Source: a virus
IMG/VR virus record: IMGVR_UViG_3300042888_002988
Location: 1-64,000 of that record
DNA length: 64,000 bases
Strand: one strand, 5' to 3'
Shown piece after piece: positions 1-64,000 of the stretch. Position 1 is the first letter of the stretch; each line of letters starts with the position of its first letter. Below the pieces are notes generated by a model. It did not search any database. It saw only the letters and a list, made by a program, of their open reading frames with translations, and had not been told where the DNA came from. The position numbers were made by a program, and so were the translations under genes.

Positions 1-951
1 TTCGCCAACGCCGTGGGCGACTCGGTCATGACGACCATGATGTCGCGCTGGCGAGGTGAGATGCAGAACATGATCGCCCAGCGCCGTAAGGATGCGACAT
101 CGATCCACGCCCTGCCGTTCCCGGTCAACCTGCAGGAGTTCTCCGGCAACGGGAAAGCCATGGTGATGTACGAGGTGGTTGAGGCCTACACGAACGCTCT
201 GTTCGACGGTCTGGGATTTCCACGGGAACTCTATCGCGGCTCGATCAACGTCGAGCAGCTGCCAAACGCCATCCGCATGTTCGAGCGCCACTACGAGTGG
301 CTCTACGACGCGCTGGATGGTCTGCTCAAGTTCATCGCACGCACCGTGCAGAGATCCTTCGAGTCCGCGGAGATGGAGGTCCGCCTCAAGCGGCCGGCCA
401 TGGCCTACAACGCCGAGTGGATGCAGCTGCGCATGCAGTTGGCAGCCAACCGCGAGATTCCCCGCAAGGACGTGTATCCCGACATCGGTGTCACCGATCC
501 GGAGGCCGCCAACCTTCGCGCGATCGAGGAGGACCAGGAGATCCAGCGCGGAGCCGAGGAGCTGGGCAAGAATTACGAGAAGGAGCGCACTCAGGGCTCC
601 ATGGCCGACCTGGCCATGGCTGCCGCAGAGCAGTCCATGCAGGCCGCTGCAGGTGGAGGTGGAGCCGCCGCTGGCGGAGCGCCGGCCGCCCCAGGTGCGG
701 CACTGGACTACGCTGTCGACCCGAGCGCGGATCCGACGATGGTGCAGCAGCGCGCGCAGGAGATTGCGTCTCAGTGGATCCAGATGCACGAGCAGCAGCC
801 GAACTCGCACCGCAAGGAAATGCAGCGGGCCGAGGCGATCAACCCGACCCTGTATGCAGCCGCGAAAGACGCCATGGACAAGATGCGCGGACAGGCGGCT
901 TCGCAAGGTCGAGCGCAGACTGGGCAAATGCTTGCAGGGCAGCAGCAATAA
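1..951 (+). CDS. partial structural protein, possibly C-terminal part of a portal protein
   Basis: The frame is open from the first base, so the start lies upstream; 316 residues are visible. The first ~200 residues are soluble and helix-rich, with a segment around FDGLGFPRELYRG that resembles the region following the core of phage portal proteins. Residues ~205-240 form an Ala/Gly/Pro-rich linker, and the tail is Gln/Met-rich, as is common in virion proteins. Its place at the head of the virion-like block supports a structural role. The portal assignment is a guess from general appearance; the structural assignment is somewhat safer. Confidence 0.5.
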   Translation, partial: FANAVGDSVMTTMMSRWRGEMQNMIAQRRKDATSIHALPFPVNLQEFSGNGKAMVMYEVVEAYTNALFDGLGFPRELYRGSINVEQLPNAIRMFERHYEWLYDALDGLLKFIARTVQRSFESAEMEVRLKRPAMAYNAEWMQLRMQLAANREIPRKDVYPDIGVTDPEAANLRAIEEDQEIQRGAEELGKNYEKERTQGSMADLAMAAAEQSMQAAAGGGGAAAGGAPAAPGAALDYAVDPSADPTMVQQRAQEIASQWIQMHEQQPNSHRKEMQRAEAINPTLYAAAKDAMDKMRGQAASQGRAQTGQMLAGQQQ

Positions 952-966
952 CTGTATAGTGACGGC

Positions 967-1215
967 GTGAAGCCGCACTCTCGTTCCATCTCCCCTTACC
1001 CGAAGAAGCTGCGAGACGCCGCGATTCAGGAAGTCAAAACGACACAGTCTAAGACTGTGTCGGCTGATAAGCTGAAGTTCGACAACGATCACAACGCCAC
1101 GCCCAAGACGCACGACAACATGACGGCTGAGCAATTCGACTCCGAAAACTGGGTCGCCAAGTATCCCGGACAGAACTGCGAGCACATCGGTAACGGGTCA
1201 GGAGGTGTGCGATGA
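967..1215 (+). CDS. hypothetical protein, 82 aa
   Basis: GTG start 15 bases after the preceding stop, ending in an ATGA overlap with the next gene. It is hydrophilic and Lys/Asn/Asp-rich without membrane segments or recognisable motifs. It is kept because it fills the gap exactly and is coupled to the next gene. Confidence 0.6.
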   Translation: MKPHSRSISPYPKKLRDAAIQEVKTTQSKTVSADKLKFDNDHNATPKTHDNMTAEQFDSENWVAKYPGQNCEHIGNGSGGVR

Positions 1216-2060
1216 CCGACAATCCGCTGAGCCCGCACGGAGCGGTTCCGCAATACATGCCGCCGCATCTGCGCGGCAAGGTGTGGGACTTCCGCAACGA
1301 GCCGGACGGTAAAATTTCATTCCAGCATCCGGAGGCTTCGCTAGGGCTCGCGCCGTCGCAGTCGCGGGTGTCTATGACGCCCGAAGAATACAAGCTGAGC
1401 TTCGACCCAGTGCACCGGATGACCCGCCTAGATGAAGCTGCGTCCACAGGCTACGCACCGATGCACCGCCGGCCCGAGACAGAATCTCGGAGGCTGAACA
1501 ACATGATCGGCAAAGGGGTCAACAGCGCGCTTGGCTGGGGCACCTCATCGCAGGGCAAGGCCGTGGGAACCGCCGGACTACTTGCCGCTCTGGCTGGCGG
1601 AGTCGGTGGCTACATGTGGGGCCGAGGCCAGGACGAGAGTCCGATCCGCCGGGCCCTGCTGATGGCGCTCCTGGCGGGCGGTGTTGGCGCGGCCGGCACG
1701 GCCTGGGCGCAGAACAAACACAACCGGCGCGAGGCATACTTGTCCAAGAACGCCGCGGCGATGGATCTCACGCAGGCCATCATCAGCATGCTGAACCGCG
1801 ACCCTTCCATAAACTCCGGCCAGCGGGCACTGATCTTCCGCGCCCTCATCAACACTGGGCCGTCCGAGCGCGAGGATTTGTATCGCTTGCTGAGCACCGC
1901 CGCAGGTAGTGGCGTGGGCATTCTGGCGTTGCGCTTCTTGGGAGCCAAAGGCTTGCTACCTATGCTGGCCGGTGGTATACTTGGCGGCGCCATAGGGAGT
2001 AGCTTCGGCTCATCCCCGCAGCGTAACGCTTTGGGACAAACTTCACTCGACTACATCTGA
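1212..2060 (+). CDS. putative virion protein with Gly/Ala-rich membrane helices
   Basis: 282 residues. The start overlaps the upstream stop by four bases (ATGA) and is preceded by GGAGGTG, one of the few Shine-Dalgarno-like sites here. A hydrophilic N-terminus of ~105 residues is followed by two Gly/Ala-rich hydrophobic segments (about 117-137 and 145-163), a polar middle carrying LSKNAA, and a long Gly-rich hydrophobic C-terminus (about 220-272). Similar glycine-rich helices occur in the next proteins. Such segments occur in phage tape-measure and ejection proteins; that role here is inference. Confidence 0.75.
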   Translation: MTDNPLSPHGAVPQYMPPHLRGKVWDFRNEPDGKISFQHPEASLGLAPSQSRVSMTPEEYKLSFDPVHRMTRLDEAASTGYAPMHRRPETESRRLNNMIGKGVNSALGWGTSSQGKAVGTAGLLAALAGGVGGYMWGRGQDESPIRRALLMALLAGGVGAAGTAWAQNKHNRREAYLSKNAAAMDLTQAIISMLNRDPSINSGQRALIFRALINTGPSEREDLYRLLSTAAGSGVGILALRFLGAKGLLPMLAGGILGGAIGSSFGSSPQRNALGQTSLDYI

Positions 2061-2061
2061 T

Positions 2062-2649
2062 ATGAACATCACCGCAGCAGGTTTCACATTCGGGCAAGGG
2101 CTTGCCTCTTCAGCGTTTGGCATTAACCACGCCGAGATGACGCGCCGACGCGCCATGCACGACGTCATGTCGAGCGCCGAGGGGGCGCCGTTCCAGCGCC
2201 AGCTTTGCAAGATCGCCGCGGATCTGTTCGCAGAGATGGGCGACGCACAGTGCCCGGCTGCAGTATTGTTTCGCAACCTGGAGAAGACCGCCACGTGGCA
2301 CAAGTCCTACGACCGGTTCACGGATCACGTGCGACGCGCGCTGTCCGGGCAGGAGTCGCTCCAGAAAGAGGCCATGGGCATCCTGCCGGTGGCTGCCGCG
2401 CTGCACGACAAGGCCGGCGGCGGCATCATGAAGACTCTCGCGGCTGGCGGAGCTTTGGGCGGCGCTGCGCTGGGCTCCCTGGCATTCTTGCTGTCGCGCA
2501 ACGCCGATCAGTCGTCCGCGGAGAACGCCATTCTCATGGAGAAGATTCGCGCCTACCGCAAACTCAAGAACGACATTGAGGAGGACATGGCGTCCGAGCC
2601 TCCCGCCTCGATGCGCAGCAAACCTTCCACATCGCGTTACAATGTCTAA
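2062..2649 (+). CDS. putative virion protein, one Gly/Ala-rich hydrophobic segment
   Basis: 195 residues, starting one base after the previous stop. It carries a Gly/Ala/Leu-rich segment (about 125-150) and a basic/acidic C-terminus. It has three copies of the short pattern hydrophobic-x-Lys-x-Ala (LCKIA, LEKTA, LQKEA) that recurs through this block. It overlaps the next gene by 8 bases. No family recognised. Confidence 0.75.
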   Translation: MNITAAGFTFGQGLASSAFGINHAEMTRRRAMHDVMSSAEGAPFQRQLCKIAADLFAEMGDAQCPAAVLFRNLEKTATWHKSYDRFTDHVRRALSGQESLQKEAMGILPVAAALHDKAGGGIMKTLAAGGALGGAALGSLAFLLSRNADQSSAENAILMEKIRAYRKLKNDIEEDMASEPPASMRSKPSTSRYNV

Positions 2650-3118
2650 GCGTCTCCCCGCACCGCTGTCCGCCGCTGAACAGGAGCTTGAGCTTCTGGA
2701 GCACGCGGACGAGCTATTTGAAAAGTCGGCCGCATCAGTGGCAGAAGAGACGGACTACGTGCGGGTCGAGGAGAGTCGGTTCGAGGATCGCCCACCGGTG
2801 GCTCCCGATGACGAAGACGAGGATGAGAACGAGAAGGAAGAACGCCGCCGCTCTTCGAGCAGTATGATCTGGGGAGCCAAACCTACCCTCCGCAACCAGC
2901 TACAGGAGCAGCCACGGACTGTGAGGTTCGTGGATCCAGAGACCAAAATGCTGGACCTTTCCAAAGCCGCTGATCTCAAAGAATACAACCGGATCCAGCG
3001 CGCAGCGGCCGATCTGGAGTCTCCCACGCTTGCCGTGCAGGAGATCGACAAGCAGAAGCACGAAGGCACTTGGGTCGTGTTGATCACCTTCTGCACAGTT
3101 CAATACATGCAGCTCTAA
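2642..3118 (+). CDS. putative virion protein, acidic, 158 aa
   Basis: The ATG at 2642 overlaps the upstream stop; a longer in-frame extension upstream is unlikely because it lies wholly inside the previous gene. The protein has an acidic N-terminal half with a charged D/E/K/R stretch (about 55-75) followed by polyserine, then a soluble C-terminus. It contains FEKSAA and LSKAAD, copies of the motif shared by neighbouring proteins. No family recognised. Confidence 0.75.
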   Translation: MSKRLPAPLSAAEQELELLEHADELFEKSAASVAEETDYVRVEESRFEDRPPVAPDDEDEDENEKEERRRSSSSMIWGAKPTLRNQLQEQPRTVRFVDPETKMLDLSKAADLKEYNRIQRAAADLESPTLAVQEIDKQKHEGTWVVLITFCTVQYMQL

Positions 3119-3125
3119 CACCACT

Positions 3126-4601
3126 ATGTCCGACAACATCATCGAATCACTCGCGCGCAACACAAAGGAAGGCCTGATCGGATCGGTCAGTTCGCCCAGC
3201 TCAGCGCAAGCTCAGGACGAGCGCGGCACCAACCTGGTGCGCAACCTCGCGACTGGAGGTCTGGCGCTCGGTGCCGGCACCAGCGCCGTGGTCGCGCTGC
3301 TCAACTACCTCAAGTCGATTCGCGAGGAGAACGAGTTGGAGGACGCGTCGCGTCTCAACGACGATACCCTTTACATCTCGGCCCCACAGAAGAAATCGGC
3401 CGCCGAAGTCAACCGCTGGCTCGCCCCGGGATTGGCGGTGACCGGTGGGATCCTCTCCGCGGGCGGTGCCTACGCTCTGACCCAGGCGGTCTACAACTAC
3501 CTGCAGAAAAAGCGTAAGGAGAAGATGCTCGACGAAGCCCAGGGGGAAGCCTTGAGGGCTGCCGACCTGGAGGTTGGCGCCAAGCAAGCTGCGGTCGCGC
3601 CCGCTGCGTCACCATCAGCTGACGCCAAGATGAACCTCTACGACCTCATCTCCGCAACACCGGTGGCGCTGCCGCTACTGGCGGCACTGGCGGCCGGCGG
3701 CGTCACGTTCGCTGCCCTGCGCAAGACCTTCCCAACCGTCAAGCCGACCAAGTCGAAATACCCGAAGCGCATCCGCCAGGTCGCCACCAACGGCCAGGTA
3801 TCGGAGATGCCGGGCGACGACGAGGTACTCAAGTCAGCGTCCGAGCTGTGGGCCGAGGCCGACTGCGAAGCCGCCGCCCAGGAGTTCCTCATGCTGACGG
3901 TGGACCAGATGGCGAACGAGAAGTCTGCAGCATTCTGTTTCACCTCCGAGCTTCTGTGCAAGGCAGCCCGCGACGGCATCGAAGGCTTGGCACGCACGCA
4001 GCGCGACGGAGGGCTCGAGGCCCTCGTGGAGTTCGTGAAGGGCGCATCGGATGACCCGGTGTCGCTTCCCGAGAAAGTCTTGGCCGCCGCGACCATCTGC
4101 AAGTCGGCGCGCCTGCGTCCCATTGCCAACATGCTTGCCGCATCTGAGTTCCGTGAGCTGGTACCTACGCTGACAGACGAAATCTTTTCGCACGGCGAGC
4201 AGCAGCTTGAGAAGTTCGCCGGTATCGCTCCGTTGCTGCACCTGGCTTTCTTTCGCCCGCAGATGCTGGACAAGGTCGCCATGGACACGGCGCTCGCCGA
4301 GGAGCTCGAACAGCTTCTAGCAGGTGACCCGACTCTGGCCGGCGACCCCGCCCTGGCCGCCCAGATATCCGGCGATCCAGCCATCCCGGATGAGATGCTG
4401 GAGGAGCTGACTTCCGATGCCGCTGGCGGCATGAGCGAGGACGCCGAGGGAGGCGACATCCCCGACGAGCTACGCGAGAACCTGCAGCCGAATAACCCGG
4501 ACCCTGTGGATCAATTCATGGAGTCCGAGAGTCTGAACTCGCCCATTTTGGAACCCGAAATCGAAACCGATCCGCAAGGTTCCCTGCCCGCGGCCCTGTG
4601 A
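3126..4601 (+). CDS. putative virion/ejection-type protein with Gly/Ala-rich helices, 491 aa
   Basis: The ATG follows the A/C-rich leader taacaccact. Three Gly/Ala-rich hydrophobic segments lie at about 38-60, 97-122 and 181-200, separated by charged stretches. The remainder is helical and acidic with at least six copies of hydrophobic-x-Lys-x-Ala (for example LCKAA, ICKSA, LEKFA, LDKVA), ending in an Asp/Glu/Pro-rich tail. It closes the transcription unit before a strong terminator. The composition suits a tape-measure or ejection protein more than an enzyme; no specific family is recognised. Confidence 0.75.
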   Translation: MSDNIIESLARNTKEGLIGSVSSPSSAQAQDERGTNLVRNLATGGLALGAGTSAVVALLNYLKSIREENELEDASRLNDDTLYISAPQKKSAAEVNRWLAPGLAVTGGILSAGGAYALTQAVYNYLQKKRKEKMLDEAQGEALRAADLEVGAKQAAVAPAASPSADAKMNLYDLISATPVALPLLAALAAGGVTFAALRKTFPTVKPTKSKYPKRIRQVATNGQVSEMPGDDEVLKSASELWAEADCEAAAQEFLMLTVDQMANEKSAAFCFTSELLCKAARDGIEGLARTQRDGGLEALVEFVKGASDDPVSLPEKVLAAATICKSARLRPIANMLAASEFRELVPTLTDEIFSHGEQQLEKFAGIAPLLHLAFFRPQMLDKVAMDTALAEELEQLLAGDPTLAGDPALAAQISGDPAIPDEMLEELTSDAAGGMSEDAEGGDIPDELRENLQPNNPDPVDQFMESESLNSPILEPEIETDPQGSLPAAL

Positions 4602-4620
4602 CAACAGCGCTGTTCACCCT

Positions 4621-4654
4621 GCCCGGCTACCCGTCCCAGGTAGCCGGGCTTTTT
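4621..4654 (+). terminator. intrinsic terminator
   Basis: A perfect 10-bp stem (gcccggctac / gtagccgggc) with a 9-base loop is followed directly by ttttt. It lies 19 bases after the stop at 4601 and closes the first virion transcription unit. Confidence 0.9.
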
Positions 4655-4695
4655 CGTGCCTATTCTACCCGATAAACCAAACACCAACGCAAACC

Positions 4696-5241
4696 ATGAC
4701 TAACATCCAAGAAATTGAAAACGCTCTCTACCACGCCAAGTCAGGCACCCGTGTGGAGATCGACGGCTACCATGACTCCGAGGGTAACGTCACCGACCTG
4801 AAGGTGGAGTTGCTGCCACCAGATGCCTACGCTACGATGCAGAACGAAGACCTGGCCCTCCTGCGCGACGCCGACGTGGCGACGCTGTTCGGCGACGGCC
4901 TCGGCGACCTGCAGCTGACAGATCTCATTGCCGCTCGCGAGCAGCTGATCGCCGCACGCGAGAAGGCCATCCGACAACGCGAGGAAGGAGGTAGCGCCTA
5001 CAAAGGCGCGGAGTATACATCGATCACGGACTCGATGGGCAAACTGCCCGGGCAGAACGACACGCTCTACCTGATGCGGATGCAGACGTTGAAGATTCCC
5101 ACGGAGCCAAAGCCGGCGAAGGGAGCCATTCCGCGTGCGAAGCAGAAGCTGGCGCGACAACTGAATTTGCCGACCATCTGGTATATCCATACGCTGAAGC
5201 TGGAGCCAGGTAAGTTCACGGATCTGCGAATTGTGCGCTGA
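4696..5241 (+). CDS. hypothetical protein, 181 aa
   Basis: The ATG follows the A/C-rich leader aaccaaacaccaacgcaaacc with no Shine-Dalgarno, typical of non-overlapping genes here. It is soluble, with a heptad-like helical stretch (about 80-105) and a basic C-terminus. No family recognised. It lies between two non-coding gaps and probably forms its own small transcription unit. Confidence 0.75.
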   Translation: MTNIQEIENALYHAKSGTRVEIDGYHDSEGNVTDLKVELLPPDAYATMQNEDLALLRDADVATLFGDGLGDLQLTDLIAAREQLIAAREKAIRQREEGGSAYKGAEYTSITDSMGKLPGQNDTLYLMRMQTLKIPTEPKPAKGAIPRAKQKLARQLNLPTIWYIHTLKLEPGKFTDLRIVR

Positions 5242-5280
5242 CCATACTTTGTAAATACAGTCATTACAATGTAAGCACAT

Positions 5281-5312
5281 AGACTGCCAAATGTCGCAGC
5301 GTTTGGCAGTCT
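5281..5312 (+). terminator. hairpin, possible terminator or operator
   Basis: An 11-bp perfect inverted repeat (agactgccaaa / tttggcagtct) with a 10-base loop lies 40 bases after the stop at 5241. There is no U-run after it, so intrinsic termination is doubtful. Its arms contain the ACTGCCA heptamer that recurs twice more downstream. Confidence 0.45.
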
Positions 5313-5415
5313 TGCAGACAAATTGAAAACGTCAAACTGGCAGTTACGTTAGATTTACGCATATCGTTCACAGTCAGTTCATTGTCGCCGTTAATAGCGG
5401 CTAAACGGACTGCCA
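5283..5415. promoter_or_regulatory. four TGGCAGT/ACTGCCA sites, putative operator cluster
   Basis: The heptamer TGGCAGT or its complement occurs at 5283-5289 (minus), 5304-5310 (plus), 5338-5344 (plus) and 5409-5415 (minus) within the 278-base gap between genes. The two outer copies extend to RACTGCCAA. The spacing and alternating orientation resemble binding sites for a dimeric regulator. No cognate regulator can be assigned. Confidence 0.4.
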
Positions 5416-5519
5416 ACTCAGTAGCTACGTGGCAAAAACGGACCCTCTGAAATCGGAGGGCCGATCTCCCTTAGGAAAAACGGGTTGACGATTGGGCTTG
5501 CCGCGGCCAGTAATTGTGC

Positions 5520-6125
5520 ATGGACAAGCCCATCGAGACCTTCCCGCAAGACGTCAGCAAATTCAAGAAAGTGGAACTGTGTGATCACATGGGTAGGTCG
5601 GTGGAACTTCCGAAGGCTGGAGCAGTGCTATCGGCGACGCAGATGCGCACCTACTTCATGCAGGGGCCGGCACGGGTCGGTAAGTTCGATGACCAGGGGC
5701 GCGCCGGGGATGCAATCCGCGAGGAGCTTGTGCGGGCGCAGGTGCCATACATCGTCACGCTGTTGATCTACGACAGCAAGTTCCAGATCGAGCCCACGAA
5801 GCGCGAATACTTCGTCTATGCTCCGCTGGAGATCCAGAAAGCCGCCGAACTCGCAATCCGCCTGTGGCAGCGGTGGGAGCGCCCGCCGCGGCCGGAGTTC
5901 CTGTTCGGTGACATGCGTGAGGTCTTTCCGAAGGTCGATGACGGCGTCGTGGGCGAGCCCATCCCTGACTCAGTATTTGATGAGCATTGGGCCGACGTGC
6001 GCAAGAGGAAGCACAAATGTGCTGGTAACCCGGACGATCCTTTCGCCTTTACCTGCTTGGATCAGGATGTTATGCTGCAGAAGCTGACCGACTTCCAGAC
6101 CGGTCTACATGTCAAGATCAGATAA
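5520..6125 (+). CDS. hypothetical protein, ~201 aa
   Basis: ATG at 5520 chosen; a GTG two codons upstream is an alternative. It is a soluble mixed alpha/beta protein with a Trp-rich middle (RLWQRWERPP) and an acidic second half. It starts a new unit after a 278-base non-coding region. No family recognised. Confidence 0.75.
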   Translation: MDKPIETFPQDVSKFKKVELCDHMGRSVELPKAGAVLSATQMRTYFMQGPARVGKFDDQGRAGDAIREELVRAQVPYIVTLLIYDSKFQIEPTKREYFVYAPLEIQKAAELAIRLWQRWERPPRPEFLFGDMREVFPKVDDGVVGEPIPDSVFDEHWADVRKRKHKCAGNPDDPFAFTCLDQDVMLQKLTDFQTGLHVKIR

Positions 6126-6141
6126 CCAAAGCACCACCACT

Positions 6142-6681
6142 ATGAGTAACGAATCCACTCCTCACACCCTTGAATCCCTCGAAGAGCTCCCACGCAAAGC
6201 GGACGTAATCGCGATCGCTGAACAGGCGGGCATCGACACCGAGGGTACCCGCGCCGAAATCACTGCCCGCATCCTCGAAGCGCAAGCTGGCGCGGATGGC
6301 GATTCCAGCAGCAGCGGCGACGGCAGCCCATCCGAAAGCAGCAGTTCTGCAGACGATGCCGATAGCGATACCAGCAGCGCTGACAGCAAAGAGCCTGTCG
6401 CGACCGGTGCGCTATCGGATACTGCCAAGCAGCTCTTGGGGACTGTCGTGGCATCTTACTATGGCGTCGAAGAAGCGCCGGCCGAAATGCCAGCAATTTT
6501 CGAGGCCATTGAAGCAGGTAAACAGCCGTGCATCATCACCGGAAAAGGTAACGCCAGATTTGCGGTGCAGATTACCGACGATGCTTTCGACTGCGACGAT
6601 CGCGCAAGCGATGTCACCGACGGTGTCCTGTCGAACCTCGCTCGCATCCTAGCGGACAAGCTGATCTTCCCGCGTGGCTGA
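6142..6681 (+). CDS. SAP/Rho-N-like domain protein with Ser/Asp linker
   Basis: The ATG follows the A/C-rich leader aaagcaccaccact; an upstream in-frame Met at 6109 overlaps the previous gene and is less likely. Residues ~17-42 (ADVIAIAEQAGI ... AEITARIL) match the two-helix pattern of SAP/Rho N-terminal nucleic-acid-binding domains. A Ser/Asp/Gly linker (about 50-85) joins this to a C-terminal domain of ~90 residues. Placement suggests a head or connector protein, but this is inference. Confidence 0.6.
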   Translation: MSNESTPHTLESLEELPRKADVIAIAEQAGIDTEGTRAEITARILEAQAGADGDSSSSGDGSPSESSSSADDADSDTSSADSKEPVATGALSDTAKQLLGTVVASYYGVEEAPAEMPAIFEAIEAGKQPCIITGKGNARFAVQITDDAFDCDDRASDVTDGVLSNLARILADKLIFPRG

Positions 6682-7081
6682 GGTCGCCGACACAGCTGAG
6701 TTATCTGACACGGTGGTGCTCTACGGATTCCGTAAGCGCCACCGTGCTGCCCGGCTGATGAACAGCCTGGCTGAGATACCCTGCTACCCCTCGACCATAT
6801 ACCGAATTGACCAGCAAGGTCGATACTACGGCGCGCTGGACCAGCTGCGCCACTGCATCTATTACATCCACGTATTGAACTGGTGCGACCGCCGGCAAAG
6901 CGCCCCGGTGATACGCTGGTCGGACGAACCAGCCGCCCTGGCCAAATTTTTAGTTAAGGCAGGTCCTGCTGCTTTGATCCGTTTCACGTCCGGGATACGC
7001 GTTGTGCGGCCGATGACGTTGAAAACGAGCTACAGCGAGCACGCTGCGCTCTATGCAAAAATGATGCTGTCTGCGTCATAA
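6674..7081 (+). CDS. hypothetical protein, 135 aa
   Basis: GTG start overlapping the previous stop by 8 bases. A basic protein with several Tyr/Trp residues and no membrane helix. No family recognised. It is followed 9 bases later by the next gene. Confidence 0.7.
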   Translation: MAEVADTAELSDTVVLYGFRKRHRAARLMNSLAEIPCYPSTIYRIDQQGRYYGALDQLRHCIYYIHVLNWCDRRQSAPVIRWSDEPAALAKFLVKAGPAALIRFTSGIRVVRPMTLKTSYSEHAALYAKMMLSAS

Positions 7082-7090
7082 TGATTTGCT

Positions 7091-8029
7091 ATGAGCAACT
7101 CATTCGACCCTAACAGTGTACCCGTCGCCGCCATTGAAGATTCATCTCTCAACGGCGCGGCGCGGTTTCAAGTCAGCGGGCGGCGTCTTCATAAACGCTG
7201 GCTCGGAAACATGTATGGCGCATTTTTGACAGCCCTCGACGAGGAAGGACGTATCCTTTTCTTCGCCGGTGGCGCATTAAGGCGCAAAGTAACGAAGACC
7301 ACCGACGAGGTGGTTCTCATGACGCCGGAGGACATCTACCGCGGCACCATGGGGATCGGATCGGAAGGGGCCTTCCAGCCGGAGTATAAGGTCATCACGC
7401 TTGAGGGGCCGGATAAGCATCGGGATTACCCGTTGGAGTTTCGTGACTGTCCATTTCTGTCAGCCTATCTCGGCCGGCAGCTGGTGGACCCGGTGACACC
7501 GCAAGAAGCGGAGGCGGGGAGGCTCCCTCGCCAGCTGGCGACGTCCTGGGGGATCCTCAGGGTTGGTCCAGCGCGGGACAAGATGATGGATGGGTTCAAA
7601 CCCAACGGGACGAACGCAGAGTTGTTTCTGGAACCGCGCACGTGGAAAGAGTCGGCAGTCGCTGGCTCAGTTCCCGGGTCCGGCTCCAACAACCTGACCG
7701 CCCGGCTGTCACCGTATGCTCTGAGCTTCGCGGAGAATTACCCATCGGCTTGGTCACTGGCGGTTTCGTCGGCCTACCTCTTCGGCGGGATGACGATCAT
7801 CCCGACGGCTACTCCGATCCAGGCGTCGACGGTAGTGAGCAACCTCATTGACCATGAGACCCAGACACGCCTCCGCAAGAAGGCAGCCATGGAGGTCGCG
7901 CGAGCGGCCCGCATTGCCGCTGAGCGCGCAGGATCGGAAGTCGGAGGGCACATGAATCTGTTGAGGTCGGCAATCGACCCCGCCACCATGGCGGCCATGG
8001 AATCCAAAGTGAGGCCGCCCGAGGAGTGA
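7091..8029 (+). CDS. hypothetical, probable virion-associated protein, 312 aa
   Basis: The first ~240 residues are beta-rich (Gly/Thr/Val/Pro-rich). The C-terminus is a helical Ala/Arg-rich region (about 260-290). It is the last gene before a strong terminator and lies directly upstream of the GNAT/RNA polymerase pair. A structural role is inferred only from position. Confidence 0.7.
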   Translation: MSNSFDPNSVPVAAIEDSSLNGAARFQVSGRRLHKRWLGNMYGAFLTALDEEGRILFFAGGALRRKVTKTTDEVVLMTPEDIYRGTMGIGSEGAFQPEYKVITLEGPDKHRDYPLEFRDCPFLSAYLGRQLVDPVTPQEAEAGRLPRQLATSWGILRVGPARDKMMDGFKPNGTNAELFLEPRTWKESAVAGSVPGSGSNNLTARLSPYALSFAENYPSAWSLAVSSAYLFGGMTIIPTATPIQASTVVSNLIDHETQTRLRKKAAMEVARAARIAAERAGSEVGGHMNLLRSAIDPATMAAMESKVRPPEE

Positions 8030-8059
8030 TCCACGGGGACCTTTAGGTAAACAACCACT

Positions 8060-8096
8060 GCGACAGCGCTGCCAGTAACCCTGGCAGCGCTGTCGC
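8060..8096 (+). terminator. intrinsic-type terminator hairpin
   Basis: A 16-bp perfect stem (8060-8075 with 8081-8096) and 5-base loop taacc are followed by the pyrimidine-rich ttcctcttt. It separates the gene ending at 8029 from the one starting at 8138. Confidence 0.85.
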
Positions 8097-8102
8097 TTCC
8101 TC

Positions 8103-8131
8103 TTTACCTGCGGCAACCTTCGTGGTAAGAT
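8103..8131 (+). promoter_or_regulatory. candidate sigma70-type promoter, leaderless geometry
   Basis: TTTACC (8103-8108), a 17-base spacer and TAAGAT (8126-8131) lie directly behind the terminator. The expected start point, 7 bases after the -10 box, falls on the A of the ATG at 8138, so the mRNA would be leaderless. Confidence 0.4.
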
Positions 8132-8137
8132 TTCCGC

Positions 8138-10294
8138 ATGATCAAAGCTGCCTCAGCCAATGACCTACATATCGTCGAGGGAATCATGGAACGGATTCAC
8201 CGCGAAGAGCCGTCGTATTGGCCCTACGGCCTGGCTACATCCCAGTTCAACGGCGGGCTCTATCTAGTGAAGGAATCGGCCACGACCGCCCCGGTGGGCT
8301 TCGTCGGCTGGCAGCGATTCGAGGAGAGAGGTAAGAACGTGGGTTACTACGCGGTGGGAATCCTGCCGGCGTATCGCGAGCGCGGGTTCGCCAAGTCAGC
8401 GGTGGCGCAGGTCATCCGTGAAGTGCGTGAGCACTGCGACGACGTGAAGGCCTACATCATGCGCCACAACGAACCGTCCAAAGCGCTGGCTCGTAGCCTC
8501 AGCGTGGACATCATCGAGAAGGCCGCCACAACCAAGCAGCAGGCCATTATGTCTGCGCTGGGAGCGATCGGTAGCGCGGCGTTCTTTGATCAAGCTGCAG
8601 ACCCGTCCGGGCGTGACATCGGAAGCACGTTCCAACCGTGGAAGTGGGACAAGGAACGTGCATTGATGGGCGGCTTGAACGCTATCTTGGGTGCAGGCGG
8701 CGGGGCTGCGGTCGCAAACGGCAACCCGCTTGTGGGCGCGAGCATCCTAGCCTTGGCTCCAGCAAAAGACCTGGCTATGAAAGGTATCGGGTCTCTTTAC
8801 AAGGTGGACAACGCGGCGACTGAAGCCGCCAAGAGTTTCGCGCACGAGCGCAGCCGCCCCGATCCGGAGACCGCCAAGAATGTCATCGAGTCCGTCCCCA
8901 AAGAAGTGTGGATGGGCGCTGGCGGGCTCGGCCTGGGCGCGCTGGCGCTGGCGCTCTACAACTCGAAGAAGAAGCGGAACCTGGAGGAGCGCAGACTGGC
9001 GCAGGAAGCGGCCGGCGTCGCCCGCGTCACCCTGCCCACCGATCAACCCGGCGACCTGGAGACTCAGATCCAGTTGCCCGTGGGTGACCTACACCTTTCC
9101 AACGCGATCCTGCAGAACCTGGGGCGCGACACCCGTCGACGCTTGCGCCAGGAGACCAGGCAGCGCACGAAGCGCCGCGGCGAGCGCAAGAAGCCCGCGC
9201 CGGAACTCGACAAGGCGGCGTCGCTCACGGAGCTGGTGCAGGAGCTCAACAAGTATGCGATGGGCCAGCCAGCGCCCGCCGGTAACGTACCGACGCCGCC
9301 GCAGCTCGGACAGAACCCAGCCATGCGAATGCAGAATCAGCAGGCCGCCACGGCGCAGTCCATCACTCCGGCCCCCGCTGCTAACCCGGCTATCATGCAA
9401 GCTGAGCAGAAGGCCATGGAGACCGAGCAGGCCGCCATGCAGCAGCAGGCGCAAACCGAGCAAGCTTCCCAGCAGGCCCAGATGGAGCAGGAGCAACGGT
9501 TCCAGCAAGAGCTGACCAAGAGCGAGCAGGAGAAGGAAACTCTCAAGCTGCAGCTCGAGAAAGAGAAGGCTGTAGCGTCGCTGCAGAAGGAGCAGGCCAA
9601 GGCCCAGACTGCGATGCAGAAAGCGCAGGCCGATGGCGCCGCGTCCGCCAGCGATGGTGAGAACTCGATCGCCGGGCGTCTGATCTCCAACCGCCTCGAC
9701 CGTCTACAAAGCCGCGTTGGCAGCATCAAGGCGGCCTCACAGGGCACCATGGATCTCAACGGCCAGACATACGTCACCGGCGCACCGCCAGCGCCGGTAG
9801 CCCCGACTCCTGCGCCAACTGGCATTCCCCGCACCGACGGCCACAACAATCAGCCTTGGAACATAATGATGGGCGACCCAACCAGCAACGCCGCAGTGGG
9901 CGCAGGCTACGGACCGACGTCGAAGCAGATGGAGGTCAACGGCACGGCCTACTCCACCGGGACGACAGGCGTCCCCGGTTCCATCGATCCCGCCACCGGC
10001 GGCAAGGTTCCCGAGCCGTTCAAGCACATCCGCCCAGAGGCTCCGCAACTCATCAACAACAACCCAGGGTCCAACGGGCTGTTCCCCAGCGTGGGGCTTT
10101 ACCGCGCATCCTATGGGGGCCTTCTGGACACCGCGTTCGACTGGACGCTCAAGAAGATGCTGACCACCCCCAAGCCGCAGCAAACCCGTTACATGAGTCA
10201 GGCGGCAATGACGAACGCGCCGGACAAGATGGGTATCATTCGCGATCTCTATAGCAACGCGATCACCACCAACCCGATGCTCGCCAACGTCTAA
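8138..10294 (+). CDS. GNAT acetyltransferase domain fused to a membrane/coiled-coil structural protein
   Basis: 718 residues in several parts. Residues 1-~128 form a GNAT N-acetyltransferase fold with the acetyl-CoA loop YRERGFAKSA after the strand VGYYAVGILP. Next come Gly/Ala-rich hydrophobic stretches (about 138-155, 180-215 and 260-278), a basic linker, a long Gln/Ala/Glu-rich coiled coil (about 410-510) and a Pro/Gly-rich C-terminus with DLNGQTYVTGAP and EVNGTAYSTGTT repeats. Three hydrophobic-x-Lys-x-Ala motifs link it to the upstream virion proteins. The stop overlaps the next start (TAATG). It may be a virion protein with a catalytic or vestigial acetyltransferase head. Confidence 0.7.
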   Translation: MIKAASANDLHIVEGIMERIHREEPSYWPYGLATSQFNGGLYLVKESATTAPVGFVGWQRFEERGKNVGYYAVGILPAYRERGFAKSAVAQVIREVREHCDDVKAYIMRHNEPSKALARSLSVDIIEKAATTKQQAIMSALGAIGSAAFFDQAADPSGRDIGSTFQPWKWDKERALMGGLNAILGAGGGAAVANGNPLVGASILALAPAKDLAMKGIGSLYKVDNAATEAAKSFAHERSRPDPETAKNVIESVPKEVWMGAGGLGLGALALALYNSKKKRNLEERRLAQEAAGVARVTLPTDQPGDLETQIQLPVGDLHLSNAILQNLGRDTRRRLRQETRQRTKRRGERKKPAPELDKAASLTELVQELNKYAMGQPAPAGNVPTPPQLGQNPAMRMQNQQAATAQSITPAPAANPAIMQAEQKAMETEQAAMQQQAQTEQASQQAQMEQEQRFQQELTKSEQEKETLKLQLEKEKAVASLQKEQAKAQTAMQKAQADGAASASDGENSIAGRLISNRLDRLQSRVGSIKAASQGTMDLNGQTYVTGAPPAPVAPTPAPTGIPRTDGHNNQPWNIMMGDPTSNAAVGAGYGPTSKQMEVNGTAYSTGTTGVPGSIDPATGGKVPEPFKHIRPEAPQLINNNPGSNGLFPSVGLYRASYGGLLDTAFDWTLKKMLTTPKPQQTRYMSQAAMTNAPDKMGIIRDLYSNAITTNPMLANV

Positions 10295-12207
10295 TGCACG
10301 TAGTACGAAACAACCGTCTGGAGGAGATTCCAGATGACGACGAGGACGTTGACTTCGAATTGCCGACGGCGTCGCAGCAGTATGGGTCGCACACCAACAT
10401 GATCCCGCTGCAGAGCGCCGTGCAGACTCCGCGTCTGTTCTACGGCGGCCGGTTCGCGAACCAGGCACTTGCGATCGAGGGAGGAGAAGCACCGCTGGTG
10501 CAGAATCTCGACACCTCCGATCCGGACGGGCGCAGCTTCGACGAACTCGTCGGTGAAAAGCTGGGAGCCATCCGCGCACAGCGAGGCGGCCGTGTGATCG
10601 CCGTCACGCCTGATTACATGCGCGTGAGCTACGAGGACGGAACGATCGACGACGTCGGCCTCTACAACGACCAGCCCTTCAACCAGAAGAGCGGCATCAC
10701 GTCACGCCCGCTGCTGCAGAAGGGGGACACCTTCGCGCCGGGGCAGATGATGGCAGCGTCTTCCTACACCGACGACAACGGCGTGCAGAACATGGGCCTG
10801 AACGCCCGGATCGCCCTCGTGCCATGGCGTGGATTCAGCATGGATGACGCGGTGCCTGTGAGCGAGTCGTTCGCCAAGCGTTTGTCCGCCATCCAATACA
10901 AGGTCATCAAACAGGATGCCACCGACAATCTCAAGACAGGGCTCGGTCACTACCGCGCGCTGTTCCCCAACCGCTTCACAAAGGAGAAGCTGGAAAATTT
11001 CGACGAGGACGGAATGGTCAAGCCTGGCACCGTATTGGAGCCTGGTGACCCCATCATCCTAGCAACTATGCCGCGCACGCTGTCGTCCTCCGGGGCGAAC
11101 ATCGGCCGCCTGTCGAAGGCGCTCCGGCAGCAGCGGCGCGACGCCGCCCAGACGTGGCACGGCAACCAGCCGGCCCAGGTCATCGCGGCACGCCGCACCA
11201 AGAACGGCCACAAGGTCGTTCTCAAATACATCAAGCCCACCGAGGTGGGCGACAAGATCGTCTTGCGCCAGGGAGCCAAGGCCACCGTGTCCAAGATCAT
11301 CCCCGATGACCAGATGCCCCGCACCGAAGACGGGCAGCCGTTGGACGCGCTCATCAATCCGCTGTCGCTCGTATCCCGGGCCAACCCCGCGTCGCAGCAC
11401 GAACTGCGCCTCGGCAAGATCGCCAAGAAGCTGGGGCAGGCGCTGAAGATTCCGAGCTACCTTCCGAAGGGGCAGAACTGGAACGACTACATCGACCAGC
11501 TGGAGCAACAGCACGGCGTGCAGTCCCAAGAGATGATCTACGACCCCGAGTCCGGCCGTATGCTCAGCGCGCCGGTGACGGTCGGCTACGGCTTCATCAA
11601 CAAGCTACACCACACCAGCGAAGGCAAGGTGTCGGCCCGCGGCACCGGATCCTACGACCTCAATGAGCAGCCCTCGCGCGGCGGCGGCGAGATGGCACAG
11701 GCCAAGCGCTACTCCGGCCTCGAGAACTTCGCCACACTTTCCAGCGGCGCCTACGCCCTGATGCGGGAGAACTCCACGATCCGCGGACAGAAGAACCACG
11801 AGTTCTGGAAAGCCCTCCGCACCGGCAAGACTCCGCCGAAGGTTGGTGAGCCGTTCGTCTGGCACAAGTTCCGAGCTATCATGGCAGGAGCCGGTATGAA
11901 CACGCGCCCCACCGGCAAGGGCAAGTATCGCCTGGCGCCCTTCACCGACAAGGATCTGGATGAGCGGGATCCCGTGGACGTGGACAACGGCGAGATGGTG
12001 GACCTCCGCAGCCTCACTCCCGTGCAGGGCGGACTGTTTGACAGCCGCCTGCTCAATGGTGAGCGCTGGGGACGCGTCAAGCTACCACGCCCGGTCATCA
12101 ATCCAGCGATGGAAGAGACGGTGCGCACCATGCTGGGCATCACCAAGGCAGAGCTTGAAGAAGTGCTCGCTGGACGTGTGGCGCTGGCCGATGTGATGCA
12201 AAAATAA
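10294..12207 (+). CDS. RNA polymerase beta C-terminal part fused to beta-prime N-terminal segment
   Basis: 637 residues aligning by eye with bacterial RpoB from the MQRQAVP-like region onward. ALVPWRGFSMDDAVPVSE matches WNGYNFEDSILVSE. GDKIVLRQGAK matches GDKMAGRHGNK and keeps both active-site lysines (K321, K329) at the same 8-residue spacing as E. coli K1065/K1073. INPLSLVSRANPASQ and VGYGFINKLHH continue the match. From about residue 575, GGLFDSRLL and WGRVKLPRPVINP resemble the beta-prime N-terminus (GLFCARIFG ... GHIELASP), but the zinc-binding cysteines between them are absent. The beta N-terminus and the NADFDGD catalytic part of beta-prime are not in the window, so this is one subunit of a split multisubunit phage RNA polymerase. 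Confidence 0.85.
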   Translation: MHVVRNNRLEEIPDDDEDVDFELPTASQQYGSHTNMIPLQSAVQTPRLFYGGRFANQALAIEGGEAPLVQNLDTSDPDGRSFDELVGEKLGAIRAQRGGRVIAVTPDYMRVSYEDGTIDDVGLYNDQPFNQKSGITSRPLLQKGDTFAPGQMMAASSYTDDNGVQNMGLNARIALVPWRGFSMDDAVPVSESFAKRLSAIQYKVIKQDATDNLKTGLGHYRALFPNRFTKEKLENFDEDGMVKPGTVLEPGDPIILATMPRTLSSSGANIGRLSKALRQQRRDAAQTWHGNQPAQVIAARRTKNGHKVVLKYIKPTEVGDKIVLRQGAKATVSKIIPDDQMPRTEDGQPLDALINPLSLVSRANPASQHELRLGKIAKKLGQALKIPSYLPKGQNWNDYIDQLEQQHGVQSQEMIYDPESGRMLSAPVTVGYGFINKLHHTSEGKVSARGTGSYDLNEQPSRGGGEMAQAKRYSGLENFATLSSGAYALMRENSTIRGQKNHEFWKALRTGKTPPKVGEPFVWHKFRAIMAGAGMNTRPTGKGKYRLAPFTDKDLDERDPVDVDNGEMVDLRSLTPVQGGLFDSRLLNGERWGRVKLPRPVINPAMEETVRTMLGITKAELEEVLAGRVALADVMQK

Positions 12208-12210
12208 CCC

Positions 12211-12239
12211 TTGAGTCCGGAGGGGCTGTGGGGTATCAT
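12211..12239 (+). promoter_or_regulatory. candidate sigma70-type promoter, near-leaderless
   Basis: TTGAGT (12211-12216), a 17-base spacer and TATCAT (12234-12239). The predicted start is about 3 bases before the ATG at 12249, the same geometry as at 8103 and on the minus strand at 46462. Confidence 0.4.
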
Positions 12240-12248
12240 AACCGCGCA

Positions 12249-12476
12249 ATGAATGATCTACAGCGACTTCAGTTAGTCGGAGCCACTGTCCGCTCCGGTT
12301 TCACCACCATGGAAAAAGCGGCGAGTTCTTCTCCGCAGCAACGGGAAATCCTGGAAGCAGGTTGGCCACGCCCTGAAGAGGGATTGACCAAGCTCGCCAG
12401 CCTCGCCCGCATGTTGGCTACCGGCATGCTGATTGAGGAAGCGGATCAAAGCATCGCTCAGGCGATGGCTTCGTAA
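12249..12476 (+). CDS. small virion-block protein, 75 aa
   Basis: The ATG at 12249 is preferred over an in-frame GTG at 12228. It is an all-helical, soluble protein carrying MEKAAS and LTKLAS, two more copies of the motif seen in the upstream structural proteins. It sits alone between a candidate promoter and a terminator. Confidence 0.7.
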   Translation: MNDLQRLQLVGATVRSGFTTMEKAASSSPQQREILEAGWPRPEEGLTKLASLARMLATGMLIEEADQSIAQAMAS

Positions 12477-12503
12477 TCCGGCTCCGCGATCCAACAACTT
12501 TAC

Positions 12504-12536
12504 AAAAGGCATCCCCGTTCGCGGGGGTGCCTTTTT
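12504..12536 (+). terminator. intrinsic terminator
   Basis: The stem aaaaggcatccccg / gcgggggtgcctttt with loop ttc ends in a U-run (ctttttg), 27 bases after the stop at 12476. Confidence 0.9.
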
Positions 12537-12593
12537 GCGTTCTCCCCCCGGAGACAGGACGGACAAGCCGTCGTAACAACAACCAGCCCAGCA

Positions 12594-12926
12594 ATGAACA
12601 ATGCAACAGCAATCGACAATACTAACCTGAGCTCCCTCATCGAGGGTATTGCTCACGACACCGGACGCATGCAGAAGGCGAGGCATCATGCCATCGTCTT
12701 CCTCGAGAATACCCTGAGGGACAAGCCCGCCGAGTTCCAGGAACAGTTCCTGAAGAACATGAACAGACCATTCTTACAGCAGCTCAATCTGCAGGAAGAC
12801 TCTGATTTGGCGATAGCGGTCATCATTGGTTGTATCGAGGAGGAGGCCAGTGAACGCGGAGCCACAGAGGCTGACGCGTCAAGTATCCTCCGCCGCGTTA
12901 TCGGCATTATTATTGAGGACATCTAA
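12594..12926 (+). CDS. hypothetical protein, 110 aa
   Basis: The ATG follows acaacaaccagcccagca. Helical and acidic, with a hydrophobic C-terminal helix. No family recognised. Flanked by terminators on both sides, so it is probably monocistronic. Confidence 0.7.
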   Translation: MNNATAIDNTNLSSLIEGIAHDTGRMQKARHHAIVFLENTLRDKPAEFQEQFLKNMNRPFLQQLNLQEDSDLAIAVIIGCIEEEASERGATEADASSILRRVIGIIIEDI

Positions 12927-12935
12927 TCACAACAA

Positions 12936-12965
12936 CGAGGTGCCCGGAAGTCTCCGGGCACCTCG
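12936..12965 (+). terminator. intrinsic-type terminator
   Basis: A 13-bp perfect stem (cgaggtgcccgga / tccgggcacctcg) with a 4-base loop is followed by atcatttt. It lies between the gene ending at 12926 and the deformylase. Confidence 0.85.
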
Positions 12966-12984
12966 ATCATTTTCAACTAACCAC

Positions 12985-13473
12985 ATGCTACGCATTCACC
13001 TTGTCAACACTCGCGATAATATCCTTCGCGAGGACCTCACCCAGATTGTCTCGGATGCCGAGCAGATTCGACCCTACCACTCGGAACTGTTCAGGCTTTG
13101 CCAAGAGAAATCCGGCGTGGGGATCGCGGCCAACCAAGTAGGCCTACGCGAGAATTTTTTCTTTGTCACAGCCGGCGCGAAGTTTCCCACAGCGAAAGGG
13201 CACGCCAATTATGCCGCACACATGTGCATCAACCCACGTTGGATACCGGACCCCAAGTCGTCCAAGATCATCGACCACGAAGGTTGCCTATCATTGCCTG
13301 GTCGGGATTTCATGGTCGAGCGAGAGTCAGCAATTCTGGCCTGGTGGACCAGCGCCACAGGGCACGAGGTGCTCAAGAAGAAACTGACCGGCTGGGCCGC
13401 CCGTGTGTTTCAACACGAGCACGACCACCTGCGCGGCATCACACTTTTACAAACAGGAAAGGAAGTACAATGA
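12985..13473 (+). CDS. def: peptide deformylase
   Basis: 162 residues, normal length. All three family motifs are present: GVGIAANQ (44-51), EGCLSLP (99-105, metal ligand C101) and HEHDH (144-148, metal ligands H144/H148, catalytic E145). The enzyme removes the formyl group from nascent N-terminal methionine in the cytoplasm. ATG at 12985 is chosen over longer in-frame extensions because they overlap the previous gene and terminator, and because the leader aactaaccac fits the local pattern. Its stop overlaps the next start (ATGA). Phage deformylases usually act on host or phage proteins during infection. Confidence 0.95.
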   Translation: MLRIHLVNTRDNILREDLTQIVSDAEQIRPYHSELFRLCQEKSGVGIAANQVGLRENFFFVTAGAKFPTAKGHANYAAHMCINPRWIPDPKSSKIIDHEGCLSLPGRDFMVERESAILAWWTSATGHEVLKKKLTGWAARVFQHEHDHLRGITLLQTGKEVQ

Positions 13474-14285
13474 CATCACTCTTTGATCACATCATGAACC
13501 TGGCCCGAGAGGCCGGAGCTGACAGTCCACAGCTAGGCGAGGACAGCGATGGCGCACCGGTAGTCGTGGATACCAATGACGGCGAATGCTACGTCATTGA
13601 GCTGCGTGCCATGTCGGGCGCGACCACCGTGGGATCGGGCTCTACGCCCGGGCTGGATCAGACGCAGGCTCTCGCCGAGGGCTGGTGCGTTATCGACGTG
13701 AACGACGGCAGCTTCCTGGAGATCCAGCGGAGCGATGAGGACAGTCGATTTTCTACTGATAACGGCGCAGACGCCCACGTGCGCCGCCGGGCTGACGAGG
13801 GCCGTGCGTATCACAAGAACGTGCTGCGCTACGTCACAGCGGAGAACCGCCGGCGTTACGAAGAGAATCGCGGACTCGTAGGCAGCATCTACATGGTGTT
13901 GCGCAGCTGGGACAAGGAGGCCGTCGCCGATCGGGCGATCGTTCGCGTGCGCGCGGACTACCAGCACATCCTGGGGCCCTATCAGGAGGCCGTGCGCCAG
14001 GCCGTCGGATCCAACCAAGACCTGGTCGATCTGGATGAATGCGCAGCCATACCGGATGTCACCTACGACAATGACGGACTGAAGTTCGCGGCGATGCAGG
14101 TGCATTCCGATCACCACGACTATCCGATCGGTTGCACCTGCGGAGCGTGCGGCCATTCGTTTCCGATTGACCCGTGCACCGAGGAGAACCTGAAGGCCGT
14201 GCTGGTCGAAGGTCGCCGCATCAACGTCGCGCGCTGTCCGCAATGCACAGCGCTGGCGCACCAACCCAAACCTAGAAAATCGTGA
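13470..14285 (+). CDS. hypothetical protein with C-terminal zinc ribbon, 271 aa
   Basis: The ATG overlaps the deformylase stop and has a good Shine-Dalgarno (ggaaaggaag). The acidic N-terminal part (about 1-90) precedes a helical middle. The C-terminus has CTCGACGHSF ... CPQC, a likely four-cysteine zinc site. No known family recognised. Confidence 0.75.
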   Translation: MTSLFDHIMNLAREAGADSPQLGEDSDGAPVVVDTNDGECYVIELRAMSGATTVGSGSTPGLDQTQALAEGWCVIDVNDGSFLEIQRSDEDSRFSTDNGADAHVRRRADEGRAYHKNVLRYVTAENRRRYEENRGLVGSIYMVLRSWDKEAVADRAIVRVRADYQHILGPYQEAVRQAVGSNQDLVDLDECAAIPDVTYDNDGLKFAAMQVHSDHHDYPIGCTCGACGHSFPIDPCTEENLKAVLVEGRRINVARCPQCTALAHQPKPRKS

Positions 14286-14611
14286 GCAAGCACCAATCCA
14301 CTATCACCATTGCCGGCGTAAACACCAAGAAACTGGAGAAGCAGCGCAAGCATTTGCACCGGGTCATCAACGCTTTCCAGTGCGAGAAGCCCATACGAGA
14401 GAAGAGCATCGACGCGCTGGAGGGGCTGGTCAACATGCTGGACCACTGGTCCGACGAGGAGTATTACCTCAAGAAGGGTCGCCGGCCCGAAGGCCCGCAT
14501 TGGTTCGCCGTCGAGATCGACGGCTGCAGTCGTGAGCAAGCGGAGCGGGTGCTGCGTGAGCGGCTCGGCCACGACGAGGACTACGGTTTCAAATACACAC
14601 TCAACTGGTGA
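14282..14611 (+). CDS. hypothetical protein, 109 aa
   Basis: GTG start in a GTGA overlap with the upstream stop. Basic N-terminal helix, then an acidic domain. No family recognised. Confidence 0.75.
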   Translation: MSKHQSTITIAGVNTKKLEKQRKHLHRVINAFQCEKPIREKSIDALEGLVNMLDHWSDEEYYLKKGRRPEGPHWFAVEIDGCSREQAERVLRERLGHDEDYGFKYTLNW

Positions 14612-15318
14612 TGCAAGCCCTACGCGCGTTCAACAATTTCACGATCCCGTTCAACAGCGGGTGGCCGATACACGAGGCATCATACCTCACCAATGGCAAG
14701 CCCAGAATCTTCTGGCGCGGCTACGGCTGGTGGAGCTACAAGACCACCGGCCCGAAGGCCTGGTCGGAGGTGGAAATCCCCGATCCGCCGAAGGAGCCGG
14801 ACAACCGATTCGAGTGGAACAACGAGGCCTACGCCAAGTGGTATCCGGAGTGGGTGGCCTACGCGAAGGAATATGGGCTGTCGGTGGCGGCGCGTGGCAC
14901 CATCTGCTGCGAGGCGACCATCGAACGCTACACGCTGGCGAAGTATACCCAGCGCGACCGCTATCCGCCGGACGCGCTGACTGTCCCGGTCAAGACGCTG
15001 CTGGGCCTAGACCCGCTCATATTCGACACGCTGCCGATGTTCCTGATGAACGCCCCCTACTCGCTGGACATCTGCAAGCTGCTGGACCGACTGATGAAGA
15101 TCCACGGGGTGGATCACGATCGATGGAACAACGAGGTGGACCAGTCGGCTGAGCAGTGGATCGCTGAGAAGTATGGCGACAAAGCCGCCGCGGCCGTTAA
15201 AGCACTGCTGCACTGGCAGCCGGACCAAGACCAGGAGGCCCGGCATCGCGCGGTCATCGAGGACATCTACAATCAGCAGCGCGAGGCCATGGCCACGTGC
15301 AAATCAGTAAAGTCATGA
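14611..15318 (+). CDS. hypothetical protein, 235 aa
   Basis: The ATG shares one base with the upstream stop (TGATG). The N-terminal half is unusually rich in Trp and Tyr (for example WRGYGWWSY); the C-terminal half is helical. No membrane segments or catalytic motifs recognised. Confidence 0.75.
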   Translation: MQALRAFNNFTIPFNSGWPIHEASYLTNGKPRIFWRGYGWWSYKTTGPKAWSEVEIPDPPKEPDNRFEWNNEAYAKWYPEWVAYAKEYGLSVAARGTICCEATIERYTLAKYTQRDRYPPDALTVPVKTLLGLDPLIFDTLPMFLMNAPYSLDICKLLDRLMKIHGVDHDRWNNEVDQSAEQWIAEKYGDKAAAAVKALLHWQPDQDQEARHRAVIEDIYNQQREAMATCKSVKS

Positions 15319-15611
15319 AGCTACCCGCCACGCCACCATTCGCACGAGAAGTAAATTTGGATGACCAGCAGGAGCTGGAGCACTTCCTGGCGTCGGCTGA
15401 GCCGGCCCGCGGGAGACTGCTTGCCAACATGCTGCGGTTCAAGGGACGGTTCGCCGTCCGGGCGGCCAACGGGCTGATGAACTACGCGCAGAACAAGCGG
15501 GCTGCCAACCTGCTGCGCTCCTACGGGGAGATTCAGCAGGCGCAGGGCTACGAGGCCATCTGCGATCGCATTTACAAGGAAGACATCCAACCACTCATCA
15601 AATGCTGGTGA
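15315..15611 (+). CDS. hypothetical protein, 98 aa
   Basis: Starts in an ATGA overlap. Helical and basic. An in-frame GTG at 15297 is an alternative but lies inside the upstream gene. No family recognised. Confidence 0.7.
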   Translation: MKLPATPPFAREVNLDDQQELEHFLASAEPARGRLLANMLRFKGRFAVRAANGLMNYAQNKRAANLLRSYGEIQQAQGYEAICDRIYKEDIQPLIKCW

Positions 15612-15626
15612 GCCATCATATAAATC

Positions 15627-15899
15627 ATGCCAGAAATACCACCGCACTACCTAGTCACATTGGACATTCGCTCCGGCGAGTATGAGAAACTGTCCAGAAA
15701 ATTGATCTGCGCCGATGATGAGATTGCCGCCGGCCGCGCGGCGATTGAGTCGGAGATGCACCACGACGTCGGAGAGGGGGCGGAGTGGGAGGACGATTGC
15801 AACCTCACGGACGCGCACGGCGAGTTCCACTACCGGGTCAAGTCTGTGGTGCCAGTTCTGGCTCCGCACGTTTGGGTCCTGCAAACCTACATGCGATGA
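15627..15899 (+). CDS. hypothetical protein, 90 aa
   Basis: ATG start after catcatataaatc. Acidic alpha/beta protein. The stop overlaps the next start (ATGA). No family recognised. Confidence 0.7.
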   Translation: MPEIPPHYLVTLDIRSGEYEKLSRKLICADDEIAAGRAAIESEMHHDVGEGAEWEDDCNLTDAHGEFHYRVKSVVPVLAPHVWVLQTYMR

Positions 15900-17008
15900 A
15901 ACGTCACATACAGATTACACCTGAAGTACAGGCGTTGCTGGACGCGGGCGCTCCCGTCGCCGTGGGAGTCTCCGGCGGCAAGGACAGCCAGGCGGTCGCC
16001 TGGGCGCTGGCCGAGCACCTGAAGGATTACCGCGGACCCAAGCTGCTGATCCACGCTGACCTCGGCGGGGTGGAGTGGTTGGACTCATGGCCGGCCTGCG
16101 AGCGCATCGCAGCAGCCACCGGCTGGGAGCTGATCTCCTGCACCCGGCCGGCAGGCGGTATGATGGAGCGCTGGGAAGCCCGGTGGTTGTCGTCCATTCG
16201 CCGCTACTGCGCGCTGGAGACCGTGGCTGTCGTCCTGCCGTGGTCAACACCCACCATGCGCTTCTGCACCAGCGAGCTCAAGGTCGGCCCCATATCGTCC
16301 ACCCTGAAGAAGCGGTTCGGTAAGGTGCCAATGCTCAACGTCACTGGGGTGCGCGCCGAGGAGAGTGCGGCGCGCGCCAAGCAGCCAGTTTTCGCAGTGG
16401 AGAAGAACCTACCGCCGGGATCCCTGGTGTGGCGACCGATACACGACTGGCTGCTGCAAGACGTCTGGGATGCCATTGCGGCGTCAGGGGTGGCCGCCCA
16501 CGAGGCCTACGACACGTTCGGCTCGTCCCGCGTCAGCTGCAGGTTCTGCATTCTGGCAAACGAGGCTGACCTGCGTGCCAGCCTCACCGATCCGGCTGCC
16601 GTAGCGATCTACATACGGATGTGCGAGCTGGAGCTGAAGAGCGCCTTCGCCTTCCAAGGCACCCGGTGGCTCACTTCACTGGCTCCCGAGTTAGTGCCCG
16701 ACGGCGCAGCTCGCCTGCGGGACGCTCAGGAACGCATGCTCCTGCGCCGGGACCACGAGGGGTGGCTGCCGAAGCACCTACAGTTCACCAAGGGCTGGCC
16801 GCACAAAGTGCCGTCCTTGACCGAGGCAGAGGCGTTGGCGTTCATGCGCCAGCAGATCTGCACCATGTATGGTTGGGACACCCCCTACCGCACCACACAA
16901 ACTGTTCGCGACCGATACCAGGAACTCTGGGATCAGAAGCAAGCACACGAAGAGAAGCTGAAGCAGGCCGCCGAAAAGAAGCGGATCAGAGCAGCGAAGA
17001 AGAAATAA
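15896..17008 (+). CDS. PP-loop ATPase, PAPS reductase/DndC-like family
   Basis: 370 residues starting in an ATGA overlap. SGGKDS at 26-31 is the ATP-pyrophosphatase PP-loop that adenylates substrates in the adenine nucleotide alpha-hydrolase superfamily. FCTSELK at about 121-127 and CRFC at about 217-220 provide cysteines of the kind seen in PAPS reductases and DndC-type proteins. The C-terminal ~30 residues are a Lys/Glu/Ala-rich helix. Possible roles are sulfur chemistry on nucleotides or nucleic acid, or adenylyl-sulfate handling. The exact substrate cannot be told from sequence; a sulfotransferase domain elsewhere in the window makes a link to sulfate metabolism worth testing. Confidence 0.85.
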   Translation: MKRHIQITPEVQALLDAGAPVAVGVSGGKDSQAVAWALAEHLKDYRGPKLLIHADLGGVEWLDSWPACERIAAATGWELISCTRPAGGMMERWEARWLSSIRRYCALETVAVVLPWSTPTMRFCTSELKVGPISSTLKKRFGKVPMLNVTGVRAEESAARAKQPVFAVEKNLPPGSLVWRPIHDWLLQDVWDAIAASGVAAHEAYDTFGSSRVSCRFCILANEADLRASLTDPAAVAIYIRMCELELKSAFAFQGTRWLTSLAPELVPDGAARLRDAQERMLLRRDHEGWLPKHLQFTKGWPHKVPSLTEAEALAFMRQQICTMYGWDTPYRTTQTVRDRYQELWDQKQAHEEKLKQAAEKKRIRAAKKK

Positions 17009-17013
17009 CGCCT

Positions 17014-17391
17014 ATGCCTGAAAAATCATTCGTCAGTCAGTCCATGGCAGTATGCCCGGTGTGTGCCAAGGAGCACGCCACGGGCATACTGTTCAACCAG
17101 CGCCTACGCCACACGCTCGATCCCAAAACCGTCACCGGCTGGGAAATGTGCCCAGAGCATCAGAAGATGAAGGACGAGGGATACATTGCCCTGGTCGGCA
17201 TCGACCACGCCAAGTCGGACGTCGGCCTCACTCTGGGTGGGGTCTGGCGGATCGGTATGTTCGCGCACCTGAGGGGGCACGTATGGCCGCAGATCTTCAA
17301 CGTGCCACCGCCGGAGAAGAAGCTGTGCTTCGTGGACAAGGACACGCTCGACCTGCTTGCGAAGATCCCGCAGGAAGGAGCCGCAGGATGA
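17014..17391 (+). CDS. hypothetical protein with N-terminal zinc-binding site, 125 aa
   Basis: CPVC near residue 14 and C/H residues around 46-49 (MCPEHQ) suggest a zinc site. The rest is a small alpha/beta domain. The stop overlaps the next start (ATGA). No family assigned. Confidence 0.7.
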   Translation: MPEKSFVSQSMAVCPVCAKEHATGILFNQRLRHTLDPKTVTGWEMCPEHQKMKDEGYIALVGIDHAKSDVGLTLGGVWRIGMFAHLRGHVWPQIFNVPPPEKKLCFVDKDTLDLLAKIPQEGAAG

Positions 17392-17591
17392 CAGAGCTAC
17401 TCAACCCGTTGTTTCAGGCGACCATTCTTGGTGACGGCTCGCACTACATCGAGGTCGACGGGAACATGATACCGCTGGTCTCCCGGTCAGCGACTGATCG
17501 GCTGCGGCACGGCGACCGGGCGACGGTCTACATCACCGACACCGGCTACGTGGACCTGCCTACCAACGTGCGATGGCACCGAAAAAATTGA
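17388..17591 (+). CDS. hypothetical protein, 67 aa
   Basis: ATGA overlap with the upstream stop. Beta-rich small protein. No family recognised. Confidence 0.7.
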   Translation: MTELLNPLFQATILGDGSHYIEVDGNMIPLVSRSATDRLRHGDRATVYITDTGYVDLPTNVRWHRKN

Positions 17592-17603
17592 ACCCACCAA
17601 CCT

Positions 17604-17723
17604 ATGACATTACTGATTGCCTTGATGCTGCTGCACCTGCTGGGTGTAGCGAACTTCTGGTCTGTGCTGGGAGTGCTGATCGTATGGATCGGTCACATCT
17701 TCTGGCACGGCACCGCTAAATAA
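17604..17723 (+). CDS. small membrane protein, 39 aa
   Basis: The ATG follows gaacccaccaacct, the usual A/C-rich leader. The product is almost entirely hydrophobic (Leu/Ile/Val/Trp), starting MTLLIALMLLHLLG and ending HGTAK, enough for one long or two short membrane helices. The start context and tight packing support a real gene. A holin-like or membrane-effector role is possible but unproven. Confidence 0.6.
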   Translation: MTLLIALMLLHLLGVANFWSVLGVLIVWIGHIFWHGTAK

Positions 17724-17729
17724 TTCTTC

Positions 17730-17875
17730 CGCCCCTGACGACGGGGGCGCTGCGCACACGCCGGCTAGGGCCGGCCGATTCCAGGGGAGAAGACACGGAC
17801 CTAGAGCCGCCCTTCTCCTGACCCGGGCGAGATGCCGGGGACTCACCGTTTGTCAGGGGCACAACCCCGACAAAC
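17730..17875 (+). ncRNA. highly structured 5' leader, five successive hairpins
   Basis: The gap between 17723 and the ATG at 17876 is filled by hairpins: 17730-17749 (cgcccc/ggggcg), 17761-17774 (ccggc/gccgg), 17786-17818 (ggagaag/cttctcc), 17822-17839 (cccgg/ccggg) and 17848-17875 (gtttgtc-gggg / cccc-gacaaac, 11 bp with one bulged A). The last stem ends on the base before the start codon. This may be a cis-regulatory RNA such as a riboswitch or protein-binding leader, or a separate small RNA. It matches no riboswitch class that I recognise. Confidence 0.5.
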
Positions 17876-19057
17876 ATGAGTAAGAAATACACACTACCAA
17901 CCAACTGCTCGATCGAGCGCGTTGGCACCACCAAGCGCGATCGCGCTTTCCGTCTCATCTTTCAAGCCGACGAAGGCGAGGACTACGTGTCCGAAGTCTA
18001 CGTGCCGGAGAAGGGAGAGACTATCCAGAAGGCCGCATACCATGTGTGCCTGAAGTTCGATTGGGATCGGAATCCGCCCGGCTCCAAGGGCCGGCTGATC
18101 TCCAGTCTCAAGGAGTTCCTCGACTGGCGTGGCTGCGGGGATGACCCGTATCGTTGGGCCAGAGCCTACTACAAGTATACGGACTGCGGTCCTTGGGTGA
18201 ACTTCCTGGAGCTGGTCAAGCCGGCCCACGAGATCAACCACCCGTCGGTCGTAGCGGTCCTGCGCAAGGTCCGCGGCAAGGTCAAGCTGATGAACCCTGA
18301 GCAAGTGGATCCGACCTACCTCCAGCTGCTGGCGCTCGATGAGCACGGGCTGGATAAGAAAGAGCGGAAGTGGGACCACTACTGCAAACTGGTGGAGGAC
18401 TACATCGCCGACGAGGCCAAGCAGGCGCGCACGAAACGCACGCTGACCTTGGTCAAAAAGACGGAGACCGAACTCCACCTGCAGCAGCCGGCCCGCACCG
18501 AATACGTGGAAGCCGATTACAAGGAGGTCTATTACGAGGACCTCGGCCGCGGCTCGGTCACACTGGACCCGGAGCGCTGCTGCGGCATCCAATTTGGATC
18601 GATCGTCGAGGGCAGTGAGCAGTGCTCCGGCCCCTTCAACCACATGTTCCCGTTCTGGTCGTCCGAGTGGACGCGGGACGAGGAATACATGGAGAAGGAG
18701 ACCAGCTTCTACTGGAAGCGCGACAACGCCTCCTGGTATCGCGTCCGCACTGAGGACGAGGAGTGGGTCGTGGCCAACGTGTGGGGCGACATCGAATGGG
18801 AGGACGACGGCCTGAGTGACGGCGGCTCTGAGATTCCGCCCGACATCAAGGCGCTGGCTGAGGAGGCCATCAAGAATGACTGGCAGAAGGACGAAGAGAA
18901 TTCGTGCTTCATCCATCAGACCATCCCGCGTATGCCCAACGAGTTCGGCTGGGGTTGTCGCCCCAAGCCGAAGGAAGGAGAAGAATGGAAGGCGATGCCG
19001 CTCGGGAACACCGGCGCGGAGATCTACACCTTCGAGGACGACACCGTATTCGATTAA
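17876..19057 (+). CDS. hypothetical protein downstream of structured leader, 393 aa
   Basis: Soluble, acidic and Trp/Tyr-rich, with no recognised catalytic motif. A Lys/Thr-rich link lies near 185-205; the C-terminal half is very acidic. It is the largest gene in this stretch and the only one preceded by the hairpin leader, which may control it. The long antisense frame (17894-19072) is a codon-bias shadow. Confidence 0.75.
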   Translation: MSKKYTLPTNCSIERVGTTKRDRAFRLIFQADEGEDYVSEVYVPEKGETIQKAAYHVCLKFDWDRNPPGSKGRLISSLKEFLDWRGCGDDPYRWARAYYKYTDCGPWVNFLELVKPAHEINHPSVVAVLRKVRGKVKLMNPEQVDPTYLQLLALDEHGLDKKERKWDHYCKLVEDYIADEAKQARTKRTLTLVKKTETELHLQQPARTEYVEADYKEVYYEDLGRGSVTLDPERCCGIQFGSIVEGSEQCSGPFNHMFPFWSSEWTRDEEYMEKETSFYWKRDNASWYRVRTEDEEWVVANVWGDIEWEDDGLSDGGSEIPPDIKALAEEAIKNDWQKDEENSCFIHQTIPRMPNEFGWGCRPKPKEGEEWKAMPLGNTGAEIYTFEDDTVFD

Positions 19058-19072
19058 CACCGCCACCCACAC

Positions 19073-19345
19073 ATGCCCACCCCGCTAGAAACCGGGGCCT
19101 GCCGCACATGCCGCAGGCCCATATTCCGCCGGGGTGGTGCCTGGCTGCACGACTATCGACTGTTTGACGACCGCCACCCCGCCGAGCCGCGCCTGGATCC
19201 AGAAGGTCCGGAGTGCGCCGGCAGGGTGGCGGAGCGCAAGCGCGGAGAGATGTTCAGCGGCATGCTCGATGCCGCCGGATTCCCCGGTGGCGCTCCTGGC
19301 ACGTGGGTCACCCTAGGAACCAAAGAACCATACATCCAACAATGA
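19073..19345 (+). CDS. small zinc-finger protein, 90 aa
   Basis: The ATG follows aacaccgccacccacac. CRTCRRPIFRR, a His at about 26 and C near 50 form a compact zinc-binding pattern (C-x2-C ... H ... C) resembling small ribbon proteins of phages and actinobacteria. Function unknown. Confidence 0.75.
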   Translation: MPTPLETGACRTCRRPIFRRGGAWLHDYRLFDDRHPAEPRLDPEGPECAGRVAERKRGEMFSGMLDAAGFPGGAPGTWVTLGTKEPYIQQ

Positions 19346-19668
19346 CATCCAAGCCCGATCCCCAAGCGCCCACCTTCAACTTCCGCAACACTCCTACCGC
19401 GTGGCGTGCGGTGGACCTGCCCACCACGAAGAACATCGCCAAGAAATGCACGAGTGGAATGGACTTCGTTGGCTGCAGCAAGTCGCTCATCTACGAGTGC
19501 GTCGCCAAGCCGTTCAATTCCACTCAGTCGAACGCGCGCAAGTTCGTCCATCTAATGGACGCCGCGGCGAGGATCCTCCCACGTTTGCAGCGTGATATGG
19601 ACACGCAGCTCAGCATCAAATTGAACGAACTCGCGTCGCAGTTCGATGCCGACCAGCACCCGACGTGA
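19342..19668 (+). CDS. hypothetical protein, 108 aa
   Basis: ATGA overlap with the upstream gene; the ATG is also preceded by tacatccaaca. Helical C-terminal half, no membrane segment. No family recognised. Confidence 0.7.
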   Translation: MTSKPDPQAPTFNFRNTPTAWRAVDLPTTKNIAKKCTSGMDFVGCSKSLIYECVAKPFNSTQSNARKFVHLMDAAARILPRLQRDMDTQLSIKLNELASQFDADQHPT

Positions 19669-20165
19669 AGATCATCGAGATAGGCCGCCATAAGTGGCGC
19701 GTGCAAGTAGACGACGACTTCGTGCGGCCGGAAGGCTACAGCCTCAGCGTCGGCGCCTCCGGTTATGTGAAGATGCTTCGCACCACCGGTGTGCGCAGGC
19801 CCAGCGGCACCTACGTCTACGAAGAGGACTACCTGCACCGATGGATCACGAAGGCGCCCAAGGGGCAGGTGGTGCTGTTCATCGACAACGACCGGCTCAA
19901 CCTCCAGCTGAGTAACCTGGTGGTGTGCGAACGCGCACTCAGTATCCGTCACACCGGCGGCAGGAGCGGGCGGTTCAAAGGTGTCCACTTCAGCAAGAAG
20001 GCAATGAAGTGGGTCGCGCAGATCACGTGCAACTACAAATGCCTCACGCTGGGGTCGTTCGATACCGAGGAGGCCGCAGCCTCCGCCTACAACCAAGCTG
20101 CGGTCCGCCTCTACGGCGCCCACGCCTATATCAACCTCATGCCGGAGGATCCCCGCGGCATCTAA
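19665..20165 (+). CDS. HNH/AP2 homing-endonuclease-like protein, catalytic His apparently lost
   Basis: 166 residues, GTG start in a GTGA overlap. Residues ~50-90 follow the HNH pattern (YLHRWITKAPKGQVVLFID ... LSNL), but the position normally holding the catalytic His is Phe72. Residues ~103-157 form an AP2 DNA-binding domain (FKGVHFSKKAMKWVAQI ... LGSFDTEEAAASAYNQAA). Typical relatives are free-standing phage homing endonucleases. The lost His suggests a DNA-binding protein without nuclease activity or a decaying element, although alignment by eye could misplace the residue. Confidence 0.8.
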   Translation: MKIIEIGRHKWRVQVDDDFVRPEGYSLSVGASGYVKMLRTTGVRRPSGTYVYEEDYLHRWITKAPKGQVVLFIDNDRLNLQLSNLVVCERALSIRHTGGRSGRFKGVHFSKKAMKWVAQITCNYKCLTLGSFDTEEAAASAYNQAAVRLYGAHAYINLMPEDPRGI

Positions 20166-20172
20166 CAAACAC

Positions 20173-20445
20173 ATGCAGCACTTCTATAGAGACGTCCCTG
20201 GACTTGGCCACGTGGCCCTAAGCCGCCACGCCCAAGCCAGAGCAGAAGAGGAAAGGTTCTCCGAAGAGATGGTGCGCCAAGCACTACTGGAACCGGACAG
20301 CCCGGACATACCTGACGGTCACAACGTCCTGTTCCGAAGCCGCGGCCTTCTGCGGTTTGTAATCAATCGCCGACCCACGCCGTTCCGCGGCGCGAGCCTC
20401 GTCACGACCATCATCAGAATCAAACCACAAGCCCGAACCAAATAA
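20173..20445 (+). CDS. DUF4258-like small protein
   Basis: 90 residues after the leader taacaaacac. VALSRHAQARAEEERFSEE followed by a short strand and RSRGLLRFVINR fits DUF4258 proteins, which are RelE/BrnT-like folds. No antitoxin partner is adjacent, so a toxin role is unsupported. Confidence 0.6.
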   Translation: MQHFYRDVPGLGHVALSRHAQARAEEERFSEEMVRQALLEPDSPDIPDGHNVLFRSRGLLRFVINRRPTPFRGASLVTTIIRIKPQARTK

Positions 20446-20449
20446 TCAA

Positions 20450-21058
20450 ATGGCCAAATACAAATGCGACAACTGCGATCACATCGCCAACGAAGAAGAC
20501 CTGCCGGACGCAAAGGATCTACCCATGCGCCTCACGCCCGGCTACGCATACACCGACAAGGAATGTCCAGAGTGTGAAGAGCACGCACTCTGCTTTCCTG
20601 TAGGGGACAAGTTCAAGCAGCCGGCCGCGCCCGCTATCGATGCGTTCTCCAAGGACGATCTGTTGGCGATCCTGGAGGCAGCCCGCGTGGCGCTGAAGGA
20701 CGAGCGCACGGCTGTCAGGATTGCGGACGCCATGGACGAGTCCGACCGCCGCATAGCCGAGCTGCGAGACAAGCTTGAGGCCGTCATGCAGTCGGACGTG
20801 TCGCTGTTTGCGCCGACCACGAAATTCATCGTGTGCGAGGTGATCGAACAGAAGCCGGCCGTCAGCCTTCACGACACCGAGGAGGAGGCGCTGGATCATG
20901 CAGCGCAGTGCGCACTGGAGAACCTAAAGGATCCGGATGATGACGAGGACAACGAAGTCACCCGGGCAAGTTTCAGGGATCAGCTGACCGAGGATGACCG
21001 CATCTGCGAGGGTGACTACGAGATCTACATACTCACCCCAACCAATCGCCCACGATGA
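20450..21058 (+). CDS. hypothetical protein with rubredoxin-like zinc site, 202 aa
   Basis: CDNC at 6-9 and CPEC at about 39-42 form a rubredoxin-like pair of knuckles. A helical part (about 65-110) and an alpha/beta C-terminus with an acidic DDDEDNE stretch follow. Starts 4 bases after the previous stop. Function unknown. Confidence 0.75.
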   Translation: MAKYKCDNCDHIANEEDLPDAKDLPMRLTPGYAYTDKECPECEEHALCFPVGDKFKQPAAPAIDAFSKDDLLAILEAARVALKDERTAVRIADAMDESDRRIAELRDKLEAVMQSDVSLFAPTTKFIVCEVIEQKPAVSLHDTEEEALDHAAQCALENLKDPDDDEDNEVTRASFRDQLTEDDRICEGDYEIYILTPTNRPR

Positions 21059-21390
21059 GCGCGCCCACGACAGAAGTTGGCTGGTGCGATCTCGTTCGGT
21101 GGATGGCGCCGGCCCAGGGCGCCAAGTGCGACGACGGCCTGTATCGCGACCGGGATTGGTGGGATACCTATTTCGACGACCGCTTCAAGAAGCTCGAGGA
21201 AAGATTCGAACCCGATGGGTTCATGATGCTGGAGAATCAGATGCTGGATTCTCATAAACTGGGACGCCGCTTCATTCTGCCGTTCGGTGGAAGGAGCAGT
21301 AACCAGCGCGCGCCTCAGCATCCGTTCAGCATCGACGGAACGGCGTCAGGCACTGTCTGCGTCGTAGGAGTTCATCACGTAAAAAAGTAA
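21055..21390 (+). CDS. hypothetical protein, 111 aa
   Basis: Starts in an ATGA overlap. Soluble, with many aromatic residues and Asp/Arg. No family recognised. Confidence 0.7.
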   Translation: MSAPTTEVGWCDLVRWMAPAQGAKCDDGLYRDRDWWDTYFDDRFKKLEERFEPDGFMMLENQMLDSHKLGRRFILPFGGRSSNQRAPQHPFSIDGTASGTVCVVGVHHVKK

Positions 21391-21392
21391 CC

Positions 21393-21857
21393 ATGAAATA
21401 CATAGTTAAATGCAAATCGATCGTCCCTTTTGACAAGCTTCATCCGCTGGATCAAAAGGAAGGACCGCCTGACCGGACAGAGTGGAAATGCGACACCGAG
21501 GACCAAGCCTTGGATGCGTTCCATTCAACGCACCCCATCAAGGTGCTGGACAACTTCGAGATCACGGTCGTCCACTACCTGGAGGAGGCACCTGCAAGCC
21601 TGGAGACTTGGTCCGTTGACGAAGTCGCCGAGTGCCTTGAAGGCATCAGTATGGACACCTACCAAGAGCTCTGGTCAGCTCTGGTGGAGTCCGAGAAGAA
21701 CGGGACGATGAAGCCCTCCGGCGGTGACGGTAGCGACGGCACCTTTGAGGAGCCTGTCATCACCTCGGGAGAATACGGGTCCGACCTTGTGGCTGCATGG
21801 CCCAAGCTGTCGGACGAAGCCAAGCGTCAGATCCACGAAGCCGCCGCCAACCGATGA
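21393..21857 (+). CDS. hypothetical protein, 154 aa
   Basis: The ATG follows acgtaaaaaagtaacc. Acidic alpha/beta protein. The stop overlaps the next start (ATGA). No family recognised. Confidence 0.7.
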   Translation: MKYIVKCKSIVPFDKLHPLDQKEGPPDRTEWKCDTEDQALDAFHSTHPIKVLDNFEITVVHYLEEAPASLETWSVDEVAECLEGISMDTYQELWSALVESEKNGTMKPSGGDGSDGTFEEPVITSGEYGSDLVAAWPKLSDEAKRQIHEAAANR

Positions 21858-22141
21858 TAGTATCCAAGCAATACGGGCCTCAGTTCGACGCGAGCGACGG
21901 CACCATCGGCGAGATCCAATTAGTGCTTCGCTACGTGCTGGTCAGCGGCGAGGACGCCAGCATGTGGACTTCCAGGCAGGGGCGATGCACCCACGCGACG
22001 CTGAAGGAGGCCAGCGACGCGGCTGCACTTTACAAGGCGAGCAATGCGCCAGACCGAGTGCCAAGCGATTTGCGGCCGGCCCCTTGGTGGTGCTACCCCG
22101 GACATTTCGATCCCTGCGGACCAGCCAGTAAAGAATCATGA
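21854..22141 (+). CDS. hypothetical protein, 95 aa
   Basis: ATGA overlaps on both sides. Beta-rich start, Pro/Trp-rich end. No family recognised. Confidence 0.7.
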   Translation: MIVSKQYGPQFDASDGTIGEIQLVLRYVLVSGEDASMWTSRQGRCTHATLKEASDAAALYKASNAPDRVPSDLRPAPWWCYPGHFDPCGPASKES

Positions 22142-22407
22142 GTCCCAGCTCGCAATTTGTCGGCACCTGCATCGGCCTGCGCGCCCAGGACCTTCACGCC
22201 TACGACGACACGGAGCGCGCCATCACCTACCGCACCTTCCGCTCCCATGTGGGGCTGGAGGTGACGGCGGAGATCAACACCTGGGCCGGGTGGCCTGGGA
22301 CGCACTTCTCCAATGACGGATGCATCCGTTACGGGAAGGGCAAGTGGAAAGGGAAACCAGCGGCGTGCATGCATCACTCCGGAATTCATCACATATGGCT
22401 CGTCTGA
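22138..22407 (+). CDS. hypothetical protein, 89 aa
   Basis: ATGA overlap upstream; overlaps the next small gene by 13 bases. Several His and Trp residues; no clear metal site. No family recognised. Confidence 0.65.
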   Translation: MSPSSQFVGTCIGLRAQDLHAYDDTERAITYRTFRSHVGLEVTAEINTWAGWPGTHFSNDGCIRYGKGKWKGKPAACMHHSGIHHIWLV

Positions 22408-22589
22408 CATTCGACAAAGTATGCGCGACCGCAGCGGCCGTCTCCTGCCTTAGTGCGGGGCAGACGTTCGCGGAGATCGCCAAGAGCGCCGGCCGCCACC
22501 CTTCCACGATCCGTCGATGGGTCAGGCAGGCTGGCTTCCGTAAGGTAGGAAGCATTTACATCACACACCAATGGCCAAAACCACATTAA
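22395..22589 (+). CDS. small helix-turn-helix protein, 64 aa
   Basis: The ATG at 22395 is chosen over an in-frame extension inside the previous gene. Residues ~22-50 (GQTFAEIAKSAGRHPSTIRR) match a resolvase/transposase-type helix-turn-helix, followed by a short basic tail. It is likely a small DNA-binding regulator. It overlaps both neighbours slightly. Confidence 0.65.
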   Translation: MARLTFDKVCATAAAVSCLSAGQTFAEIAKSAGRHPSTIRRWVRQAGFRKVGSIYITHQWPKPH

Positions 22590-23209
22590 CCTGGGAGACC
22601 TTAGTCTCCATTATGAACAGCGCCGGCGTTATCGTCGTCGACGAAAGAACCCCAGTCTACCCGGAGGCCTCCGATCCGGAGACATACGGTCTGAAGACGT
22701 TCCACGACGAACTGTATTGCCTCATTCACAAGCGGGACAACACGGAGGTGGACGCCGACGGCGCCTGCGCCTGGGTGGTATCCCACACCGGCGGGGAGCC
22801 GATGATGATGGCCTTCTACCGCACGTGGGTAGTTGCCGACGACCTGACTCTGAAGCAAGAGCAGGATAAGCGCGACGGCGACGCTCGGCGCGCCTACGAG
22901 AACCAGTTCGTGCGCGGGGCCAAGTTCCGCATTGTCAAGGCCGGCGCCAACATCTCCGGCATGGTTCCCATCGCTCCCTACACGCAGCAGGGCTTCCGCG
23001 AGGGGCTGGCGGTCGGCACCGTCCTGCAGTGCGCTGGTAGCTCCATGACATCTGGTGACGGCATACCGGCCATCAAGTGGCTCCGCGAGGACGGCAAGAG
23101 CATCTGCAACGACGCTGTGTTCTCCCACGTCCAGGGCGGAATGTGGAGCGGGCAATACCCGGCGCCAGGTTGGATGGAACTCATACCCGTGGAGGTCCCC
23201 GCAGTATGA
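22571..23209 (+). CDS. hypothetical protein, 212 aa
   Basis: The ATG follows acatcacacacca. A mixed alpha/beta protein with a beta-rich second half (FRIVKAGANISG ... VGTVLQCAG). The stop overlaps the next start (ATGA). No family recognised. Confidence 0.75.
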   Translation: MAKTTLTWETLVSIMNSAGVIVVDERTPVYPEASDPETYGLKTFHDELYCLIHKRDNTEVDADGACAWVVSHTGGEPMMMAFYRTWVVADDLTLKQEQDKRDGDARRAYENQFVRGAKFRIVKAGANISGMVPIAPYTQQGFREGLAVGTVLQCAGSSMTSGDGIPAIKWLREDGKSICNDAVFSHVQGGMWSGQYPAPGWMELIPVEVPAV

Positions 23210-23817
23210 ACCCGCAGGAGTTCCAAGAGCAATGGGAGAAGGTCGCGCCGGTGGTGCTGGCTCTCACGCAGCAGATACGACTCGAGACGCCGCTGTCAGC
23301 GGATGCCTCGAGTCACGAACACATGTCCGAGCGGGCAGCGCGCCACATTCGCCTGCACCGCGCCCGCCACGAGGTGTCGGAGCTGCTGCACGAGCACGGG
23401 CTGCAGCTCCACGATACCATACCGGGCTGGCTGCGCTACGAAGACGCTGACGAAAGTCTGATGGACTTCTGGCGTCGCTCGGCCCGCTACAAATCGTGCG
23501 GCGACGAGGCTCTCCAAGCGGAGATCATGGCGCAGGACTGGAAGGTCGTGAGGATCAACGCGCCGGCGTGGTTCGACGATCCAGAGTTCCTCAAGTGGTT
23601 GAATCGCCCAGGCACCGCTACCTGGCACCGCTCAGGAACGGAACCGGGCGACTACTCGGACGTGTTCTTCACGTTCTGTCAGGGCGAAGGATCAGACTAC
23701 CCCGGTAGCGAGGATCCCGGCATACCGGATGCGATTTGGAAACACCTGGAGTTCATCGTCGCGGAGCAGCATGGCTGGGACGCGGAGGTGTTGGTCTGGG
23801 TCAGCAATTTACGGTGA
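23206..23817 (+). CDS. hypothetical protein, 203 aa
   Basis: Starts in an ATGA overlap. Residues 40-80 are His/Arg-rich helical (AARHIRLHRARHE); the C-terminal half is acidic and Trp-rich. No family recognised. Confidence 0.75.
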   Translation: MNPQEFQEQWEKVAPVVLALTQQIRLETPLSADASSHEHMSERAARHIRLHRARHEVSELLHEHGLQLHDTIPGWLRYEDADESLMDFWRRSARYKSCGDEALQAEIMAQDWKVVRINAPAWFDDPEFLKWLNRPGTATWHRSGTEPGDYSDVFFTFCQGEGSDYPGSEDPGIPDAIWKHLEFIVAEQHGWDAEVLVWVSNLR

Positions 23818-24629
23818 TGCTTGATTCCAGCATAATGAATGCGATGGCGCCGGAGGTGCGGGAGCGGTTCATCCGGCGCCTAAGGCAGCTGGAACAGGAG
23901 CAGGCGGAGCAAGCGTTTGAGGAGTGGCAACGCAAGCGCCGAGGACCGAACCTGAGGGAGTGGCGGGCGTCGTATGAAAAACCGCCGGAGCTGACTGAGT
24001 GGGCCAAGCACCTACTGGCGAAGAGCAAGACGCGCCAGGAGCGCATGGAGGCGGCTCGCCAGTCGCAGGATCTGAATCGCCAGTGCGAGGATATTGAGAT
24101 GCGGAAGGCGCGAAAGGCACGCGCGAAAGTCTACGCCAAGAAGCGTGCCAGCGTCCGCAAAGCGGAGAAGGCCGCCGCCAAACAGCGCGCCTTAGTCCAA
24201 GAGGCCCGGCAGCGGAAACTCGAGGATACACGACGACTGTCGGCCGCTGAGCGAGAGGCGAAGGCGGGCAAGCGTAAGGCTGAGAAGGCGGCTCGGCGAG
24301 AGCATGAGGAATCGTTCGCCGATCGACAGATGCGCGCCGCTTACCTGGCACACCTGAACGAGAAAGCGGAGCGATACTTTGCCAACAAGCTGGAGCAGCC
24401 GCTTCCGGGGGTGTCGATGACGCCATACAACACCTACGGCGGTCCGACCTACAAAGCGCCCGGCATGCGCGACGAGGACGAGTGGGACGCCTACTGGAGG
24501 CTCGGTGACGGGATGGGCTTGTCCAGAACGGACCAGCTTCCGTCGGAGTGGATACACAAACACAGAAATGACGCGTCACCATCATGGTGGGCTGACGCGT
24601 CCATGAGGCACATCGCAAAATTCGACTGA
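23817..24629 (+). CDS. highly basic coiled-coil protein, 270 aa
   Basis: The ATG shares one base with the upstream stop; a GTG one codon earlier is possible. Residues ~15-215 are an almost unbroken helix of Lys, Arg, Glu and Ala (for example RKAEKAAAKQRALVQEARQR), predicted to be coiled coil and nucleic-acid binding. The C-terminal ~55 residues are globular with several Trp. Function unknown; a DNA-compacting or RNA-binding role is possible. Confidence 0.75.
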   Translation: MLDSSIMNAMAPEVRERFIRRLRQLEQEQAEQAFEEWQRKRRGPNLREWRASYEKPPELTEWAKHLLAKSKTRQERMEAARQSQDLNRQCEDIEMRKARKARAKVYAKKRASVRKAEKAAAKQRALVQEARQRKLEDTRRLSAAEREAKAGKRKAEKAARREHEESFADRQMRAAYLAHLNEKAERYFANKLEQPLPGVSMTPYNTYGGPTYKAPGMRDEDEWDAYWRLGDGMGLSRTDQLPSEWIHKHRNDASPSWWADASMRHIAKFD

Positions 24630-24643
24630 CTGTTAATTATATT

Positions 24644-25504
24644 ATGAATCCTATTACACAACTTGATCCAATCGCCAAGCCCAAGACCAAATTCACCATC
24701 CTCGCTGTGCGTGGCAACATGTTCGGCGGCGCTACGCGTGGCTTAGCTGTCTCTCAAGGATGGCTTCCAACTAACAGAGGAGGAATGTCTCTGTTCTTTA
24801 ACGCGCCGCGCAAGCGTAAGCCAATCCCGCTAATGGGCCTCCTCCTGGAAGGTGCGATTATCCTGAAGGGGCACGAGGAATCCCGTCCGATCTTTGAAGG
24901 CCACGCGCGTTCTGTCGACGGTTGGACGTCCTCGCTCGGAGAATGCGGGCGCTTCATCGACTACGACGGGGAGGGCGCAGACGCGTTGATCGCCTATCTG
25001 AAGAAGCATCTGTTACTGCACACGCTCACCGATCTCCACAATATCGTGCTGTTGGATGAGCGACCCAACGGCAGATCAGCGAGCGATCGCGCCATTGCTG
25101 ACCCGGACTTCAAGCGCAAGCTGCTGGAAGCTCTGGGGCCGGCCGTGGAGATCGCGCCGCCCGCTCCGGGTGTGCCGGAGCGAAAGTCGCTGCTGACTCC
25201 CAAGATGAAGCTGCAGCTGCTGGAAGCCGAGGAGAAGGGCAGCCCCACGCATCCGCTGTTCAAGATCTTCTCGCCGGAGGGAGCATCCACCTGGTTGCTG
25301 TGCGGGATGGACCCGGATGAGGACACCCTATGGGCGGTGTGCGACATCGGTCAGGGCATCGTGGAGTATGGGACAGTCAGTCTGCGCGAGCTGGAGACTG
25401 CCCGCACGCCGATGCTCAAACTGCACATGGAGCGCGACCTCCACTTCGATGGGTCCAAGATGCTCATCGAGGACCTGTTGTCCAAAACCTCACTCACCGC
25501 CTGA
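24644..25504 (+). CDS. hypothetical protein, 286 aa
   Basis: The ATG follows the AT-rich ttaattatatt. N-terminal beta-rich part (about 1-90), then an alpha/beta domain; no catalytic motif recognised. The stop overlaps the next start. Confidence 0.75.
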   Translation: MNPITQLDPIAKPKTKFTILAVRGNMFGGATRGLAVSQGWLPTNRGGMSLFFNAPRKRKPIPLMGLLLEGAIILKGHEESRPIFEGHARSVDGWTSSLGECGRFIDYDGEGADALIAYLKKHLLLHTLTDLHNIVLLDERPNGRSASDRAIADPDFKRKLLEALGPAVEIAPPAPGVPERKSLLTPKMKLQLLEAEEKGSPTHPLFKIFSPEGASTWLLCGMDPDEDTLWAVCDIGQGIVEYGTVSLRELETARTPMLKLHMERDLHFDGSKMLIEDLLSKTSLTA

Positions 25505-25875
25505 TGCCGCGCACCCTATTCGCAAACCGGTCGCTCTTCCAGATCGGCACCAAGGCCGCCATCGTCGACATCCCTCCCAACTACAGCGCGGCGGACTGGG
25601 ACAAGGCGTTCGACGATTTCGCTACTCGCTGCAAGAAGAAGGGCCACATACCCGCCGTGCACACCTTGTATGAGGACCAGAAGCACTACGGCGTCTATTA
25701 CTCCTGGGGGCTGGCCAACATCGACGGCGCGTGGTTCATCGTCCACCCCCTGCCAGACACTGACCCGGAGGATGTGAAGCGGTGCGTCAGCAAGATCCGA
25801 AACGAACAGGACGTCGTGCGGCTGCACGTCCGGCCTGTGAAGCAGTGGGTCGAATTCAAACTCCCAGCACGATGA
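25504..25875 (+). CDS. hypothetical protein, 123 aa
   Basis: The ATG overlaps the upstream stop by one base (TGATG). Small alpha/beta protein, basic. The stop overlaps the next start (ATGA). Confidence 0.7.
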   Translation: MPRTLFANRSLFQIGTKAAIVDIPPNYSAADWDKAFDDFATRCKKKGHIPAVHTLYEDQKHYGVYYSWGLANIDGAWFIVHPLPDTDPEDVKRCVSKIRNEQDVVRLHVRPVKQWVEFKLPAR

Positions 25876-26237
25876 GCAGACACACACCCGCGAAAGGCAG
25901 CCTCACTCGATCCTTCGGGAACGAGGAGGGCGAGGAGCTGGTAGTGGAGCTGGACGCAGCGGGGTTCGTGGTGTTTCGCCGCGAGCCCCTCTTCCGCCGG
26001 CTCAAGCGTGGCGAGAAACTCCCTGAGCTGCGCCTGAAGGTGGCAGACGTCATGGAGGATCTGTCCAAGCCCCAGGTAGACATCGGCGAGGCCGAGGACG
26101 TCCTTGAGAAGCTGCTGAAGAAGCTGCCGATCGCCAAGTTCGAGGGGGATAACCCTGAGAAGATCGCCTACCACATGAAGGTGTGGATTATGAAGAACCT
26201 CAAGGAGCACATCGAATCCCACAAAGCCAATGCCTGA
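25872..26237 (+). CDS. hypothetical protein, 121 aa
   Basis: ATGA overlap upstream; overlaps the next gene by 8 bases. Highly charged, helical C-terminal half. No family recognised. Confidence 0.7.
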   Translation: MSRHTPAKGSLTRSFGNEEGEELVVELDAAGFVVFRREPLFRRLKRGEKLPELRLKVADVMEDLSKPQVDIGEAEDVLEKLLKKLPIAKFEGDNPEKIAYHMKVWIMKNLKEHIESHKANA

Positions 26238-26451
26238 AATTACACACACGGTCAAAGTGACCGTTCACCGACAGTCTCAAAGGTCCGCTGACTTCACTGT
26301 CGCGGTGACCGGCGAGACCGACATGGACACAGTCAGAGCCCTCGCAGAATCCAAAGCGATCGAGCTGGCCGCCGACACTGACTTCAATCAGTTCGGTGAA
26401 GAAGACGTTACCTATGAAGTAGACATCCACAACATCACCACCAATGAATAA
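26230..26451 (+). CDS. hypothetical protein, 73 aa
   Basis: A small acidic alpha/beta protein with alternating strands (TVKVTVHR, FTVAVTG, VTYEVDIHN). Overlaps both neighbours by 8 bases. No family recognised. Confidence 0.65.
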   Translation: MPEITHTVKVTVHRQSQRSADFTVAVTGETDMDTVRALAESKAIELAADTDFNQFGEEDVTYEVDIHNITTNE

Positions 26452-27562
26452 CACACTCGCAAAACTACCACGGATCATGGCCGGCATGGCCAAGATCATC
26501 CAACGCTCCGAAGTCAAACTGACCGAGGAGGAAAACCAGCTTCTGTTCGACTCCGGGGAGTTGGCCATGGAGCTACTGAAGCTGCCGACCGCACCACCGA
26601 GCCCGGCAACTCCTGGCGGATACGTGTTGATGGGTCCCGAGGGTATGCCTACGTTCCCTGAGCCCTACCCCACGCTGCACGAACTGGCGTGCGCCACCGC
26701 TCGTTACATGCTGCGATTCCAGCAGCAAGGTTACTACACCGACATGCGCATGGTGAGGCAACCTCTGGAGTGGGTGGCGGACAACCTGTCCGTGCAGACG
26801 GTGCCGGTGGTCATGTCGGCCACGGCGGCCTACACCAAATACGTCAACGACAACCTGGAGCGGATCGGACGCGACGGGTGGGTGCCGATCAGCTACGCGG
26901 AGTTCCTCGACAGCGAAGAGTGCACCAACGAGATGTATCGCGAGGAGGTCTCCCGCCCCGCCGACGATCAAGACGGATGGACGTTCGTCGGCAACGCTGC
27001 TGTGGACGCCGGCATGCTGATGATCACCGACCCGTGCTACATCAACAGCGAGTGGAAGAAGGACGGCAAGGAACGCCCGATGGTAGCCCCTGGCTATCGC
27101 CACACCGACGGCACCGTGCTATTCTTCCCAGGACACGGAGCTGCACCGGTCGAAGGCGCGCTGCCGTTCGAGCACTACGAAGCGATCGTCGAGAAGTATG
27201 GCAAGACCGTCAACGCCATGAACGCCGAGGGCATCTTGACGAAGCTTCCCACACCGGCACCGTCGGGAGAGTTCTCCTATACCGGGGCGTGCGAAGCCAC
27301 CGGCGACCACAACGAGCTGCAGGGCGGACAGCTGAAGTTCAAGATGGGCCACGCTGGGGCCGGAGTCGTGTTCCGAACCGGCTACGGCGACGGGTGCTAC
27401 CCTGTCTACCTGCGCTACGTGCACGACGGTGAATGGGGCACCCGGGTAGCCGAGGCCCGCGTGGTGTTCATCGACCCGAGCGAGCTGGACGAGGACGACA
27501 CCTACCAAGAGAGCGACACCGAGTGGGACGAAGGCGAACCCGCTGAGGAGGAGGCCAAGTGA
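26444..27562 (+). CDS. protein with C-terminal DUF4241-like domain, 372 aa
   Basis: The ATG follows acatcaccacca. Residues ~1-165 are helical and unassigned. Residues ~180-355 (VGNAAVDAGMLMITDPCYI ... RTGYGDGCYPVYLRY ... EARVVFID) fit the DUF4241 pattern of an initial VDAG-type strand and a late GYGDGxYPV loop. The C-terminal tail is Asp/Glu-rich. DUF4241 has no well-established function that I can rely on. Confidence 0.65.
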   Translation: MNNTLAKLPRIMAGMAKIIQRSEVKLTEEENQLLFDSGELAMELLKLPTAPPSPATPGGYVLMGPEGMPTFPEPYPTLHELACATARYMLRFQQQGYYTDMRMVRQPLEWVADNLSVQTVPVVMSATAAYTKYVNDNLERIGRDGWVPISYAEFLDSEECTNEMYREEVSRPADDQDGWTFVGNAAVDAGMLMITDPCYINSEWKKDGKERPMVAPGYRHTDGTVLFFPGHGAAPVEGALPFEHYEAIVEKYGKTVNAMNAEGILTKLPTPAPSGEFSYTGACEATGDHNELQGGQLKFKMGHAGAGVVFRTGYGDGCYPVYLRYVHDGEWGTRVAEARVVFIDPSELDEDDTYQESDTEWDEGEPAEEEAK

Positions 27563-28125
27563 GCGACGAACAGGATGAAGAACAGGATCCCGCCTACGTG
27601 GTATGGGAACCTGGCCAAATCGAAGTGTTCGAATGCGTTGAGGACGCCGAGCATGAGTTGATGGCCATGGGTTCCCGCGGACTGCGAGGGACGGTGCTTA
27701 CGTGCCTGGTGGATGCCGTGTCGACCCTCCTCGGCCGGCACGGCATCCATGCGGTAGGTGTGACCATGAACAATGATCACCGGCCAGAGGTCAGGGACTT
27801 CTGCGGTAAATATCCGACCACTTGGGAGCTGTCGACGTCGCAGGTCAGCTCGCGTTATCCGCGCGGGTCTATCTTCCTGCTGCTGCGTCGCCAGGAGCTG
27901 CCCGAGGACAGCGACAAGCTCAACTTCAAGGATGAGTTCAGGTTGCTCTATTACGACGGCGTCAACGCGGTGCAGGTATTCGGATGCCAGCTGGACGCGC
28001 TGGTAGCCACTGTGACGAGCAAGCTCACGATCACCGGTATCCTTCACGCTCAGGTGAAAGAGTTGGAGGCCAAGGCGGCCGAGCAGGCGGCGGAGATCGA
28101 GAGGCTGAAGGGAGGTGGGTCGTGA
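27559..28125 (+). CDS. hypothetical protein with C-terminal coiled coil, 188 aa
   Basis: GTG start in a GTGA overlap. Alpha/beta body with a C-terminal coiled coil (about 155-185, VKELEAKAAEQAAEIERL). The stop overlaps the next start (GTGA). No family recognised. Confidence 0.7.
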   Translation: MSDEQDEEQDPAYVVWEPGQIEVFECVEDAEHELMAMGSRGLRGTVLTCLVDAVSTLLGRHGIHAVGVTMNNDHRPEVRDFCGKYPTTWELSTSQVSSRYPRGSIFLLLRRQELPEDSDKLNFKDEFRLLYYDGVNAVQVFGCQLDALVATVTSKLTITGILHAQVKELEAKAAEQAAEIERLKGGGS

Positions 28126-28634
28126 GCCTGCACGAGCACAGTGATCGGTCGCGCAAGCAGGAAAAGCTGTCCGGGCGGTCGAGTTGCATCCGGGAAAGCA
28201 TCTTCCACATGCTGGTGGCGCGCGGTGCGCCCATGACGGACCGTGAGATCGCTGGCGTGCTGGGCGAGGACGACCTCAACAATGTGCGACCGGAGATCAC
28301 GCGGCTGCGTGACGCGGGGCTGGTGCGTGAAGTGGGCAACACGAAGTGCTCCATCACACGCCGGAAGGTGCGCCTGGTGCGGAACAAGGGGACGGAATAC
28401 GACCCGAACCGCATCATCGTGAAGGGGCGCAAGATCATGGAAGCGTCGCCGTGGAATCTGAGTGACGAGGTGCCGCCGCCGACCAATCACCCGGTGCTGG
28501 TGTGGCTGCCCTACAGCCCCAGGTCACAGCATGTGAATTCCTACTTCGGTGGGGATTACTGGGGCGTCACCAAGGTCACGCTGGTCATGAAGACGTATTG
28601 GCGGGAGCTTCCCCCGAACCCGACTGAATACTGA
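28122..28634 (+). CDS. winged-helix protein fused to DUF551-like domain
   Basis: 170 residues. Residues ~20-75 form a winged helix (MTDREIAGVLGE, NVRPEITRLRDAGLVREVGN). Residues ~105-170 match the short DUF551 pattern common in phages (VLVWLPY ... TYWRELPPNP). It likely binds DNA as a regulator. GTG start in a GTGA overlap. It is the last + strand gene before the minus-strand tRNA array. Confidence 0.7.
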   Translation: MSLHEHSDRSRKQEKLSGRSSCIRESIFHMLVARGAPMTDREIAGVLGEDDLNNVRPEITRLRDAGLVREVGNTKCSITRRKVRLVRNKGTEYDPNRIIVKGRKIMEASPWNLSDEVPPPTNHPVLVWLPYSPRSQHVNSYFGGDYWGVTKVTLVMKTYWRELPPNPTEY

Positions 28635-28635
28635 G

Positions 28636-28711
28636 TGCCGCCGGCGGGATTCGAACCCGCACTGTGCGGATTTTAAGTCCGCTGCCATACTGCCAGTTGG
28701 GCTACGGCGGC
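28636..28711 (-). tRNA. tRNA-Leu(UAA), short variable loop
   Basis: Acceptor stem GCCGCCG/CGGCGGC, D arm with GG, anticodon stem GCGGA/TCCGC around loop CTTAAAA (anticodon TAA), T arm GCGGG-TTCGAAT-CCCGC, discriminator A73. No CCA is encoded. The variable loop is only 5 bases (class I) although bacterial Leu tRNAs are class II. The UUA-reading anticodon is a rare codon in this GC-rich DNA. Confidence 0.85.
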
Positions 28712-28719
28712 GATGAGAG

Positions 28720-28794
28720 TGGTGCTGCACCCGGGACTCGAACCCGGAGTCTCCTGCTTCTGAGGCAGGCGCTATACCATTTCGCTAGTGCAGC
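28720..28794 (-). tRNA. tRNA-Leu(CAG), short variable loop
   Basis: Acceptor GCTGCAC/GTGCAGC, A73 and encoded CCA. Anticodon stem CCTGC/GCAGG with loop CTCAGAA (anticodon CAG), T arm CCGGG-TTCGAGT-CCCGG. The variable loop is 5 bases, again class I for a leucine anticodon. Confidence 0.85.
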
Positions 28795-28796
28795 AT

Positions 28797-28873
28797 TGGT
28801 GCCCAGGGGGAGACTCGAACTCCCATACACCAGATCCTTATTCTGGCGGCTTTACCAGCTTGCCTACCTGGGC
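28797..28873 (-). tRNA. tRNA-Leu(AAG), short variable loop
   Basis: Acceptor GCCCAGG/CCTGGGC, A73 and encoded CCA. D arm GGC/GCC, anticodon stem CCAGA/TCTGG with loop ATAAGGA (anticodon AAG), T arm GGGAG-TTCGAGT-CTCCC. The variable loop is 5 bases. An A34 leucine anticodon is unusual in bacteria and would need inosine or four-way wobble. Confidence 0.85.
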
Positions 28874-28927
28874 GTGGTGACTCCTACATGGGATCTTGGG
28901 GTCTAGGTCGACTTCCCCCTGCCGCGC

Positions 28928-29107
28928 TTACGACGCGGGTGTTTCCATGCGGTGGCCATTGGGTAATTGCGGTAGTCGCAATCGATCGGCTTCCTGCTCG
29001 TGCGTCCATCCCCACCCACACCAGTTGCACCACCAGCCATTCGAGCAATCGAAGATCTGGTTGGGGTGCGGCGACGCGCAGTTGGGACATGTAGCGGGAG
29101 TGGTCAT
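28928..29107 (-). CDS. zinc-finger miniprotein inside the tRNA array, 59 aa
   Basis: Minus-strand ATG at 29107, stop at 28928. The product carries CPNC (7-10) and WWCNWCGWGW (24-33), a classic paired C-x2-C zinc knuckle rich in Trp. It lies in the only sizeable gap of the tRNA array and on the same strand as the tRNAs, so it is probably co-transcribed. Alternative frames in the same region lack such a pattern. Function unknown. Confidence 0.65.
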   Translation of the reverse strand: MTTPATCPNCASPHPNQIFDCSNGWWCNWCGWGWTHEQEADRLRLPQLPNGHRMETPAS

Positions 29108-29113
29108 CGAGAG

Positions 29114-29203
29114 TGGTGTGTCAGGAGGGAGTCGAACCCTCGATGTATCTTACGTTCTGGGTCTACAATCCAGCGCCCCGCAACCGACAGGAGCCTCTGA
29201 CAC
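29114..29203 (-). tRNA. tRNA-Tyr(GUA)
   Basis: Acceptor GTGTCAG/CTGACAC, A73 and encoded CCA. Anticodon loop TTGTAGA (anticodon GTA), a ~14-base variable arm as expected for bacterial Tyr (class II), T arm GAGGG-TTCGACT-CCCTC. The closing pair of the anticodon stem (A31-C39) is mismatched. Confidence 0.9.
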
Positions 29204-29210
29204 ATGAGAA

Positions 29211-29300
29211 TGGCGGAAGGCGGAGGGATCGAACCCCATGCGCTCGTCACGACACCCACGGTTTTCAAGACCGCTTTGCCCCCGTCGGGCGGCGCCTTCC
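29211..29300 (-). tRNA. tRNA-Ser(UGA)
   Basis: Acceptor GGAAGGC/GCCTTCC, G73 and encoded CCA. Anticodon stem GCGGT/ACCGT with loop CTTGAAA (anticodon TGA) and a long variable arm of about 20 bases, as in class II Ser tRNAs. Confidence 0.92.
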
Positions 29301-29310
29301 TTTGGAAAAT

Positions 29311-29385
29311 TGGCTCTCGAGGCACGGATCGAACGTGCGACCTGGGCATTAACAGTGCCTCGCTCTTCCACTGAGCTGCTCGAGA
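29311..29385 (-). tRNA. tRNA-Asn(GUU)
   Basis: Acceptor TCTCGAG/CTCGAGA, G73 and encoded CCA. D arm GCTC/GAGC, anticodon loop CTGTTAA (anticodon GTT), T arm GCACG-TTCGATC-CGTGC. G73 fits Asn identity. Confidence 0.92.
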
Positions 29386-29403
29386 TTTGGAAGAATCCGG
29401 AAG

Positions 29404-29478
29404 TGGAGACACGACCCGGAATCGAACCGGGGTGACCTGGGTTGCAAGCAGGTGCCTGGGCCGCTCGGCCATCGTGTC
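29404..29478 (-). tRNA. tRNA-Cys(GCA)
   Basis: Acceptor GACACGA/TCGTGTC, T73 and encoded CCA. Anticodon loop TTGCAAC (anticodon GCA), T arm CCCGG-TTCGATT-CCGGG. U73 is the classic Cys identity element. This is the first tRNA of the array in transcription order. Confidence 0.92.
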
Positions 29479-29529
29479 GTTGTTGGAAAATTGTCATGGA
29501 GGAAATCTGGAAGAATCTGGAAAACAAAA

Positions 29530-29556
29530 AGCCCGCCTGGAGCTAACCGGCGGGCT
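29530..29556 (-). terminator. minus-strand hairpin with U-run, upstream of the tRNA array
   Basis: On the minus strand agcccgcc / ggcgggct with an 11-base loop is followed by ttttgtttt. It lies 52 bases upstream of the first tRNA in transcription order, so it would either stop leftward read-through or act as an attenuator if the array's promoter lies in 29560-29724. That gap contains a weak minus-strand candidate (TTGACG ... TATTGA near 29680-29705). Nothing else is seen in 29557-29724. Confidence 0.6.
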
Positions 29557-29724
29557 GGAGTTTTGAGGAGTGATTCGAAGGAGGAATGGTCAAATCAGGT
29601 CAATAGAACTCGGCCCGCGTAGCTGCAATAGCTGAGCAGGAAATTCGAGGACAATGACCAGAGGCACTTCATTCGGGCGCAATCAATACCCTACCACGGA
29701 CAACGTCAACAATAAATTTCTATA

Positions 29725-30006
29725 ATGAGCGATTCATTCAATCAGCAGCAATACATCCGGCTTAAAACTCGGCTGACCACCAAGCGGAACAAACTGTCCC
29801 AAGCTATACCCGCCCGATCGGACGCGAGTAGCATGACGGACAAGATGAAAGACGAGGCCATAGCAGCCGCGCGCGCAGTCATCGTGGAGGTGGACTATGC
29901 CAATACGCTGTTCGAATCCACCGGCTATCCCGATGCGTGGATGGACTGGGAGCGGGCGAAGGAAGATGCGGAGATGCACATCCGCAGGCTGGGAGGTAGA
30001 CTGTGA
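29725..30006 (+). CDS. hypothetical helical protein, 93 aa
   Basis: The ATG follows acgtcaacaataaatttctata. All-helical, charged. The stop overlaps the methyltransferase start (GTGA), suggesting co-translation. No family recognised. Confidence 0.7.
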   Translation: MSDSFNQQQYIRLKTRLTTKRNKLSQAIPARSDASSMTDKMKDEAIAAARAVIVEVDYANTLFESTGYPDAWMDWERAKEDAEMHIRRLGGRL

Positions 30007-32003
30007 GCAGCGACCACGTCATATTCCTGAACCAGCCGTCGAGGCAGGACAACCTGGTTGACCTGTTCTGTGGCTGCGGCGGATCGGGCGGCGGGCTGCT
30101 AGATGCCACCGAGATCATGGGGCGTAAGGTGAGCGGAACCTTCGTGAATCACTGGGACAAAGCGATCCAGATTCACCAGGCCAACCATCCGGAGCATCGC
30201 CACCTGGAGGAGGACCTGTTCATGCTGGATCCGGCTGCGGTGTTCCCGGTGGGCACCTACTGCAGCCTGCTGTGGGCTTCCCCGCAGTGCACGTTCTTCA
30301 GCGTGGCCCGCGGCGCGAGCTGCGTGAACGAGCAGGACCGCAGTCATGCTCACTCGGTGACCGACTGGGTGAAGCACCTGAATCCGGAGGCCGTCATCTG
30401 CGAGAACGTGAAAGAGTTCCGCGACTGGGGACCGGTGATGCAGAAGCGCCACTATGAAGGGCCCGACAAGGGCGAGCTGATGTGGGCGCTCAACGCCAAG
30501 CCTCTCAAAGAAGTGCCGGAGGAGCACCGCCGCCGAAAGCTGTCCGGGGACCGCGGACGGGAGGCGTCGGAGGCGCGCTGGGTGAAGCAGATGCTGGCCC
30601 GCGGCTACCAGCCATACGAGGTGCCGGACAAGACCCGCAAAGGTGAATACTTCGACCTGTGGCTGCAGGAGATGAAAGATCTCGGTTACATGGCCGACCA
30701 CCGGGTGCTGAAGTCGGCCGACTTCGGTGACCCCACCATCCGCGCCAGGTTGTTCATCTACTTCGTGCGCAAGGACACCGGCCGCAAGATCGTGTGGCCC
30801 GAGCCCTATGCTGGGGAACGCGGCACCGGGCACAACCTGCCAATGGACTGGCGGACTGCCCGCGACATCATCCAGTGGGAGCTGAAAGGCCAGTCCGTCT
30901 TCACACGGGACAAGGATCTGGCCGACAACACCTTCAGGAGGCTGGCGATCGGACTGGTGAAATACGGGCTGCGGGACTTCCTCGTCAGCTCGGCCCACGG
31001 CAGCCCTAAGACGGGCGACTGCAACCGGAGGGTCCACGACCTGGATCAGCCGTTGCACACGCTCACCGCCAAGGGCGACAGGGGCGTCGTGACCACTGAT
31101 GCCTATGTCGTGCCCCACCACACCGGCAGCAAGAAGGACTGGGTCAAGTCCATCGACCAGCCAGTCAGCACTGTGACATCCACAATGACTGGAGAAGGCC
31201 TCGCTGTGCCCTCCATCGTCCAGCTGAAGGGTCAGAGCACCGCCCAGGACGTGGACGCGCCCCTGACGGCCCTGACGCAGTCCCAGTCCCACTACCTGAT
31301 GCAGCCTGAGGTGCAGATGGTGGATCACCTGCGCGGCACCGGTATCGTCACGAGTCCGGACGAGCCGATCCGCACCATAGCGGCCGGCGGCCAGCACCAA
31401 GCGTTGGCAGAGGCGTTCATGTTCGCGATCGACCAGACCGGCGGCGGCAACAAGAACGACGGCACCTACCCCATCGACTCACCCACGCGGACGCTGGTCA
31501 CCAAGGCCAACCAGGCGTGCATTGAGATGGAGCTGGAGGTGGTGTCCGACCGGTTCCTCCAGGCCTGCAGCGACAACGGCGTGGATACGTCCCGAGCCGT
31601 GACGTTCCTGGGGCACCTTGTCGATGAGCTGACGCGCCGCGGCAAGGTGGACGCCAAGCCCTGGATCTACGTCTACTACTCCTCCGGCAGCGAGGGCAAG
31701 TCGATCGACGAGCCGCTACCCACGGTGCGCACGAAGGCCGGCCATGCCCTGGTCTACCCGGTGATCGAAATGGACGGCAAGCTGATCCGCGTCGACCTGT
31801 TCTATCGAATGCTGACGCCATTGGAGCTGCAGCGTGCGATGGGATTCCCGGACGACATGGAATGGGCCGGCGTCACCAAGACCGAAACTATCCGGGCCAT
31901 CGGGAACTCAGTCAGCCGCGGGGTGTCCCGTGCGCTGGGACTGGCGTGGTATTCGCAGACCTCCGACGTGTGGTCAAAAGTCAAACACATCTATGAACGA
32001 TAA
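30003..32003 (+). CDS. DNA cytosine-5 methyltransferase with internal repeat region
   Basis: 666 residues, GTG start in a GTGA overlap. Motif I VDLFCGCGGSGGG (about 19-31), motif IV WASPQC with catalytic Cys96 (SPQC variant), motif VI ENV (134-136), a QRR-like motif VIII (TIRARLFIYF) and motif X IGNSVSRG near the C-terminus are present. Between roughly 335 and 590 lie about six degenerate repeats of the form D-x-P-hydrophobic-x-T-hydrophobic-T (DQPLHTLTAKG, DQPVSTVTST, DAPLTALTQ, DEPIRTIAAG, DSPTRTLVTK, DEPLPTVRTK), in the place of the target-recognition region. It methylates C5 of cytosine in phage DNA, probably against restriction. The recognised sequence cannot be read from the protein. 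Confidence 0.93.
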   Translation: MSSDHVIFLNQPSRQDNLVDLFCGCGGSGGGLLDATEIMGRKVSGTFVNHWDKAIQIHQANHPEHRHLEEDLFMLDPAAVFPVGTYCSLLWASPQCTFFSVARGASCVNEQDRSHAHSVTDWVKHLNPEAVICENVKEFRDWGPVMQKRHYEGPDKGELMWALNAKPLKEVPEEHRRRKLSGDRGREASEARWVKQMLARGYQPYEVPDKTRKGEYFDLWLQEMKDLGYMADHRVLKSADFGDPTIRARLFIYFVRKDTGRKIVWPEPYAGERGTGHNLPMDWRTARDIIQWELKGQSVFTRDKDLADNTFRRLAIGLVKYGLRDFLVSSAHGSPKTGDCNRRVHDLDQPLHTLTAKGDRGVVTTDAYVVPHHTGSKKDWVKSIDQPVSTVTSTMTGEGLAVPSIVQLKGQSTAQDVDAPLTALTQSQSHYLMQPEVQMVDHLRGTGIVTSPDEPIRTIAAGGQHQALAEAFMFAIDQTGGGNKNDGTYPIDSPTRTLVTKANQACIEMELEVVSDRFLQACSDNGVDTSRAVTFLGHLVDELTRRGKVDAKPWIYVYYSSGSEGKSIDEPLPTVRTKAGHALVYPVIEMDGKLIRVDLFYRMLTPLELQRAMGFPDDMEWAGVTKTETIRAIGNSVSRGVSRALGLAWYSQTSDVWSKVKHIYER

Positions 32004-32373
32004 CGATAGGAACGTGGTCAACGCCATGACCCAGTATGGAGGTGGATTTGTCAAAGCTCTCGCTGAGGCGGCGCGCAAAGCGGATCCTACCAACCTGGAA
32101 GCAATCAAGAACGCGTGGCCGGACTACTGGGTGAAATACTCAGGTATGGTCGACACGCCGCCACCGTCACCGCGCGTGTTCAACGTGCCGGTGGCGTTCA
32201 CGTTCAGCGGGGTGTTCCACATCCGCGCCAACGACGAAGAAGGAGCGGTCGAAGCTGCCAATGAGCATGTCGGCCTGGTCCTTGGAGGAAACATTCACAG
32301 CACCCTGCCGGACGAGGATGTCAACTGGGAGTTCCCAGCGCACCCGGATCGCGCAGTGGGAACTCCATACTGA
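31993..32373 (+). CDS. hypothetical protein, 126 aa
   Basis: ATG overlapping the methyltransferase stop by 11 bases. Helical start, then an alpha/beta domain with VAFTFSGVFHIRANDEEGA, similar in style to small phage proteins that process amino-acid-like folds. Function unknown. Confidence 0.7.
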   Translation: MNDNDRNVVNAMTQYGGGFVKALAEAARKADPTNLEAIKNAWPDYWVKYSGMVDTPPPSPRVFNVPVAFTFSGVFHIRANDEEGAVEAANEHVGLVLGGNIHSTLPDEDVNWEFPAHPDRAVGTPY

Positions 32374-32374
32374 C

Positions 32375-32629
32375 ATGAGCCGACAACCCAATGGAATGCT
32401 GCAGCCCACCATCCTGGTCACCAAGATGGTCGACAGGGCGCACAAGCACCTCCACGTCGGATACGACACCTACCGTGAACTGCGGAAGGATCTGAAGCGA
32501 CAGCTGGAAGAGAGCGTGGACGACACGATCAGCGTGGCGCGCTCCAAGCGTGGCCAAGGATTCGAGTGGTTCGAGATCTGGGAACTGTCCGGCGGCAAGC
32601 CGCGACTGGTCCGGGAGGGATGGCAATGA
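32375..32629 (+). CDS. hypothetical protein, 84 aa
   Basis: ATG one base after the previous stop. Basic, helical, with WFEIWEL near the end. No family recognised. Confidence 0.65.
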   Translation: MSRQPNGMLQPTILVTKMVDRAHKHLHVGYDTYRELRKDLKRQLEESVDDTISVARSKRGQGFEWFEIWELSGGKPRLVREGWQ

Positions 32630-32645
32630 ATCAAACAGCAACAGT

Positions 32646-33521
32646 ATGAAAACCAAACCGTATAAACCAACATCCAAGCAAGAGTTCGCCGCCAACGCGG
32701 CGAGGAATTACCTCCGTCAGCGCGGGGGAGTCGAAGAAGACGCGATCAATGAGGAGAAGCAGTGCATCGAGATCGGCACCTCATACCGCGAGAGTGCCGG
32801 TGACGACGAGCCGTCGGAGCAACTCCGCAAGGAAGTGGCTGCGCATGTCAAAGCGTTGCGTGAGCTGTCGCCGCTGGTCTACGTCTCCACCGAGGAGATC
32901 GACGAGTGGATCCACCTGACGGCACGCGTGAAGGACAAGCCGCGCAAGGACAAGCCCGAGCTGATGAAGGATCTGGCGAAGGTGGTCCTCGATCGCCTGC
33001 CGGAATCGGTGAGCAAACACCCGAAGTCCCGGTTCATCGGCCAGGAGTATTCCCGCAACTACTGCGGCACGATTGCTGTGCTGACGGAGGTGACTTACAC
33101 CTACGGCAAGCGGAGTGTTCGCCTTGGCTGGCAGCTGGACGGTGACACGACCAACGGCTGGAAGCTGCGCGTGGAGTGGGGCGACCATAGAATCGTCCGG
33201 CCCGCCAAGTTCAAGAAGCTGACGCCGGCCACCGTGCTGGACCAGTTCGACAAGCTGCTGGCACGCCTGGAGGATCCGCTGGGCGCCATGGGATGGACGA
33301 TCAACGTCCTGATCAACGGCGATTACATCAAGAACCTGAGCGGGCGCGTGCGGGAGAGCTTCGATCTCTACACAGTCACCGACAAGGCACGCACGGTCGT
33401 CGTGTCGTGCCGCCAGGGGACTCACGTGGAGTTCACCAACAACTACAGCGGCAAGACCATCAAGGTCGCTGTCGGCGAGCCGCTACCGGCCGAAGTCCTG
33501 CCAGTCAACATCGAAGAGTAA
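32646..33521 (+). CDS. hypothetical protein, 291 aa
   Basis: The ATG follows tcaaacagcaacagt; a longer in-frame start would overlap the previous gene. Basic N-terminus, mixed alpha/beta body, no motif recognised. Confidence 0.75.
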   Translation: MKTKPYKPTSKQEFAANAARNYLRQRGGVEEDAINEEKQCIEIGTSYRESAGDDEPSEQLRKEVAAHVKALRELSPLVYVSTEEIDEWIHLTARVKDKPRKDKPELMKDLAKVVLDRLPESVSKHPKSRFIGQEYSRNYCGTIAVLTEVTYTYGKRSVRLGWQLDGDTTNGWKLRVEWGDHRIVRPAKFKKLTPATVLDQFDKLLARLEDPLGAMGWTINVLINGDYIKNLSGRVRESFDLYTVTDKARTVVVSCRQGTHVEFTNNYSGKTIKVAVGEPLPAEVLPVNIEE

Positions 33522-33527
33522 ACGATC

Positions 33528-34100
33528 ATGATCAGAACCAAGTATTACAAACCCCAGGAGAAAAGCAGGCGAGCCAACGCTAGAGCCGAAGCAGACGCGA
33601 ACCAGCTCATGCTGGATTTCAACGCGGTCCGCGACGCTTTCGCCAAGCCAGCGGATGCCGTAGCCGCGGCGGACGTGGCATTGCAGGCTGCACGTGACGT
33701 TGTCATCGCGGCCTTGGATGAGTTCGGAAGAGTCGCGCGCAACATGGCAGCCGGCAGGGCCAGCAACCATGTTGTGGTACGCAACGATAAGTCACCGACG
33801 CCGTCCAAGCCACCACTCGACATCAAGGACGCCGAAGTCTACGAGACCCGGAAAGCTGTGCGCAGTATTGTGGGTAACCTCCGCATCCTGTGCTGTGTTG
33901 ACTGGTCGGAGATGTGGACGTTGGTTTACGACGAACACTACGCGCGCAGCCCTAATCGCTACCACCCGATAGCAGCCAGCCGGGGGCGCAAGTCGCACCT
34001 GGCAAAGGTCGTCAAGGACGGAGAGCTGTTCAACCTCTACGACACCGTAATCGCGATGTTGAAGGATGACCGCTTTCGCCGCCCGCAACGAGTCCCATAA
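33528..34100 (+). CDS. hypothetical protein, 190 aa
   Basis: Starts 6 bases after the previous stop. Basic N-terminus, Ala-rich helices (about 25-75) and a C-terminal domain with Trp/Tyr residues. No family recognised. Confidence 0.7.
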   Translation: MIRTKYYKPQEKSRRANARAEADANQLMLDFNAVRDAFAKPADAVAAADVALQAARDVVIAALDEFGRVARNMAAGRASNHVVVRNDKSPTPSKPPLDIKDAEVYETRKAVRSIVGNLRILCCVDWSEMWTLVYDEHYARSPNRYHPIAASRGRKSHLAKVVKDGELFNLYDTVIAMLKDDRFRRPQRVP

Positions 34101-34111
34101 CCACCACCGAT

Positions 34112-34342
34112 ATGAAAAAAATCGTGAAAGCAACTATCGGCCCAATGCCGAGACCCATGCCGCAGGGCATGTTCGACCCGATGCCCACCGTCAAAGTTGA
34201 TTATGACGACGGCACCGAGGAAACGCTGTTCGAGTTCTATCCGGACGAGATCAGCTTTGGGGAGTCGCAGTTCGTGGGCCTGACCCGCGACGAGGCTCTG
34301 GAAGTCCGGCATAAGAAAGACGTCGCCTACATCAGGTCATGA
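34112..34342 (+). CDS. hypothetical protein, 76 aa
   Basis: The ATG follows aaccaccaccgat. Beta-rich small protein with a repeated Pro-Met pattern (PMPRPMPQGMFDPMP). The stop overlaps the next start (ATGA). Confidence 0.7.
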   Translation: MKKIVKATIGPMPRPMPQGMFDPMPTVKVDYDDGTEETLFEFYPDEISFGESQFVGLTRDEALEVRHKKDVAYIRS

Positions 34343-35082
34343 GCCGCAGCCACTGGGACGACGTGCCGGGGCATCCGGTCGAGGACTGGCAGTATGAGGT
34401 GCGCAATGGCGATACGCGCCAAAGCTACACCGAGTGGGTCGCCGGTCGGGTCGATGCAGATCCAGACGAATACTGCCGCACCTGTTCCGAGCCCTACGAT
34501 GGGCACGGCGACGGTTACGACGGCGAGTGTCCTTCGTGCGCCGACAAGACCGAGGCCAAACGGCTGGAGGAAGAGGGAGGCTGCGGTGATGATGACGATG
34601 GCTGTCCGCCCAGAGAGCCATCTGAGACGCTGCAGATTCCGATTCCTCCGCCGGCCCCCAGGTTCACGCAGGAAGGTGTCAGCTACACGCTGTCTATGAC
34701 GTCCGCGCAAGCTGGCGTCGTGATGCTGGCCTGCGAGCTGTTCATGCGTATGCGAATGGGTCAGGTGCACAACTGCCTGAGCGAGCATCTACCGTGGTCC
34801 GGCAACTTCGTGAGTCAGCGCCACGAGGCACTGCGGGCTACCTGCAGATCACTCGGGCGATACCTGCGCGACAACATCAACGGCTACTCGTCGTCGTATG
34901 GTGTCACGTCGGAGAACCTCGATCCGCACGCCAAGGTGGCAGCCGACTTGCACGACGTGATCCGCTATCGACTAGCGTGGGACAGCGTGAAGGACAGCCG
35001 TGAACCCGGTCCGTTCGTTCAATACGACAAGCCGATGCACTGGGGAAGAGAACCGTTAGCAACTATCACCAAACAAGAATGA
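34339..35082 (+). CDS. hypothetical protein with cysteine cluster, 247 aa
   Basis: ATGA overlaps at both ends. Residues ~13-35 (VEDWQYEVRNGDTRQSY) resemble a domain frequent in phage proteins. Cysteines at CRTC and CPSC (about 46-68) suggest one zinc site. The C-terminal ~120 residues are a helical domain (ACELFMRMRMGQ). Function unknown. Confidence 0.7.
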   Translation: MSRSHWDDVPGHPVEDWQYEVRNGDTRQSYTEWVAGRVDADPDEYCRTCSEPYDGHGDGYDGECPSCADKTEAKRLEEEGGCGDDDDGCPPREPSETLQIPIPPPAPRFTQEGVSYTLSMTSAQAGVVMLACELFMRMRMGQVHNCLSEHLPWSGNFVSQRHEALRATCRSLGRYLRDNINGYSSSYGVTSENLDPHAKVAADLHDVIRYRLAWDSVKDSREPGPFVQYDKPMHWGREPLATITKQE

Positions 35083-35885
35083 AAATCAGAGTTCACGAAA
35101 TTGAATGTTACGTCGGCTACGCCAAGCCGATCTTCCGCGGTATCTACCTGCCGAAGATCGAAGCGGAGATCGCCGACGTGTGCCGCAAGGACTGGTCCGG
35201 CAGGGACTGGGATGGATACTGGGAGACCAAGGAGAAGGGCCTCACGGCGAAGCAGAAAGATGAACTGGAGGAGTCCGAAGGCTACGGTGAGGTGCCACCC
35301 ATCCCGTCAATGGACGCCGAAGTCATCGCCACCTACTTCTACGATAGCAATGAAGATTCTATTGCAGACGACGATGACGAGAGCGCCTACTGGATCTTCC
35401 GGAACTACTACGACTTGGACCTGAGTCCCGAGCCGGACGTTCCGATCGACCTGACCGTGGACACCAACCCGTTTACGGTCACAAGGGATGAGGCGGCGCG
35501 CAGCAAGGGCCGAGCCAAGAAGCGGCTGATCGAAGCTGGAGCGCACACCACTGGCACTCTCATGGAGGAGTCTGGCTTAGTGGGGGACGCCCTGGAAAGC
35601 TTCGTCATGCAGCTGACCGCCGCTGGGTTCCCGGTGCACCTGCCGGAGTTCAAGAATTGCTTGCGGGACTGCTGCGTGCGCATCGCGGACGAGATGGATA
35701 AGCCTACGGAAAGTATGGAGCTGGCGTTGTCCAACGCCGGCCTGCTGATCGGGCGCGATCTCGCCTACGAATCGTGGGTGGTTAATCGCATCGAAGGAGA
35801 ATCATGCGTGCTGGTGAAAGGCCAGCCCACATGCGGATTCAAGACCCGCAACGAAGCGGTGGCGTTTGCTTTCGAGCTGACCTGA
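35079..35885 (+). CDS. hypothetical protein, 268 aa
   Basis: Starts in an ATGA overlap. The first ~140 residues are acidic and aromatic; the rest is helical. No family recognised. Confidence 0.7.
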   Translation: MKIRVHEIECYVGYAKPIFRGIYLPKIEAEIADVCRKDWSGRDWDGYWETKEKGLTAKQKDELEESEGYGEVPPIPSMDAEVIATYFYDSNEDSIADDDDESAYWIFRNYYDLDLSPEPDVPIDLTVDTNPFTVTRDEAARSKGRAKKRLIEAGAHTTGTLMEESGLVGDALESFVMQLTAAGFPVHLPEFKNCLRDCCVRIADEMDKPTESMELALSNAGLLIGRDLAYESWVVNRIEGESCVLVKGQPTCGFKTRNEAVAFAFELT

Positions 35886-35907
35886 CCACCACGACAACAA
35901 AGCCAGA

Positions 35908-35935
35908 TTGAGGAGTATTAAACGCAAATTATTTA
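35908..35935 (+). promoter_or_regulatory. weak candidate promoter before GHKL ATPase
   Basis: TTGAGG (35908-35913), 16 bases, TATTTA (35930-35935) lie in the AT-rich 62-base gap before the ATG at 35948. The -35 box is only moderately good. Confidence 0.3.
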
Positions 35936-35947
35936 CAACCATAGAAC

Positions 35948-37765
35948 ATGTCCAAAGTTACCACTGAGCGGCGCACCATGCGCGCCCACAACAACCTCGT
36001 CCTGCAAGTGATCAAGTCGCAAGCAGGCACCTTGTCCAAAGCCATCCTGGAGGGCGTCATGAACTCCATCGACCAGGAGGCTCCCAACATCATCGTGACC
36101 ATCGGTGCGGATCGGGTCCGCATCGAGGACGACGGCAAAGGCTTCGCCGGCCAGGTCGTCAAAGACGTGTTCGAAGAGTTCGGCAACCCCCATCCGATGG
36201 ATGACGAGGGCTTTGCCAAGGACACGAAGTTCGGCAAGTTCCGGATCGGACGCGGGCAGATGTTCGCGTTCGGCAAGAACGTCTGGCGCTCGGCTGAGTT
36301 CCAGATGACCACCGACATCGACAACATGGGACTCGAATACGATTACGAGGAGGGTCACACCTTCCAGCCGGGTTGTATCGTCGAGATCTCACTCTACGAG
36401 GCGCTGTCGCTCCGGGAGATCCAGAACACCATCGACCAGATCACCCGGTTCTGCCGCTACACGGAGAGCAACCTGGTGGTGAACGGCGAGAGCATCGCGG
36501 TGGATCCCGCCAAGCTCAAGTGGGACGTGGTCACCCCCGAAGCCTACATCAAGAAGAAGGTGGTCGAGCACCGCTGGCGTGGGGGCACAGGACTGGACGT
36601 CTACCAGCAGGGTGTCTTTGTCGAGACTCTGCCGACGTCCGAGTTCGGGCTCGAGGGGACGATCGTCATCCGCCAGGAGGTCAGCGTCAACTTCGCCCGC
36701 AACCAGGTCCTTCGCCGGTGCAAGCGCTGGAAGAAGATCGCGGCTCTGCTCAAGGAGGAGGGCATCAAGGACATCGCGAAGAAGTCCAAGCTGACCCGTC
36801 AAGAGGCCCGCAACTTTGTTGAGGAGTTCTCCGGCGGCGAGGGAGGCGTTTCCTACAACACGTTCTTCTCGACGGCGTGCATGCCTGACATCACCGGCAA
36901 GATGTGGTCGGCGGAGCAGCTGCTCAAGCTGATCAACTCGAACGCCAAGGTGCCGAAGATCCTGCGTGACGAAGACGGCCGCCTTCGCCTGGGCTTCGCT
37001 CCCAAGGGCGACCGTGAGGCCGAGAAGGTGATGCAGATGCGCCGGGCTGTGGTGCTGGACGAAGTGGTGCTGGAGCAGTTGCGGGTGGATCACATCGCGG
37101 ATCTCGCCGAGCAAGGACTGGCGGCCGTGCGTGCCATCTCCGGCCTCGACATGACCGGCGCTGCGCCGCCCAACCACTACGACCGTTTCCGCGGCAACCT
37201 GGTATGGCGTGACTACCGCGCGCTGCTGGAAGACGTGGACGACCGGGACTACCACCGCTTCAGCGCTGACGAGTTCACACCGCGCGAGGATGACTTCCTG
37301 CGTTGCGTGGACCAAATCATGCGCAGCTTGGACAGCCACATGCATGGGTGGCAGGATCGTGAGAACCGGTCCGCCGGTATTGGCGCCTCGGCCCTCAGCG
37401 ATGCCTGGACTGACGGCGCAACCTACATCACCTTCGACCGTGAGTTCGTCTCCAAGCTCGACCTGGGCATGGAACGCGACTGGTTCAAGGTGGGTCTGCA
37501 GATTGCCAAGCTCTACGCCTACCGTGAGGACAGCACCAAGAGCGGCGACATCGAGGACGGTATCGAGTATCTGCAGTGCTATGCTGATCTCACGAAGATG
37601 CTGCCGGACGCCTGCCGTCACGCCTACCAGATCTGCGTGACACTGATGTCCCGGCGTGCCGGTAAGCTGCCCAAGTCGATGCAGAACAACATCAACAAGG
37701 AAGCGGAAACGCACGCCACGCTGATGGTCGCGTATCAGGACCCCGCCACCTTCCTCGCCAACTGA
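35948..37765 (+). CDS. GHKL (Hsp90/histidine-kinase-like) ATPase, first copy
   Basis: 605 residues. The N-terminal Bergerat ATP-binding fold is clear: E35, N39 and D42 in the N-box (EGVMNSID), DDGKG at 61-65 (G1 box) and RIGRGQMFAFG (G2 box). The middle may be a transducer-like domain. The C-terminal ~230 residues contain a helical region with WTDGATYITFDREF. GHKL proteins fold ATP as a lid over a client or act in MORC, MutL and Hsp90 systems; the target here is unknown. A second, divergent copy lies at 55827. Confidence 0.88.
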   Translation: MSKVTTERRTMRAHNNLVLQVIKSQAGTLSKAILEGVMNSIDQEAPNIIVTIGADRVRIEDDGKGFAGQVVKDVFEEFGNPHPMDDEGFAKDTKFGKFRIGRGQMFAFGKNVWRSAEFQMTTDIDNMGLEYDYEEGHTFQPGCIVEISLYEALSLREIQNTIDQITRFCRYTESNLVVNGESIAVDPAKLKWDVVTPEAYIKKKVVEHRWRGGTGLDVYQQGVFVETLPTSEFGLEGTIVIRQEVSVNFARNQVLRRCKRWKKIAALLKEEGIKDIAKKSKLTRQEARNFVEEFSGGEGGVSYNTFFSTACMPDITGKMWSAEQLLKLINSNAKVPKILRDEDGRLRLGFAPKGDREAEKVMQMRRAVVLDEVVLEQLRVDHIADLAEQGLAAVRAISGLDMTGAAPPNHYDRFRGNLVWRDYRALLEDVDDRDYHRFSADEFTPREDDFLRCVDQIMRSLDSHMHGWQDRENRSAGIGASALSDAWTDGATYITFDREFVSKLDLGMERDWFKVGLQIAKLYAYREDSTKSGDIEDGIEYLQCYADLTKMLPDACRHAYQICVTLMSRRAGKLPKSMQNNINKEAETHATLMVAYQDPATFLAN

Positions 37766-37965
37766 TGAAGTATCAAGTGGTCGTAGGCAATATCGGCACC
37801 GTCTATGACGGTAACTCGTATCTACTGGCGATCCGCACCTACGGTGAATACGTCGATCAGTCGAAGACCAACTATGGGAGGGCTGCCGGGGAACCGGTGG
37901 CCCTCTTTGAGGACGGAGAAATTATCAAGGAGCTGGAAAAGCATGAACCTGAACCACCTGATTGA
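37765..37965 (+). CDS. hypothetical protein, 66 aa
   Basis: ATG in TGATG with the ATPase stop. Beta-rich first half, acidic tail. It overlaps the next gene by 23 bases. Confidence 0.65.
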   Translation: MKYQVVVGNIGTVYDGNSYLLAIRTYGEYVDQSKTNYGRAAGEPVALFEDGEIIKELEKHEPEPPD

Positions 37966-38233
37966 TCTGGCTCGCCTTTTGCGGACCTTGAAGTTGTCCC
38001 CGCTGCGTGCCGCCTGCTTGGTCCTCATCCAGAAGAACGAGCAGCGCGGCATTCCTTTGAGACACCTGGCTACCATGCTGGGTGTCTCATTGGCCGGCGC
38101 CAAGATGACCATGCGCCGGCTGGAGGAGGAAGGCTACCTGAAGCTGCTGCCGAAACGCGGCACCAAGAGGGTAAAACTCTACGAGGTCACCGAAGCGGGC
38201 GTAGGCGCCCTCATCCAACTTGAGCAAGTATGA
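37943..38233 (+). CDS. winged-helix (MarR-like) DNA-binding protein, 96 aa
   Basis: The ATG at 37943 is chosen because the sequence from there forms a complete winged helix: helices (LIDLARLLRTLKLSPLRAAC), recognition region VSLAGAKMTMRRLEEEGYL and a wing KLLPKRGTKRVKLYEVT. It is probably a transcription regulator. ATGA overlap downstream. Confidence 0.8.
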   Translation: MNLNHLIDLARLLRTLKLSPLRAACLVLIQKNEQRGIPLRHLATMLGVSLAGAKMTMRRLEEEGYLKLLPKRGTKRVKLYEVTEAGVGALIQLEQV

Positions 38234-38763
38234 AAAAGAATAGACGAACCACCCTGATGCCGGGAGGCATGCCAAAGTATATCCGCTGCTACGACAATGG
38301 TGGCGGGTTCAAAAGATTCTGTAGGTGCTGCCTGCACTTCACTGACGCCGAGGTCTGCGACTCCCTAGTACCGAACCCTAAGCACCCGGAACGCAAGTCA
38401 TGCGGCCACAAAACGATACCTGCCGGTAAAGGGACGTTCGACCGCTACACCGTGGTGTTTACCGGCAACTTCAAGGGCCGCAACCATCGCACGTTCTACG
38501 TGGGGATGAGTCGCGACCCTTTCCACCCGCAGGGCTTCGGCCAGCACGGGGATACTGAGGAGCCATTCGACTCGCCAGGTTGCAGCCGGCCCGCGGCCGT
38601 CGGTAACAAGGCCAAGTGGGGTAATGGCGACAGCCGCCGCATCACGTTCCAACGCCTGACTCCTGAGGGTCAGCGGTTGGTGATACGCGACTACATGGCG
38701 ATCTGGGGAATCAACAAATACATCCAAACCGAATTCAATCTGTGCCAAACACCAACTGCCTAG
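38230..38763 (+). CDS. conserved phage-type protein, 177 aa
   Basis: ATGA overlap upstream. A Cys-rich N-terminus (FCRCCLHF, C ~ 33-45) precedes a domain with YIRCYDNGGG, FDRYTVVFTG and FYVGMSRDPFHPQGFGQ, a pattern that recurs in unrelated large-phage proteins. The function of this family is unknown to me. Confidence 0.75.
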   Translation: MKKNRRTTLMPGGMPKYIRCYDNGGGFKRFCRCCLHFTDAEVCDSLVPNPKHPERKSCGHKTIPAGKGTFDRYTVVFTGNFKGRNHRTFYVGMSRDPFHPQGFGQHGDTEEPFDSPGCSRPAAVGNKAKWGNGDSRRITFQRLTPEGQRLVIRDYMAIWGINKYIQTEFNLCQTPTA

Positions 38764-39419
38764 AGCACCGTCAATGTCCGCAATGCCAGCAGACCGATAG
38801 ATTCGACATCACCGCTACAGCCACCTTCCGTCTCCTCGACGACGGCACGGAATACCATGGCGACGTGGAGTATGATGAAGACAACGCAGCCGCCTGCCCC
38901 GATTGTGGGTGGAGCGGTAAGTGGGGAGAGACGCAGATGAAGCTCTGCATGCACTGCCAGGAGCCCGTGCTGATCCGTGTGAGTGACCAGCTGCTCGTGC
39001 ATGCGGACGAGGACGAAGACCCGTCGGTGGAAGACTACGGCTGGGTGCAATGCTCCGGCGGCGAGACGAATGCCGATCTGGCGCCCCCGCCACCGGCCAC
39101 CAAGCAACGCTTCTGGGCGTCGTGGCTGCAGCCGACCGAGGACTATCGTGCCGTCACCTTCCCACCCAACGAGGCCATCATCGGCTACTGGTGCAGTGGG
39201 TATGCGAGCGGGGCGAACGACGAGGCGGTCCCGATCCTGTGCGCCGTGGTCGACGCGGCGGACGAAGAAGCTGCCGCTGAAGCCGTAAAGAAGGACTGGC
39301 CCGAGTGGCCGGAGTGGCGGTTCATCGAGCCACGCCACCCGGACTTCAAACCCGGCGACCGGTTCCCAATCGAGTCGGAGTGGATGCAGAAAAGATTCAA
39401 CCATAAACCAACCACATGA
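38742..39419 (+). CDS. hypothetical protein with two zinc knuckles, 225 aa
   Basis: GTG start overlapping the previous gene by 22 bases. CPQC, CPDC and CMHC in the first 75 residues suggest zinc ribbons. An acidic linker leads to a C-terminal alpha/beta domain. Function unknown. Confidence 0.7.
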   Translation: MPNTNCLEHRQCPQCQQTDRFDITATATFRLLDDGTEYHGDVEYDEDNAAACPDCGWSGKWGETQMKLCMHCQEPVLIRVSDQLLVHADEDEDPSVEDYGWVQCSGGETNADLAPPPPATKQRFWASWLQPTEDYRAVTFPPNEAIIGYWCSGYASGANDEAVPILCAVVDAADEEAAAEAVKKDWPEWPEWRFIEPRHPDFKPGDRFPIESEWMQKRFNHKPTT

Positions 39420-39934
39420 TTCAGATCAGAACCACAATGCCGACACCGGACGGCGAAATCACTCCGGAGTTCCGCCGCGACATGGCTGCCGCCTTTGCGC
39501 GGTTCATGCCGGACTACCACATGCACAAGGGCTCGGTGCCCTACCCCGTGCAGCATGAGGACGGGCCCTACGTCATCGACGGCAACAACAACTGGTGGTG
39601 CCGCGTCGACGAGGATGACGGCCAGCTCATCACCCTCGAATACCGCGACGAATCCCGCAACCCAGGGCGCGAGTTCGCGTTTGCCAACTGGGTGCTGCGC
39701 TGCCGTCAGGGCTGGGAGCGCGTGCCGGCCGCTCACGCTGGTAACGGCGTCTCTCTGCGCGTCAGCGTGGACATGGATGTGAAGCTGCCACGCAAGTTCG
39801 ATGCCGAAGAGCTGGTCACCATCAGCTTCGAGATCCCAATCGATGCTGTCGGCGTGTTCATCGACTCCCAGCTCATTCTTGGGGCCAAGGTGACTGGCTA
39901 CACCACGCAAGCGGATGTGGAGGTGACGTCGTGA
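39416..39934 (+). CDS. hypothetical protein, 172 aa
   Basis: ATGA overlap upstream, GTGA downstream. The C-terminal half is beta-rich (VSVDMDVKLPRKF). No family recognised. Confidence 0.7.
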   Translation: MIQIRTTMPTPDGEITPEFRRDMAAAFARFMPDYHMHKGSVPYPVQHEDGPYVIDGNNNWWCRVDEDDGQLITLEYRDESRNPGREFAFANWVLRCRQGWERVPAAHAGNGVSLRVSVDMDVKLPRKFDAEELVTISFEIPIDAVGVFIDSQLILGAKVTGYTTQADVEVTS

Positions 39935-40392
39935 GCGGTGAACTCTACGACCTGCCGGGGCTTGAGGTTGGTGACCCGCTCATGGCGGAGGCGATGACCT
40001 CGCACACCCTGGTGGGCTACCGTGACGGCCCCTACCCGATGGCGAGCGGCAACTGCTTCTCGGTGCGCGTCGACCCCGGCGAGGAATACAGGATCGTCAA
40101 CTTTGGCTACGAGAACCTCAGGGAGGCCATCCGCCGCGGAATAACGTGGCCGATCCAGATCCTGCCGATCGCCCTGAAGCTGGCCGTCATCCACGACACC
40201 CGGATCCCGGACTCTTGGTATTCGAAACAGTGGTGTGAGACATGCTGCCCCACGCGGTTCCTGCCGCCGCCGCAGAGACTCGCGCACCTGCGTGACATCG
40301 AGAGGGGACACCGTATAGAGACGGGCACCACGGTGCAGTATCCGCTGCCTCGCAATCACCCAGTGCTCGCCGAGCCGGAGGTGAAGTCGTGA
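39931..40392 (+). CDS. hypothetical protein, 153 aa
   Basis: GTG start in a GTGA overlap. Mixed fold with Cys-Cys near 109-113. No family recognised. Confidence 0.7.
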   Translation: MSGELYDLPGLEVGDPLMAEAMTSHTLVGYRDGPYPMASGNCFSVRVDPGEEYRIVNFGYENLREAIRRGITWPIQILPIALKLAVIHDTRIPDSWYSKQWCETCCPTRFLPPPQRLAHLRDIERGHRIETGTTVQYPLPRNHPVLAEPEVKS

Positions 40393-40766
40393 GCGTGAAG
40401 AATCACCGGCGCAGGTTCATTGACGCCAACGCACGCCTGAGGCGCGGGCGGAGGCTCTACGTGTTCCTGTGTCGGCACGCGGTGCATGCATCGACGGACG
40501 ACAGCGTGCTCATCCACATGTCGAACCGCATGATGAAGGCCGGGCTCTACGCTGCGCACGTCCACCTGCGGGACGACCGGGCGCGCGCCGCCCAGAGCCG
40601 GGACTACCGGTATCGGATCGCGCGGTGGATGTTCAACATCGAGCGCGGTTCGTATGGCCAGGCAAGGCCGCGAGAGTGGACCGACTGGTTGCGCGCCAAT
40701 GGGTTCAGCTGGAACTTCCACAAGCTCTGCGCCCGAGGACAGATGAAGGACAAAATCGCCGGATGA
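40389..40766 (+). CDS. basic hypothetical protein, 125 aa
   Basis: GTG start in a GTGA overlap. Very rich in Arg/His and helical, so a nucleic-acid-binding role is plausible. No family recognised. Confidence 0.65.
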   Translation: MSVKNHRRRFIDANARLRRGRRLYVFLCRHAVHASTDDSVLIHMSNRMMKAGLYAAHVHLRDDRARAAQSRDYRYRIARWMFNIERGSYGQARPREWTDWLRANGFSWNFHKLCARGQMKDKIAG

Positions 40767-40786
40767 ACCGGTCACGTATTCCACCT

Positions 40787-41122
40787 ATGAAAAAGAAAAT
40801 CACCAAGGATCAGGCGATCCAACTGCTGGACATGGCGAAGGCCGTTGTCGTCGATGAGGAGGGCGTCTGTGGCGTCTGCTTTCACAATACCTACGAGGAG
40901 GCGGCGGACGTCGGCGACATGTGGCTTGAGGCACGCTTCGAGGACAGCGACGGACGCGAGTTCGAGTTCGAGGTCACCGAGGCTGAAGGCATCACTTGGG
41001 ACGGGACTACCCTGACTGTGGTCCACGAGGACGAGGAGCTGACATTCCTCCCGCTCGTGTCCGCCAGGATGATTCCAGACTTCGTGAAGCGGAGCAACGA
41101 ACTGCTGGCACCACGCGAATAG
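40787..41122 (+). CDS. hypothetical protein, 111 aa
   Basis: The ATG at 40787 follows tattccacct, the local leader type; an in-frame ATG at 40763 overlapping the previous stop is an alternative. Acidic alpha/beta protein with a small Cys pair (CGVC). Confidence 0.7.
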   Translation: MKKKITKDQAIQLLDMAKAVVVDEEGVCGVCFHNTYEEAADVGDMWLEARFEDSDGREFEFEVTEAEGITWDGTTLTVVHEDEELTFLPLVSARMIPDFVKRSNELLAPRE

Positions 41123-41132
41123 AACAACACCT

Positions 41133-41402
41133 ATGGCTAAGACCACCACCGAAGTAATGCGGGCCGTGGCGCAGGTTATTGACAAGGAAATCAATGACGT
41201 GCGCCAGGAGGAACGCCTGCAGGCCATCACGGACGTCAGTGGCGTCCTGACGTGGCTGCATACGGAACCGCCCCCGACGATCGAACAGCTCAGGGAATGG
41301 ACTCTTCTGGAGTTCGCCCGAGCATCAGCCCGCTGCGATGCCGGCAGCGGGATCCGCAAACAGATATTCCACTATCGAAACCTACCCAAACCACCACCGT
41401 GA
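41133..41402 (+). CDS. hypothetical protein, 89 aa
   Basis: The ATG follows agaacaacacct. Helical. The stop overlaps the ligase start (GTGA), so it is translationally coupled to it. Confidence 0.7.
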   Translation: MAKTTTEVMRAVAQVIDKEINDVRQEERLQAITDVSGVLTWLHTEPPPTIEQLREWTLLEFARASARCDAGSGIRKQIFHYRNLPKPPP

Positions 41403-43708
41403 ACAACCTACTCGAAACCAACCGCAGTATCACCGAGCGCACGCTCATCGAGGCCAACGAGGCCTACCACAACGGCACGCCCATCATGAGCGACGCCGAA
41501 TACGACATCCTATGGAGAGGTCACCAGGCATCCCGCAAGGAGAGCCCCAACGATTCGTTCTGGAAGGACACCATCCTCGACAAGGTCGGTGCATCACCAC
41601 GCCCGGCATCCGGGTTCGCCAAGGTGGTGCACGCCGTCAAGATGGAGTCGCTGGACAATGCGTTCGCCGGCCCCAATGGTGAAGTGGACTCCGTCACGCA
41701 ATGGCTGGCGAGGTTGGACCTCGGCAATATGGCCGACCAGTGCCGCATCGTCCTCGAGCCCAAGATTGACGGAGCGAGCCTGCGCCTGACCTACATCAAC
41801 AACAAGTTCGTCCGCGCGGTGACCCGCGGCAACGGTGAGATCGGCGACGACGTGACAGCCAACGTGCTGGCCGCCGAGCTGGTGCCGCTGACCCTGGGTG
41901 ACATGAACGAAGCTGAGTTCATGGATCCTGCCGAGCTGCTCATCAATGGTGAGGTGTTCATGACGTATGGTTCCTTCGCGCATCTCAACGTGATGCAGAG
42001 GAAGGCGGGCGAGGAGGAGTATTCCAACCCTCGCAACGCGGCGGCCGGCATCCTGCGCCGCAAGAACCCCGCCGAAGTGCGCGACCAGGGGCTGTCGTTC
42101 CTGGCTCACGGCATCGCAGCCGGCCAGCTCGGGGATTCATATTCCGCGGAAGTGCTGCGCCTGGAGCGGCTAGGTTTCCGGTTCCCTGAGTCGAAGGTCA
42201 TACTAGCCGACGGTCAAACACCTGACGGACGCCTTGGCATTGCGTGGCTCCAGGCGCTGGCCCATCAGTATTACCCGACTGACGGTGTCGTGCTGAAGGT
42301 GGACCAGTTCAAACTCCGCGCAGCACTCGGCAGCACGTCCCGTGCGCCCAAGTGGGCTATTGCGTTCAAGTTCGCCCAGGAGGAGGTCGAGACGACGCTG
42401 AGGGCAATCACCGTCCAGGTGGGCCGCAGCGGCATCCTGGCCCCCGTGGCGGAGCTGGAGCCGGTCGAAGTGGACGGTAGCGTGATCAGTCGCGCCACTC
42501 TGCATAACGAGGATCAGATCAACCGCCTGTATCTGAAGGTGGGCGACCGCGTTGCCATCCGCAAGGCTGCCGGTGTCATCCCGGAGATCGTTCGTTCGAT
42601 TGAGGGCGAGAAAGCCATCGCGGAGACTGTGGCAACCCTGCGCAGCGTCGAAGGACGCGGTGAGACGATGTCCGACGAAGAAGTGCGCCAAGCGCTGGTG
42701 GAGACGGGGCGCTTCTTCCGCCTGCTGGATCACATCGGCGGCAAGTGCCCGAGCTGCGGCAGCACGGAGATCGAGAAGCAGGAGATCCTGCCGGCCGGCC
42801 GTGCCGTCGGCAAATCCACCAGCCTTCCCAAGCTGCAGGTGGCGTGGCGCTGCGCCAACACCGCCGGGTGCAAGGCGCAGCTGGCTGGTCGCATCGAGCA
42901 CATGGCCAGCCGCGACTGTCTGAACCTGTCCCAGATGGGATCGGAACTGTGCGCGGAGATCGCCTTCAGGGCTGGATTAGAACTCGACAACTTCGAACAC
43001 CCGTTCGATCTGTTCGACGTGCCGACCTCGTGGTTTGCGAACCTGTCTTGGACGACTGAGTCCGGCGGTAAGATGACCTTCGGGGAGTCCCGCGCCACGA
43101 CGCTGAAGCTGGCGATGGAGGCCGCCAAGACGCTGCCGCTGCGGCACTGGATCGCAGCGTTGGGTATTCACACCATCGGTAAGAACACATCGAAGGAGAT
43201 CACACGCCTGGTGGCTTCACGTGGCGCGCTGCTGCAGTCCTGCACTCCGGAGTATGGATTGTTCGTGCGCATGCTGCGCACCTTCCGTGAAACGCCCAAC
43301 GCGGGCGAATACGCGGAGCTCAAGCAGCAGTATGCGGTCAGCCATCACCTCGGCCCCGTATCGCTTCAGCACCTAGTCGAGTTCGTCAACAGCTCAGCAG
43401 GTGCTTACGCCCTATCACGCATCCCGGACGCGGCTAGGTCGGACAATCACAATCCCGAGCCGTCAGGTGCGCCGCAGGGCGGTCCATTGGCTGGTAAGAC
43501 CTTCGTGGTCACCGGGACACTGAGCGAGCCGCGGAACAGCATCCACGCTGCGATCGAGGCGGCTGGCGGCATCGTCGCCAGCACCATCTCTGCGAAGACG
43601 AACGTCCTAGTGGCGGGCGACAAGGCTGGCAGCAAGATGGCCAAGGCAGCCAAGCTGGGCGTGGAGGTGTGGAACGAGGAACGCTTCCGGAAGGAGGTGG
43701 CGTCGTGA
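41399..43708 (+). CDS. ligA: NAD+-dependent DNA ligase
   Basis: 769 residues, full bacterial LigA architecture. Domain Ia with SDAEYDILW, the adenylation domain with nucleophile K122 in EPKIDGASL, an OB fold, a four-cysteine zinc finger (CPSC ... CANTAGC ... C), helix-hairpin-helix region, and a C-terminal BRCT domain (about 694-769, GKTFVVTGTL, AAIEAAGGI). It seals nicks in DNA using NAD+. GTG start chosen in a GTGA overlap; the longer upstream frame is shadowed by the previous gene. Large phages more often carry ATP-dependent ligases, so the bacterial form is notable. Confidence 0.96.
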   Translation: MNNLLETNRSITERTLIEANEAYHNGTPIMSDAEYDILWRGHQASRKESPNDSFWKDTILDKVGASPRPASGFAKVVHAVKMESLDNAFAGPNGEVDSVTQWLARLDLGNMADQCRIVLEPKIDGASLRLTYINNKFVRAVTRGNGEIGDDVTANVLAAELVPLTLGDMNEAEFMDPAELLINGEVFMTYGSFAHLNVMQRKAGEEEYSNPRNAAAGILRRKNPAEVRDQGLSFLAHGIAAGQLGDSYSAEVLRLERLGFRFPESKVILADGQTPDGRLGIAWLQALAHQYYPTDGVVLKVDQFKLRAALGSTSRAPKWAIAFKFAQEEVETTLRAITVQVGRSGILAPVAELEPVEVDGSVISRATLHNEDQINRLYLKVGDRVAIRKAAGVIPEIVRSIEGEKAIAETVATLRSVEGRGETMSDEEVRQALVETGRFFRLLDHIGGKCPSCGSTEIEKQEILPAGRAVGKSTSLPKLQVAWRCANTAGCKAQLAGRIEHMASRDCLNLSQMGSELCAEIAFRAGLELDNFEHPFDLFDVPTSWFANLSWTTESGGKMTFGESRATTLKLAMEAAKTLPLRHWIAALGIHTIGKNTSKEITRLVASRGALLQSCTPEYGLFVRMLRTFRETPNAGEYAELKQQYAVSHHLGPVSLQHLVEFVNSSAGAYALSRIPDAARSDNHNPEPSGAPQGGPLAGKTFVVTGTLSEPRNSIHAAIEAAGGIVASTISAKTNVLVAGDKAGSKMAKAAKLGVEVWNEERFRKEVAS

Positions 43709-43962
43709 ACCTGTCCGACCTGACCCCGGAACAACTGAAGCAGGCGCTCTATCACTTCCGCGGCGCAGTGCTTGCTCGCACGCAGCAGTGGGACCACGAG
43801 CGCAAGATCGAGCTATTGCTGGGCGAGCGCGAGATCGAACTGAACATCGAGGACATCGCTGGATGCGTTGATGGTGACTCGTTCGACATGACCCCCGATG
43901 ATCTGGCGGGCATCATCGACCTCGACGAGCTGGTCGCCGCGATACCCGAGGAGACCGAATAA
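43705..43962 (+). CDS. hypothetical protein, 85 aa
   Basis: GTG start in a GTGA overlap with the ligase stop. Acidic, with helical first half. No family recognised. Confidence 0.7.
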   Translation: MNLSDLTPEQLKQALYHFRGAVLARTQQWDHERKIELLLGEREIELNIEDIAGCVDGDSFDMTPDDLAGIIDLDELVAAIPEETE

Positions 43963-43969
43963 ACACACT

Positions 43970-43999
43970 GGCCGGTCCCGGCAACGGGGCCGGCCTTCC
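43970..43999 (+). terminator. intrinsic-type terminator after ligase operon
   Basis: Stem ggccggtcccg / cggggccggcc with loop gcaa, followed by ttcccttt. It ends the unit containing the ligase. Confidence 0.85.
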
Positions 44000-44008
44000 C
44001 TTTCCAAT

Positions 44009-44323
44009 ATGAACTGCACCTACTGTAACCAGCCGGTCGTGCTCAGCCCATCAGCGGCGGAGCGAGCTAAAAAATGTCGGAGTGGCTACACCGCCGCCGA
44101 CTACATCGCGCTGTTCCCGACGCACGCTGAGTGCGCGCTGGCACAGCGTAACAAGCCGATCCCCTGGAAGCCCATCAGTGAGCTGCCGGTGATCTTCCAG
44201 AACGAGGCCCTGTTGATGCTGCGCCAGCGCGTGCTCAAGACCTGGGGCATCCACGCCGGCACCCAGCAGGCCGCCGACTTTGTGAACTCCCGAAACGAGG
44301 CGGCGCTGCTGGCATTGCTGTGA
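44009..44323 (+). CDS. hypothetical protein with zinc knuckle, 104 aa
   Basis: ATG after ccctttccaat. CTYC near the start plus Cys 22 and Cys 42 may bind a metal; the rest is helical. The stop overlaps the next start (GTGA). Confidence 0.7.
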   Translation: MNCTYCNQPVVLSPSAAERAKKCRSGYTAADYIALFPTHAECALAQRNKPIPWKPISELPVIFQNEALLMLRQRVLKTWGIHAGTQQAADFVNSRNEAALLALL

Positions 44324-44688
44324 GCAAGCCGTGGAGATGGCGTGAGCGCAAACTGCGCCACCACAGCCACCTGTCGCTCATGGCCGGCAGCCGGGAGATA
44401 CTGCGCCTGGAGAACAGCGACATGTCGGAGGTCACACCTACGATGCGCATGCTCACCCGGGTGCCGGTGCTGGCTCACCTACTGAAGCAGATGCCCGCGG
44501 TGAACGCCCGCCGGCCGCTTGATGACGACGCGCCTGATGGCTACCTTGAAAGTGACCGGGACTGGATACGCAACAACGAAGCCGCGATCATTTGGTTACT
44601 GGAGCATGCGGAGGTTCTTCGCTCGAGTTTGACGCCTTGCTCCCGACAGCCAGCCAAGCTTCCAGCGATTCAAAACCCAAGTGTGTGA
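44320..44688 (+). CDS. basic hypothetical protein, C-terminus overlapping an opposite-strand gene
   Basis: 122 residues, GTG start. An Arg/His-rich N-terminus, then a globular domain. The last ~33 residues lie on top of the convergent glycosyltransferase gene, an unusually long convergent overlap for this window. The end may have been replaced when the opposite-strand gene was inserted. Confidence 0.6.
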   Translation: MSKPWRWRERKLRHHSHLSLMAGSREILRLENSDMSEVTPTMRMLTRVPVLAHLLKQMPAVNARRPLDDDAPDGYLESDRDWIRNNEAAIIWLLEHAEVLRSSLTPCSRQPAKLPAIQNPSV

Positions 44689-46453
44689 TTACGGCCGGCA
44701 GCTGATCGAACGGTTGTGCAAGTTCCTGCTTCAGCCGTTGCAGATGCTGGTCCGGCCAGAATTGCAAGGCGTGCCCCACGCCGTCCATGTGCGGACCGTG
44801 CCCCACGGGTCTGTCCGGGACCTCCAGCGGCGCTTTCGGCGCGCTCAGCCACGGCGTTAGCGCCTCCTCCAATAGGCCCGGCTCTTGCAGCAGGCGCTCG
44901 TAAACTAGGATCGGCATGCGCGGATACATCATCGCTTGGCGCAGGTGGTCGATCCAGTAACGCAAGGGGTCGTAGAAGTATCCGGTGAGGTCGCCGAGAT
45001 CGTCACGCCGCCGACCTCTAGGGTCATTCTCATCGTGGGCCATCCATCCGAACAGCTGGCCGCCTTTTCCGTCCAGAAACTGCTCAAAGGTCAGGTCACT
45101 CAGTAGTCGCTGGATGCGCTTGTTGAATGAGCCTTTGGGCGGCTCTGCCGTCCACCAGCGCCAAGTCTTGTATATGCAGTCAATGGGATTGCGCACAGTG
45201 TGGATCCACTCGATTCCGTCTGGGAGCGCGCGGGCGTCGAGCGCGTGGCTCTTGGCCCACGCGCAGCCCCAACCCTGCTCGATCATGGCGCCGGTAAAAT
45301 GAGTGCCGGAGCGTCGATGACTGTGTATACCGACGCGTGTCAAGGCGGTCTTGATACCGCACGTCTCCACCTTCACGCCCGCTGCGCACGAAAACTTCAG
45401 TGCAGTTGCTTTACGCTCTTCGTTAGGATGCCAAGTCACCCGTGGCAGCTCGTTCAGCGCCGCGTCCATCAATGACGCTACGCGAGTCGGTGCGCAATGT
45501 TGCCTCACCACCGGTGCGTGCACCTGCGCTATTATGCGGTGCTGTTCGTAGTTGGCGTAGCATGCGCGAAGCTTTTCAGCGCCCGCTGCGACGTCAGGGA
45601 CATCCCACATGCGAGAGTTGTTGAATGGGTCGGCGTAGCGCGGAAGAACGAACTCGCGTTGCTCAGCGATAGAAATCAGCGAGCTGCTGTGCAGGTAGTC
45701 CAAGGGACCTCCGGTAGCGGAAGCGATAACCGGCATGCCATAAGCTGCCGCTTCAGCCAGATGCAACTCGAACGCCCCGGCTAGGTGGGCAGACAACAAT
45801 ACGTGCCCCATATCGTAGATGTCCTGCATGTTGGGAACATCCCGAGCGATCACTGTGATGCGCGGATCTTCGTTGATCATTTGCGCAAACACCGGGGGCA
45901 GTCGCGAGTCTGGCACGCGTGTTTTGACTATCCATCGCACGTCCGGAAACTCCTCAGCTGGGAAAGCTTTTTGAAACATCTGGTAAGCGAACTCCTGACC
46001 CTTCCGAATCTCGACCAGATGTCCACAGGTCAACACGGTAAACGGCGTGTCGGCTGTGCAGCTGTGCAATGATTGAAATGGCCACAGCACGTGAGGTATG
46101 ATTTTAACTGGCTGTTTTACGCCCGAGGCGGTCAGTGCATCGGCAGATGCTCGACTGGGTGTCCAGAGTTGAGCAAGCTGATCCACGCGCTCATCGATGG
46201 ACCTACGCGTTCGGTCTCCTTCGATCACGCAGTAACCGACGGTTGGGATACCCTGCCGCGTGGCCGCTGGCCAACGCATGTGCGGCGGCCCGCCCACAAA
46301 GGCGATCGCAGCGCGATGTTGAACGATAGCGTTGACGCCTGTCTGCAGACTGTTGACGACTTCATGGCGGGCGAGCAACGCCTGCGCATTGTCGCGGCCA
46401 GCGCGCCCGATACCTGACTTTTCATGCGGGGACGACAAATAGAGGACTTTCAT
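44588..46453 (-). CDS. glycosyltransferase fused to sulfotransferase-like domain
   Basis: 621 residues on the minus strand. Residues ~1-340 look like a GT4-type glycosyltransferase (SSPHEKSGIGRAG, then FELHLAEAAAYGMPVIASATGG, the nucleotide-sugar donor region with acidic residue). Residues ~375-600 look like a sulfotransferase: HRRSGTHFT (5'-phosphosulfate loop) and IHTVRNPIDCIYKTW (3'-phosphate binding). The protein would transfer a sugar and then a sulfate group, on an unknown target such as a host surface polymer, capsid glycan or modified nucleobase. It is the only large minus-strand gene besides the dNMP kinase and has its own promoter-like region, consistent with cargo inserted in a + strand region. 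Confidence 0.8.
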   Translation of the reverse strand: MKVLYLSSPHEKSGIGRAGRDNAQALLARHEVVNSLQTGVNAIVQHRAAIAFVGGPPHMRWPAATRQGIPTVGYCVIEGDRTRRSIDERVDQLAQLWTPSRASADALTASGVKQPVKIIPHVLWPFQSLHSCTADTPFTVLTCGHLVEIRKGQEFAYQMFQKAFPAEEFPDVRWIVKTRVPDSRLPPVFAQMINEDPRITVIARDVPNMQDIYDMGHVLLSAHLAGAFELHLAEAAAYGMPVIASATGGPLDYLHSSSLISIAEQREFVLPRYADPFNNSRMWDVPDVAAGAEKLRACYANYEQHRIIAQVHAPVVRQHCAPTRVASLMDAALNELPRVTWHPNEERKATALKFSCAAGVKVETCGIKTALTRVGIHSHRRSGTHFTGAMIEQGWGCAWAKSHALDARALPDGIEWIHTVRNPIDCIYKTWRWWTAEPPKGSFNKRIQRLLSDLTFEQFLDGKGGQLFGWMAHDENDPRGRRRDDLGDLTGYFYDPLRYWIDHLRQAMMYPRMPILVYERLLQEPGLLEEALTPWLSAPKAPLEVPDRPVGHGPHMDGVGHALQFWPDQHLQRLKQELAQPFDQLPAVITHLGFESLEAWLAVGSKASNSSEEPPHAPVTK

Positions 46454-46461
46454 GCGCCGCT

Positions 46462-46490
46462 TATTTAAGCGGTAAAATTTAGGCAGTCAA
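46462..46490 (-). promoter_or_regulatory. candidate promoter for the glycosyltransferase gene
   Basis: On the minus strand, TTGACT (46490-46485), a 17-base spacer and TAAATA (46467-46462). The predicted start lies about 2 bases before the ATG at 46453. Part of the -10 sits in the arm of a small hairpin (ccgcttatttaagcgg). Confidence 0.4.
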
Positions 46491-46524
46491 CCAGTTCCAC
46501 CAGTGCCACCAGTTACACCAGATC
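46489..46524 (+). repeat. four 9-base direct repeats CACCAGTNN
   Basis: aaccagttc, caccagtgc, caccagtta and caccagatc follow one another without a break, 5 bases before the ATG at 46530. They form the leader of the + strand gene. Confidence 0.75.
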
Positions 46525-46529
46525 TTACC

Positions 46530-47363
46530 ATGACCACAACAACCGTAACCTCACCGCCGGTGGCCCAAGAGACCATCGAATCGTTCGTCAAGCGCCACGG
46601 CGCCGCGGCGGATTTCGAAGCGCTTCGCGACACAGCGAACCGCGCCTCCAAGCTGGGATTCGACTCGGTGGCCAACGGCCGCCTGGTCGAGTTCTGGCAG
46701 GACTTCCAGCCCGATCCGCGCCTCAAGGCCCACTATGAGGAAGCCTACCCCAGCTCGTTCTTCCTGCCGTGGAAGGCGCTGCACCGCACGCTGGACACCC
46801 TCAAACTGTGGCTCGAGCCGGCCGAGAACTACACCGGAGCCATTCCCGGCGAGCAGCTGCCGTGGTTGGAGATTTTCGAACTCCAGTCGGGTGACGAGAT
46901 TCTCCCCACCGACGCAAAGGGCCTGACCGGTCGATATGACCGGCTCGGCGACGTGCTGACTGGCGCGGCCATCATGTATCGGCTGGGGACCATGGCGACA
47001 GCTACCTCCGCCGTGCTCAATTACGAGCGTCAGATCGGTGAGGACTGGCATTACGCCACGGCCGGCTCACGCGTGACGGAGATGCTGCAGCACCCAGGCA
47101 ACCGGGGCATGCGGGACAGGCTGATCGATGCATGGGGCGAGGCCACCCGCAAGTTCTTCGTCGTGGCACCGCCGGAAGCGTTTAAGACCGACATGGATTG
47201 GCTGGAACGACTGGCGCGCATGGTGGACGCCCAGAACGTCGCGAAAGTGGCACCGGATGATCCTCTGGTGATCCGGTTCTGTCGTGGCGGGGCGCTGGTC
47301 GTGGCCGCCTGGGGCGACGAAGCATCCGAACTCAACGCGGTAGCAAGGGAGCTCAACGTATGA
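46530..47363 (+). CDS. hypothetical protein, 277 aa
   Basis: The ATG at 46530 is preferred over the GTG at 46503, which lies within the repeats. Mixed alpha/beta; no recognised motif. The stop overlaps the next start (ATGA), so it may function with the HD protein. Confidence 0.7.
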   Translation: MTTTTVTSPPVAQETIESFVKRHGAAADFEALRDTANRASKLGFDSVANGRLVEFWQDFQPDPRLKAHYEEAYPSSFFLPWKALHRTLDTLKLWLEPAENYTGAIPGEQLPWLEIFELQSGDEILPTDAKGLTGRYDRLGDVLTGAAIMYRLGTMATATSAVLNYERQIGEDWHYATAGSRVTEMLQHPGNRGMRDRLIDAWGEATRKFFVVAPPEAFKTDMDWLERLARMVDAQNVAKVAPDDPLVIRFCRGGALVVAAWGDEASELNAVARELNV

Positions 47364-47986
47364 TCGTCACACGTGAGCATTTCGACGCGGTTTTGCGGGA
47401 CCTACGCAGGGATGGCCTGCTACCCACCGAAGAGTCACTGCGCCTTTTGCAGCGGCTCGTGGCGTCGGTCATCAGCGACCCGAGCTTCTACGACTGGCCG
47501 GCATCCAGGACCGGCAAGCACCATTTCTTCCGCGGCGGGCTGGCAACCCACACCTACGAGGTGCTGGTGCTCGCACTGGCGTCCGCCAAGAGACACCACG
47601 AGATGGGCGACGTGATCGACTTCTCCGCGCTGGTGATGGCTGCCATCTGGCACGACGTGGGTAAGATCCAGGAATACCGTATACTCCCCGGAGGAATGCC
47701 AGCGGCGGGTAGGGAGTTCGCCAAGGACTACGTCACGAAAAAGGATACCTGTCCGGCCCACCACATCACCCGGGCGGCCTTCCAGCTCGGTAACATGTGC
47801 GCGACCATGGGCTTCACGGACTCGGAGTTCATCGAGCTGGTGCTTCACCTTGTCGAGGCGCATCACGGCCGGCGCGAGTGGGGATCCCCGAACGTCCCTG
47901 GCACGCTTGAAGCGATGATACTTCACCACGCCGACATGCAATCCGTAATGCGGGCTTGCGGTCAAAACCCAGCGGCTCGACCATGA
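47360..47986 (+). CDS. HD-domain phosphohydrolase, YhaM-like
   Basis: 208 residues. The HD signature is complete: H64 (GLATHTYEV), H98-D99 with DVGKIQEY, a mid-domain His pair (H134/H135), H168-H169 (VEAHHG) followed by EWGSP, and H190/D192. The EWGSP and AHH pattern matches the YhaM/CBF1 3'-5' exonuclease family. Probable metal-dependent hydrolysis of nucleic-acid or nucleotide phosphate bonds. The OB-fold N-domain of YhaM is missing, so it is a catalytic-domain-only form. Confidence 0.8.
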   Translation: MIVTREHFDAVLRDLRRDGLLPTEESLRLLQRLVASVISDPSFYDWPASRTGKHHFFRGGLATHTYEVLVLALASAKRHHEMGDVIDFSALVMAAIWHDVGKIQEYRILPGGMPAAGREFAKDYVTKKDTCPAHHITRAAFQLGNMCATMGFTDSEFIELVLHLVEAHHGRREWGSPNVPGTLEAMILHHADMQSVMRACGQNPAARP

Positions 47987-48309
47987 CTGGCATGCGACCC
48001 ATATTGATCATGCCCTCCTCGCTGGCCGTCGGTGCCGCCATCACGGCCAACATGATGGAGCAGGCCAGATCGGAGGCCGAGAAGCGAGGCGTCACGCTGG
48101 TCATCTCACCCGTCGGCACGGATCCATACGTGCCGACGGTATTGCCGGTAATGCCGCCGCCGGACCTGCACGCATTGCGTGTGTCTTGCAAATCGTATAA
48201 CGAACTGCCGTTCATGCACAAGCAGTCAGCCTGGGAGAGATCCCATCCGAACCAACCGTGGTATGCCCAGTTCCAGAAGAAACGAAAACGCAAGAAAAAC
48301 CTCCGATAA
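47983..48309 (+). CDS. hypothetical protein, 108 aa
   Basis: ATGA overlap with the HD gene. Hydrophobic N-terminal third (RPILIMPSSLAVGAAITAN), which could be a strand-turn-helix or a short membrane segment, and a basic tail (KKRKRKKNLR). No family recognised. Confidence 0.65.
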   Translation: MTGMRPILIMPSSLAVGAAITANMMEQARSEAEKRGVTLVISPVGTDPYVPTVLPVMPPPDLHALRVSCKSYNELPFMHKQSAWERSHPNQPWYAQFQKKRKRKKNLR

Positions 48310-48320
48310 CCTACATACAC

Positions 48321-48539
48321 ATGACACGCGTAAGCTGCACCATTGAACTCGTCGACCTACCAGGCGACCACGGTAAAGAAATCCCCAGCATTGAACTCAC
48401 CTGCGACCGATGCGGACACACAGTCGAGAGCTTCGGCCAGCGCGGCCGATCTCTACGACGATGCCTGGCCGTCATGGCCGAGGAGTGTCCACGAGGAGAA
48501 AACAACTTCTACACAACCAAGGAAAAACTAGATGACTGA
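48321..48539 (+). CDS. small zinc-binding phage protein, 72 aa
   Basis: The ATG follows taacctacatacac. CDRCGHTVESFG and CP in ECPRGENNFY are the ligand pattern of a small protein widely seen in phages. Function unknown. Confidence 0.75.
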   Translation: MTRVSCTIELVDLPGDHGKEIPSIELTCDRCGHTVESFGQRGRSLRRCLAVMAEECPRGENNFYTTKEKLDD

Positions 48540-49389
48540 TTCACTCATTCCCAAACAAGCAACGTGCACGCCTCTGGCTGCATGGCTGGAGTCCAGCAAG
48601 AACGTCGAGCTGAGCATGGACGATAAGCACGCATTACGCGTGCAGACACGCTGGGTCGACCAGAGCCTGCGCCACATGGTGTTCCGGGCGCTGGTGTCAC
48701 GCACCGATCCGCGGATGGTCGACCCGGACGAGTTCCTGACCGTGGACGGATCCTACTACGTCGGCGAGCTGGAGCTGCCGATCTACCGATTCGACATGAA
48801 CGGCGTGACCATCAAGCTGCGCCACGACGCGCGTGACTGGTGTGTCCGTATTTGGGGCACCGCACCGCTCCTCATATCCAGCTACCTGGTTGAGGCGCTG
48901 ATGGACGGAGACTACAGCGTGATGGGCGATACCGAAGTGGCGCCTTCAGGCGAGTTCTGCGCCGGTTGCCCAGAGCACGTCTACGCTGTGCTATGGGACG
49001 CCCTCACGGCGCACCGCGAGGCTGTTGAGGCCGGGCACGCCGGCACCCTGGAGGAGATGGCTGAAGAAGTCCGCACGGAGGGGAGCGCCAAGTCGGAGGA
49101 GGAGCGCACCGAGCTGGAACAGTCGTTCCACCAGCGTCTGCACGACAACAACGACAACCACTACATCGTCACCGGGCGCTTCGAGTGTAGCGACGATAAC
49201 ACCCGCTACGTGCTGGCACCCACCGCCATGGAGGCTGAGGATAAGTTCCGGAAGTGGATGGTGGCCGAGGATCCCGATCAGGAAGACGGGGCCGAGGCTG
49301 TTATCGTCGCCTTGGTCGTTCAGATCCCGGGACCGCCGATCGCCATCTATGCCGATGACGTTGAAGAAAACCCTCAACCCCTAAAGTGA
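48532..49389 (+). CDS. hypothetical protein, 285 aa
   Basis: Overlaps the previous gene by 8 bases. Alpha/beta first half, an acidic helical region near 175-210, and a C-terminal part that may be a beta-grasp fold (ALVVQIPGPPIAIYADDV). No family recognised. Confidence 0.7.
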   Translation: MTDSLIPKQATCTPLAAWLESSKNVELSMDDKHALRVQTRWVDQSLRHMVFRALVSRTDPRMVDPDEFLTVDGSYYVGELELPIYRFDMNGVTIKLRHDARDWCVRIWGTAPLLISSYLVEALMDGDYSVMGDTEVAPSGEFCAGCPEHVYAVLWDALTAHREAVEAGHAGTLEEMAEEVRTEGSAKSEEERTELEQSFHQRLHDNNDNHYIVTGRFECSDDNTRYVLAPTAMEAEDKFRKWMVAEDPDQEDGAEAVIVALVVQIPGPPIAIYADDVEENPQPLK

Positions 49390-49943
49390 TGACTGACGCC
49401 GAACGCACCATGCGGGAGGAGCAGTGGATGCTCACTCAGGAGTTCCTGGATCCCAACTACCCGACACCACCGATCGTGGGCGCTTTCAAGCTGCTCTACG
49501 AGGCGCAGTGGGAATTGTTCCTGCGCGACATTGACAACAACCACGCCCTGAAGTTCTTCAACCAAGAGCTGAATGACTTCAGCTGCGCCTCCAGCTGGGA
49601 GTCGCTGGCCGCCGCCAATGGTGTCGAGCCCTACGACAAGTGGTGGAGCATCGACCCGCAGCTACCGTCTGACATCAGGGACTTCTGCCGGGAGTTCCGG
49701 GCTGTGGTGCGTAGCTTTGACAGTGGTAACACTGGTGGCAATGCCGCTTTCGGCGCACCAAGCCCCAGCTTCCCGCCGCAGCTTGCTCTGATCGTGCAGC
49801 ACGACGGCGGATGCCTTGCGCCATACTTCAATCCGAGCTACGAGCGGCCGGCTGAATACCGCCTCGTGGATCAGATGCTGCGCTCACGCCGTCTGTGGCG
49901 CGAGATGCAGGACGGCGGAACCACCTACATCTACCGAACGTGA
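49389..49943 (+). CDS. hypothetical protein, 184 aa
   Basis: The ATG shares a base with the previous stop; the GTG one codon earlier is an alternative. Helical, with a Ser/Gly-rich loop near 115-130. The stop overlaps the next start (GTGA). Confidence 0.7.
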   Translation: MTDAERTMREEQWMLTQEFLDPNYPTPPIVGAFKLLYEAQWELFLRDIDNNHALKFFNQELNDFSCASSWESLAAANGVEPYDKWWSIDPQLPSDIRDFCREFRAVVRSFDSGNTGGNAAFGAPSPSFPPQLALIVQHDGGCLAPYFNPSYERPAEYRLVDQMLRSRRLWREMQDGGTTYIYRT

Positions 49944-50179
49944 ACGACACCTCCCTTCAAGCGTGGACACTGGTGGCACTCGTGCTACTCGGTGCCCACC
50001 TGCTACTGACGCTCATCCAGATCTGTGATCTGTGGTGGGCCTGGCGTCAGCCCAACCGACGGTCTCCCCGGTATTTCCGGCGGGCCCGTTGGCGGCTGGC
50101 GTTGATTCTGTTTACCATCATCACGGCTGCTGCAGCCATCACCACCATCTACCTACTCCAACAAAACTATGTCCCGTAA
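49940..50179 (+). CDS. small two-helix membrane protein, 79 aa
   Basis: GTG start in a GTGA overlap. Two hydrophobic segments (about 9-32 and 52-73) are separated by a basic Arg-rich loop (RQPNRRSPRYFRRARWR). This layout would fit a holin-like or other small inner-membrane protein, but there is no lysis gene nearby to support it. Confidence 0.65.
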   Translation: MNDTSLQAWTLVALVLLGAHLLLTLIQICDLWWAWRQPNRRSPRYFRRARWRLALILFTIITAAAAITTIYLLQQNYVP

Positions 50180-51029
50180 CATTGATATCGAAATCGTCGC
50201 CGACAGCATCAACCCAGCCGGCAAGCGCATCACCTCAGCCCTGTGGACCTATCCACGGTTCATCCACGCCGAGATCATGACCCACCGCATGTTCAGCCGT
50301 AACGCTGCCAGCAGCCGCGCGATCCCCATCAAGAAGATGATGCAGGCCGTGCGCGAAGATCCTGCCATGCCCGAATGGTGGGGATCCAACAAGCCCGGCA
50401 TGCAAGCTGGAGAGCAGTTGGACGGCGAGGCCAAGGCCGACGCGCTGACAAACTGGCTGGCAGCCAAGACGGCTGCCCTGAGCTTCGCGGAGGAACTGGA
50501 GTCTGTCGGCCTGCACAAGCAGATCGCTAACCGTGTCCTCGAGCCGTGGATGAGAATCACCGTGCTGGTGACCGCCACGGAATGGGACAACTTCTTCGCC
50601 CTGCGTGCGCACCCAGCTGCTCAGCCGGAGTTCCAGATCCTAGCCTACCGGATGCTCAACGCCATGGTGAACCTGAGCCAGCCGAAATACCTGAACTGGG
50701 GAGAGTGGCACGTCCCGTTTGACCCAGGCACGGACAAGTCACTGCATGACCGACTCGTGACATCGGTAGCCAAGGCGGCGCGCACCTCCTACGTGGCCTT
50801 CGACTCAAACAAGACCCTGGAAGAACAGGAGACCTTGTTCAAGAGCATGCGGGACAACGGGCACTGGTCGCCATTCGAGCACCAGGCGCAGGCCGTATCC
50901 GGCATCATGCACAGCGGAAACTTCACCGGTAACTGGCGGCAATACCGCCAGGAGTTCGGCGGACAGAACCGCGAGCACGTGGACCTCGCCGCCCTGCTGG
51001 CAGCCAAACCCGCCTGGATCGAACTCTAA
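50169..51029 (+). CDS. thyX: flavin-dependent thymidylate synthase, ThyX
   Basis: 286 residues. THRMFSRNAASSR at 38-50 is the ThyX signature (HRxxSxNxxSxR) with Thr in place of the first Arg, followed by EPWMRITVLVTATEWDNFF ... AAQPEFQ, which binds dUMP/FAD in this family. The enzyme makes dTMP from dUMP with CH2-THF, FAD and NADPH, supplying dTMP for phage DNA. The minus-strand dNMP kinase at 59668 could serve the same supply. The ATG follows ctactccaacaaaact and overlaps the previous gene by 11 bases. Confidence 0.9.
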   Translation: MSRNIDIEIVADSINPAGKRITSALWTYPRFIHAEIMTHRMFSRNAASSRAIPIKKMMQAVREDPAMPEWWGSNKPGMQAGEQLDGEAKADALTNWLAAKTAALSFAEELESVGLHKQIANRVLEPWMRITVLVTATEWDNFFALRAHPAAQPEFQILAYRMLNAMVNLSQPKYLNWGEWHVPFDPGTDKSLHDRLVTSVAKAARTSYVAFDSNKTLEEQETLFKSMRDNGHWSPFEHQAQAVSGIMHSGNFTGNWRQYRQEFGGQNREHVDLAALLAAKPAWIEL

Positions 51030-51040
51030 ACAACACCATC

Positions 51041-51352
51041 ATGGCACCCAAACGCAGATCATTCCAAAACAATCAACCATCCACCACCACAATCCGCGCG
51101 GATGAGTTCACACAGGCCATGGTCGACTTCCTCGCTGGCGGCGAGAAGCGTTCATTCAACGACATCTTCATGGGCGTGCAGGACACCGCCAAGCGACTGT
51201 ATCCTTCCAAGGGTAACGAGCTGATGCGCCTGCAGGCCTATGAGCTGCTCTCAACAGCCTGCGCCCGCGGACGCGTCAGCCGTGAGGGCCGGGAATACTT
51301 CCGGACTGACATCCCGGCGGCGCACGTCGTCGAGGAAGGGGGTGAAGCATGA
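51041..51352 (+). CDS. hypothetical protein, 103 aa
   Basis: The ATG follows aaacaacaccatc. Basic N-terminus; helical core. The stop overlaps the next start (ATGA). Confidence 0.7.
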   Translation: MAPKRRSFQNNQPSTTTIRADEFTQAMVDFLAGGEKRSFNDIFMGVQDTAKRLYPSKGNELMRLQAYELLSTACARGRVSREGREYFRTDIPAAHVVEEGGEA

Positions 51353-51933
51353 TCATCGGCTCATTCTCCGGCGCACTGCAGCTCCTCCACGAGGGCAAGA
51401 TGGTGCGCCGCCTCAGCTGGGGCCACGCGATCCTGTTCATGACGCCGCCGGTCAGCATACCGCTGGAGGACATGACGGGAGCGCTGCGGGCGATCATCAG
51501 GCAGGGCGGGAAGGAAGCACTGGAGGACCAGGGCAACCTGCGCAAGGTCGACCTGGACGACGACAACAAGTGCGTCAACGGGTGGCTACCATCCTTCGAG
51601 GACCTCACCGCTGAGGATTGGGAATACGTCGAGATCAGCACCAAGCTGCCGCCTCGCATGAGTGAGCGGAAGTTCCATCGCACCCTGTTCACTGTCGAGG
51701 TGCTGTCGGAGGAGCCGATCCCCGAGATGGAGCTGAAGGACGTGCTGCACCGCATGGACGTCGACGACTTCGTGGGCAGCTGGAACCGGGAGGCGGCGAT
51801 GGAGCTGAACGCCAACCAGGTCGCCCTGTATCTCTACCAATACGGCTCGGAACCTGGGTTTTTCCAGCTCACGTCCGTAGGGGAGGAACTGCACACCAAA
51901 GAAGACGAGGAGGACCGCAGCCTTGAGCGCTAA
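51349..51933 (+). CDS. DUF2829 (Tad2-like) protein with extra C-terminal domain
   Basis: 194 residues. The first ~95 fit DUF2829: SFSGALQLLHEGKMVRR, a hydrophobic strand (AILFMTPP) and NGWLPSFEDLTAEDWEYVE. Tad2 anti-Thoeris proteins with this domain bind a cyclic ADP-ribose signal and block Thoeris defence. The C-terminal ~85 residues (RTLFTVEVLSEEPIPEMEL ... GFFQLTSV) form a second domain often seen in phage proteins. The fusion is unusual for Tad2, so sponge activity needs testing. ATGA overlap upstream. Confidence 0.7.
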   Translation: MIIGSFSGALQLLHEGKMVRRLSWGHAILFMTPPVSIPLEDMTGALRAIIRQGGKEALEDQGNLRKVDLDDDNKCVNGWLPSFEDLTAEDWEYVEISTKLPPRMSERKFHRTLFTVEVLSEEPIPEMELKDVLHRMDVDDFVGSWNREAAMELNANQVALYLYQYGSEPGFFQLTSVGEELHTKEDEEDRSLER

Positions 51934-52375
51934 AGATAAAAAGCAGTGGCCAGCCACGGCGACGATCCGCATGGATCTATGCCCGCGCTGCGGCCGTAGC
52001 CACGAGCGCATCGAGTTTCGTCGGTTCGAGCTGGGAGACTCACAGTTCACCCACTGGGCCTACTGCGAGGCCACCGGCGAACCGCTGCTGCTCAACATGG
52101 CGACGCCGCGGAACAAGCCGAGCAAGTTCCACGTTCGGTTCGTGGGCACCGGGAAGAAGGCGCAGTGCGCCCCCAACCCTAACTACCCGGACGGTATCGA
52201 TCTGCCGTCGCCGTTGCCGAACGAACCCAAGTGCAAAGTGACGCTGCCATACCCGGCAGCGGAAATCGGCGCATGGAAGGTGGAGTGCTCCGAGTGCGGA
52301 GCTCGGGTTGCCTGCACGGCTGCCGGCCGCCCCGATGACCCCAGATCCATTGAACTACCATGCAAGAAACCATGA
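51923..52375 (+). CDS. hypothetical protein with two zinc ribbons, 150 aa
   Basis: TTG start overlapping the previous stop by 11 bases. CPRC near residue 20 and CSEC near 125, followed by TAAGRPDDPRSIELPC, fit zinc sites. Function unknown. Confidence 0.7.
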   Translation: MSAKDKKQWPATATIRMDLCPRCGRSHERIEFRRFELGDSQFTHWAYCEATGEPLLLNMATPRNKPSKFHVRFVGTGKKAQCAPNPNYPDGIDLPSPLPNEPKCKVTLPYPAAEIGAWKVECSECGARVACTAAGRPDDPRSIELPCKKP

Positions 52376-52674
52376 CGCGACCTGAAGCATCCAACGAGTT
52401 CGGACAGCACGACTGGTCCGGTGACCGAGGTTCCATAGGTCACTGTCCCAACATGTGCCTAACGTGCGAGGCCCTGTTCTGGGGCCACAAGAGCAGAATG
52501 ATCTGCAGGAAGTGCGACGACGACCTCAGGGCGTGCAACATGCACCCTGGCGACATCAGCCCGCCGGTCTACGCCGGTGCCAAGCTGCGGCGGTTGTTGG
52601 TGTGGATGCTTCCAGCCGGTATCGCAGCGTGGGGAATCATCTATGCGATCGTGCGCGCCTGGTTTCTCAGGTAG
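52360..52674 (+). CDS. small protein with zinc knuckles and C-terminal membrane helix
   Basis: 104 residues. ATG at 52360 overlapping the previous gene; ATG 52372 is an alternative. C-rich stretch (CPNMCLTCEAL, CRKC) followed by one hydrophobic helix near 80-98. Membrane-anchored zinc protein of unknown role. Confidence 0.65.
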   Translation: MQETMTRPEASNEFGQHDWSGDRGSIGHCPNMCLTCEALFWGHKSRMICRKCDDDLRACNMHPGDISPPVYAGAKLRRLLVWMLPAGIAAWGIIYAIVRAWFLR

Positions 52675-52696
52675 CGGCGATTCAACCAGCAAACCT

Positions 52697-53242
52697 ATGA
52701 AACAACTACACATTGCCTTCGCCGCCTTCACCCCCGCCTACTACCGGTGGGAGGTGCAACGCATGATCCCCGTCATCTACCCCGGTGACGAAATCCAGTA
52801 TATGGAACCTGACGTTGGTCAGATCGAAGATGCCCTGCTACCGGAGGACGCCGTCGTGGGTGATCCCGTGTGGGCAGTCTACGGCCGGCGCACGGACGGC
52901 ATCGCGGAGCACATCTCCGACTTCGACGAGCTTGAGGCTGCGCTGAACCTGGTGCGATCACTGGGCTGCAGTAGCTTGTTTGTGCCGCCGGGTCCTACGT
53001 CCGAATGCCACGGGCGCCAAGTGTTGTTCGGCAATGACGACTGCGCAGAGTGGAGACCCAACGACTGGGTATACAATGCTCATCAGCTCGCGGTGAACGC
53101 TGGGCGCCACTTTGGTGAAGTAATCAACACGCAGGCCGAGGTATGGGAAGCGGTGCTGGAGTCACCTGACCAGAAGCGCAGCTCCTACAAGGCGCAGCAT
53201 TTGCTGGAGGAAATCGTAACCCTCATGGCCCACGCAATATGA
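52697..53242 (+). CDS. hypothetical protein, 181 aa
   Basis: The ATG follows tcaaccagcaaacct. Alpha/beta with a Gly/Ser/Pro-rich segment in the middle. The stop overlaps the next start (ATGA). No family recognised. Confidence 0.7.
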   Translation: MKQLHIAFAAFTPAYYRWEVQRMIPVIYPGDEIQYMEPDVGQIEDALLPEDAVVGDPVWAVYGRRTDGIAEHISDFDELEAALNLVRSLGCSSLFVPPGPTSECHGRQVLFGNDDCAEWRPNDWVYNAHQLAVNAGRHFGEVINTQAEVWEAVLESPDQKRSSYKAQHLLEEIVTLMAHAI

Positions 53243-53433
53243 GATGGATCTACTCCGAACTCGGCGCTCCCATGTGGGAGTGGCCGGGACTACAGGCGGT
53301 GATGTTCTACGCCCCCGATCCTCCGTTCAGTCCTGGTGGGCCTCCGCCAATGACCGACCGTGAGTGGGAGGTGTTCGAGCAAGCCAGGGTGGAGCGCTAC
53401 AAGCGCGAGATGCGGAAGTGGCAGGCTGCCTGA
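53239..53433 (+). CDS. small protein, 64 aa
   Basis: Starts in an ATGA overlap. Pro/Trp-rich first half, basic helical tail. No family recognised. Confidence 0.65.
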   Translation: MRWIYSELGAPMWEWPGLQAVMFYAPDPPFSPGGPPPMTDREWEVFEQARVERYKREMRKWQAA

Positions 53434-53456
53434 GGAAACTTTTACCCACCTACCTC

Positions 53457-53828
53457 ATGTATCTCAACCAACTACGACTCGGCCAAAGTGCATTCCGCAG
53501 CGACGCGCTCCACAAGATCTACAGCTGGGCGCCCTCCAAGGCCCGCAGCTACACCATCGAGAGAATCGAGCGCTACGAATACGGCGTGTTCAAGATCCGT
53601 CGCCGCTACTTCACCGTGACCGTGACCTATTACTCACGGGCCGACGAGGGAAGCTACCGCTTCGGTGACTGGAGCTGGAAGCGCTACTGCCTCGGCCATG
53701 AGCGTTTCCCAGTGCTGCGCGTCGTGAAGCGATCAGTCCCAGAGCCGTCCGTCGCCCGACGTATCGTCATGGGCGAGTCCACGTCGCACCCGGACAAGTT
53801 CCGGCGCGGCGAGCGCGTCGAAGTGTAA
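53457..53828 (+). CDS. basic hypothetical protein, 123 aa
   Basis: The ATG follows cccacctacctc. Rich in Arg, Tyr and Trp with beta-strand character (TVTVTYYSR). The last gene before a hairpin. Confidence 0.7.
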   Translation: MYLNQLRLGQSAFRSDALHKIYSWAPSKARSYTIERIERYEYGVFKIRRRYFTVTVTYYSRADEGSYRFGDWSWKRYCLGHERFPVLRVVKRSVPEPSVARRIVMGESTSHPDKFRRGERVEV

Positions 53829-53836
53829 AAAAAGGT

Positions 53837-53874
53837 GGGGGCGCGGCAGGCAAACCCAAAACCGCCACGCCCCC
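53837..53874 (-). terminator. hairpin with U-run only on the minus strand
   Basis: Stem gggggcg / cgccccc plus ggc / gcc, with an A-run (53827-53833) to its left, so a U-run follows it only in leftward transcripts. There is no minus-strand gene to its right, so it may block antisense transcription or be incidental. Apart from it and a 5-bp hairpin (tcagg/cctga) I see nothing in 53829-53931. Confidence 0.5.
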
Positions 53875-53931
53875 GTGCTCAGGTTACTCGCCTGAACGCC
53901 CGCAGTATTATCGCCAAACCAAGTAAAATCA

Positions 53932-54159
53932 ATGCCAATCGCCCCGCTCCAACCACGCCTCGTAGGCGGGTTTCCACGCTTCGTTTTCAGTCGTGACGGC
54001 TCCCTGAAGGGGGAAGTCACGTCCACCACCCGCCGCTGCCAGCTGGAAGGCTGCAACGGCAAACGCTTGGGCGTCAAATGGCCCGACGGTCGCACCACGT
54101 ATCCATGCACCAAGGGGCTCGAGGGCACCGACGTTGAGGACACCTGGAAAATCGGATAA
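53932..54159 (+). CDS. small protein with Cys pair, 75 aa
   Basis: The ATG follows aaaccaagtaaaatca. RRCQLEGCNGK ... YPCTKG contains three cysteines in a typical small zinc-finger phage protein. Function unknown. Confidence 0.7.
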   Translation: MPIAPLQPRLVGGFPRFVFSRDGSLKGEVTSTTRRCQLEGCNGKRLGVKWPDGRTTYPCTKGLEGTDVEDTWKIG

Positions 54160-54169
54160 CAACAACAAC

Positions 54170-54282
54170 ACCGGGGAGCCCGCAGGAAGCGGGATAGAAT
54201 CCGAGAAAGTGGGGCCCCCTCGAAAGGACAACGGTCGTAACCAGCCACCCACCTGCAGGTTCGAGTCCTGCCCCCGGTTCCA
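54170..54282 (+). tRNA. tRNA-like element without a clear anticodon arm
   Basis: Acceptor stem ACCGGGG (54170-54176) pairs perfectly with CCCCGGT (54272-54278). A T arm GCAGG-TTCGAGT-CCTGC (54255-54271) abuts it, T73 and CCA are encoded, and a D-arm-like hairpin CCCGC-AGGAA-GCGGG follows position 54178. The element is 113 bases, about 35 longer than a tRNA, and I could not place a 5-bp anticodon stem with a 7-base loop; the interior holds further pairings such as GTGGG/CCCAC. It may be a degenerate tRNA, an intron-containing tRNA or a specialised tRNA mimic. It is on the opposite strand to the tRNA array. Confidence 0.5.
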
Positions 54283-54298
54283 CTCTACACCAACAAAT

Positions 54299-54940
54299 AT
54301 GAAGACCATCGATCAAATCGCATACACCGGCCTCCACTCCAAGGAGGGCAACGCACGCATGACACCCATGAGCAGATCGGAAACCGATCTGTTCCTGAAG
54401 TTGACCATGGGGGAAATGAGCAAGGGCAGCGGTCCGCCCGAAAAAGGCAGCCCTGAGGACAAGCTGCGGGACGAGCTGCTGAAAGAGACGATCACGAAGA
54501 TCATTACGTCACGCATTACAGGTTCGACCGGTCTGCCGTGGGAGGAAGTTGTCAGCTTCTCCGCCCTGGCGTTCATCGGATGCCTCGATGTCATAGAGAA
54601 CCCAGCGCAGTGCGTGCTGTGGGCTTACACACTGGTTTACATGCGGGCCGCCGAAGGTGAGGTCATCGACATGAACCTGCTGGCCCAGTGGTTCCCTGTG
54701 GGCTTCCCGCCGGCGGACTACTACCGTGACGTGTGGGACAAGCAGAAGGGGTATATGCTGCAGGTCGAGAACTGCGACAACTTCCTCGATCGCGGGGAGT
54801 GGTGGCAGGAACTGGCGGCTATCATCAACAAGTCCACGGAGAGGCCCACCATGGGACCGGCCCGTCCGCCAGTCGACACCAGCGACATCGTCGAGGTAGA
54901 TAGCGAAGATGAGATTCACGCGCCGACCCATGAAGCTTGA
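54299..54940 (+). CDS. hypothetical protein, 213 aa
   Basis: The ATG at 54299 follows acaccaacaaat. The longer in-frame extension upstream runs across the tRNA-like element and is rejected. Helical with an acidic C-terminus. It overlaps the next gene by 32 bases. Confidence 0.7.
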   Translation: MKTIDQIAYTGLHSKEGNARMTPMSRSETDLFLKLTMGEMSKGSGPPEKGSPEDKLRDELLKETITKIITSRITGSTGLPWEEVVSFSALAFIGCLDVIENPAQCVLWAYTLVYMRAAEGEVIDMNLLAQWFPVGFPPADYYRDVWDKQKGYMLQVENCDNFLDRGEWWQELAAIINKSTERPTMGPARPPVDTSDIVEVDSEDEIHAPTHEA

Positions 54941-55493
54941 TCCGAACGAACGCAACGTAACGAATCGGCACTGGCTGCTGGCAGATCTTCACCTGGGGCA
55001 CCACAACGTCCTACGCCACGATAGTAGGCCGTGGGATGACATTATTGCTCACGATGCGGCGATGACCATTGCCTGCGCGGCGCCTGGCCAGAAAAACCGC
55101 ACGCTGTGGCTGCTGGGAGACATCGCCTCACGTAAGGCGGGGCTGGAGGAGTTCATGAAAGTCCAGCGTGGCCGTTGGGGGAAGATAATCCTGATCCGAG
55201 GCAACCACGACGACAAGATCGCGTGGCGGCACCGGGACTTGTTCGACGAGGCACACGAGGCGATCTACGTGCGCCTGACTCGCGATGTCAGGATGTATTT
55301 GAGCCACTACGCGCACCGCACCTGGCGCGGCTCGCACCGTGGAACGTATCACCTGCACGGCCACAGCCACGGCGCGCTACCTCGCCACGGCCGGTCGATG
55401 GACGTCGGCGCGCCGTGCGTTGGCTATAAGCCGATCTGCCTGACGGAATGCATCGAGATACTGGAAGCTGCACTACCAACCAATCATCACTGA
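54909..55493 (+). CDS. metallophosphoesterase
   Basis: 194 residues. Motifs in order: DLHLGH (D, H), LLGDI (GD), RGNHDD (GNHD), LSHYAHRTW, and LHGHSHG (GHxH). These are the metal ligands of calcineurin-like phosphoesterases. Substrate unknown. ATG at 54909 is used; ATG 54930 is possible. Small stand-alone enzymes of this type are common in large phages. Confidence 0.9.
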   Translation: MRFTRRPMKLDPNERNVTNRHWLLADLHLGHHNVLRHDSRPWDDIIAHDAAMTIACAAPGQKNRTLWLLGDIASRKAGLEEFMKVQRGRWGKIILIRGNHDDKIAWRHRDLFDEAHEAIYVRLTRDVRMYLSHYAHRTWRGSHRGTYHLHGHSHGALPRHGRSMDVGAPCVGYKPICLTECIEILEAALPTNHH

Positions 55494-55826
55494 ATGGCCA
55501 GCCCTGACAACCAAGAAAGCCTGACTGAGATCCAAAAGCTCCGGAATGAGTTAAAAGCCGAGCGCTGTAAGAACACACGCGCCGCCAATGAAATCAAAAG
55601 GCTCCAGCGTCTCCTGCACCCACCAAGCGTAGGAGAAGCAGTCGCAATGCGGTGCGGCTGGAAACTTTGGATACTGGACCCCGAACCTCGCGTGGTGCGG
55701 GGCAGCCCGCAATACATAGAATACGACGGGGACGAGCCTCCGATGCCGCTGATATACGACATCGACGGTCCGCACTACGACGACGAATACACTCATCACC
55801 GACTAAGACCAATCACTGACCCATAA
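55494..55826 (+). CDS. hypothetical protein, 110 aa
   Basis: ATG starts directly after the previous stop. The N-terminal ~40 residues form a coiled coil (EIQKLRNELKAERCK), the rest is a small beta domain. No family recognised. Confidence 0.7.
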   Translation: MASPDNQESLTEIQKLRNELKAERCKNTRAANEIKRLQRLLHPPSVGEAVAMRCGWKLWILDPEPRVVRGSPQYIEYDGDEPPMPLIYDIDGPHYDDEYTHHRLRPITDP

Positions 55827-57863
55827 ATGAACACTACCCTAACCCCACCAACTGACCCGGATACATTCTGGGCATCCGTAGACGCTCGCTTCCTCGAGAA
55901 AGTCGATCGCGTCTTTGACGCCTCGCCGAAAACCGTGTGGATCGAGCTGCTGCAGAACGCACGCCGCGCCGGCGCCGACAAGGTTTCCGTCAGCTTCACC
56001 AAAGTGGACGAGCACCACGTCGGCGTGCTGTTCGAGGACAACGGCTCCGGCTGTGACAGTCCTGAGATCCTGCTGCGCCTGGCCGCCCGCGGCTGGAGCC
56101 AGAACGTCGAGCACGAGGAGGATCCCGCCGGCATGGGGTTCTTCTGCCTGTCCAACTTCCCGACCGTGGAGGTCGCCTCACGCCTGTGGAGCACCACACT
56201 GACGCCGACCATCTTCCGCGGGGCCGAGCCTGCCCGCCGTCAGATCAACACTGACTTCGCGCAGGGGATGGTGGTGAACTGGGTGTGGGAGGGCGTAGAC
56301 GTCAGCACGCTGGACATCAAGCTGCGTGAGGCCGCCGAGTTCTGCGGACTGAAGGAGGTGGACATCTACGCCGAGGGTGTGAAGCAGATCGCCATAGTTC
56401 CCGGTGACTTCATGGCCGGCTGCACCATGTTCCGGGACATTCCCGAGCTGGGCGTCAGGATCGGCGCACGGGAGCCAGACGCCAGGGAGCGTTACCTCTA
56501 CGACTTCGGCCACCCCAGGATCAAGCTGAACTTCCGCGGCGTGGTATTGGAATGGGTGAGCAATGCGATGGGTGATTACTTGCCGAACATCGCCAGGAGC
56601 CACGTGCAGCTCCACGTCGAAGTGGCGCACACACGGGAGCTGCAGCTGGTGTTGCCGGCCCGCAATGCTGTGAAGCACAACGCTGCTAGGGCGGCCCTGC
56701 TGGAGGCGTGCGAGAAGCTGGTCTACGAGTGGATCAACGACCACGCGACACCCACCAAAGGCCGCGGAACGGTAGGTCACAAGCTGCCGTTCAGTATCTA
56801 CCGGAGGGCACTGGACAAGTTCGGGGTGGACCTGGGCGAGGCTGAGTTCGATCTAAGCCAGGTGTCGTATCACAGCAGCTCCACGACAGGTCTGAAGCTG
56901 CTGGCGCACCCGGATGCGCAGCGGTGGCAGGACTTCGAGACGGTGCTCGGACTCTACAACCGCGAGCATGTCGGCAAGGAGTCGTTCCTGATCCCCTTCA
57001 CGCCCAACAACGACATGCAGGGTTACTCGTGGTATGACGAGCTGCCGAAGCTGACCGACATCATCCTGCGCGTGGACGGGCGTGAGATGCGACTTGAGGA
57101 GCTTGCGGAGTGCCAGTTCGACAAGCACGAGGACAAGCAGTTCCACGAGTTCGTGGAGGACATCGAAGTGGAGTTCGCGGTGGACAACGGAGAATCCTAC
57201 AAGTTCAAACCGGCCGCTGTCGTCGCCGGTGAGAGCACGGTGAACTACTTCGACGCGCTGGACCGGGATGTTCACATCTTCCTGTCCCGCACCATCCTGA
57301 CGGATCCGAAGGTGATGTATGCGACCATGGACCGGCTGAGCGGGTGCTTATTTGAGCCCAGCGGCGATTCGGAAGACAGCTCTGAGGCGCAGTCGGAAGA
57401 GTTCGATAAAGACCTGGCGGCTTGGATCCTGAGGTTGTGTGACCGCCGGAAAGAGGCGCTGCTTCACATCCTGGAGCAGGAGGCGCGCAACATCGGCTAC
57501 GACGTGCGCGATGCCTCACTGAGCTGGACCATCCGCTACGATGGCAGGTTCCACGAGGAAGAGGACTTCCCGGGTATGCAGGTCATCAGTTTCCAATACA
57601 GCAAGGAGGAGGCTGACAACCACAAGTTCCTGTGCGCCGAGCCCCGCGGCACGGACAGCTGGATCGAGGAGGTCGTGTCGGAGACTGAGATCACCCACGC
57701 GCGCATCGAAGCCTACCTGCGCATTCAGCGCGAGTTCGATGACGATGACGGGTGGATCCTTGATAGCCCGCGCAAGCCCGTCGACTTGGACAAGTGGGAG
57801 AAGGAGAACCAGGAGAAACTTGCTGCTTACGAGAGTGAGCGCGAGGACGACGCCGACGTGTAA
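55827..57863 (+). CDS. GHKL ATPase, second and larger copy
   Basis: 678 residues. Bergerat-fold residues: E40 and N44 in IELLQNARRAG, DNGSG at 71-75 and AGMGFFCLSNF (G2 box). The typical N-box Asp is replaced by Arg47. The C-terminal ~350 residues are not related by eye to the copy at 35948, so the two probably act on different partners. The role is unknown; GHKL proteins in phages could be chaperones or effectors. No histidine-kinase H-box was seen. Confidence 0.85.
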   Translation: MNTTLTPPTDPDTFWASVDARFLEKVDRVFDASPKTVWIELLQNARRAGADKVSVSFTKVDEHHVGVLFEDNGSGCDSPEILLRLAARGWSQNVEHEEDPAGMGFFCLSNFPTVEVASRLWSTTLTPTIFRGAEPARRQINTDFAQGMVVNWVWEGVDVSTLDIKLREAAEFCGLKEVDIYAEGVKQIAIVPGDFMAGCTMFRDIPELGVRIGAREPDARERYLYDFGHPRIKLNFRGVVLEWVSNAMGDYLPNIARSHVQLHVEVAHTRELQLVLPARNAVKHNAARAALLEACEKLVYEWINDHATPTKGRGTVGHKLPFSIYRRALDKFGVDLGEAEFDLSQVSYHSSSTTGLKLLAHPDAQRWQDFETVLGLYNREHVGKESFLIPFTPNNDMQGYSWYDELPKLTDIILRVDGREMRLEELAECQFDKHEDKQFHEFVEDIEVEFAVDNGESYKFKPAAVVAGESTVNYFDALDRDVHIFLSRTILTDPKVMYATMDRLSGCLFEPSGDSEDSSEAQSEEFDKDLAAWILRLCDRRKEALLHILEQEARNIGYDVRDASLSWTIRYDGRFHEEEDFPGMQVISFQYSKEEADNHKFLCAEPRGTDSWIEEVVSETEITHARIEAYLRIQREFDDDDGWILDSPRKPVDLDKWEKENQEKLAAYESEREDDADV

Positions 57864-57878
57864 AGAAACGTGCCGAAT

Positions 57879-57907
57879 TTGAACAGATCGAGGACCACGT
57901 GTATAAA
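57879..57907 (+). promoter_or_regulatory. strong sigma70-type promoter
   Basis: TTGAAC (57879-57884), 17-base spacer, TATAAA (57902-57907), followed by A/T-rich ctaaaaaattgaacat. The start would be about 57914, giving a 14-base leader to the ATG at 57928. It is the best-matching promoter in the window. Confidence 0.6.
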
Positions 57908-57927
57908 AAAGCTAAAAAATTGAACAT

Positions 57928-58752
57928 ATGTCATCAGCCACCCATCACCACCCAGATCCCAACCTACCCAACGAAATCAAATTCGACATCGGGGGCAAAA
58001 CTGTCCTGCTCCTGACTGTCGAGGGCATGACCTACAACGGTCAGTTCATCCAGGACGCCGGCGAAGCTCACAAGGCTATGGTGAACGTCCTCGCGGCAGC
58101 CGGAGACGCGCAGGCCCAGTATCGCGACACACAGGTCCAGCGCCTCATACAGGAGGTGCGCGAATTCGCCAAATGGAGCGAGGGCATCTTCCATGAGTAT
58201 GCCAACCTCAAGCCTGACGATTGCGACGCGCCTGAAGTGCAGGCAGAGACGGCGGCCAGCATCGATGAAGACCGTCAATACCTGCAGCGTTTCATGGCCG
58301 CGCTTAATTTGACACCGGAGGGTGAAGAAGAGGACGAGGACGAGGCCTGGATCTACACCGCGGAGTATCTCAACGAGATCATCACCTACGGTATGGTGGA
58401 AGGCGGCTACATGCCCGACTCGAACATCCTCCTCACACCGCCGGGACCGAGCCGGGAGGAGATGCTGGAGTCCGTGCGGAAGGCGATCCGCTGCCACACC
58501 GACGACATCGACCCGAACATGCCGCCTTGGGTCATCAAAGCCCTGCGGGAAATGCTCGAGGACGAAGTGTTGCTTCTCACGCTGTATCACGAGGTCTGCG
58601 CCACCGGGTGGATGGAGGGGAGACGGCTGTTCGAAGGCTGCGCGCTGCAGAGCTGGACGCCGGAACCTGATGCCCCGGACGCCCTGCAACGCATACGCGT
58701 GTTCAGGGACCGGTGCGTGCCGCCAACCAAGCCCGAGGAGGTGGAGGCGTGA
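57928..58752 (+). CDS. hypothetical acidic protein, 274 aa
   Basis: Beta-rich N-terminus (EIKFDIGGKTVLLLTVEG), then helices with long Glu/Asp stretches near 130-140. No family recognised. Probably the first gene after the promoter at 57879. Confidence 0.75.
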   Translation: MSSATHHHPDPNLPNEIKFDIGGKTVLLLTVEGMTYNGQFIQDAGEAHKAMVNVLAAAGDAQAQYRDTQVQRLIQEVREFAKWSEGIFHEYANLKPDDCDAPEVQAETAASIDEDRQYLQRFMAALNLTPEGEEEDEDEAWIYTAEYLNEIITYGMVEGGYMPDSNILLTPPGPSREEMLESVRKAIRCHTDDIDPNMPPWVIKALREMLEDEVLLLTLYHEVCATGWMEGRRLFEGCALQSWTPEPDAPDALQRIRVFRDRCVPPTKPEEVEA

Positions 58753-59012
58753 CACCGCACGAGGCGTTCTCCCGCAAGAGGCTGCTGGCGCTCATCAAGG
58801 AGGTCACGCAGGCCATGGGTGAGCAGTATACGGACGACGCGCTGGATGCGTTGGTGCACGACTGCTTCGCGGAGCAGTCGGCAGAGGTCAACAACAGCGG
58901 CAAGCCAGCGCAGATTGAGTGCTTGCTCAAGCACGGCTGGACGCCCGAGGACATCCTCGGCCGCCTGCGCATACAGAAGGAAGACGCTGCAGAAGAGGAG
59001 GACGAGTCATGA
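58749..59012 (+). CDS. hypothetical protein, 87 aa
   Basis: GTG start in a GTGA overlap. Acidic helical protein. The stop overlaps the next start (ATGA). Confidence 0.7.
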   Translation: MTPHEAFSRKRLLALIKEVTQAMGEQYTDDALDALVHDCFAEQSAEVNNSGKPAQIECLLKHGWTPEDILGRLRIQKEDAAEEEDES

Positions 59013-59548
59013 TCTACACCGTTGGATACGAGGTAGGATACGATGAGCAGCTCGCCGGCCCCAACGCGCACAAGTTCGACAAGGTCGGGCGCAACGGCAG
59101 CTACCCCGGTGGCTTCGCGGTGCGCACGCCCTTGGAGGCTGCCAGGCTGATCCAAGAGTGGGGCAAGAAAGGCGAGTGGGCCACCTACGAGGTGGATGCT
59201 GACTGGGAGATGGACACCAAGCCGTCCCTGCAAGGCTGGTGGCATGCTTTGCAGCGGAACGCCCGGATCCTCCGCAAGGTGGAAACGCCCGAGCTGCTGC
59301 CGCCGCACCCGGAGCACTGGCACATGGAGTATCAGTCGGTTGTCAATGTCCGCATCATCGCGCCTATGGAGGAGCAGGACGTTGTCCTCAACTGGTTCTA
59401 TGACCGGGGAGGTAGGACGCTCCGGAGTGGTCCGTTGATAGTGGCCTTCCCGCACGTGGATTCATCGCAGCTGGATATCAGCGGATGGATCCCGCTGACG
59501 GGATCTGCCTTGCAGCCGGAGCCATATTCCGATAAGGAGGAGCTATGA
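59009..59548 (+). CDS. hypothetical protein, 179 aa
   Basis: Starts in an ATGA overlap. Mixed alpha/beta, Trp-rich. The stop overlaps the next small gene. Confidence 0.7.
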   Translation: MIYTVGYEVGYDEQLAGPNAHKFDKVGRNGSYPGGFAVRTPLEAARLIQEWGKKGEWATYEVDADWEMDTKPSLQGWWHALQRNARILRKVETPELLPPHPEHWHMEYQSVVNVRIIAPMEEQDVVLNWFYDRGGRTLRSGPLIVAFPHVDSSQLDISGWIPLTGSALQPEPYSDKEEL

Positions 59549-59658
59549 AAGATCCGGAGTTCCCAGCTATTGTGGTGTTCGTCTGCGGCACACTGCTGCT
59601 TATCCTAGCGATCGGCTCCAAAATACTCCTATGGCTGAAGCCAGACCTATTCAGATGA
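59545..59658 (+). CDS. single-pass membrane miniprotein, 37 aa
   Basis: The ATG overlaps the previous stop (ATGA) and has a clear Shine-Dalgarno (ataaggaggagct). The product MKDPEFPAIVVFVCG ... is a single membrane helix with a short basic tail (LKPDLFR). It ends 10 bases before the convergent dNMP kinase gene. Confidence 0.6.
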   Translation: MKDPEFPAIVVFVCGTLLLILAIGSKILLWLKPDLFR

Positions 59659-59667
59659 TCTACATCC

Positions 59668-60228
59668 TCACGAGTCGTATAGTGCTTTCAATATGGTTTT
59701 ACCGGCTGTCGCTGACCAGTTTGCGGCGCTCTCCTGTGAGTTCGTCAACCTCGCGTCGAAATGGGGGAAAGTAGGCCATTCGACTTCGCTGCCGTGCGCG
59801 ACATTGATCTGCTCCGGTAGGTCGTCCCGCTGAAGCAGCACCATCTTGGCACCCGCCGCGCGCAGAGCTTCGTATTCGTTAATGAATCGGCAGTCGTCGA
59901 TCACGACTCTGTGTCCGTGTTGTGTGAGCGATACCGCGCGCCGGATGGCTGCGTTCACCCAGATGCCGTTGCCGATGGAGTTGCGGCCCCACTCGGTACC
60001 CAGCGTCTGCAGGGTGTGACGCAGGGTGCGACCTTCGAGTGCATCCATCGGCTCGTTCTTGGGCAGCTGGCGAACCTTGTGGATCGGCAGTCGCAGCAAT
60101 GCGGCTACCATATCGTAAAGCGGGTCAGCGAACGCCACGCGCGTGAAGTTGAAGCGATCAACCAAGGATTGCGCCGCAGTGGTCTTACCGACCTGTTGCG
60201 GCCCGCAGAGTGCGATGATGTCGGGCAT
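59668..60228 (-). CDS. deoxynucleoside monophosphate kinase
   Basis: 186 residues on the minus strand. P-loop CGPQQVGKTT at 8-17 and late VVIDDCRFINEYEAL match the dNMP kinases of phages, including T4 gp1 by general pattern. The enzyme phosphorylates dTMP, dGMP or hydroxymethyl-dCMP to diphosphates. The minus-strand Met at 60228 is chosen because the P-loop follows directly; longer in-frame starts extend it to about 60285. Probable functional link to ThyX. Confidence 0.85.
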   Translation of the reverse strand: MPDIIALCGPQQVGKTTAAQSLVDRFNFTRVAFADPLYDMVAALLRLPIHKVRQLPKNEPMDALEGRTLRHTLQTLGTEWGRNSIGNGIWVNAAIRRAVSLTQHGHRVVIDDCRFINEYEALRAAGAKMVLLQRDDLPEQINVAHGSEVEWPTFPHFDARLTNSQESAANWSATAGKTILKALYDS

Positions 60229-60289
60229 GCCGCTACTTCGGCGCAGCCCACCATCAACGTCAAGAGGAGATTCAATAAATTGAACGATC

Positions 60290-60907
60290 ATGTATAAACA
60301 AATCATCCCATGCCCCGTCTGCGAGGGGTTCGTTACGGTCACCACCGACTTCGTCTGCGACAAGTGCGGGCCAGCTACCAAGGTGCCCTACTGGAACCTG
60401 AAGGAGTCACGTAAAAAAGATCGCGAGATCATGCTCCGGGCCATGCAGAGGCTCTGCGAGAAGTTCGGCGTGCCCTACGAGCTCGACCGGGAGTTCCTCG
60501 GCAACACCCGGGCGGTCGCCATCGGCATCCGCGGTCCCACCGGTCTGGCGCTGACGATCGACTTCGACGGCAACTCCTGTCAGTCAGACGTGTTCGTCCT
60601 GCCTTGGCACATGATGACCGACAGTCGGTTCGACAACAACGTCATCAGGAGCGACTTCGCGCAGAGCCGCAACGAGTATCACAAGCGCAAGGCCACCGAC
60701 GTATTCAGGGGCTTTGAGCGGCTGATCCGCGTCATGAGCGTCCGCCTGCAGCGCATTGCTGACGGCACCGCCACCGAGATCGGCGAGCCAACCAAGCCGA
60801 TCCCATGGGCAACCTTGCCTCCCGGGTTCAATGCTGAAGCCTTGGGGCACGACCGCGCTACACAAATCATCGAGGAACTTCAGAGCGAAGCCTCACAACC
60901 ACTCTGA
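60290..60907 (+). CDS. hypothetical protein with N-terminal zinc ribbon, 205 aa
   Basis: The ATG follows aataaattgaacgatc. CPVCEG and CDKCG give one zinc site in the first 30 residues. The rest is a mixed alpha/beta domain. It diverges from the kinase, with 61 bases between the genes. Confidence 0.7.
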   Translation: MYKQIIPCPVCEGFVTVTTDFVCDKCGPATKVPYWNLKESRKKDREIMLRAMQRLCEKFGVPYELDREFLGNTRAVAIGIRGPTGLALTIDFDGNSCQSDVFVLPWHMMTDSRFDNNVIRSDFAQSRNEYHKRKATDVFRGFERLIRVMSVRLQRIADGTATEIGEPTKPIPWATLPPGFNAEALGHDRATQIIEELQSEASQPL

Positions 60908-60936
60908 GCCGGCAGAAATATCCGGCACCAAACAAA

Positions 60937-62964
60937 ATGAGCACTACTGCACCAACACCAACCGTCCCAGTCGATAGCGTCTTTCACAAGGCGAAGACGC
61001 TGGTCGAAACCCGATACAAGCAAATGATTGAAAGCGGACGCCTGCTCCTGCAGGTGGAAGTGGACAAGGACGAACTCTGGAAGGCCTACCACGACGGCTT
61101 CACCGATCCCGAGATCAAGCTCGAGCACCAGTGCTCCGCCTGCCGTAACTTCATCAAGGCGATCGGAGGGCTCGTGACCTTCAATGCCGAGCTGGAGATG
61201 ACGACGCTGTGGGACTTCCGCGGCCAGTCGGATATCCCGGAAGTCTACCTGGCTTCGTTCGATGCCCTCGACCGCTACGTCCGCAGCCGCCCGATCGAGG
61301 GACTGTTCAGCCACGTCGAGCCCAGTGCCGGCGTGAACCAGAACCTCGACAAAGACCGCAGCGTCATCTGGCAGCACTACTTCGCCAAGCTCCCCGCGAT
61401 CGCCTTCAACAAGGACAACGTGGTCGGCCGCAAGTCTGCGGAGCTGCGTGACAGCAAGAACGTCCTGGTGCGTTCGATCACCGAGATCAGCGAGGATGCG
61501 GTGCAGACCGTGCGCGAGCTGATTGCTCAGGACTCTCTGCCGCGGGGCCGGGAATACTCGGCGATCATCGAGCAGCTGTGGGCGTCGCAGATCGCCTACA
61601 AGGATGTCCGCGAGGAGGATCGGGACGCCTGGGCCTGGCTCAAGGCGCACGACGTCGGTCCCGCGCTGGCCCGTGCGCGCAACACGGCCGTCGGTGCGCT
61701 CTTGCAGGATCTCACTGCCGGACGTGACCTCGAAGGCGCAGTGGCCGCCTACGACCGCATCATGGCCCCCACCAGCTTCAAACGGCCGACCGCCTTGGTC
61801 ACGCCGCGTATGCTGGAAACCGCCAAGGCCCGCCTGCAGGAGCTGGACCTCATGTCCGCACTTGATCGCCGTCGCCTGGACACCCGGGACCTGACGGTGG
61901 CCAATGCGCTCTACGTGTATCGCCCTACCACATCCGGCAAGGACGTGTTCGCCCAGATCGCGGACGAGACGCCGGTGCAGGCGAAGACGCTTGAGAAGGT
62001 GGAGCGCATCGGTATCGATGACTTCGTTGCCAATGTCCTGCCTACCGCCAAGCGCATCCGTGTGCTGGTGGAGCGCGAACACATGGGGCACTTCGTGACG
62101 CTCACCGGCGCGGTGGATCCCGAGGCGAAGAACATGATGAAGCACGACAACAGCTTCAGCTTCAGCTACGCCGGCGGTGTGGCTGACGCGATCAAGGAGC
62201 GTGTGAAGCGTGAGGGCGGCAATGTGAACGGCTGGATGCGTGCGTCCCTCGCCTGGCACAACTATGACGACCTCGACCTGCACTTCCAGGGCGGTGGCGA
62301 GCACGTTTACTTCAGCAACAAGCGCGGCCGGCTCGCCTGGCTCGATGTTGATATGAATGCTGGCGGGGGCTCCACTCGTGAGCCTGTGGAGAACATCACC
62401 TGCGACAAGCAGCTGCCAGCCGGTAGCTATGAAGTCTGGGTGAATCAATACAACCGCCGGGAAGAGCGCGATTCGGGATTCGAGCTGGAGATCGAGGCCA
62501 ATGGCTCGACCTTCAACTTCGGGTCCCCTACGTCGCCCCGCGTCGACTCGGAGCGCATCAAGTTCACGGTCGACAAGGACGGCAACGTCAACATCGGCGA
62601 GACCGCGATGTCGAAGTCGCACAGCGGCATGGTGAAGTGGGGCGTCAAGACCGGCACGTTCGTGCAGGTCAAGGCGATCACACTCAGCCCGAACCACTGG
62701 ACCAAGCCCGTGGGCCTCAAGCACTGGTTCTTCCTGCTGGATGGTTGCGTCAGCGACGAGCAGACCCGGCCGTTCTTCAATGAGCACCTCTGCGCCGAGC
62801 TGGCAAAGGACCGCAAGGTCACCGAGGTGCTGGCCAGCAAGATCCAGGTCGCGCCTGCTGAAGGGGCTGAGCTCTCCGGGCTCGGCTTCAGTGAGTCCAA
62901 CCGCAACCACATCTACGTGGAAGTGGAAGGGCAATTCAAGCGGACACTGAAGGTGCTATTCTGA
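60937..62964 (+). CDS. large phage protein with N-terminal Cys motif and YfaP/DUF2135-like domain
   Basis: 675 residues after cggcaccaaacaaa. EHQCSACRNFIKAIGG at about 63-78 is a recurring motif in large phage proteins of unknown function. Residues ~430-530 (SLAWHNYDDLDLHFQ ... HVYFSNKRG, DVDMNAGGG, SYEVWVNQYN) resemble YfaP/DUF2135 domains. C-terminal regions are unassigned. It may be secreted or act as a virion or host-interaction protein. A long antisense frame overlaps it and is a shadow. Confidence 0.75.
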   Translation: MSTTAPTPTVPVDSVFHKAKTLVETRYKQMIESGRLLLQVEVDKDELWKAYHDGFTDPEIKLEHQCSACRNFIKAIGGLVTFNAELEMTTLWDFRGQSDIPEVYLASFDALDRYVRSRPIEGLFSHVEPSAGVNQNLDKDRSVIWQHYFAKLPAIAFNKDNVVGRKSAELRDSKNVLVRSITEISEDAVQTVRELIAQDSLPRGREYSAIIEQLWASQIAYKDVREEDRDAWAWLKAHDVGPALARARNTAVGALLQDLTAGRDLEGAVAAYDRIMAPTSFKRPTALVTPRMLETAKARLQELDLMSALDRRRLDTRDLTVANALYVYRPTTSGKDVFAQIADETPVQAKTLEKVERIGIDDFVANVLPTAKRIRVLVEREHMGHFVTLTGAVDPEAKNMMKHDNSFSFSYAGGVADAIKERVKREGGNVNGWMRASLAWHNYDDLDLHFQGGGEHVYFSNKRGRLAWLDVDMNAGGGSTREPVENITCDKQLPAGSYEVWVNQYNRREERDSGFELEIEANGSTFNFGSPTSPRVDSERIKFTVDKDGNVNIGETAMSKSHSGMVKWGVKTGTFVQVKAITLSPNHWTKPVGLKHWFFLLDGCVSDEQTRPFFNEHLCAELAKDRKVTEVLASKIQVAPAEGAELSGLGFSESNRNHIYVEVEGQFKRTLKVLF

Positions 62965-63503
62965 TGCTGATCAACAAGCTCAAAACCGACATCGCTTCCA
63001 ACGACATCGCTTGGGCTATCCAAAGCCGCATCGCCAACTCGCGCTTCACCGCTGAGGTGGAGCCGAGAAGGCGTGCGGTCAAGATACTCCAGGTGCGCCT
63101 GCGGAAGAAGAAGATGTATTGCGGTAACCACCCGAAGGCCTGCGAAGCAATCGGTGGCGCGCCCCACTGTCGAAGAGACTACCTGGAAGGCGCGGATTGG
63201 GTCGAATTCAACGACCTGGTCAACGACGTCCTGGATAGGCTCAACGTCGAGTGCAGCGTGAAGACTTCGCAATGCATCCTGCGGAAGGGCCGGCTGCGTC
63301 GCGCTGAGTATGATGCCAACGAACAGTTCTTTAACGGCACCTGGAAGTGGGACATGGACGGTCCTGACTCCCATTACGTGGACAACTGCGGGAACGAAGA
63401 GGCCGACAAGGTCCTGAGCAAGTTCCCGTTCGGAACACCCGGGATTGACGAGCGGCAGGAATACTTCTGCGTAGGAGCGCACGACCACGATCATGCCCAC
63501 TGA
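62964..63503 (+). CDS. hypothetical protein, 179 aa
   Basis: ATG in TGATG with the previous stop. A basic N-terminus; Cys residues near 52-70 (MYCGNHPKACEAIGGAPHC) could bind metal. No family recognised. Confidence 0.7.
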   Translation: MLINKLKTDIASNDIAWAIQSRIANSRFTAEVEPRRRAVKILQVRLRKKKMYCGNHPKACEAIGGAPHCRRDYLEGADWVEFNDLVNDVLDRLNVECSVKTSQCILRKGRLRRAEYDANEQFFNGTWKWDMDGPDSHYVDNCGNEEADKVLSKFPFGTPGIDERQEYFCVGAHDHDHAH

Positions 63504-63723
63504 GTTCAACCTGAGAAACGTCTTGGTCGCGGGTAGCGTCATCGTCGTGGGAGCCCACATCGTGACAGGTGGGTTGATGTGGCTGGTGGGCGCTGCATCC
63601 AACGAGCAGACCATTGGTTTCATGGTCGGCGCGGCCGGCGGAACAGCGTGCGTCTGGATCGCCTACGTCTTCGGCTTGTTCTGCCGGTGGCTACGCCGCA
63701 AGCAAGTGGAGGGCGATCAGTGA
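63493..63723 (+). CDS. small membrane protein, 76 aa
   Basis: The ATG overlaps the previous gene by 11 bases. Two hydrophobic segments (about 9-33 and 42-64) with a Gly-rich turn between, then a basic tail (CRWLRRKQ). Candidate inner-membrane protein. Confidence 0.7.
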   Translation: MPTEFNLRNVLVAGSVIVVGAHIVTGGLMWLVGAASNEQTIGFMVGAAGGTACVWIAYVFGLFCRWLRRKQVEGDQ

Positions 63724-64000
63724 ATCGCCCCGACGAGTGTCCCCACTGTGGGGACGAAAACATCAACCGTGACGGCGCGAGGTGGCGCTGTGAGCGGTGC
63801 TGGAATTGGTTCGGGGATTCACGTCCCCGAGCCGCTGTAACCACCTCACCAACCAAACCAAATACCAACACCATGATTGAAATGCATCCATTCGTCGCAG
63901 CTACCAAGACCAAGCTGCGTTTCGCTGCCGCCGGCCACATCTCCGCGGAGGACCTCTGGGACCTCCCGTTGAACAAGCTGGACGAGATGGCGATCGAAAT
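63720..64000 (+). CDS. zinc ribbon continuing in frame into a conserved phage protein, partial
   Basis: GTG start in a GTGA overlap. CPHCGDENI and CERCWNWFG in the first 35 codons form a zinc ribbon. There is no in-frame stop through an A/C-rich stretch (NTNTMIEMHPF) into a domain with KTKLRFAAAGHISAEDLWDLPL, a pattern of a widespread phage protein. The second part has its own ATG at 63873 behind the usual A/C-rich leader, so either two proteins are made or one fusion. The gene runs off the window end. Confidence 0.65.
   Translation, partial: MNRPDECPHCGDENINRDGARWRCERCWNWFGDSRPRAAVTTSPTKPNTNTMIEMHPFVAATKTKLRFAAAGHISAEDLWDLPLNKLDEMAIE

What the first reader, a model, noticed from the sequence alone, without database searches (positions are those of the whole stretch)
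54170..54282. tRNA-like element with acceptor, T arm and CCA but an enlarged interior
The 7-bp acceptor, 5-bp T arm and CCA match exactly, but 77 bases lie between acceptor and T arm and no anticodon arm is visible. It may be an intron-bearing tRNA, a tRNA mimic that binds EF-Tu or a processing enzyme, or a decaying tRNA. It is on the + strand, apart from the main array.
Basis: seen in the sequence. Interest (0 to 1): 0.75.

Follow-up and report, generated by a model that had tools for sequence, protein, structure and literature searches.

The report
Phage tRNA look-alike lacking anticodon arm
A large bacterial virus carries, squeezed between two of its genes, a 113-base RNA element shaped like a transfer RNA at its amino-acid end but with no recognisable anticodon arm, so it probably cannot read codons and may instead be a decoy or processing signal for enzymes that bind tRNA; this rests on a single sequence and no experiment.

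Summary
The element has a perfect 7-bp acceptor, a perfect 5-bp T arm with TTCGAGT loop, and U73-CCA. The acceptor-to-T-arm gap is 78 nt, not 77. A strict arm scan found no match in 60 Markov copies of the window; in about 2.9 Mb of held sequence, the only match that ARAGORN does not already call is this element.
No anticodon arm is found. A relaxed intron-tRNA fit exists, but 95% of shuffled interiors fit as well. The 61-nt insert folds no better than chance. The region is non-coding and fills the gap between two co-directional genes of a 200-kb phage with multisubunit-RNA-polymerase genes.
No homologue was found. More distant phages sharing its RNA polymerase gene carry permuted, Y-RNA-like tRNA mimics, some beside a Ro60 (TROVE) gene; the window phage has no detectable TROVE and its element is not permuted.
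Best reading: a non-decoding tRNA mimic, RNase P-processed and possibly a decoy (processing and function inferred, about 0.45). Main rival: a tRNA whose anticodon arm was lost in one recombination event.

The parts
54170..54176 (+). acceptor stem, 5' strand ACCGGGG
   Evidence: pairs 7/7 with 54272-54278
54177..54178 (+). 2-nt linker AG (tRNA positions 8-9; canonical U8 absent)
   Evidence: sequence
54179..54193 (+). D-like hairpin CCCGC-AGGAA-GCGGG with GG in the loop
   Evidence: 0.22% of 20,000 shuffled interiors match it; pair probability 0.85
54194..54254 (+). 61-nt insert in place of anticodon arm and variable loop; no anticodon hairpin, folding no better than chance
   Evidence: z +0.15
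54255..54271 (+). T arm GCAGG-TTCGAGT-CCTGC
   Evidence: 5/5 pairs, canonical T loop
54272..54278 (+). acceptor stem, 3' strand CCCCGGT
54279..54282 (+). discriminator U73 and encoded CCA
   Evidence: most of this phage's own tRNA genes also encode CCA
53932..54159 (+). upstream 75-aa ORF (weak coding signal), stop codon 10 nt before the element
54299..54940 (+). downstream 213-aa ORF of unknown function; ATG 16 nt after the CCA; coding signal is strong after this ATG and absent over the element
   Evidence: no PHROG match, no phage homologue by tblastn

Best explanation
A non-decoding tRNA mimic encoded by a large tailed phage. The RNA is made as part of a co-directional polycistronic transcript. 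Its acceptor/T-arm helix of 12 bp with T loop and CCA is the feature RNase P recognises, so its 5' end is cut at A54170; the D-like GG loop can dock with the T loop to build a tRNA elbow. Having no anticodon arm it cannot decode; the released RNA most likely engages enzymes that recognise the tRNA body, and the favoured role is a competitive decoy that an anticodon-cutting defence nuclease cannot cut. Shown: the arms, their improbability by chance, the absence of an anticodon arm, the non-coding intergenic setting. Inferred: transcription, RNase P cleavage, stability, decoy role.
For: Perfect acceptor, D and T arms with CCA, none in Markov controls; D arm at 0.2% of shuffles; anticodon arm absent even allowing excision and intron fits uninformative. 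Arm-intact/anticodon-lost pattern is about 0.001 under a simple neutral point-mutation model. Region is non-coding; the codon signal begins at ATG 54299. Precedents: RNase P processes bacteriophage M3 RNA, phage-derived C4 RNA and pre-tmRNA (PMC11143913); the tRNA-like domain of bacterial YrlA is not cut by an anticodon nuclease and was proposed as its competitive inhibitor (PMC7790460). Phages sharing the RNA-polymerase beta' gene carry tRNA mimics of the permuted Y-RNA kind, and TROVE proteins in large phages are described (PMC7824862).
Against: Single sequence: no homologue in INPHARED, by model in 33 other phage records where the better hits are ordinary tRNAs or other known elements, or by patterns in IMG/VR, so no covariation test was possible. 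A8 replaces U8 and there is no clear A14, so the tertiary fold may not be tRNA-like. The insert shows no structure of its own. No promoter or terminator found near it on the + strand beyond chance. No RNA-ligase, RtcB or TROVE gene was found in this phage, so no RNA-repair context.
Confidence: 0.45

Rival explanations
1. tRNA remnant: a former phage tRNA whose anticodon arm was replaced or interrupted in one recombination or insertion event and which now has no function.
For: Phage tRNA genes turn over readily (general knowledge); the element stands alone, away from both tRNA clusters; the insert is unstructured.
Against: All 17 pairs of the three remaining arms and the CCA are intact; gradual decay is unlikely. 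No parent: the 28-nt 3' half (two positions left open) is absent from 84,980 species genomes, and its only IMG/VR hits are YrlA-like RNAs on two contigs with the same local sequence. The D arm is not a canonical tRNA D arm.
Confidence: 0.3
2. Cis-acting processing element: the tRNA-like fold marks an RNase P cut between two cistrons, separating the upstream 75-aa ORF from the 213-aa ORF.
For: It fills almost the whole intergenic gap (10 nt and 16 nt to the neighbouring genes) of a co-directional run; RNase P processes polycistronic mRNA (a cited reference in PMC11143913).
Against: Cannot be told from the mimic reading by sequence. A hairpin alone would do for mRNA processing; D arm and CCA would not be needed.
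Confidence: 0.13
3. A functional but unusual tRNA with a cryptic anticodon arm or short intron (for example Ser-CGA with a CUCGAAA loop).
For: Relaxed ARAGORN reports tRNA-Ser(cga) with a 16-nt intron spanning exactly 54170-54282.
Against: 94.7% of shuffled inserts give such a fit; only 3 of 5 anticodon-stem pairs; discriminator U73 is not serine-like (general knowledge); no known splicing route for a 16-nt intron in bacteria.
Confidence: 0.07
4. attP core: the 3' end of a host tRNA carried for integration.
For: Other phages do carry T-arm/CCA ends near an integrase (the hit in Microcystis phage Mwe-JY26, lies near one).
Against: The matching 5' acceptor strand is present, which an attP core would not carry; no integrase in the 200-kb record; no species genome contains the 3' half.
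Confidence: 0.02

Closest known systems
Bacterial Y RNA / YrlA (Rfam RF02553), incl. phage copies in L015/L016, L131, L168, L177, L181, L182
   Same: tRNA-like acceptor, T and D arms without a decoding anticodon loop; in some of these phages next to a TROVE (Ro60) gene
   Different: Y RNAs are circularly permuted: T arm comes first and the acceptor is closed by a loop. The window element has normal order with a free CCA; no TROVE gene found in this phage
tmRNA (RF00023)
   Same: tRNA-like end lacking an anticodon arm, with a long insert between D and T regions; RNase P substrate
   Different: 113 nt, no reading frame, no G3:U70 pair, no tmRNA helices; this phage has a separate real tmRNA (L006:13068-13499)
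tRNA (RF00005)
   Same: 7-bp acceptor, D hairpin with GG loop, 5-bp T arm, CCA
   Different: no anticodon arm, no U8, total 113 nt, no score at Rfam or default ARAGORN
Phage RNase P substrates (M3 RNA, C4 RNA)
   Same: phage RNA that is not a tRNA; RNase P processing proposed
   Different: not homologous as far as tested; here a nearly complete tRNA body

Membership tests
functional tRNA | acceptor stem, T arm and CCA | tested here: met
functional tRNA | anticodon arm (5 bp, 7-nt loop, U33) | tested here: not met
functional tRNA | covariance-model score above threshold | tested here: not met
   no RF00005 match at gathering score or listed at E<=10; best related was tRNA-Sec 14.1 bits, E 8.3
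intron-bearing tRNA | excising one segment gives a tRNA better than chance | tested here: not met
   (94.7% of shuffles equal)
YrlA / Y RNA | permuted order T arm - acceptor loop - D arm | tested here: not met
   order is acceptor-D-insert-T-acceptor; permuted scan does not return the window; RF02553 matches only the T arm, 11.3 bits, E 3.56
YrlA / Y RNA | Ro60 (TROVE) partner in the genome | tested here: not met
   none in the 200-kb record; record may be incomplete
tmRNA | tag reading frame and tmRNA model match | tested here: not met
   aragorn -m found nothing in the region; no RF00023 match there
attP tRNA fragment | 3' tRNA half only, with host match and integrase | tested here: not met
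RNase P substrate | cleavage at A54170 | not testable with these tools
   needs in vitro cleavage or 5'-end mapping

The most novel reading that the evidence does not exclude
A phage-made, non-permuted tRNA mimic whose anticodon arm was removed so that it occupies tRNA-targeting defence nucleases or other tRNA-binding factors without being cut: a free-ended counterpart of the permuted Y-RNA mimics found in phages that share its RNA polymerase gene.
Probability: 0.15. Interest if true: 0.75.

Novelty: new variant of a known kind. Interest (0 to 1): 0.45.

Why it matters
Phages are thought to counter tRNA-cutting defences with tRNAs altered in the anticodon loop (PMC10264068). An RNA that keeps the tRNA body but drops the part such nucleases cut would be a different solution and is directly testable with one synthetic RNA. 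It would also fit with permuted tRNA mimics and Ro60 genes seen in other large phages, suggesting that these viruses use several non-decoding tRNA-like RNAs.

Tried and rejected
Intron-bearing tRNA: fits, but shuffles fit equally. Alternative start at 54208 giving a 75-nt tRNA: acceptor mismatch, no D arm with GG, anticodon stem 4/5 without U33 (my reading). ARAGORN low-score calls on either strand: poor stems. Junction of two tandem Y RNAs (as at L168:1487-1601, where Rfam calls a 115-nt tRNA): no T arm lies upstream and no acceptor strand downstream in the window. N-terminal extension of the 213-aa ORF through the element: frame is open from TTG 54134 but codon score is non-coding until ATG 54299. 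attP core. Sister phages: element and flanking proteins gave no homologue at DNA level or by single-protein scans; only an alignment of the RNA-polymerase subunit reached other phages in IMG/VR, mostly about 22-45% identical except a 16-kb fragment at 73%. T-arm hits in other phages checked in part: Bordetella PHB09 is a tRNA-Met in ARAGORN, Vibrio D260 an annotated tRNA, Mwe-JY26 looks like a compact tRNA.

Full report
Setting. The window is bases 1-64000 of a 200,158-bp IMG/VR virus record. It encodes a thymidylate synthase, NAD-dependent DNA ligase, split RNA-polymerase beta/beta'-like subunits and a head maturation protease, so it is a large tailed bacteriophage; the host is not known. It has a tRNA array on the - strand at 28.6-29.5 kb and a second RNA cluster at about 157-158 kb with a true tmRNA (127 bits), tRNA-Met and another tRNA. 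The record has no DNA relative in INPHARED.

The element. Reading 54170-54282 directly: ACCGGGG | AG | CCCGC-AGGAA-GCGGG | 61-nt insert | GCAGG-TTCGAGT-CCTGC | CCCCGGT | U | CCA. The acceptor and T stems are perfect Watson-Crick. Folding gives pair probabilities of about 0.75-0.85 for the three arms, but total energy is not special (z -0.6).

Chance. A scanner demanding the acceptor, T stem, TTCRA loop and CCA found, in the whole phage record, this element and known tRNAs, and nothing in 60 Markov windows, both strands. On 155 held sequences (2.91 Mb, partly overlapping loci, including large parts of seven phages that share the RNA-polymerase subunit) it returned only this element outside ARAGORN calls. 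Dropping the acceptor requirement returned, besides this element, the YrlA-like RNA of L015/L016 and one chance hit in L017.

No anticodon arm. The insert has no 5-bp/7-nt hairpin; no excision of 8 nt or more yields a U33 anticodon arm with five pairs. ARAGORN with introns allowed and a lowered threshold offers tRNA-Ser(cga) with a 16-nt intron, but the same relaxed search gives a full-span fit in 50.8% of whole-interior shuffles and 94.7% of shuffles that keep the D arm. That option therefore carries no information. The insert alone folds at chance (z +0.15).

Not coding. A codon-usage score trained on 16 ORFs of the window is +0.43 on average in frame and -0.60 off frame; the element scores -0.20 at best, and the downstream frame becomes coding (+0.45) at ATG 54299 (that ORF was itself one of the 16, which helps it slightly). 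The element fills most of the 139-nt gap between the ORF ending at 54159 and that ATG.

Relatives. The 28-nt T-arm/acceptor/CCA string (two positions open) occurs in no genome of the 84,980-species collection and in two IMG/VR contigs with the same local sequence, where the acceptor partner lies downstream: a permuted tRNA mimic matching YrlA at 36 bits, below that family's cut-off of 69. Using an alignment of the RNA-polymerase beta' subunit I collected 80 loci of other phages. Several carry permuted tRNA mimics (YrlA 31-45 bits; perfect T arm, acceptor and D arm in L131, L168, L177, L181, L182; also L015, which was found by the pattern), and three with such hits (G006, G027, G028) also have a TROVE match within a few kb; a fourth, G012, has TROVE but no YrlA hit. 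YrlA scores must be read with care: most control genomes also ring below the cut-off, probably because neighbouring tRNAs imitate the pattern. TROVE proteins in a subset of large phages, and their tRNA-like partner in cellular organisms, are described in PMC7824862. A model of the element itself found no convincing homologue in 33 of these records.

Interpretation. The acceptor/T-arm helix and CCA are what RNase P reads (general knowledge; phage RNAs and pre-tmRNA are listed among its substrates in PMC11143913), so processing is the most secure inference. Hughes et al. (PMC7790460) reported that fragments of YrlA were not detected when an anticodon nuclease cut tRNAs and suggested that its tRNA-like domain may inhibit that enzyme; a phage tRNA body without an anticodon arm would suit the same role. 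This last step is inference by analogy; the phage has no detectable TROVE, RtcB or RNA_ligase domain. The rival of a tRNA that lost its anticodon arm in one event remains serious because no sister sequence could be found to test covariation. A toy neutral model disfavors slow decay only.

Verdict. Real and unlikely by chance, non-decoding by all tests made, function unproven. It works, on paper, like a tRNA mimic; it is not a member of the tRNA, tmRNA or YrlA families by their defining features.

Noticed in passing
L131:2000-2180 (G006), L177, L181, L182, L168:1420-1760, L015:1782-1900: Permuted, YrlA-like tRNA mimics in large phages that share the RNA-polymerase beta' gene (L015 was found by pattern instead); three records with YrlA hits also have a TROVE (Ro60) match within a few kb (G006, G027, G028), and L182 shows several permuted T-arm/acceptor structures close together.
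   Followed up: partly
L006:13068-13499 (phage position 157068-157499): A real tmRNA gene in this phage (127 bits). By eye the frame after the resume region reads ANSNEFAMTSAEADALLANGIAAPTGVEAGALAAA*, an unusually long tag; ARAGORN proposes a different one (GPAQDNQCIP).
   Followed up: no
L006:13588-13664 and L006:13695-13765: Two strong rod-like hairpins (z -6.7 and -4.7) between tRNA-Met and the next tRNA, the first ending in GCCA; possibly stable phage RNAs.
   Followed up: partly
L006:13783-13863: A T-arm-like hairpin with a possible acceptor and a long hairpin instead of an anticodon arm; the free fold is different, so it is uncertain.
   Followed up: partly
L006:13879-13958: A tRNA that ARAGORN calls with a four-base anticodon (aaca).
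   Followed up: no
window, start codons of 16 ORFs used for the codon score: Most lack a Shine-Dalgarno-like sequence and several are preceded by A/C-rich stretches (such as CCAACAAA).
   Followed up: no
L163 about 561-638 (Microcystis phage Mwe-JY26): An unannotated compact tRNA-Arg(TCT)-like sequence with a reduced D arm CGA-AGGA-TCG, reminiscent of the AGGAA loop here; by eye only.
   Followed up: no
window 28874-29113 (- strand): A small Cys-rich ORF (MTTPATCPNC..., by eye) lies between tRNA-Tyr and tRNA-Leu of the array.
   Followed up: no
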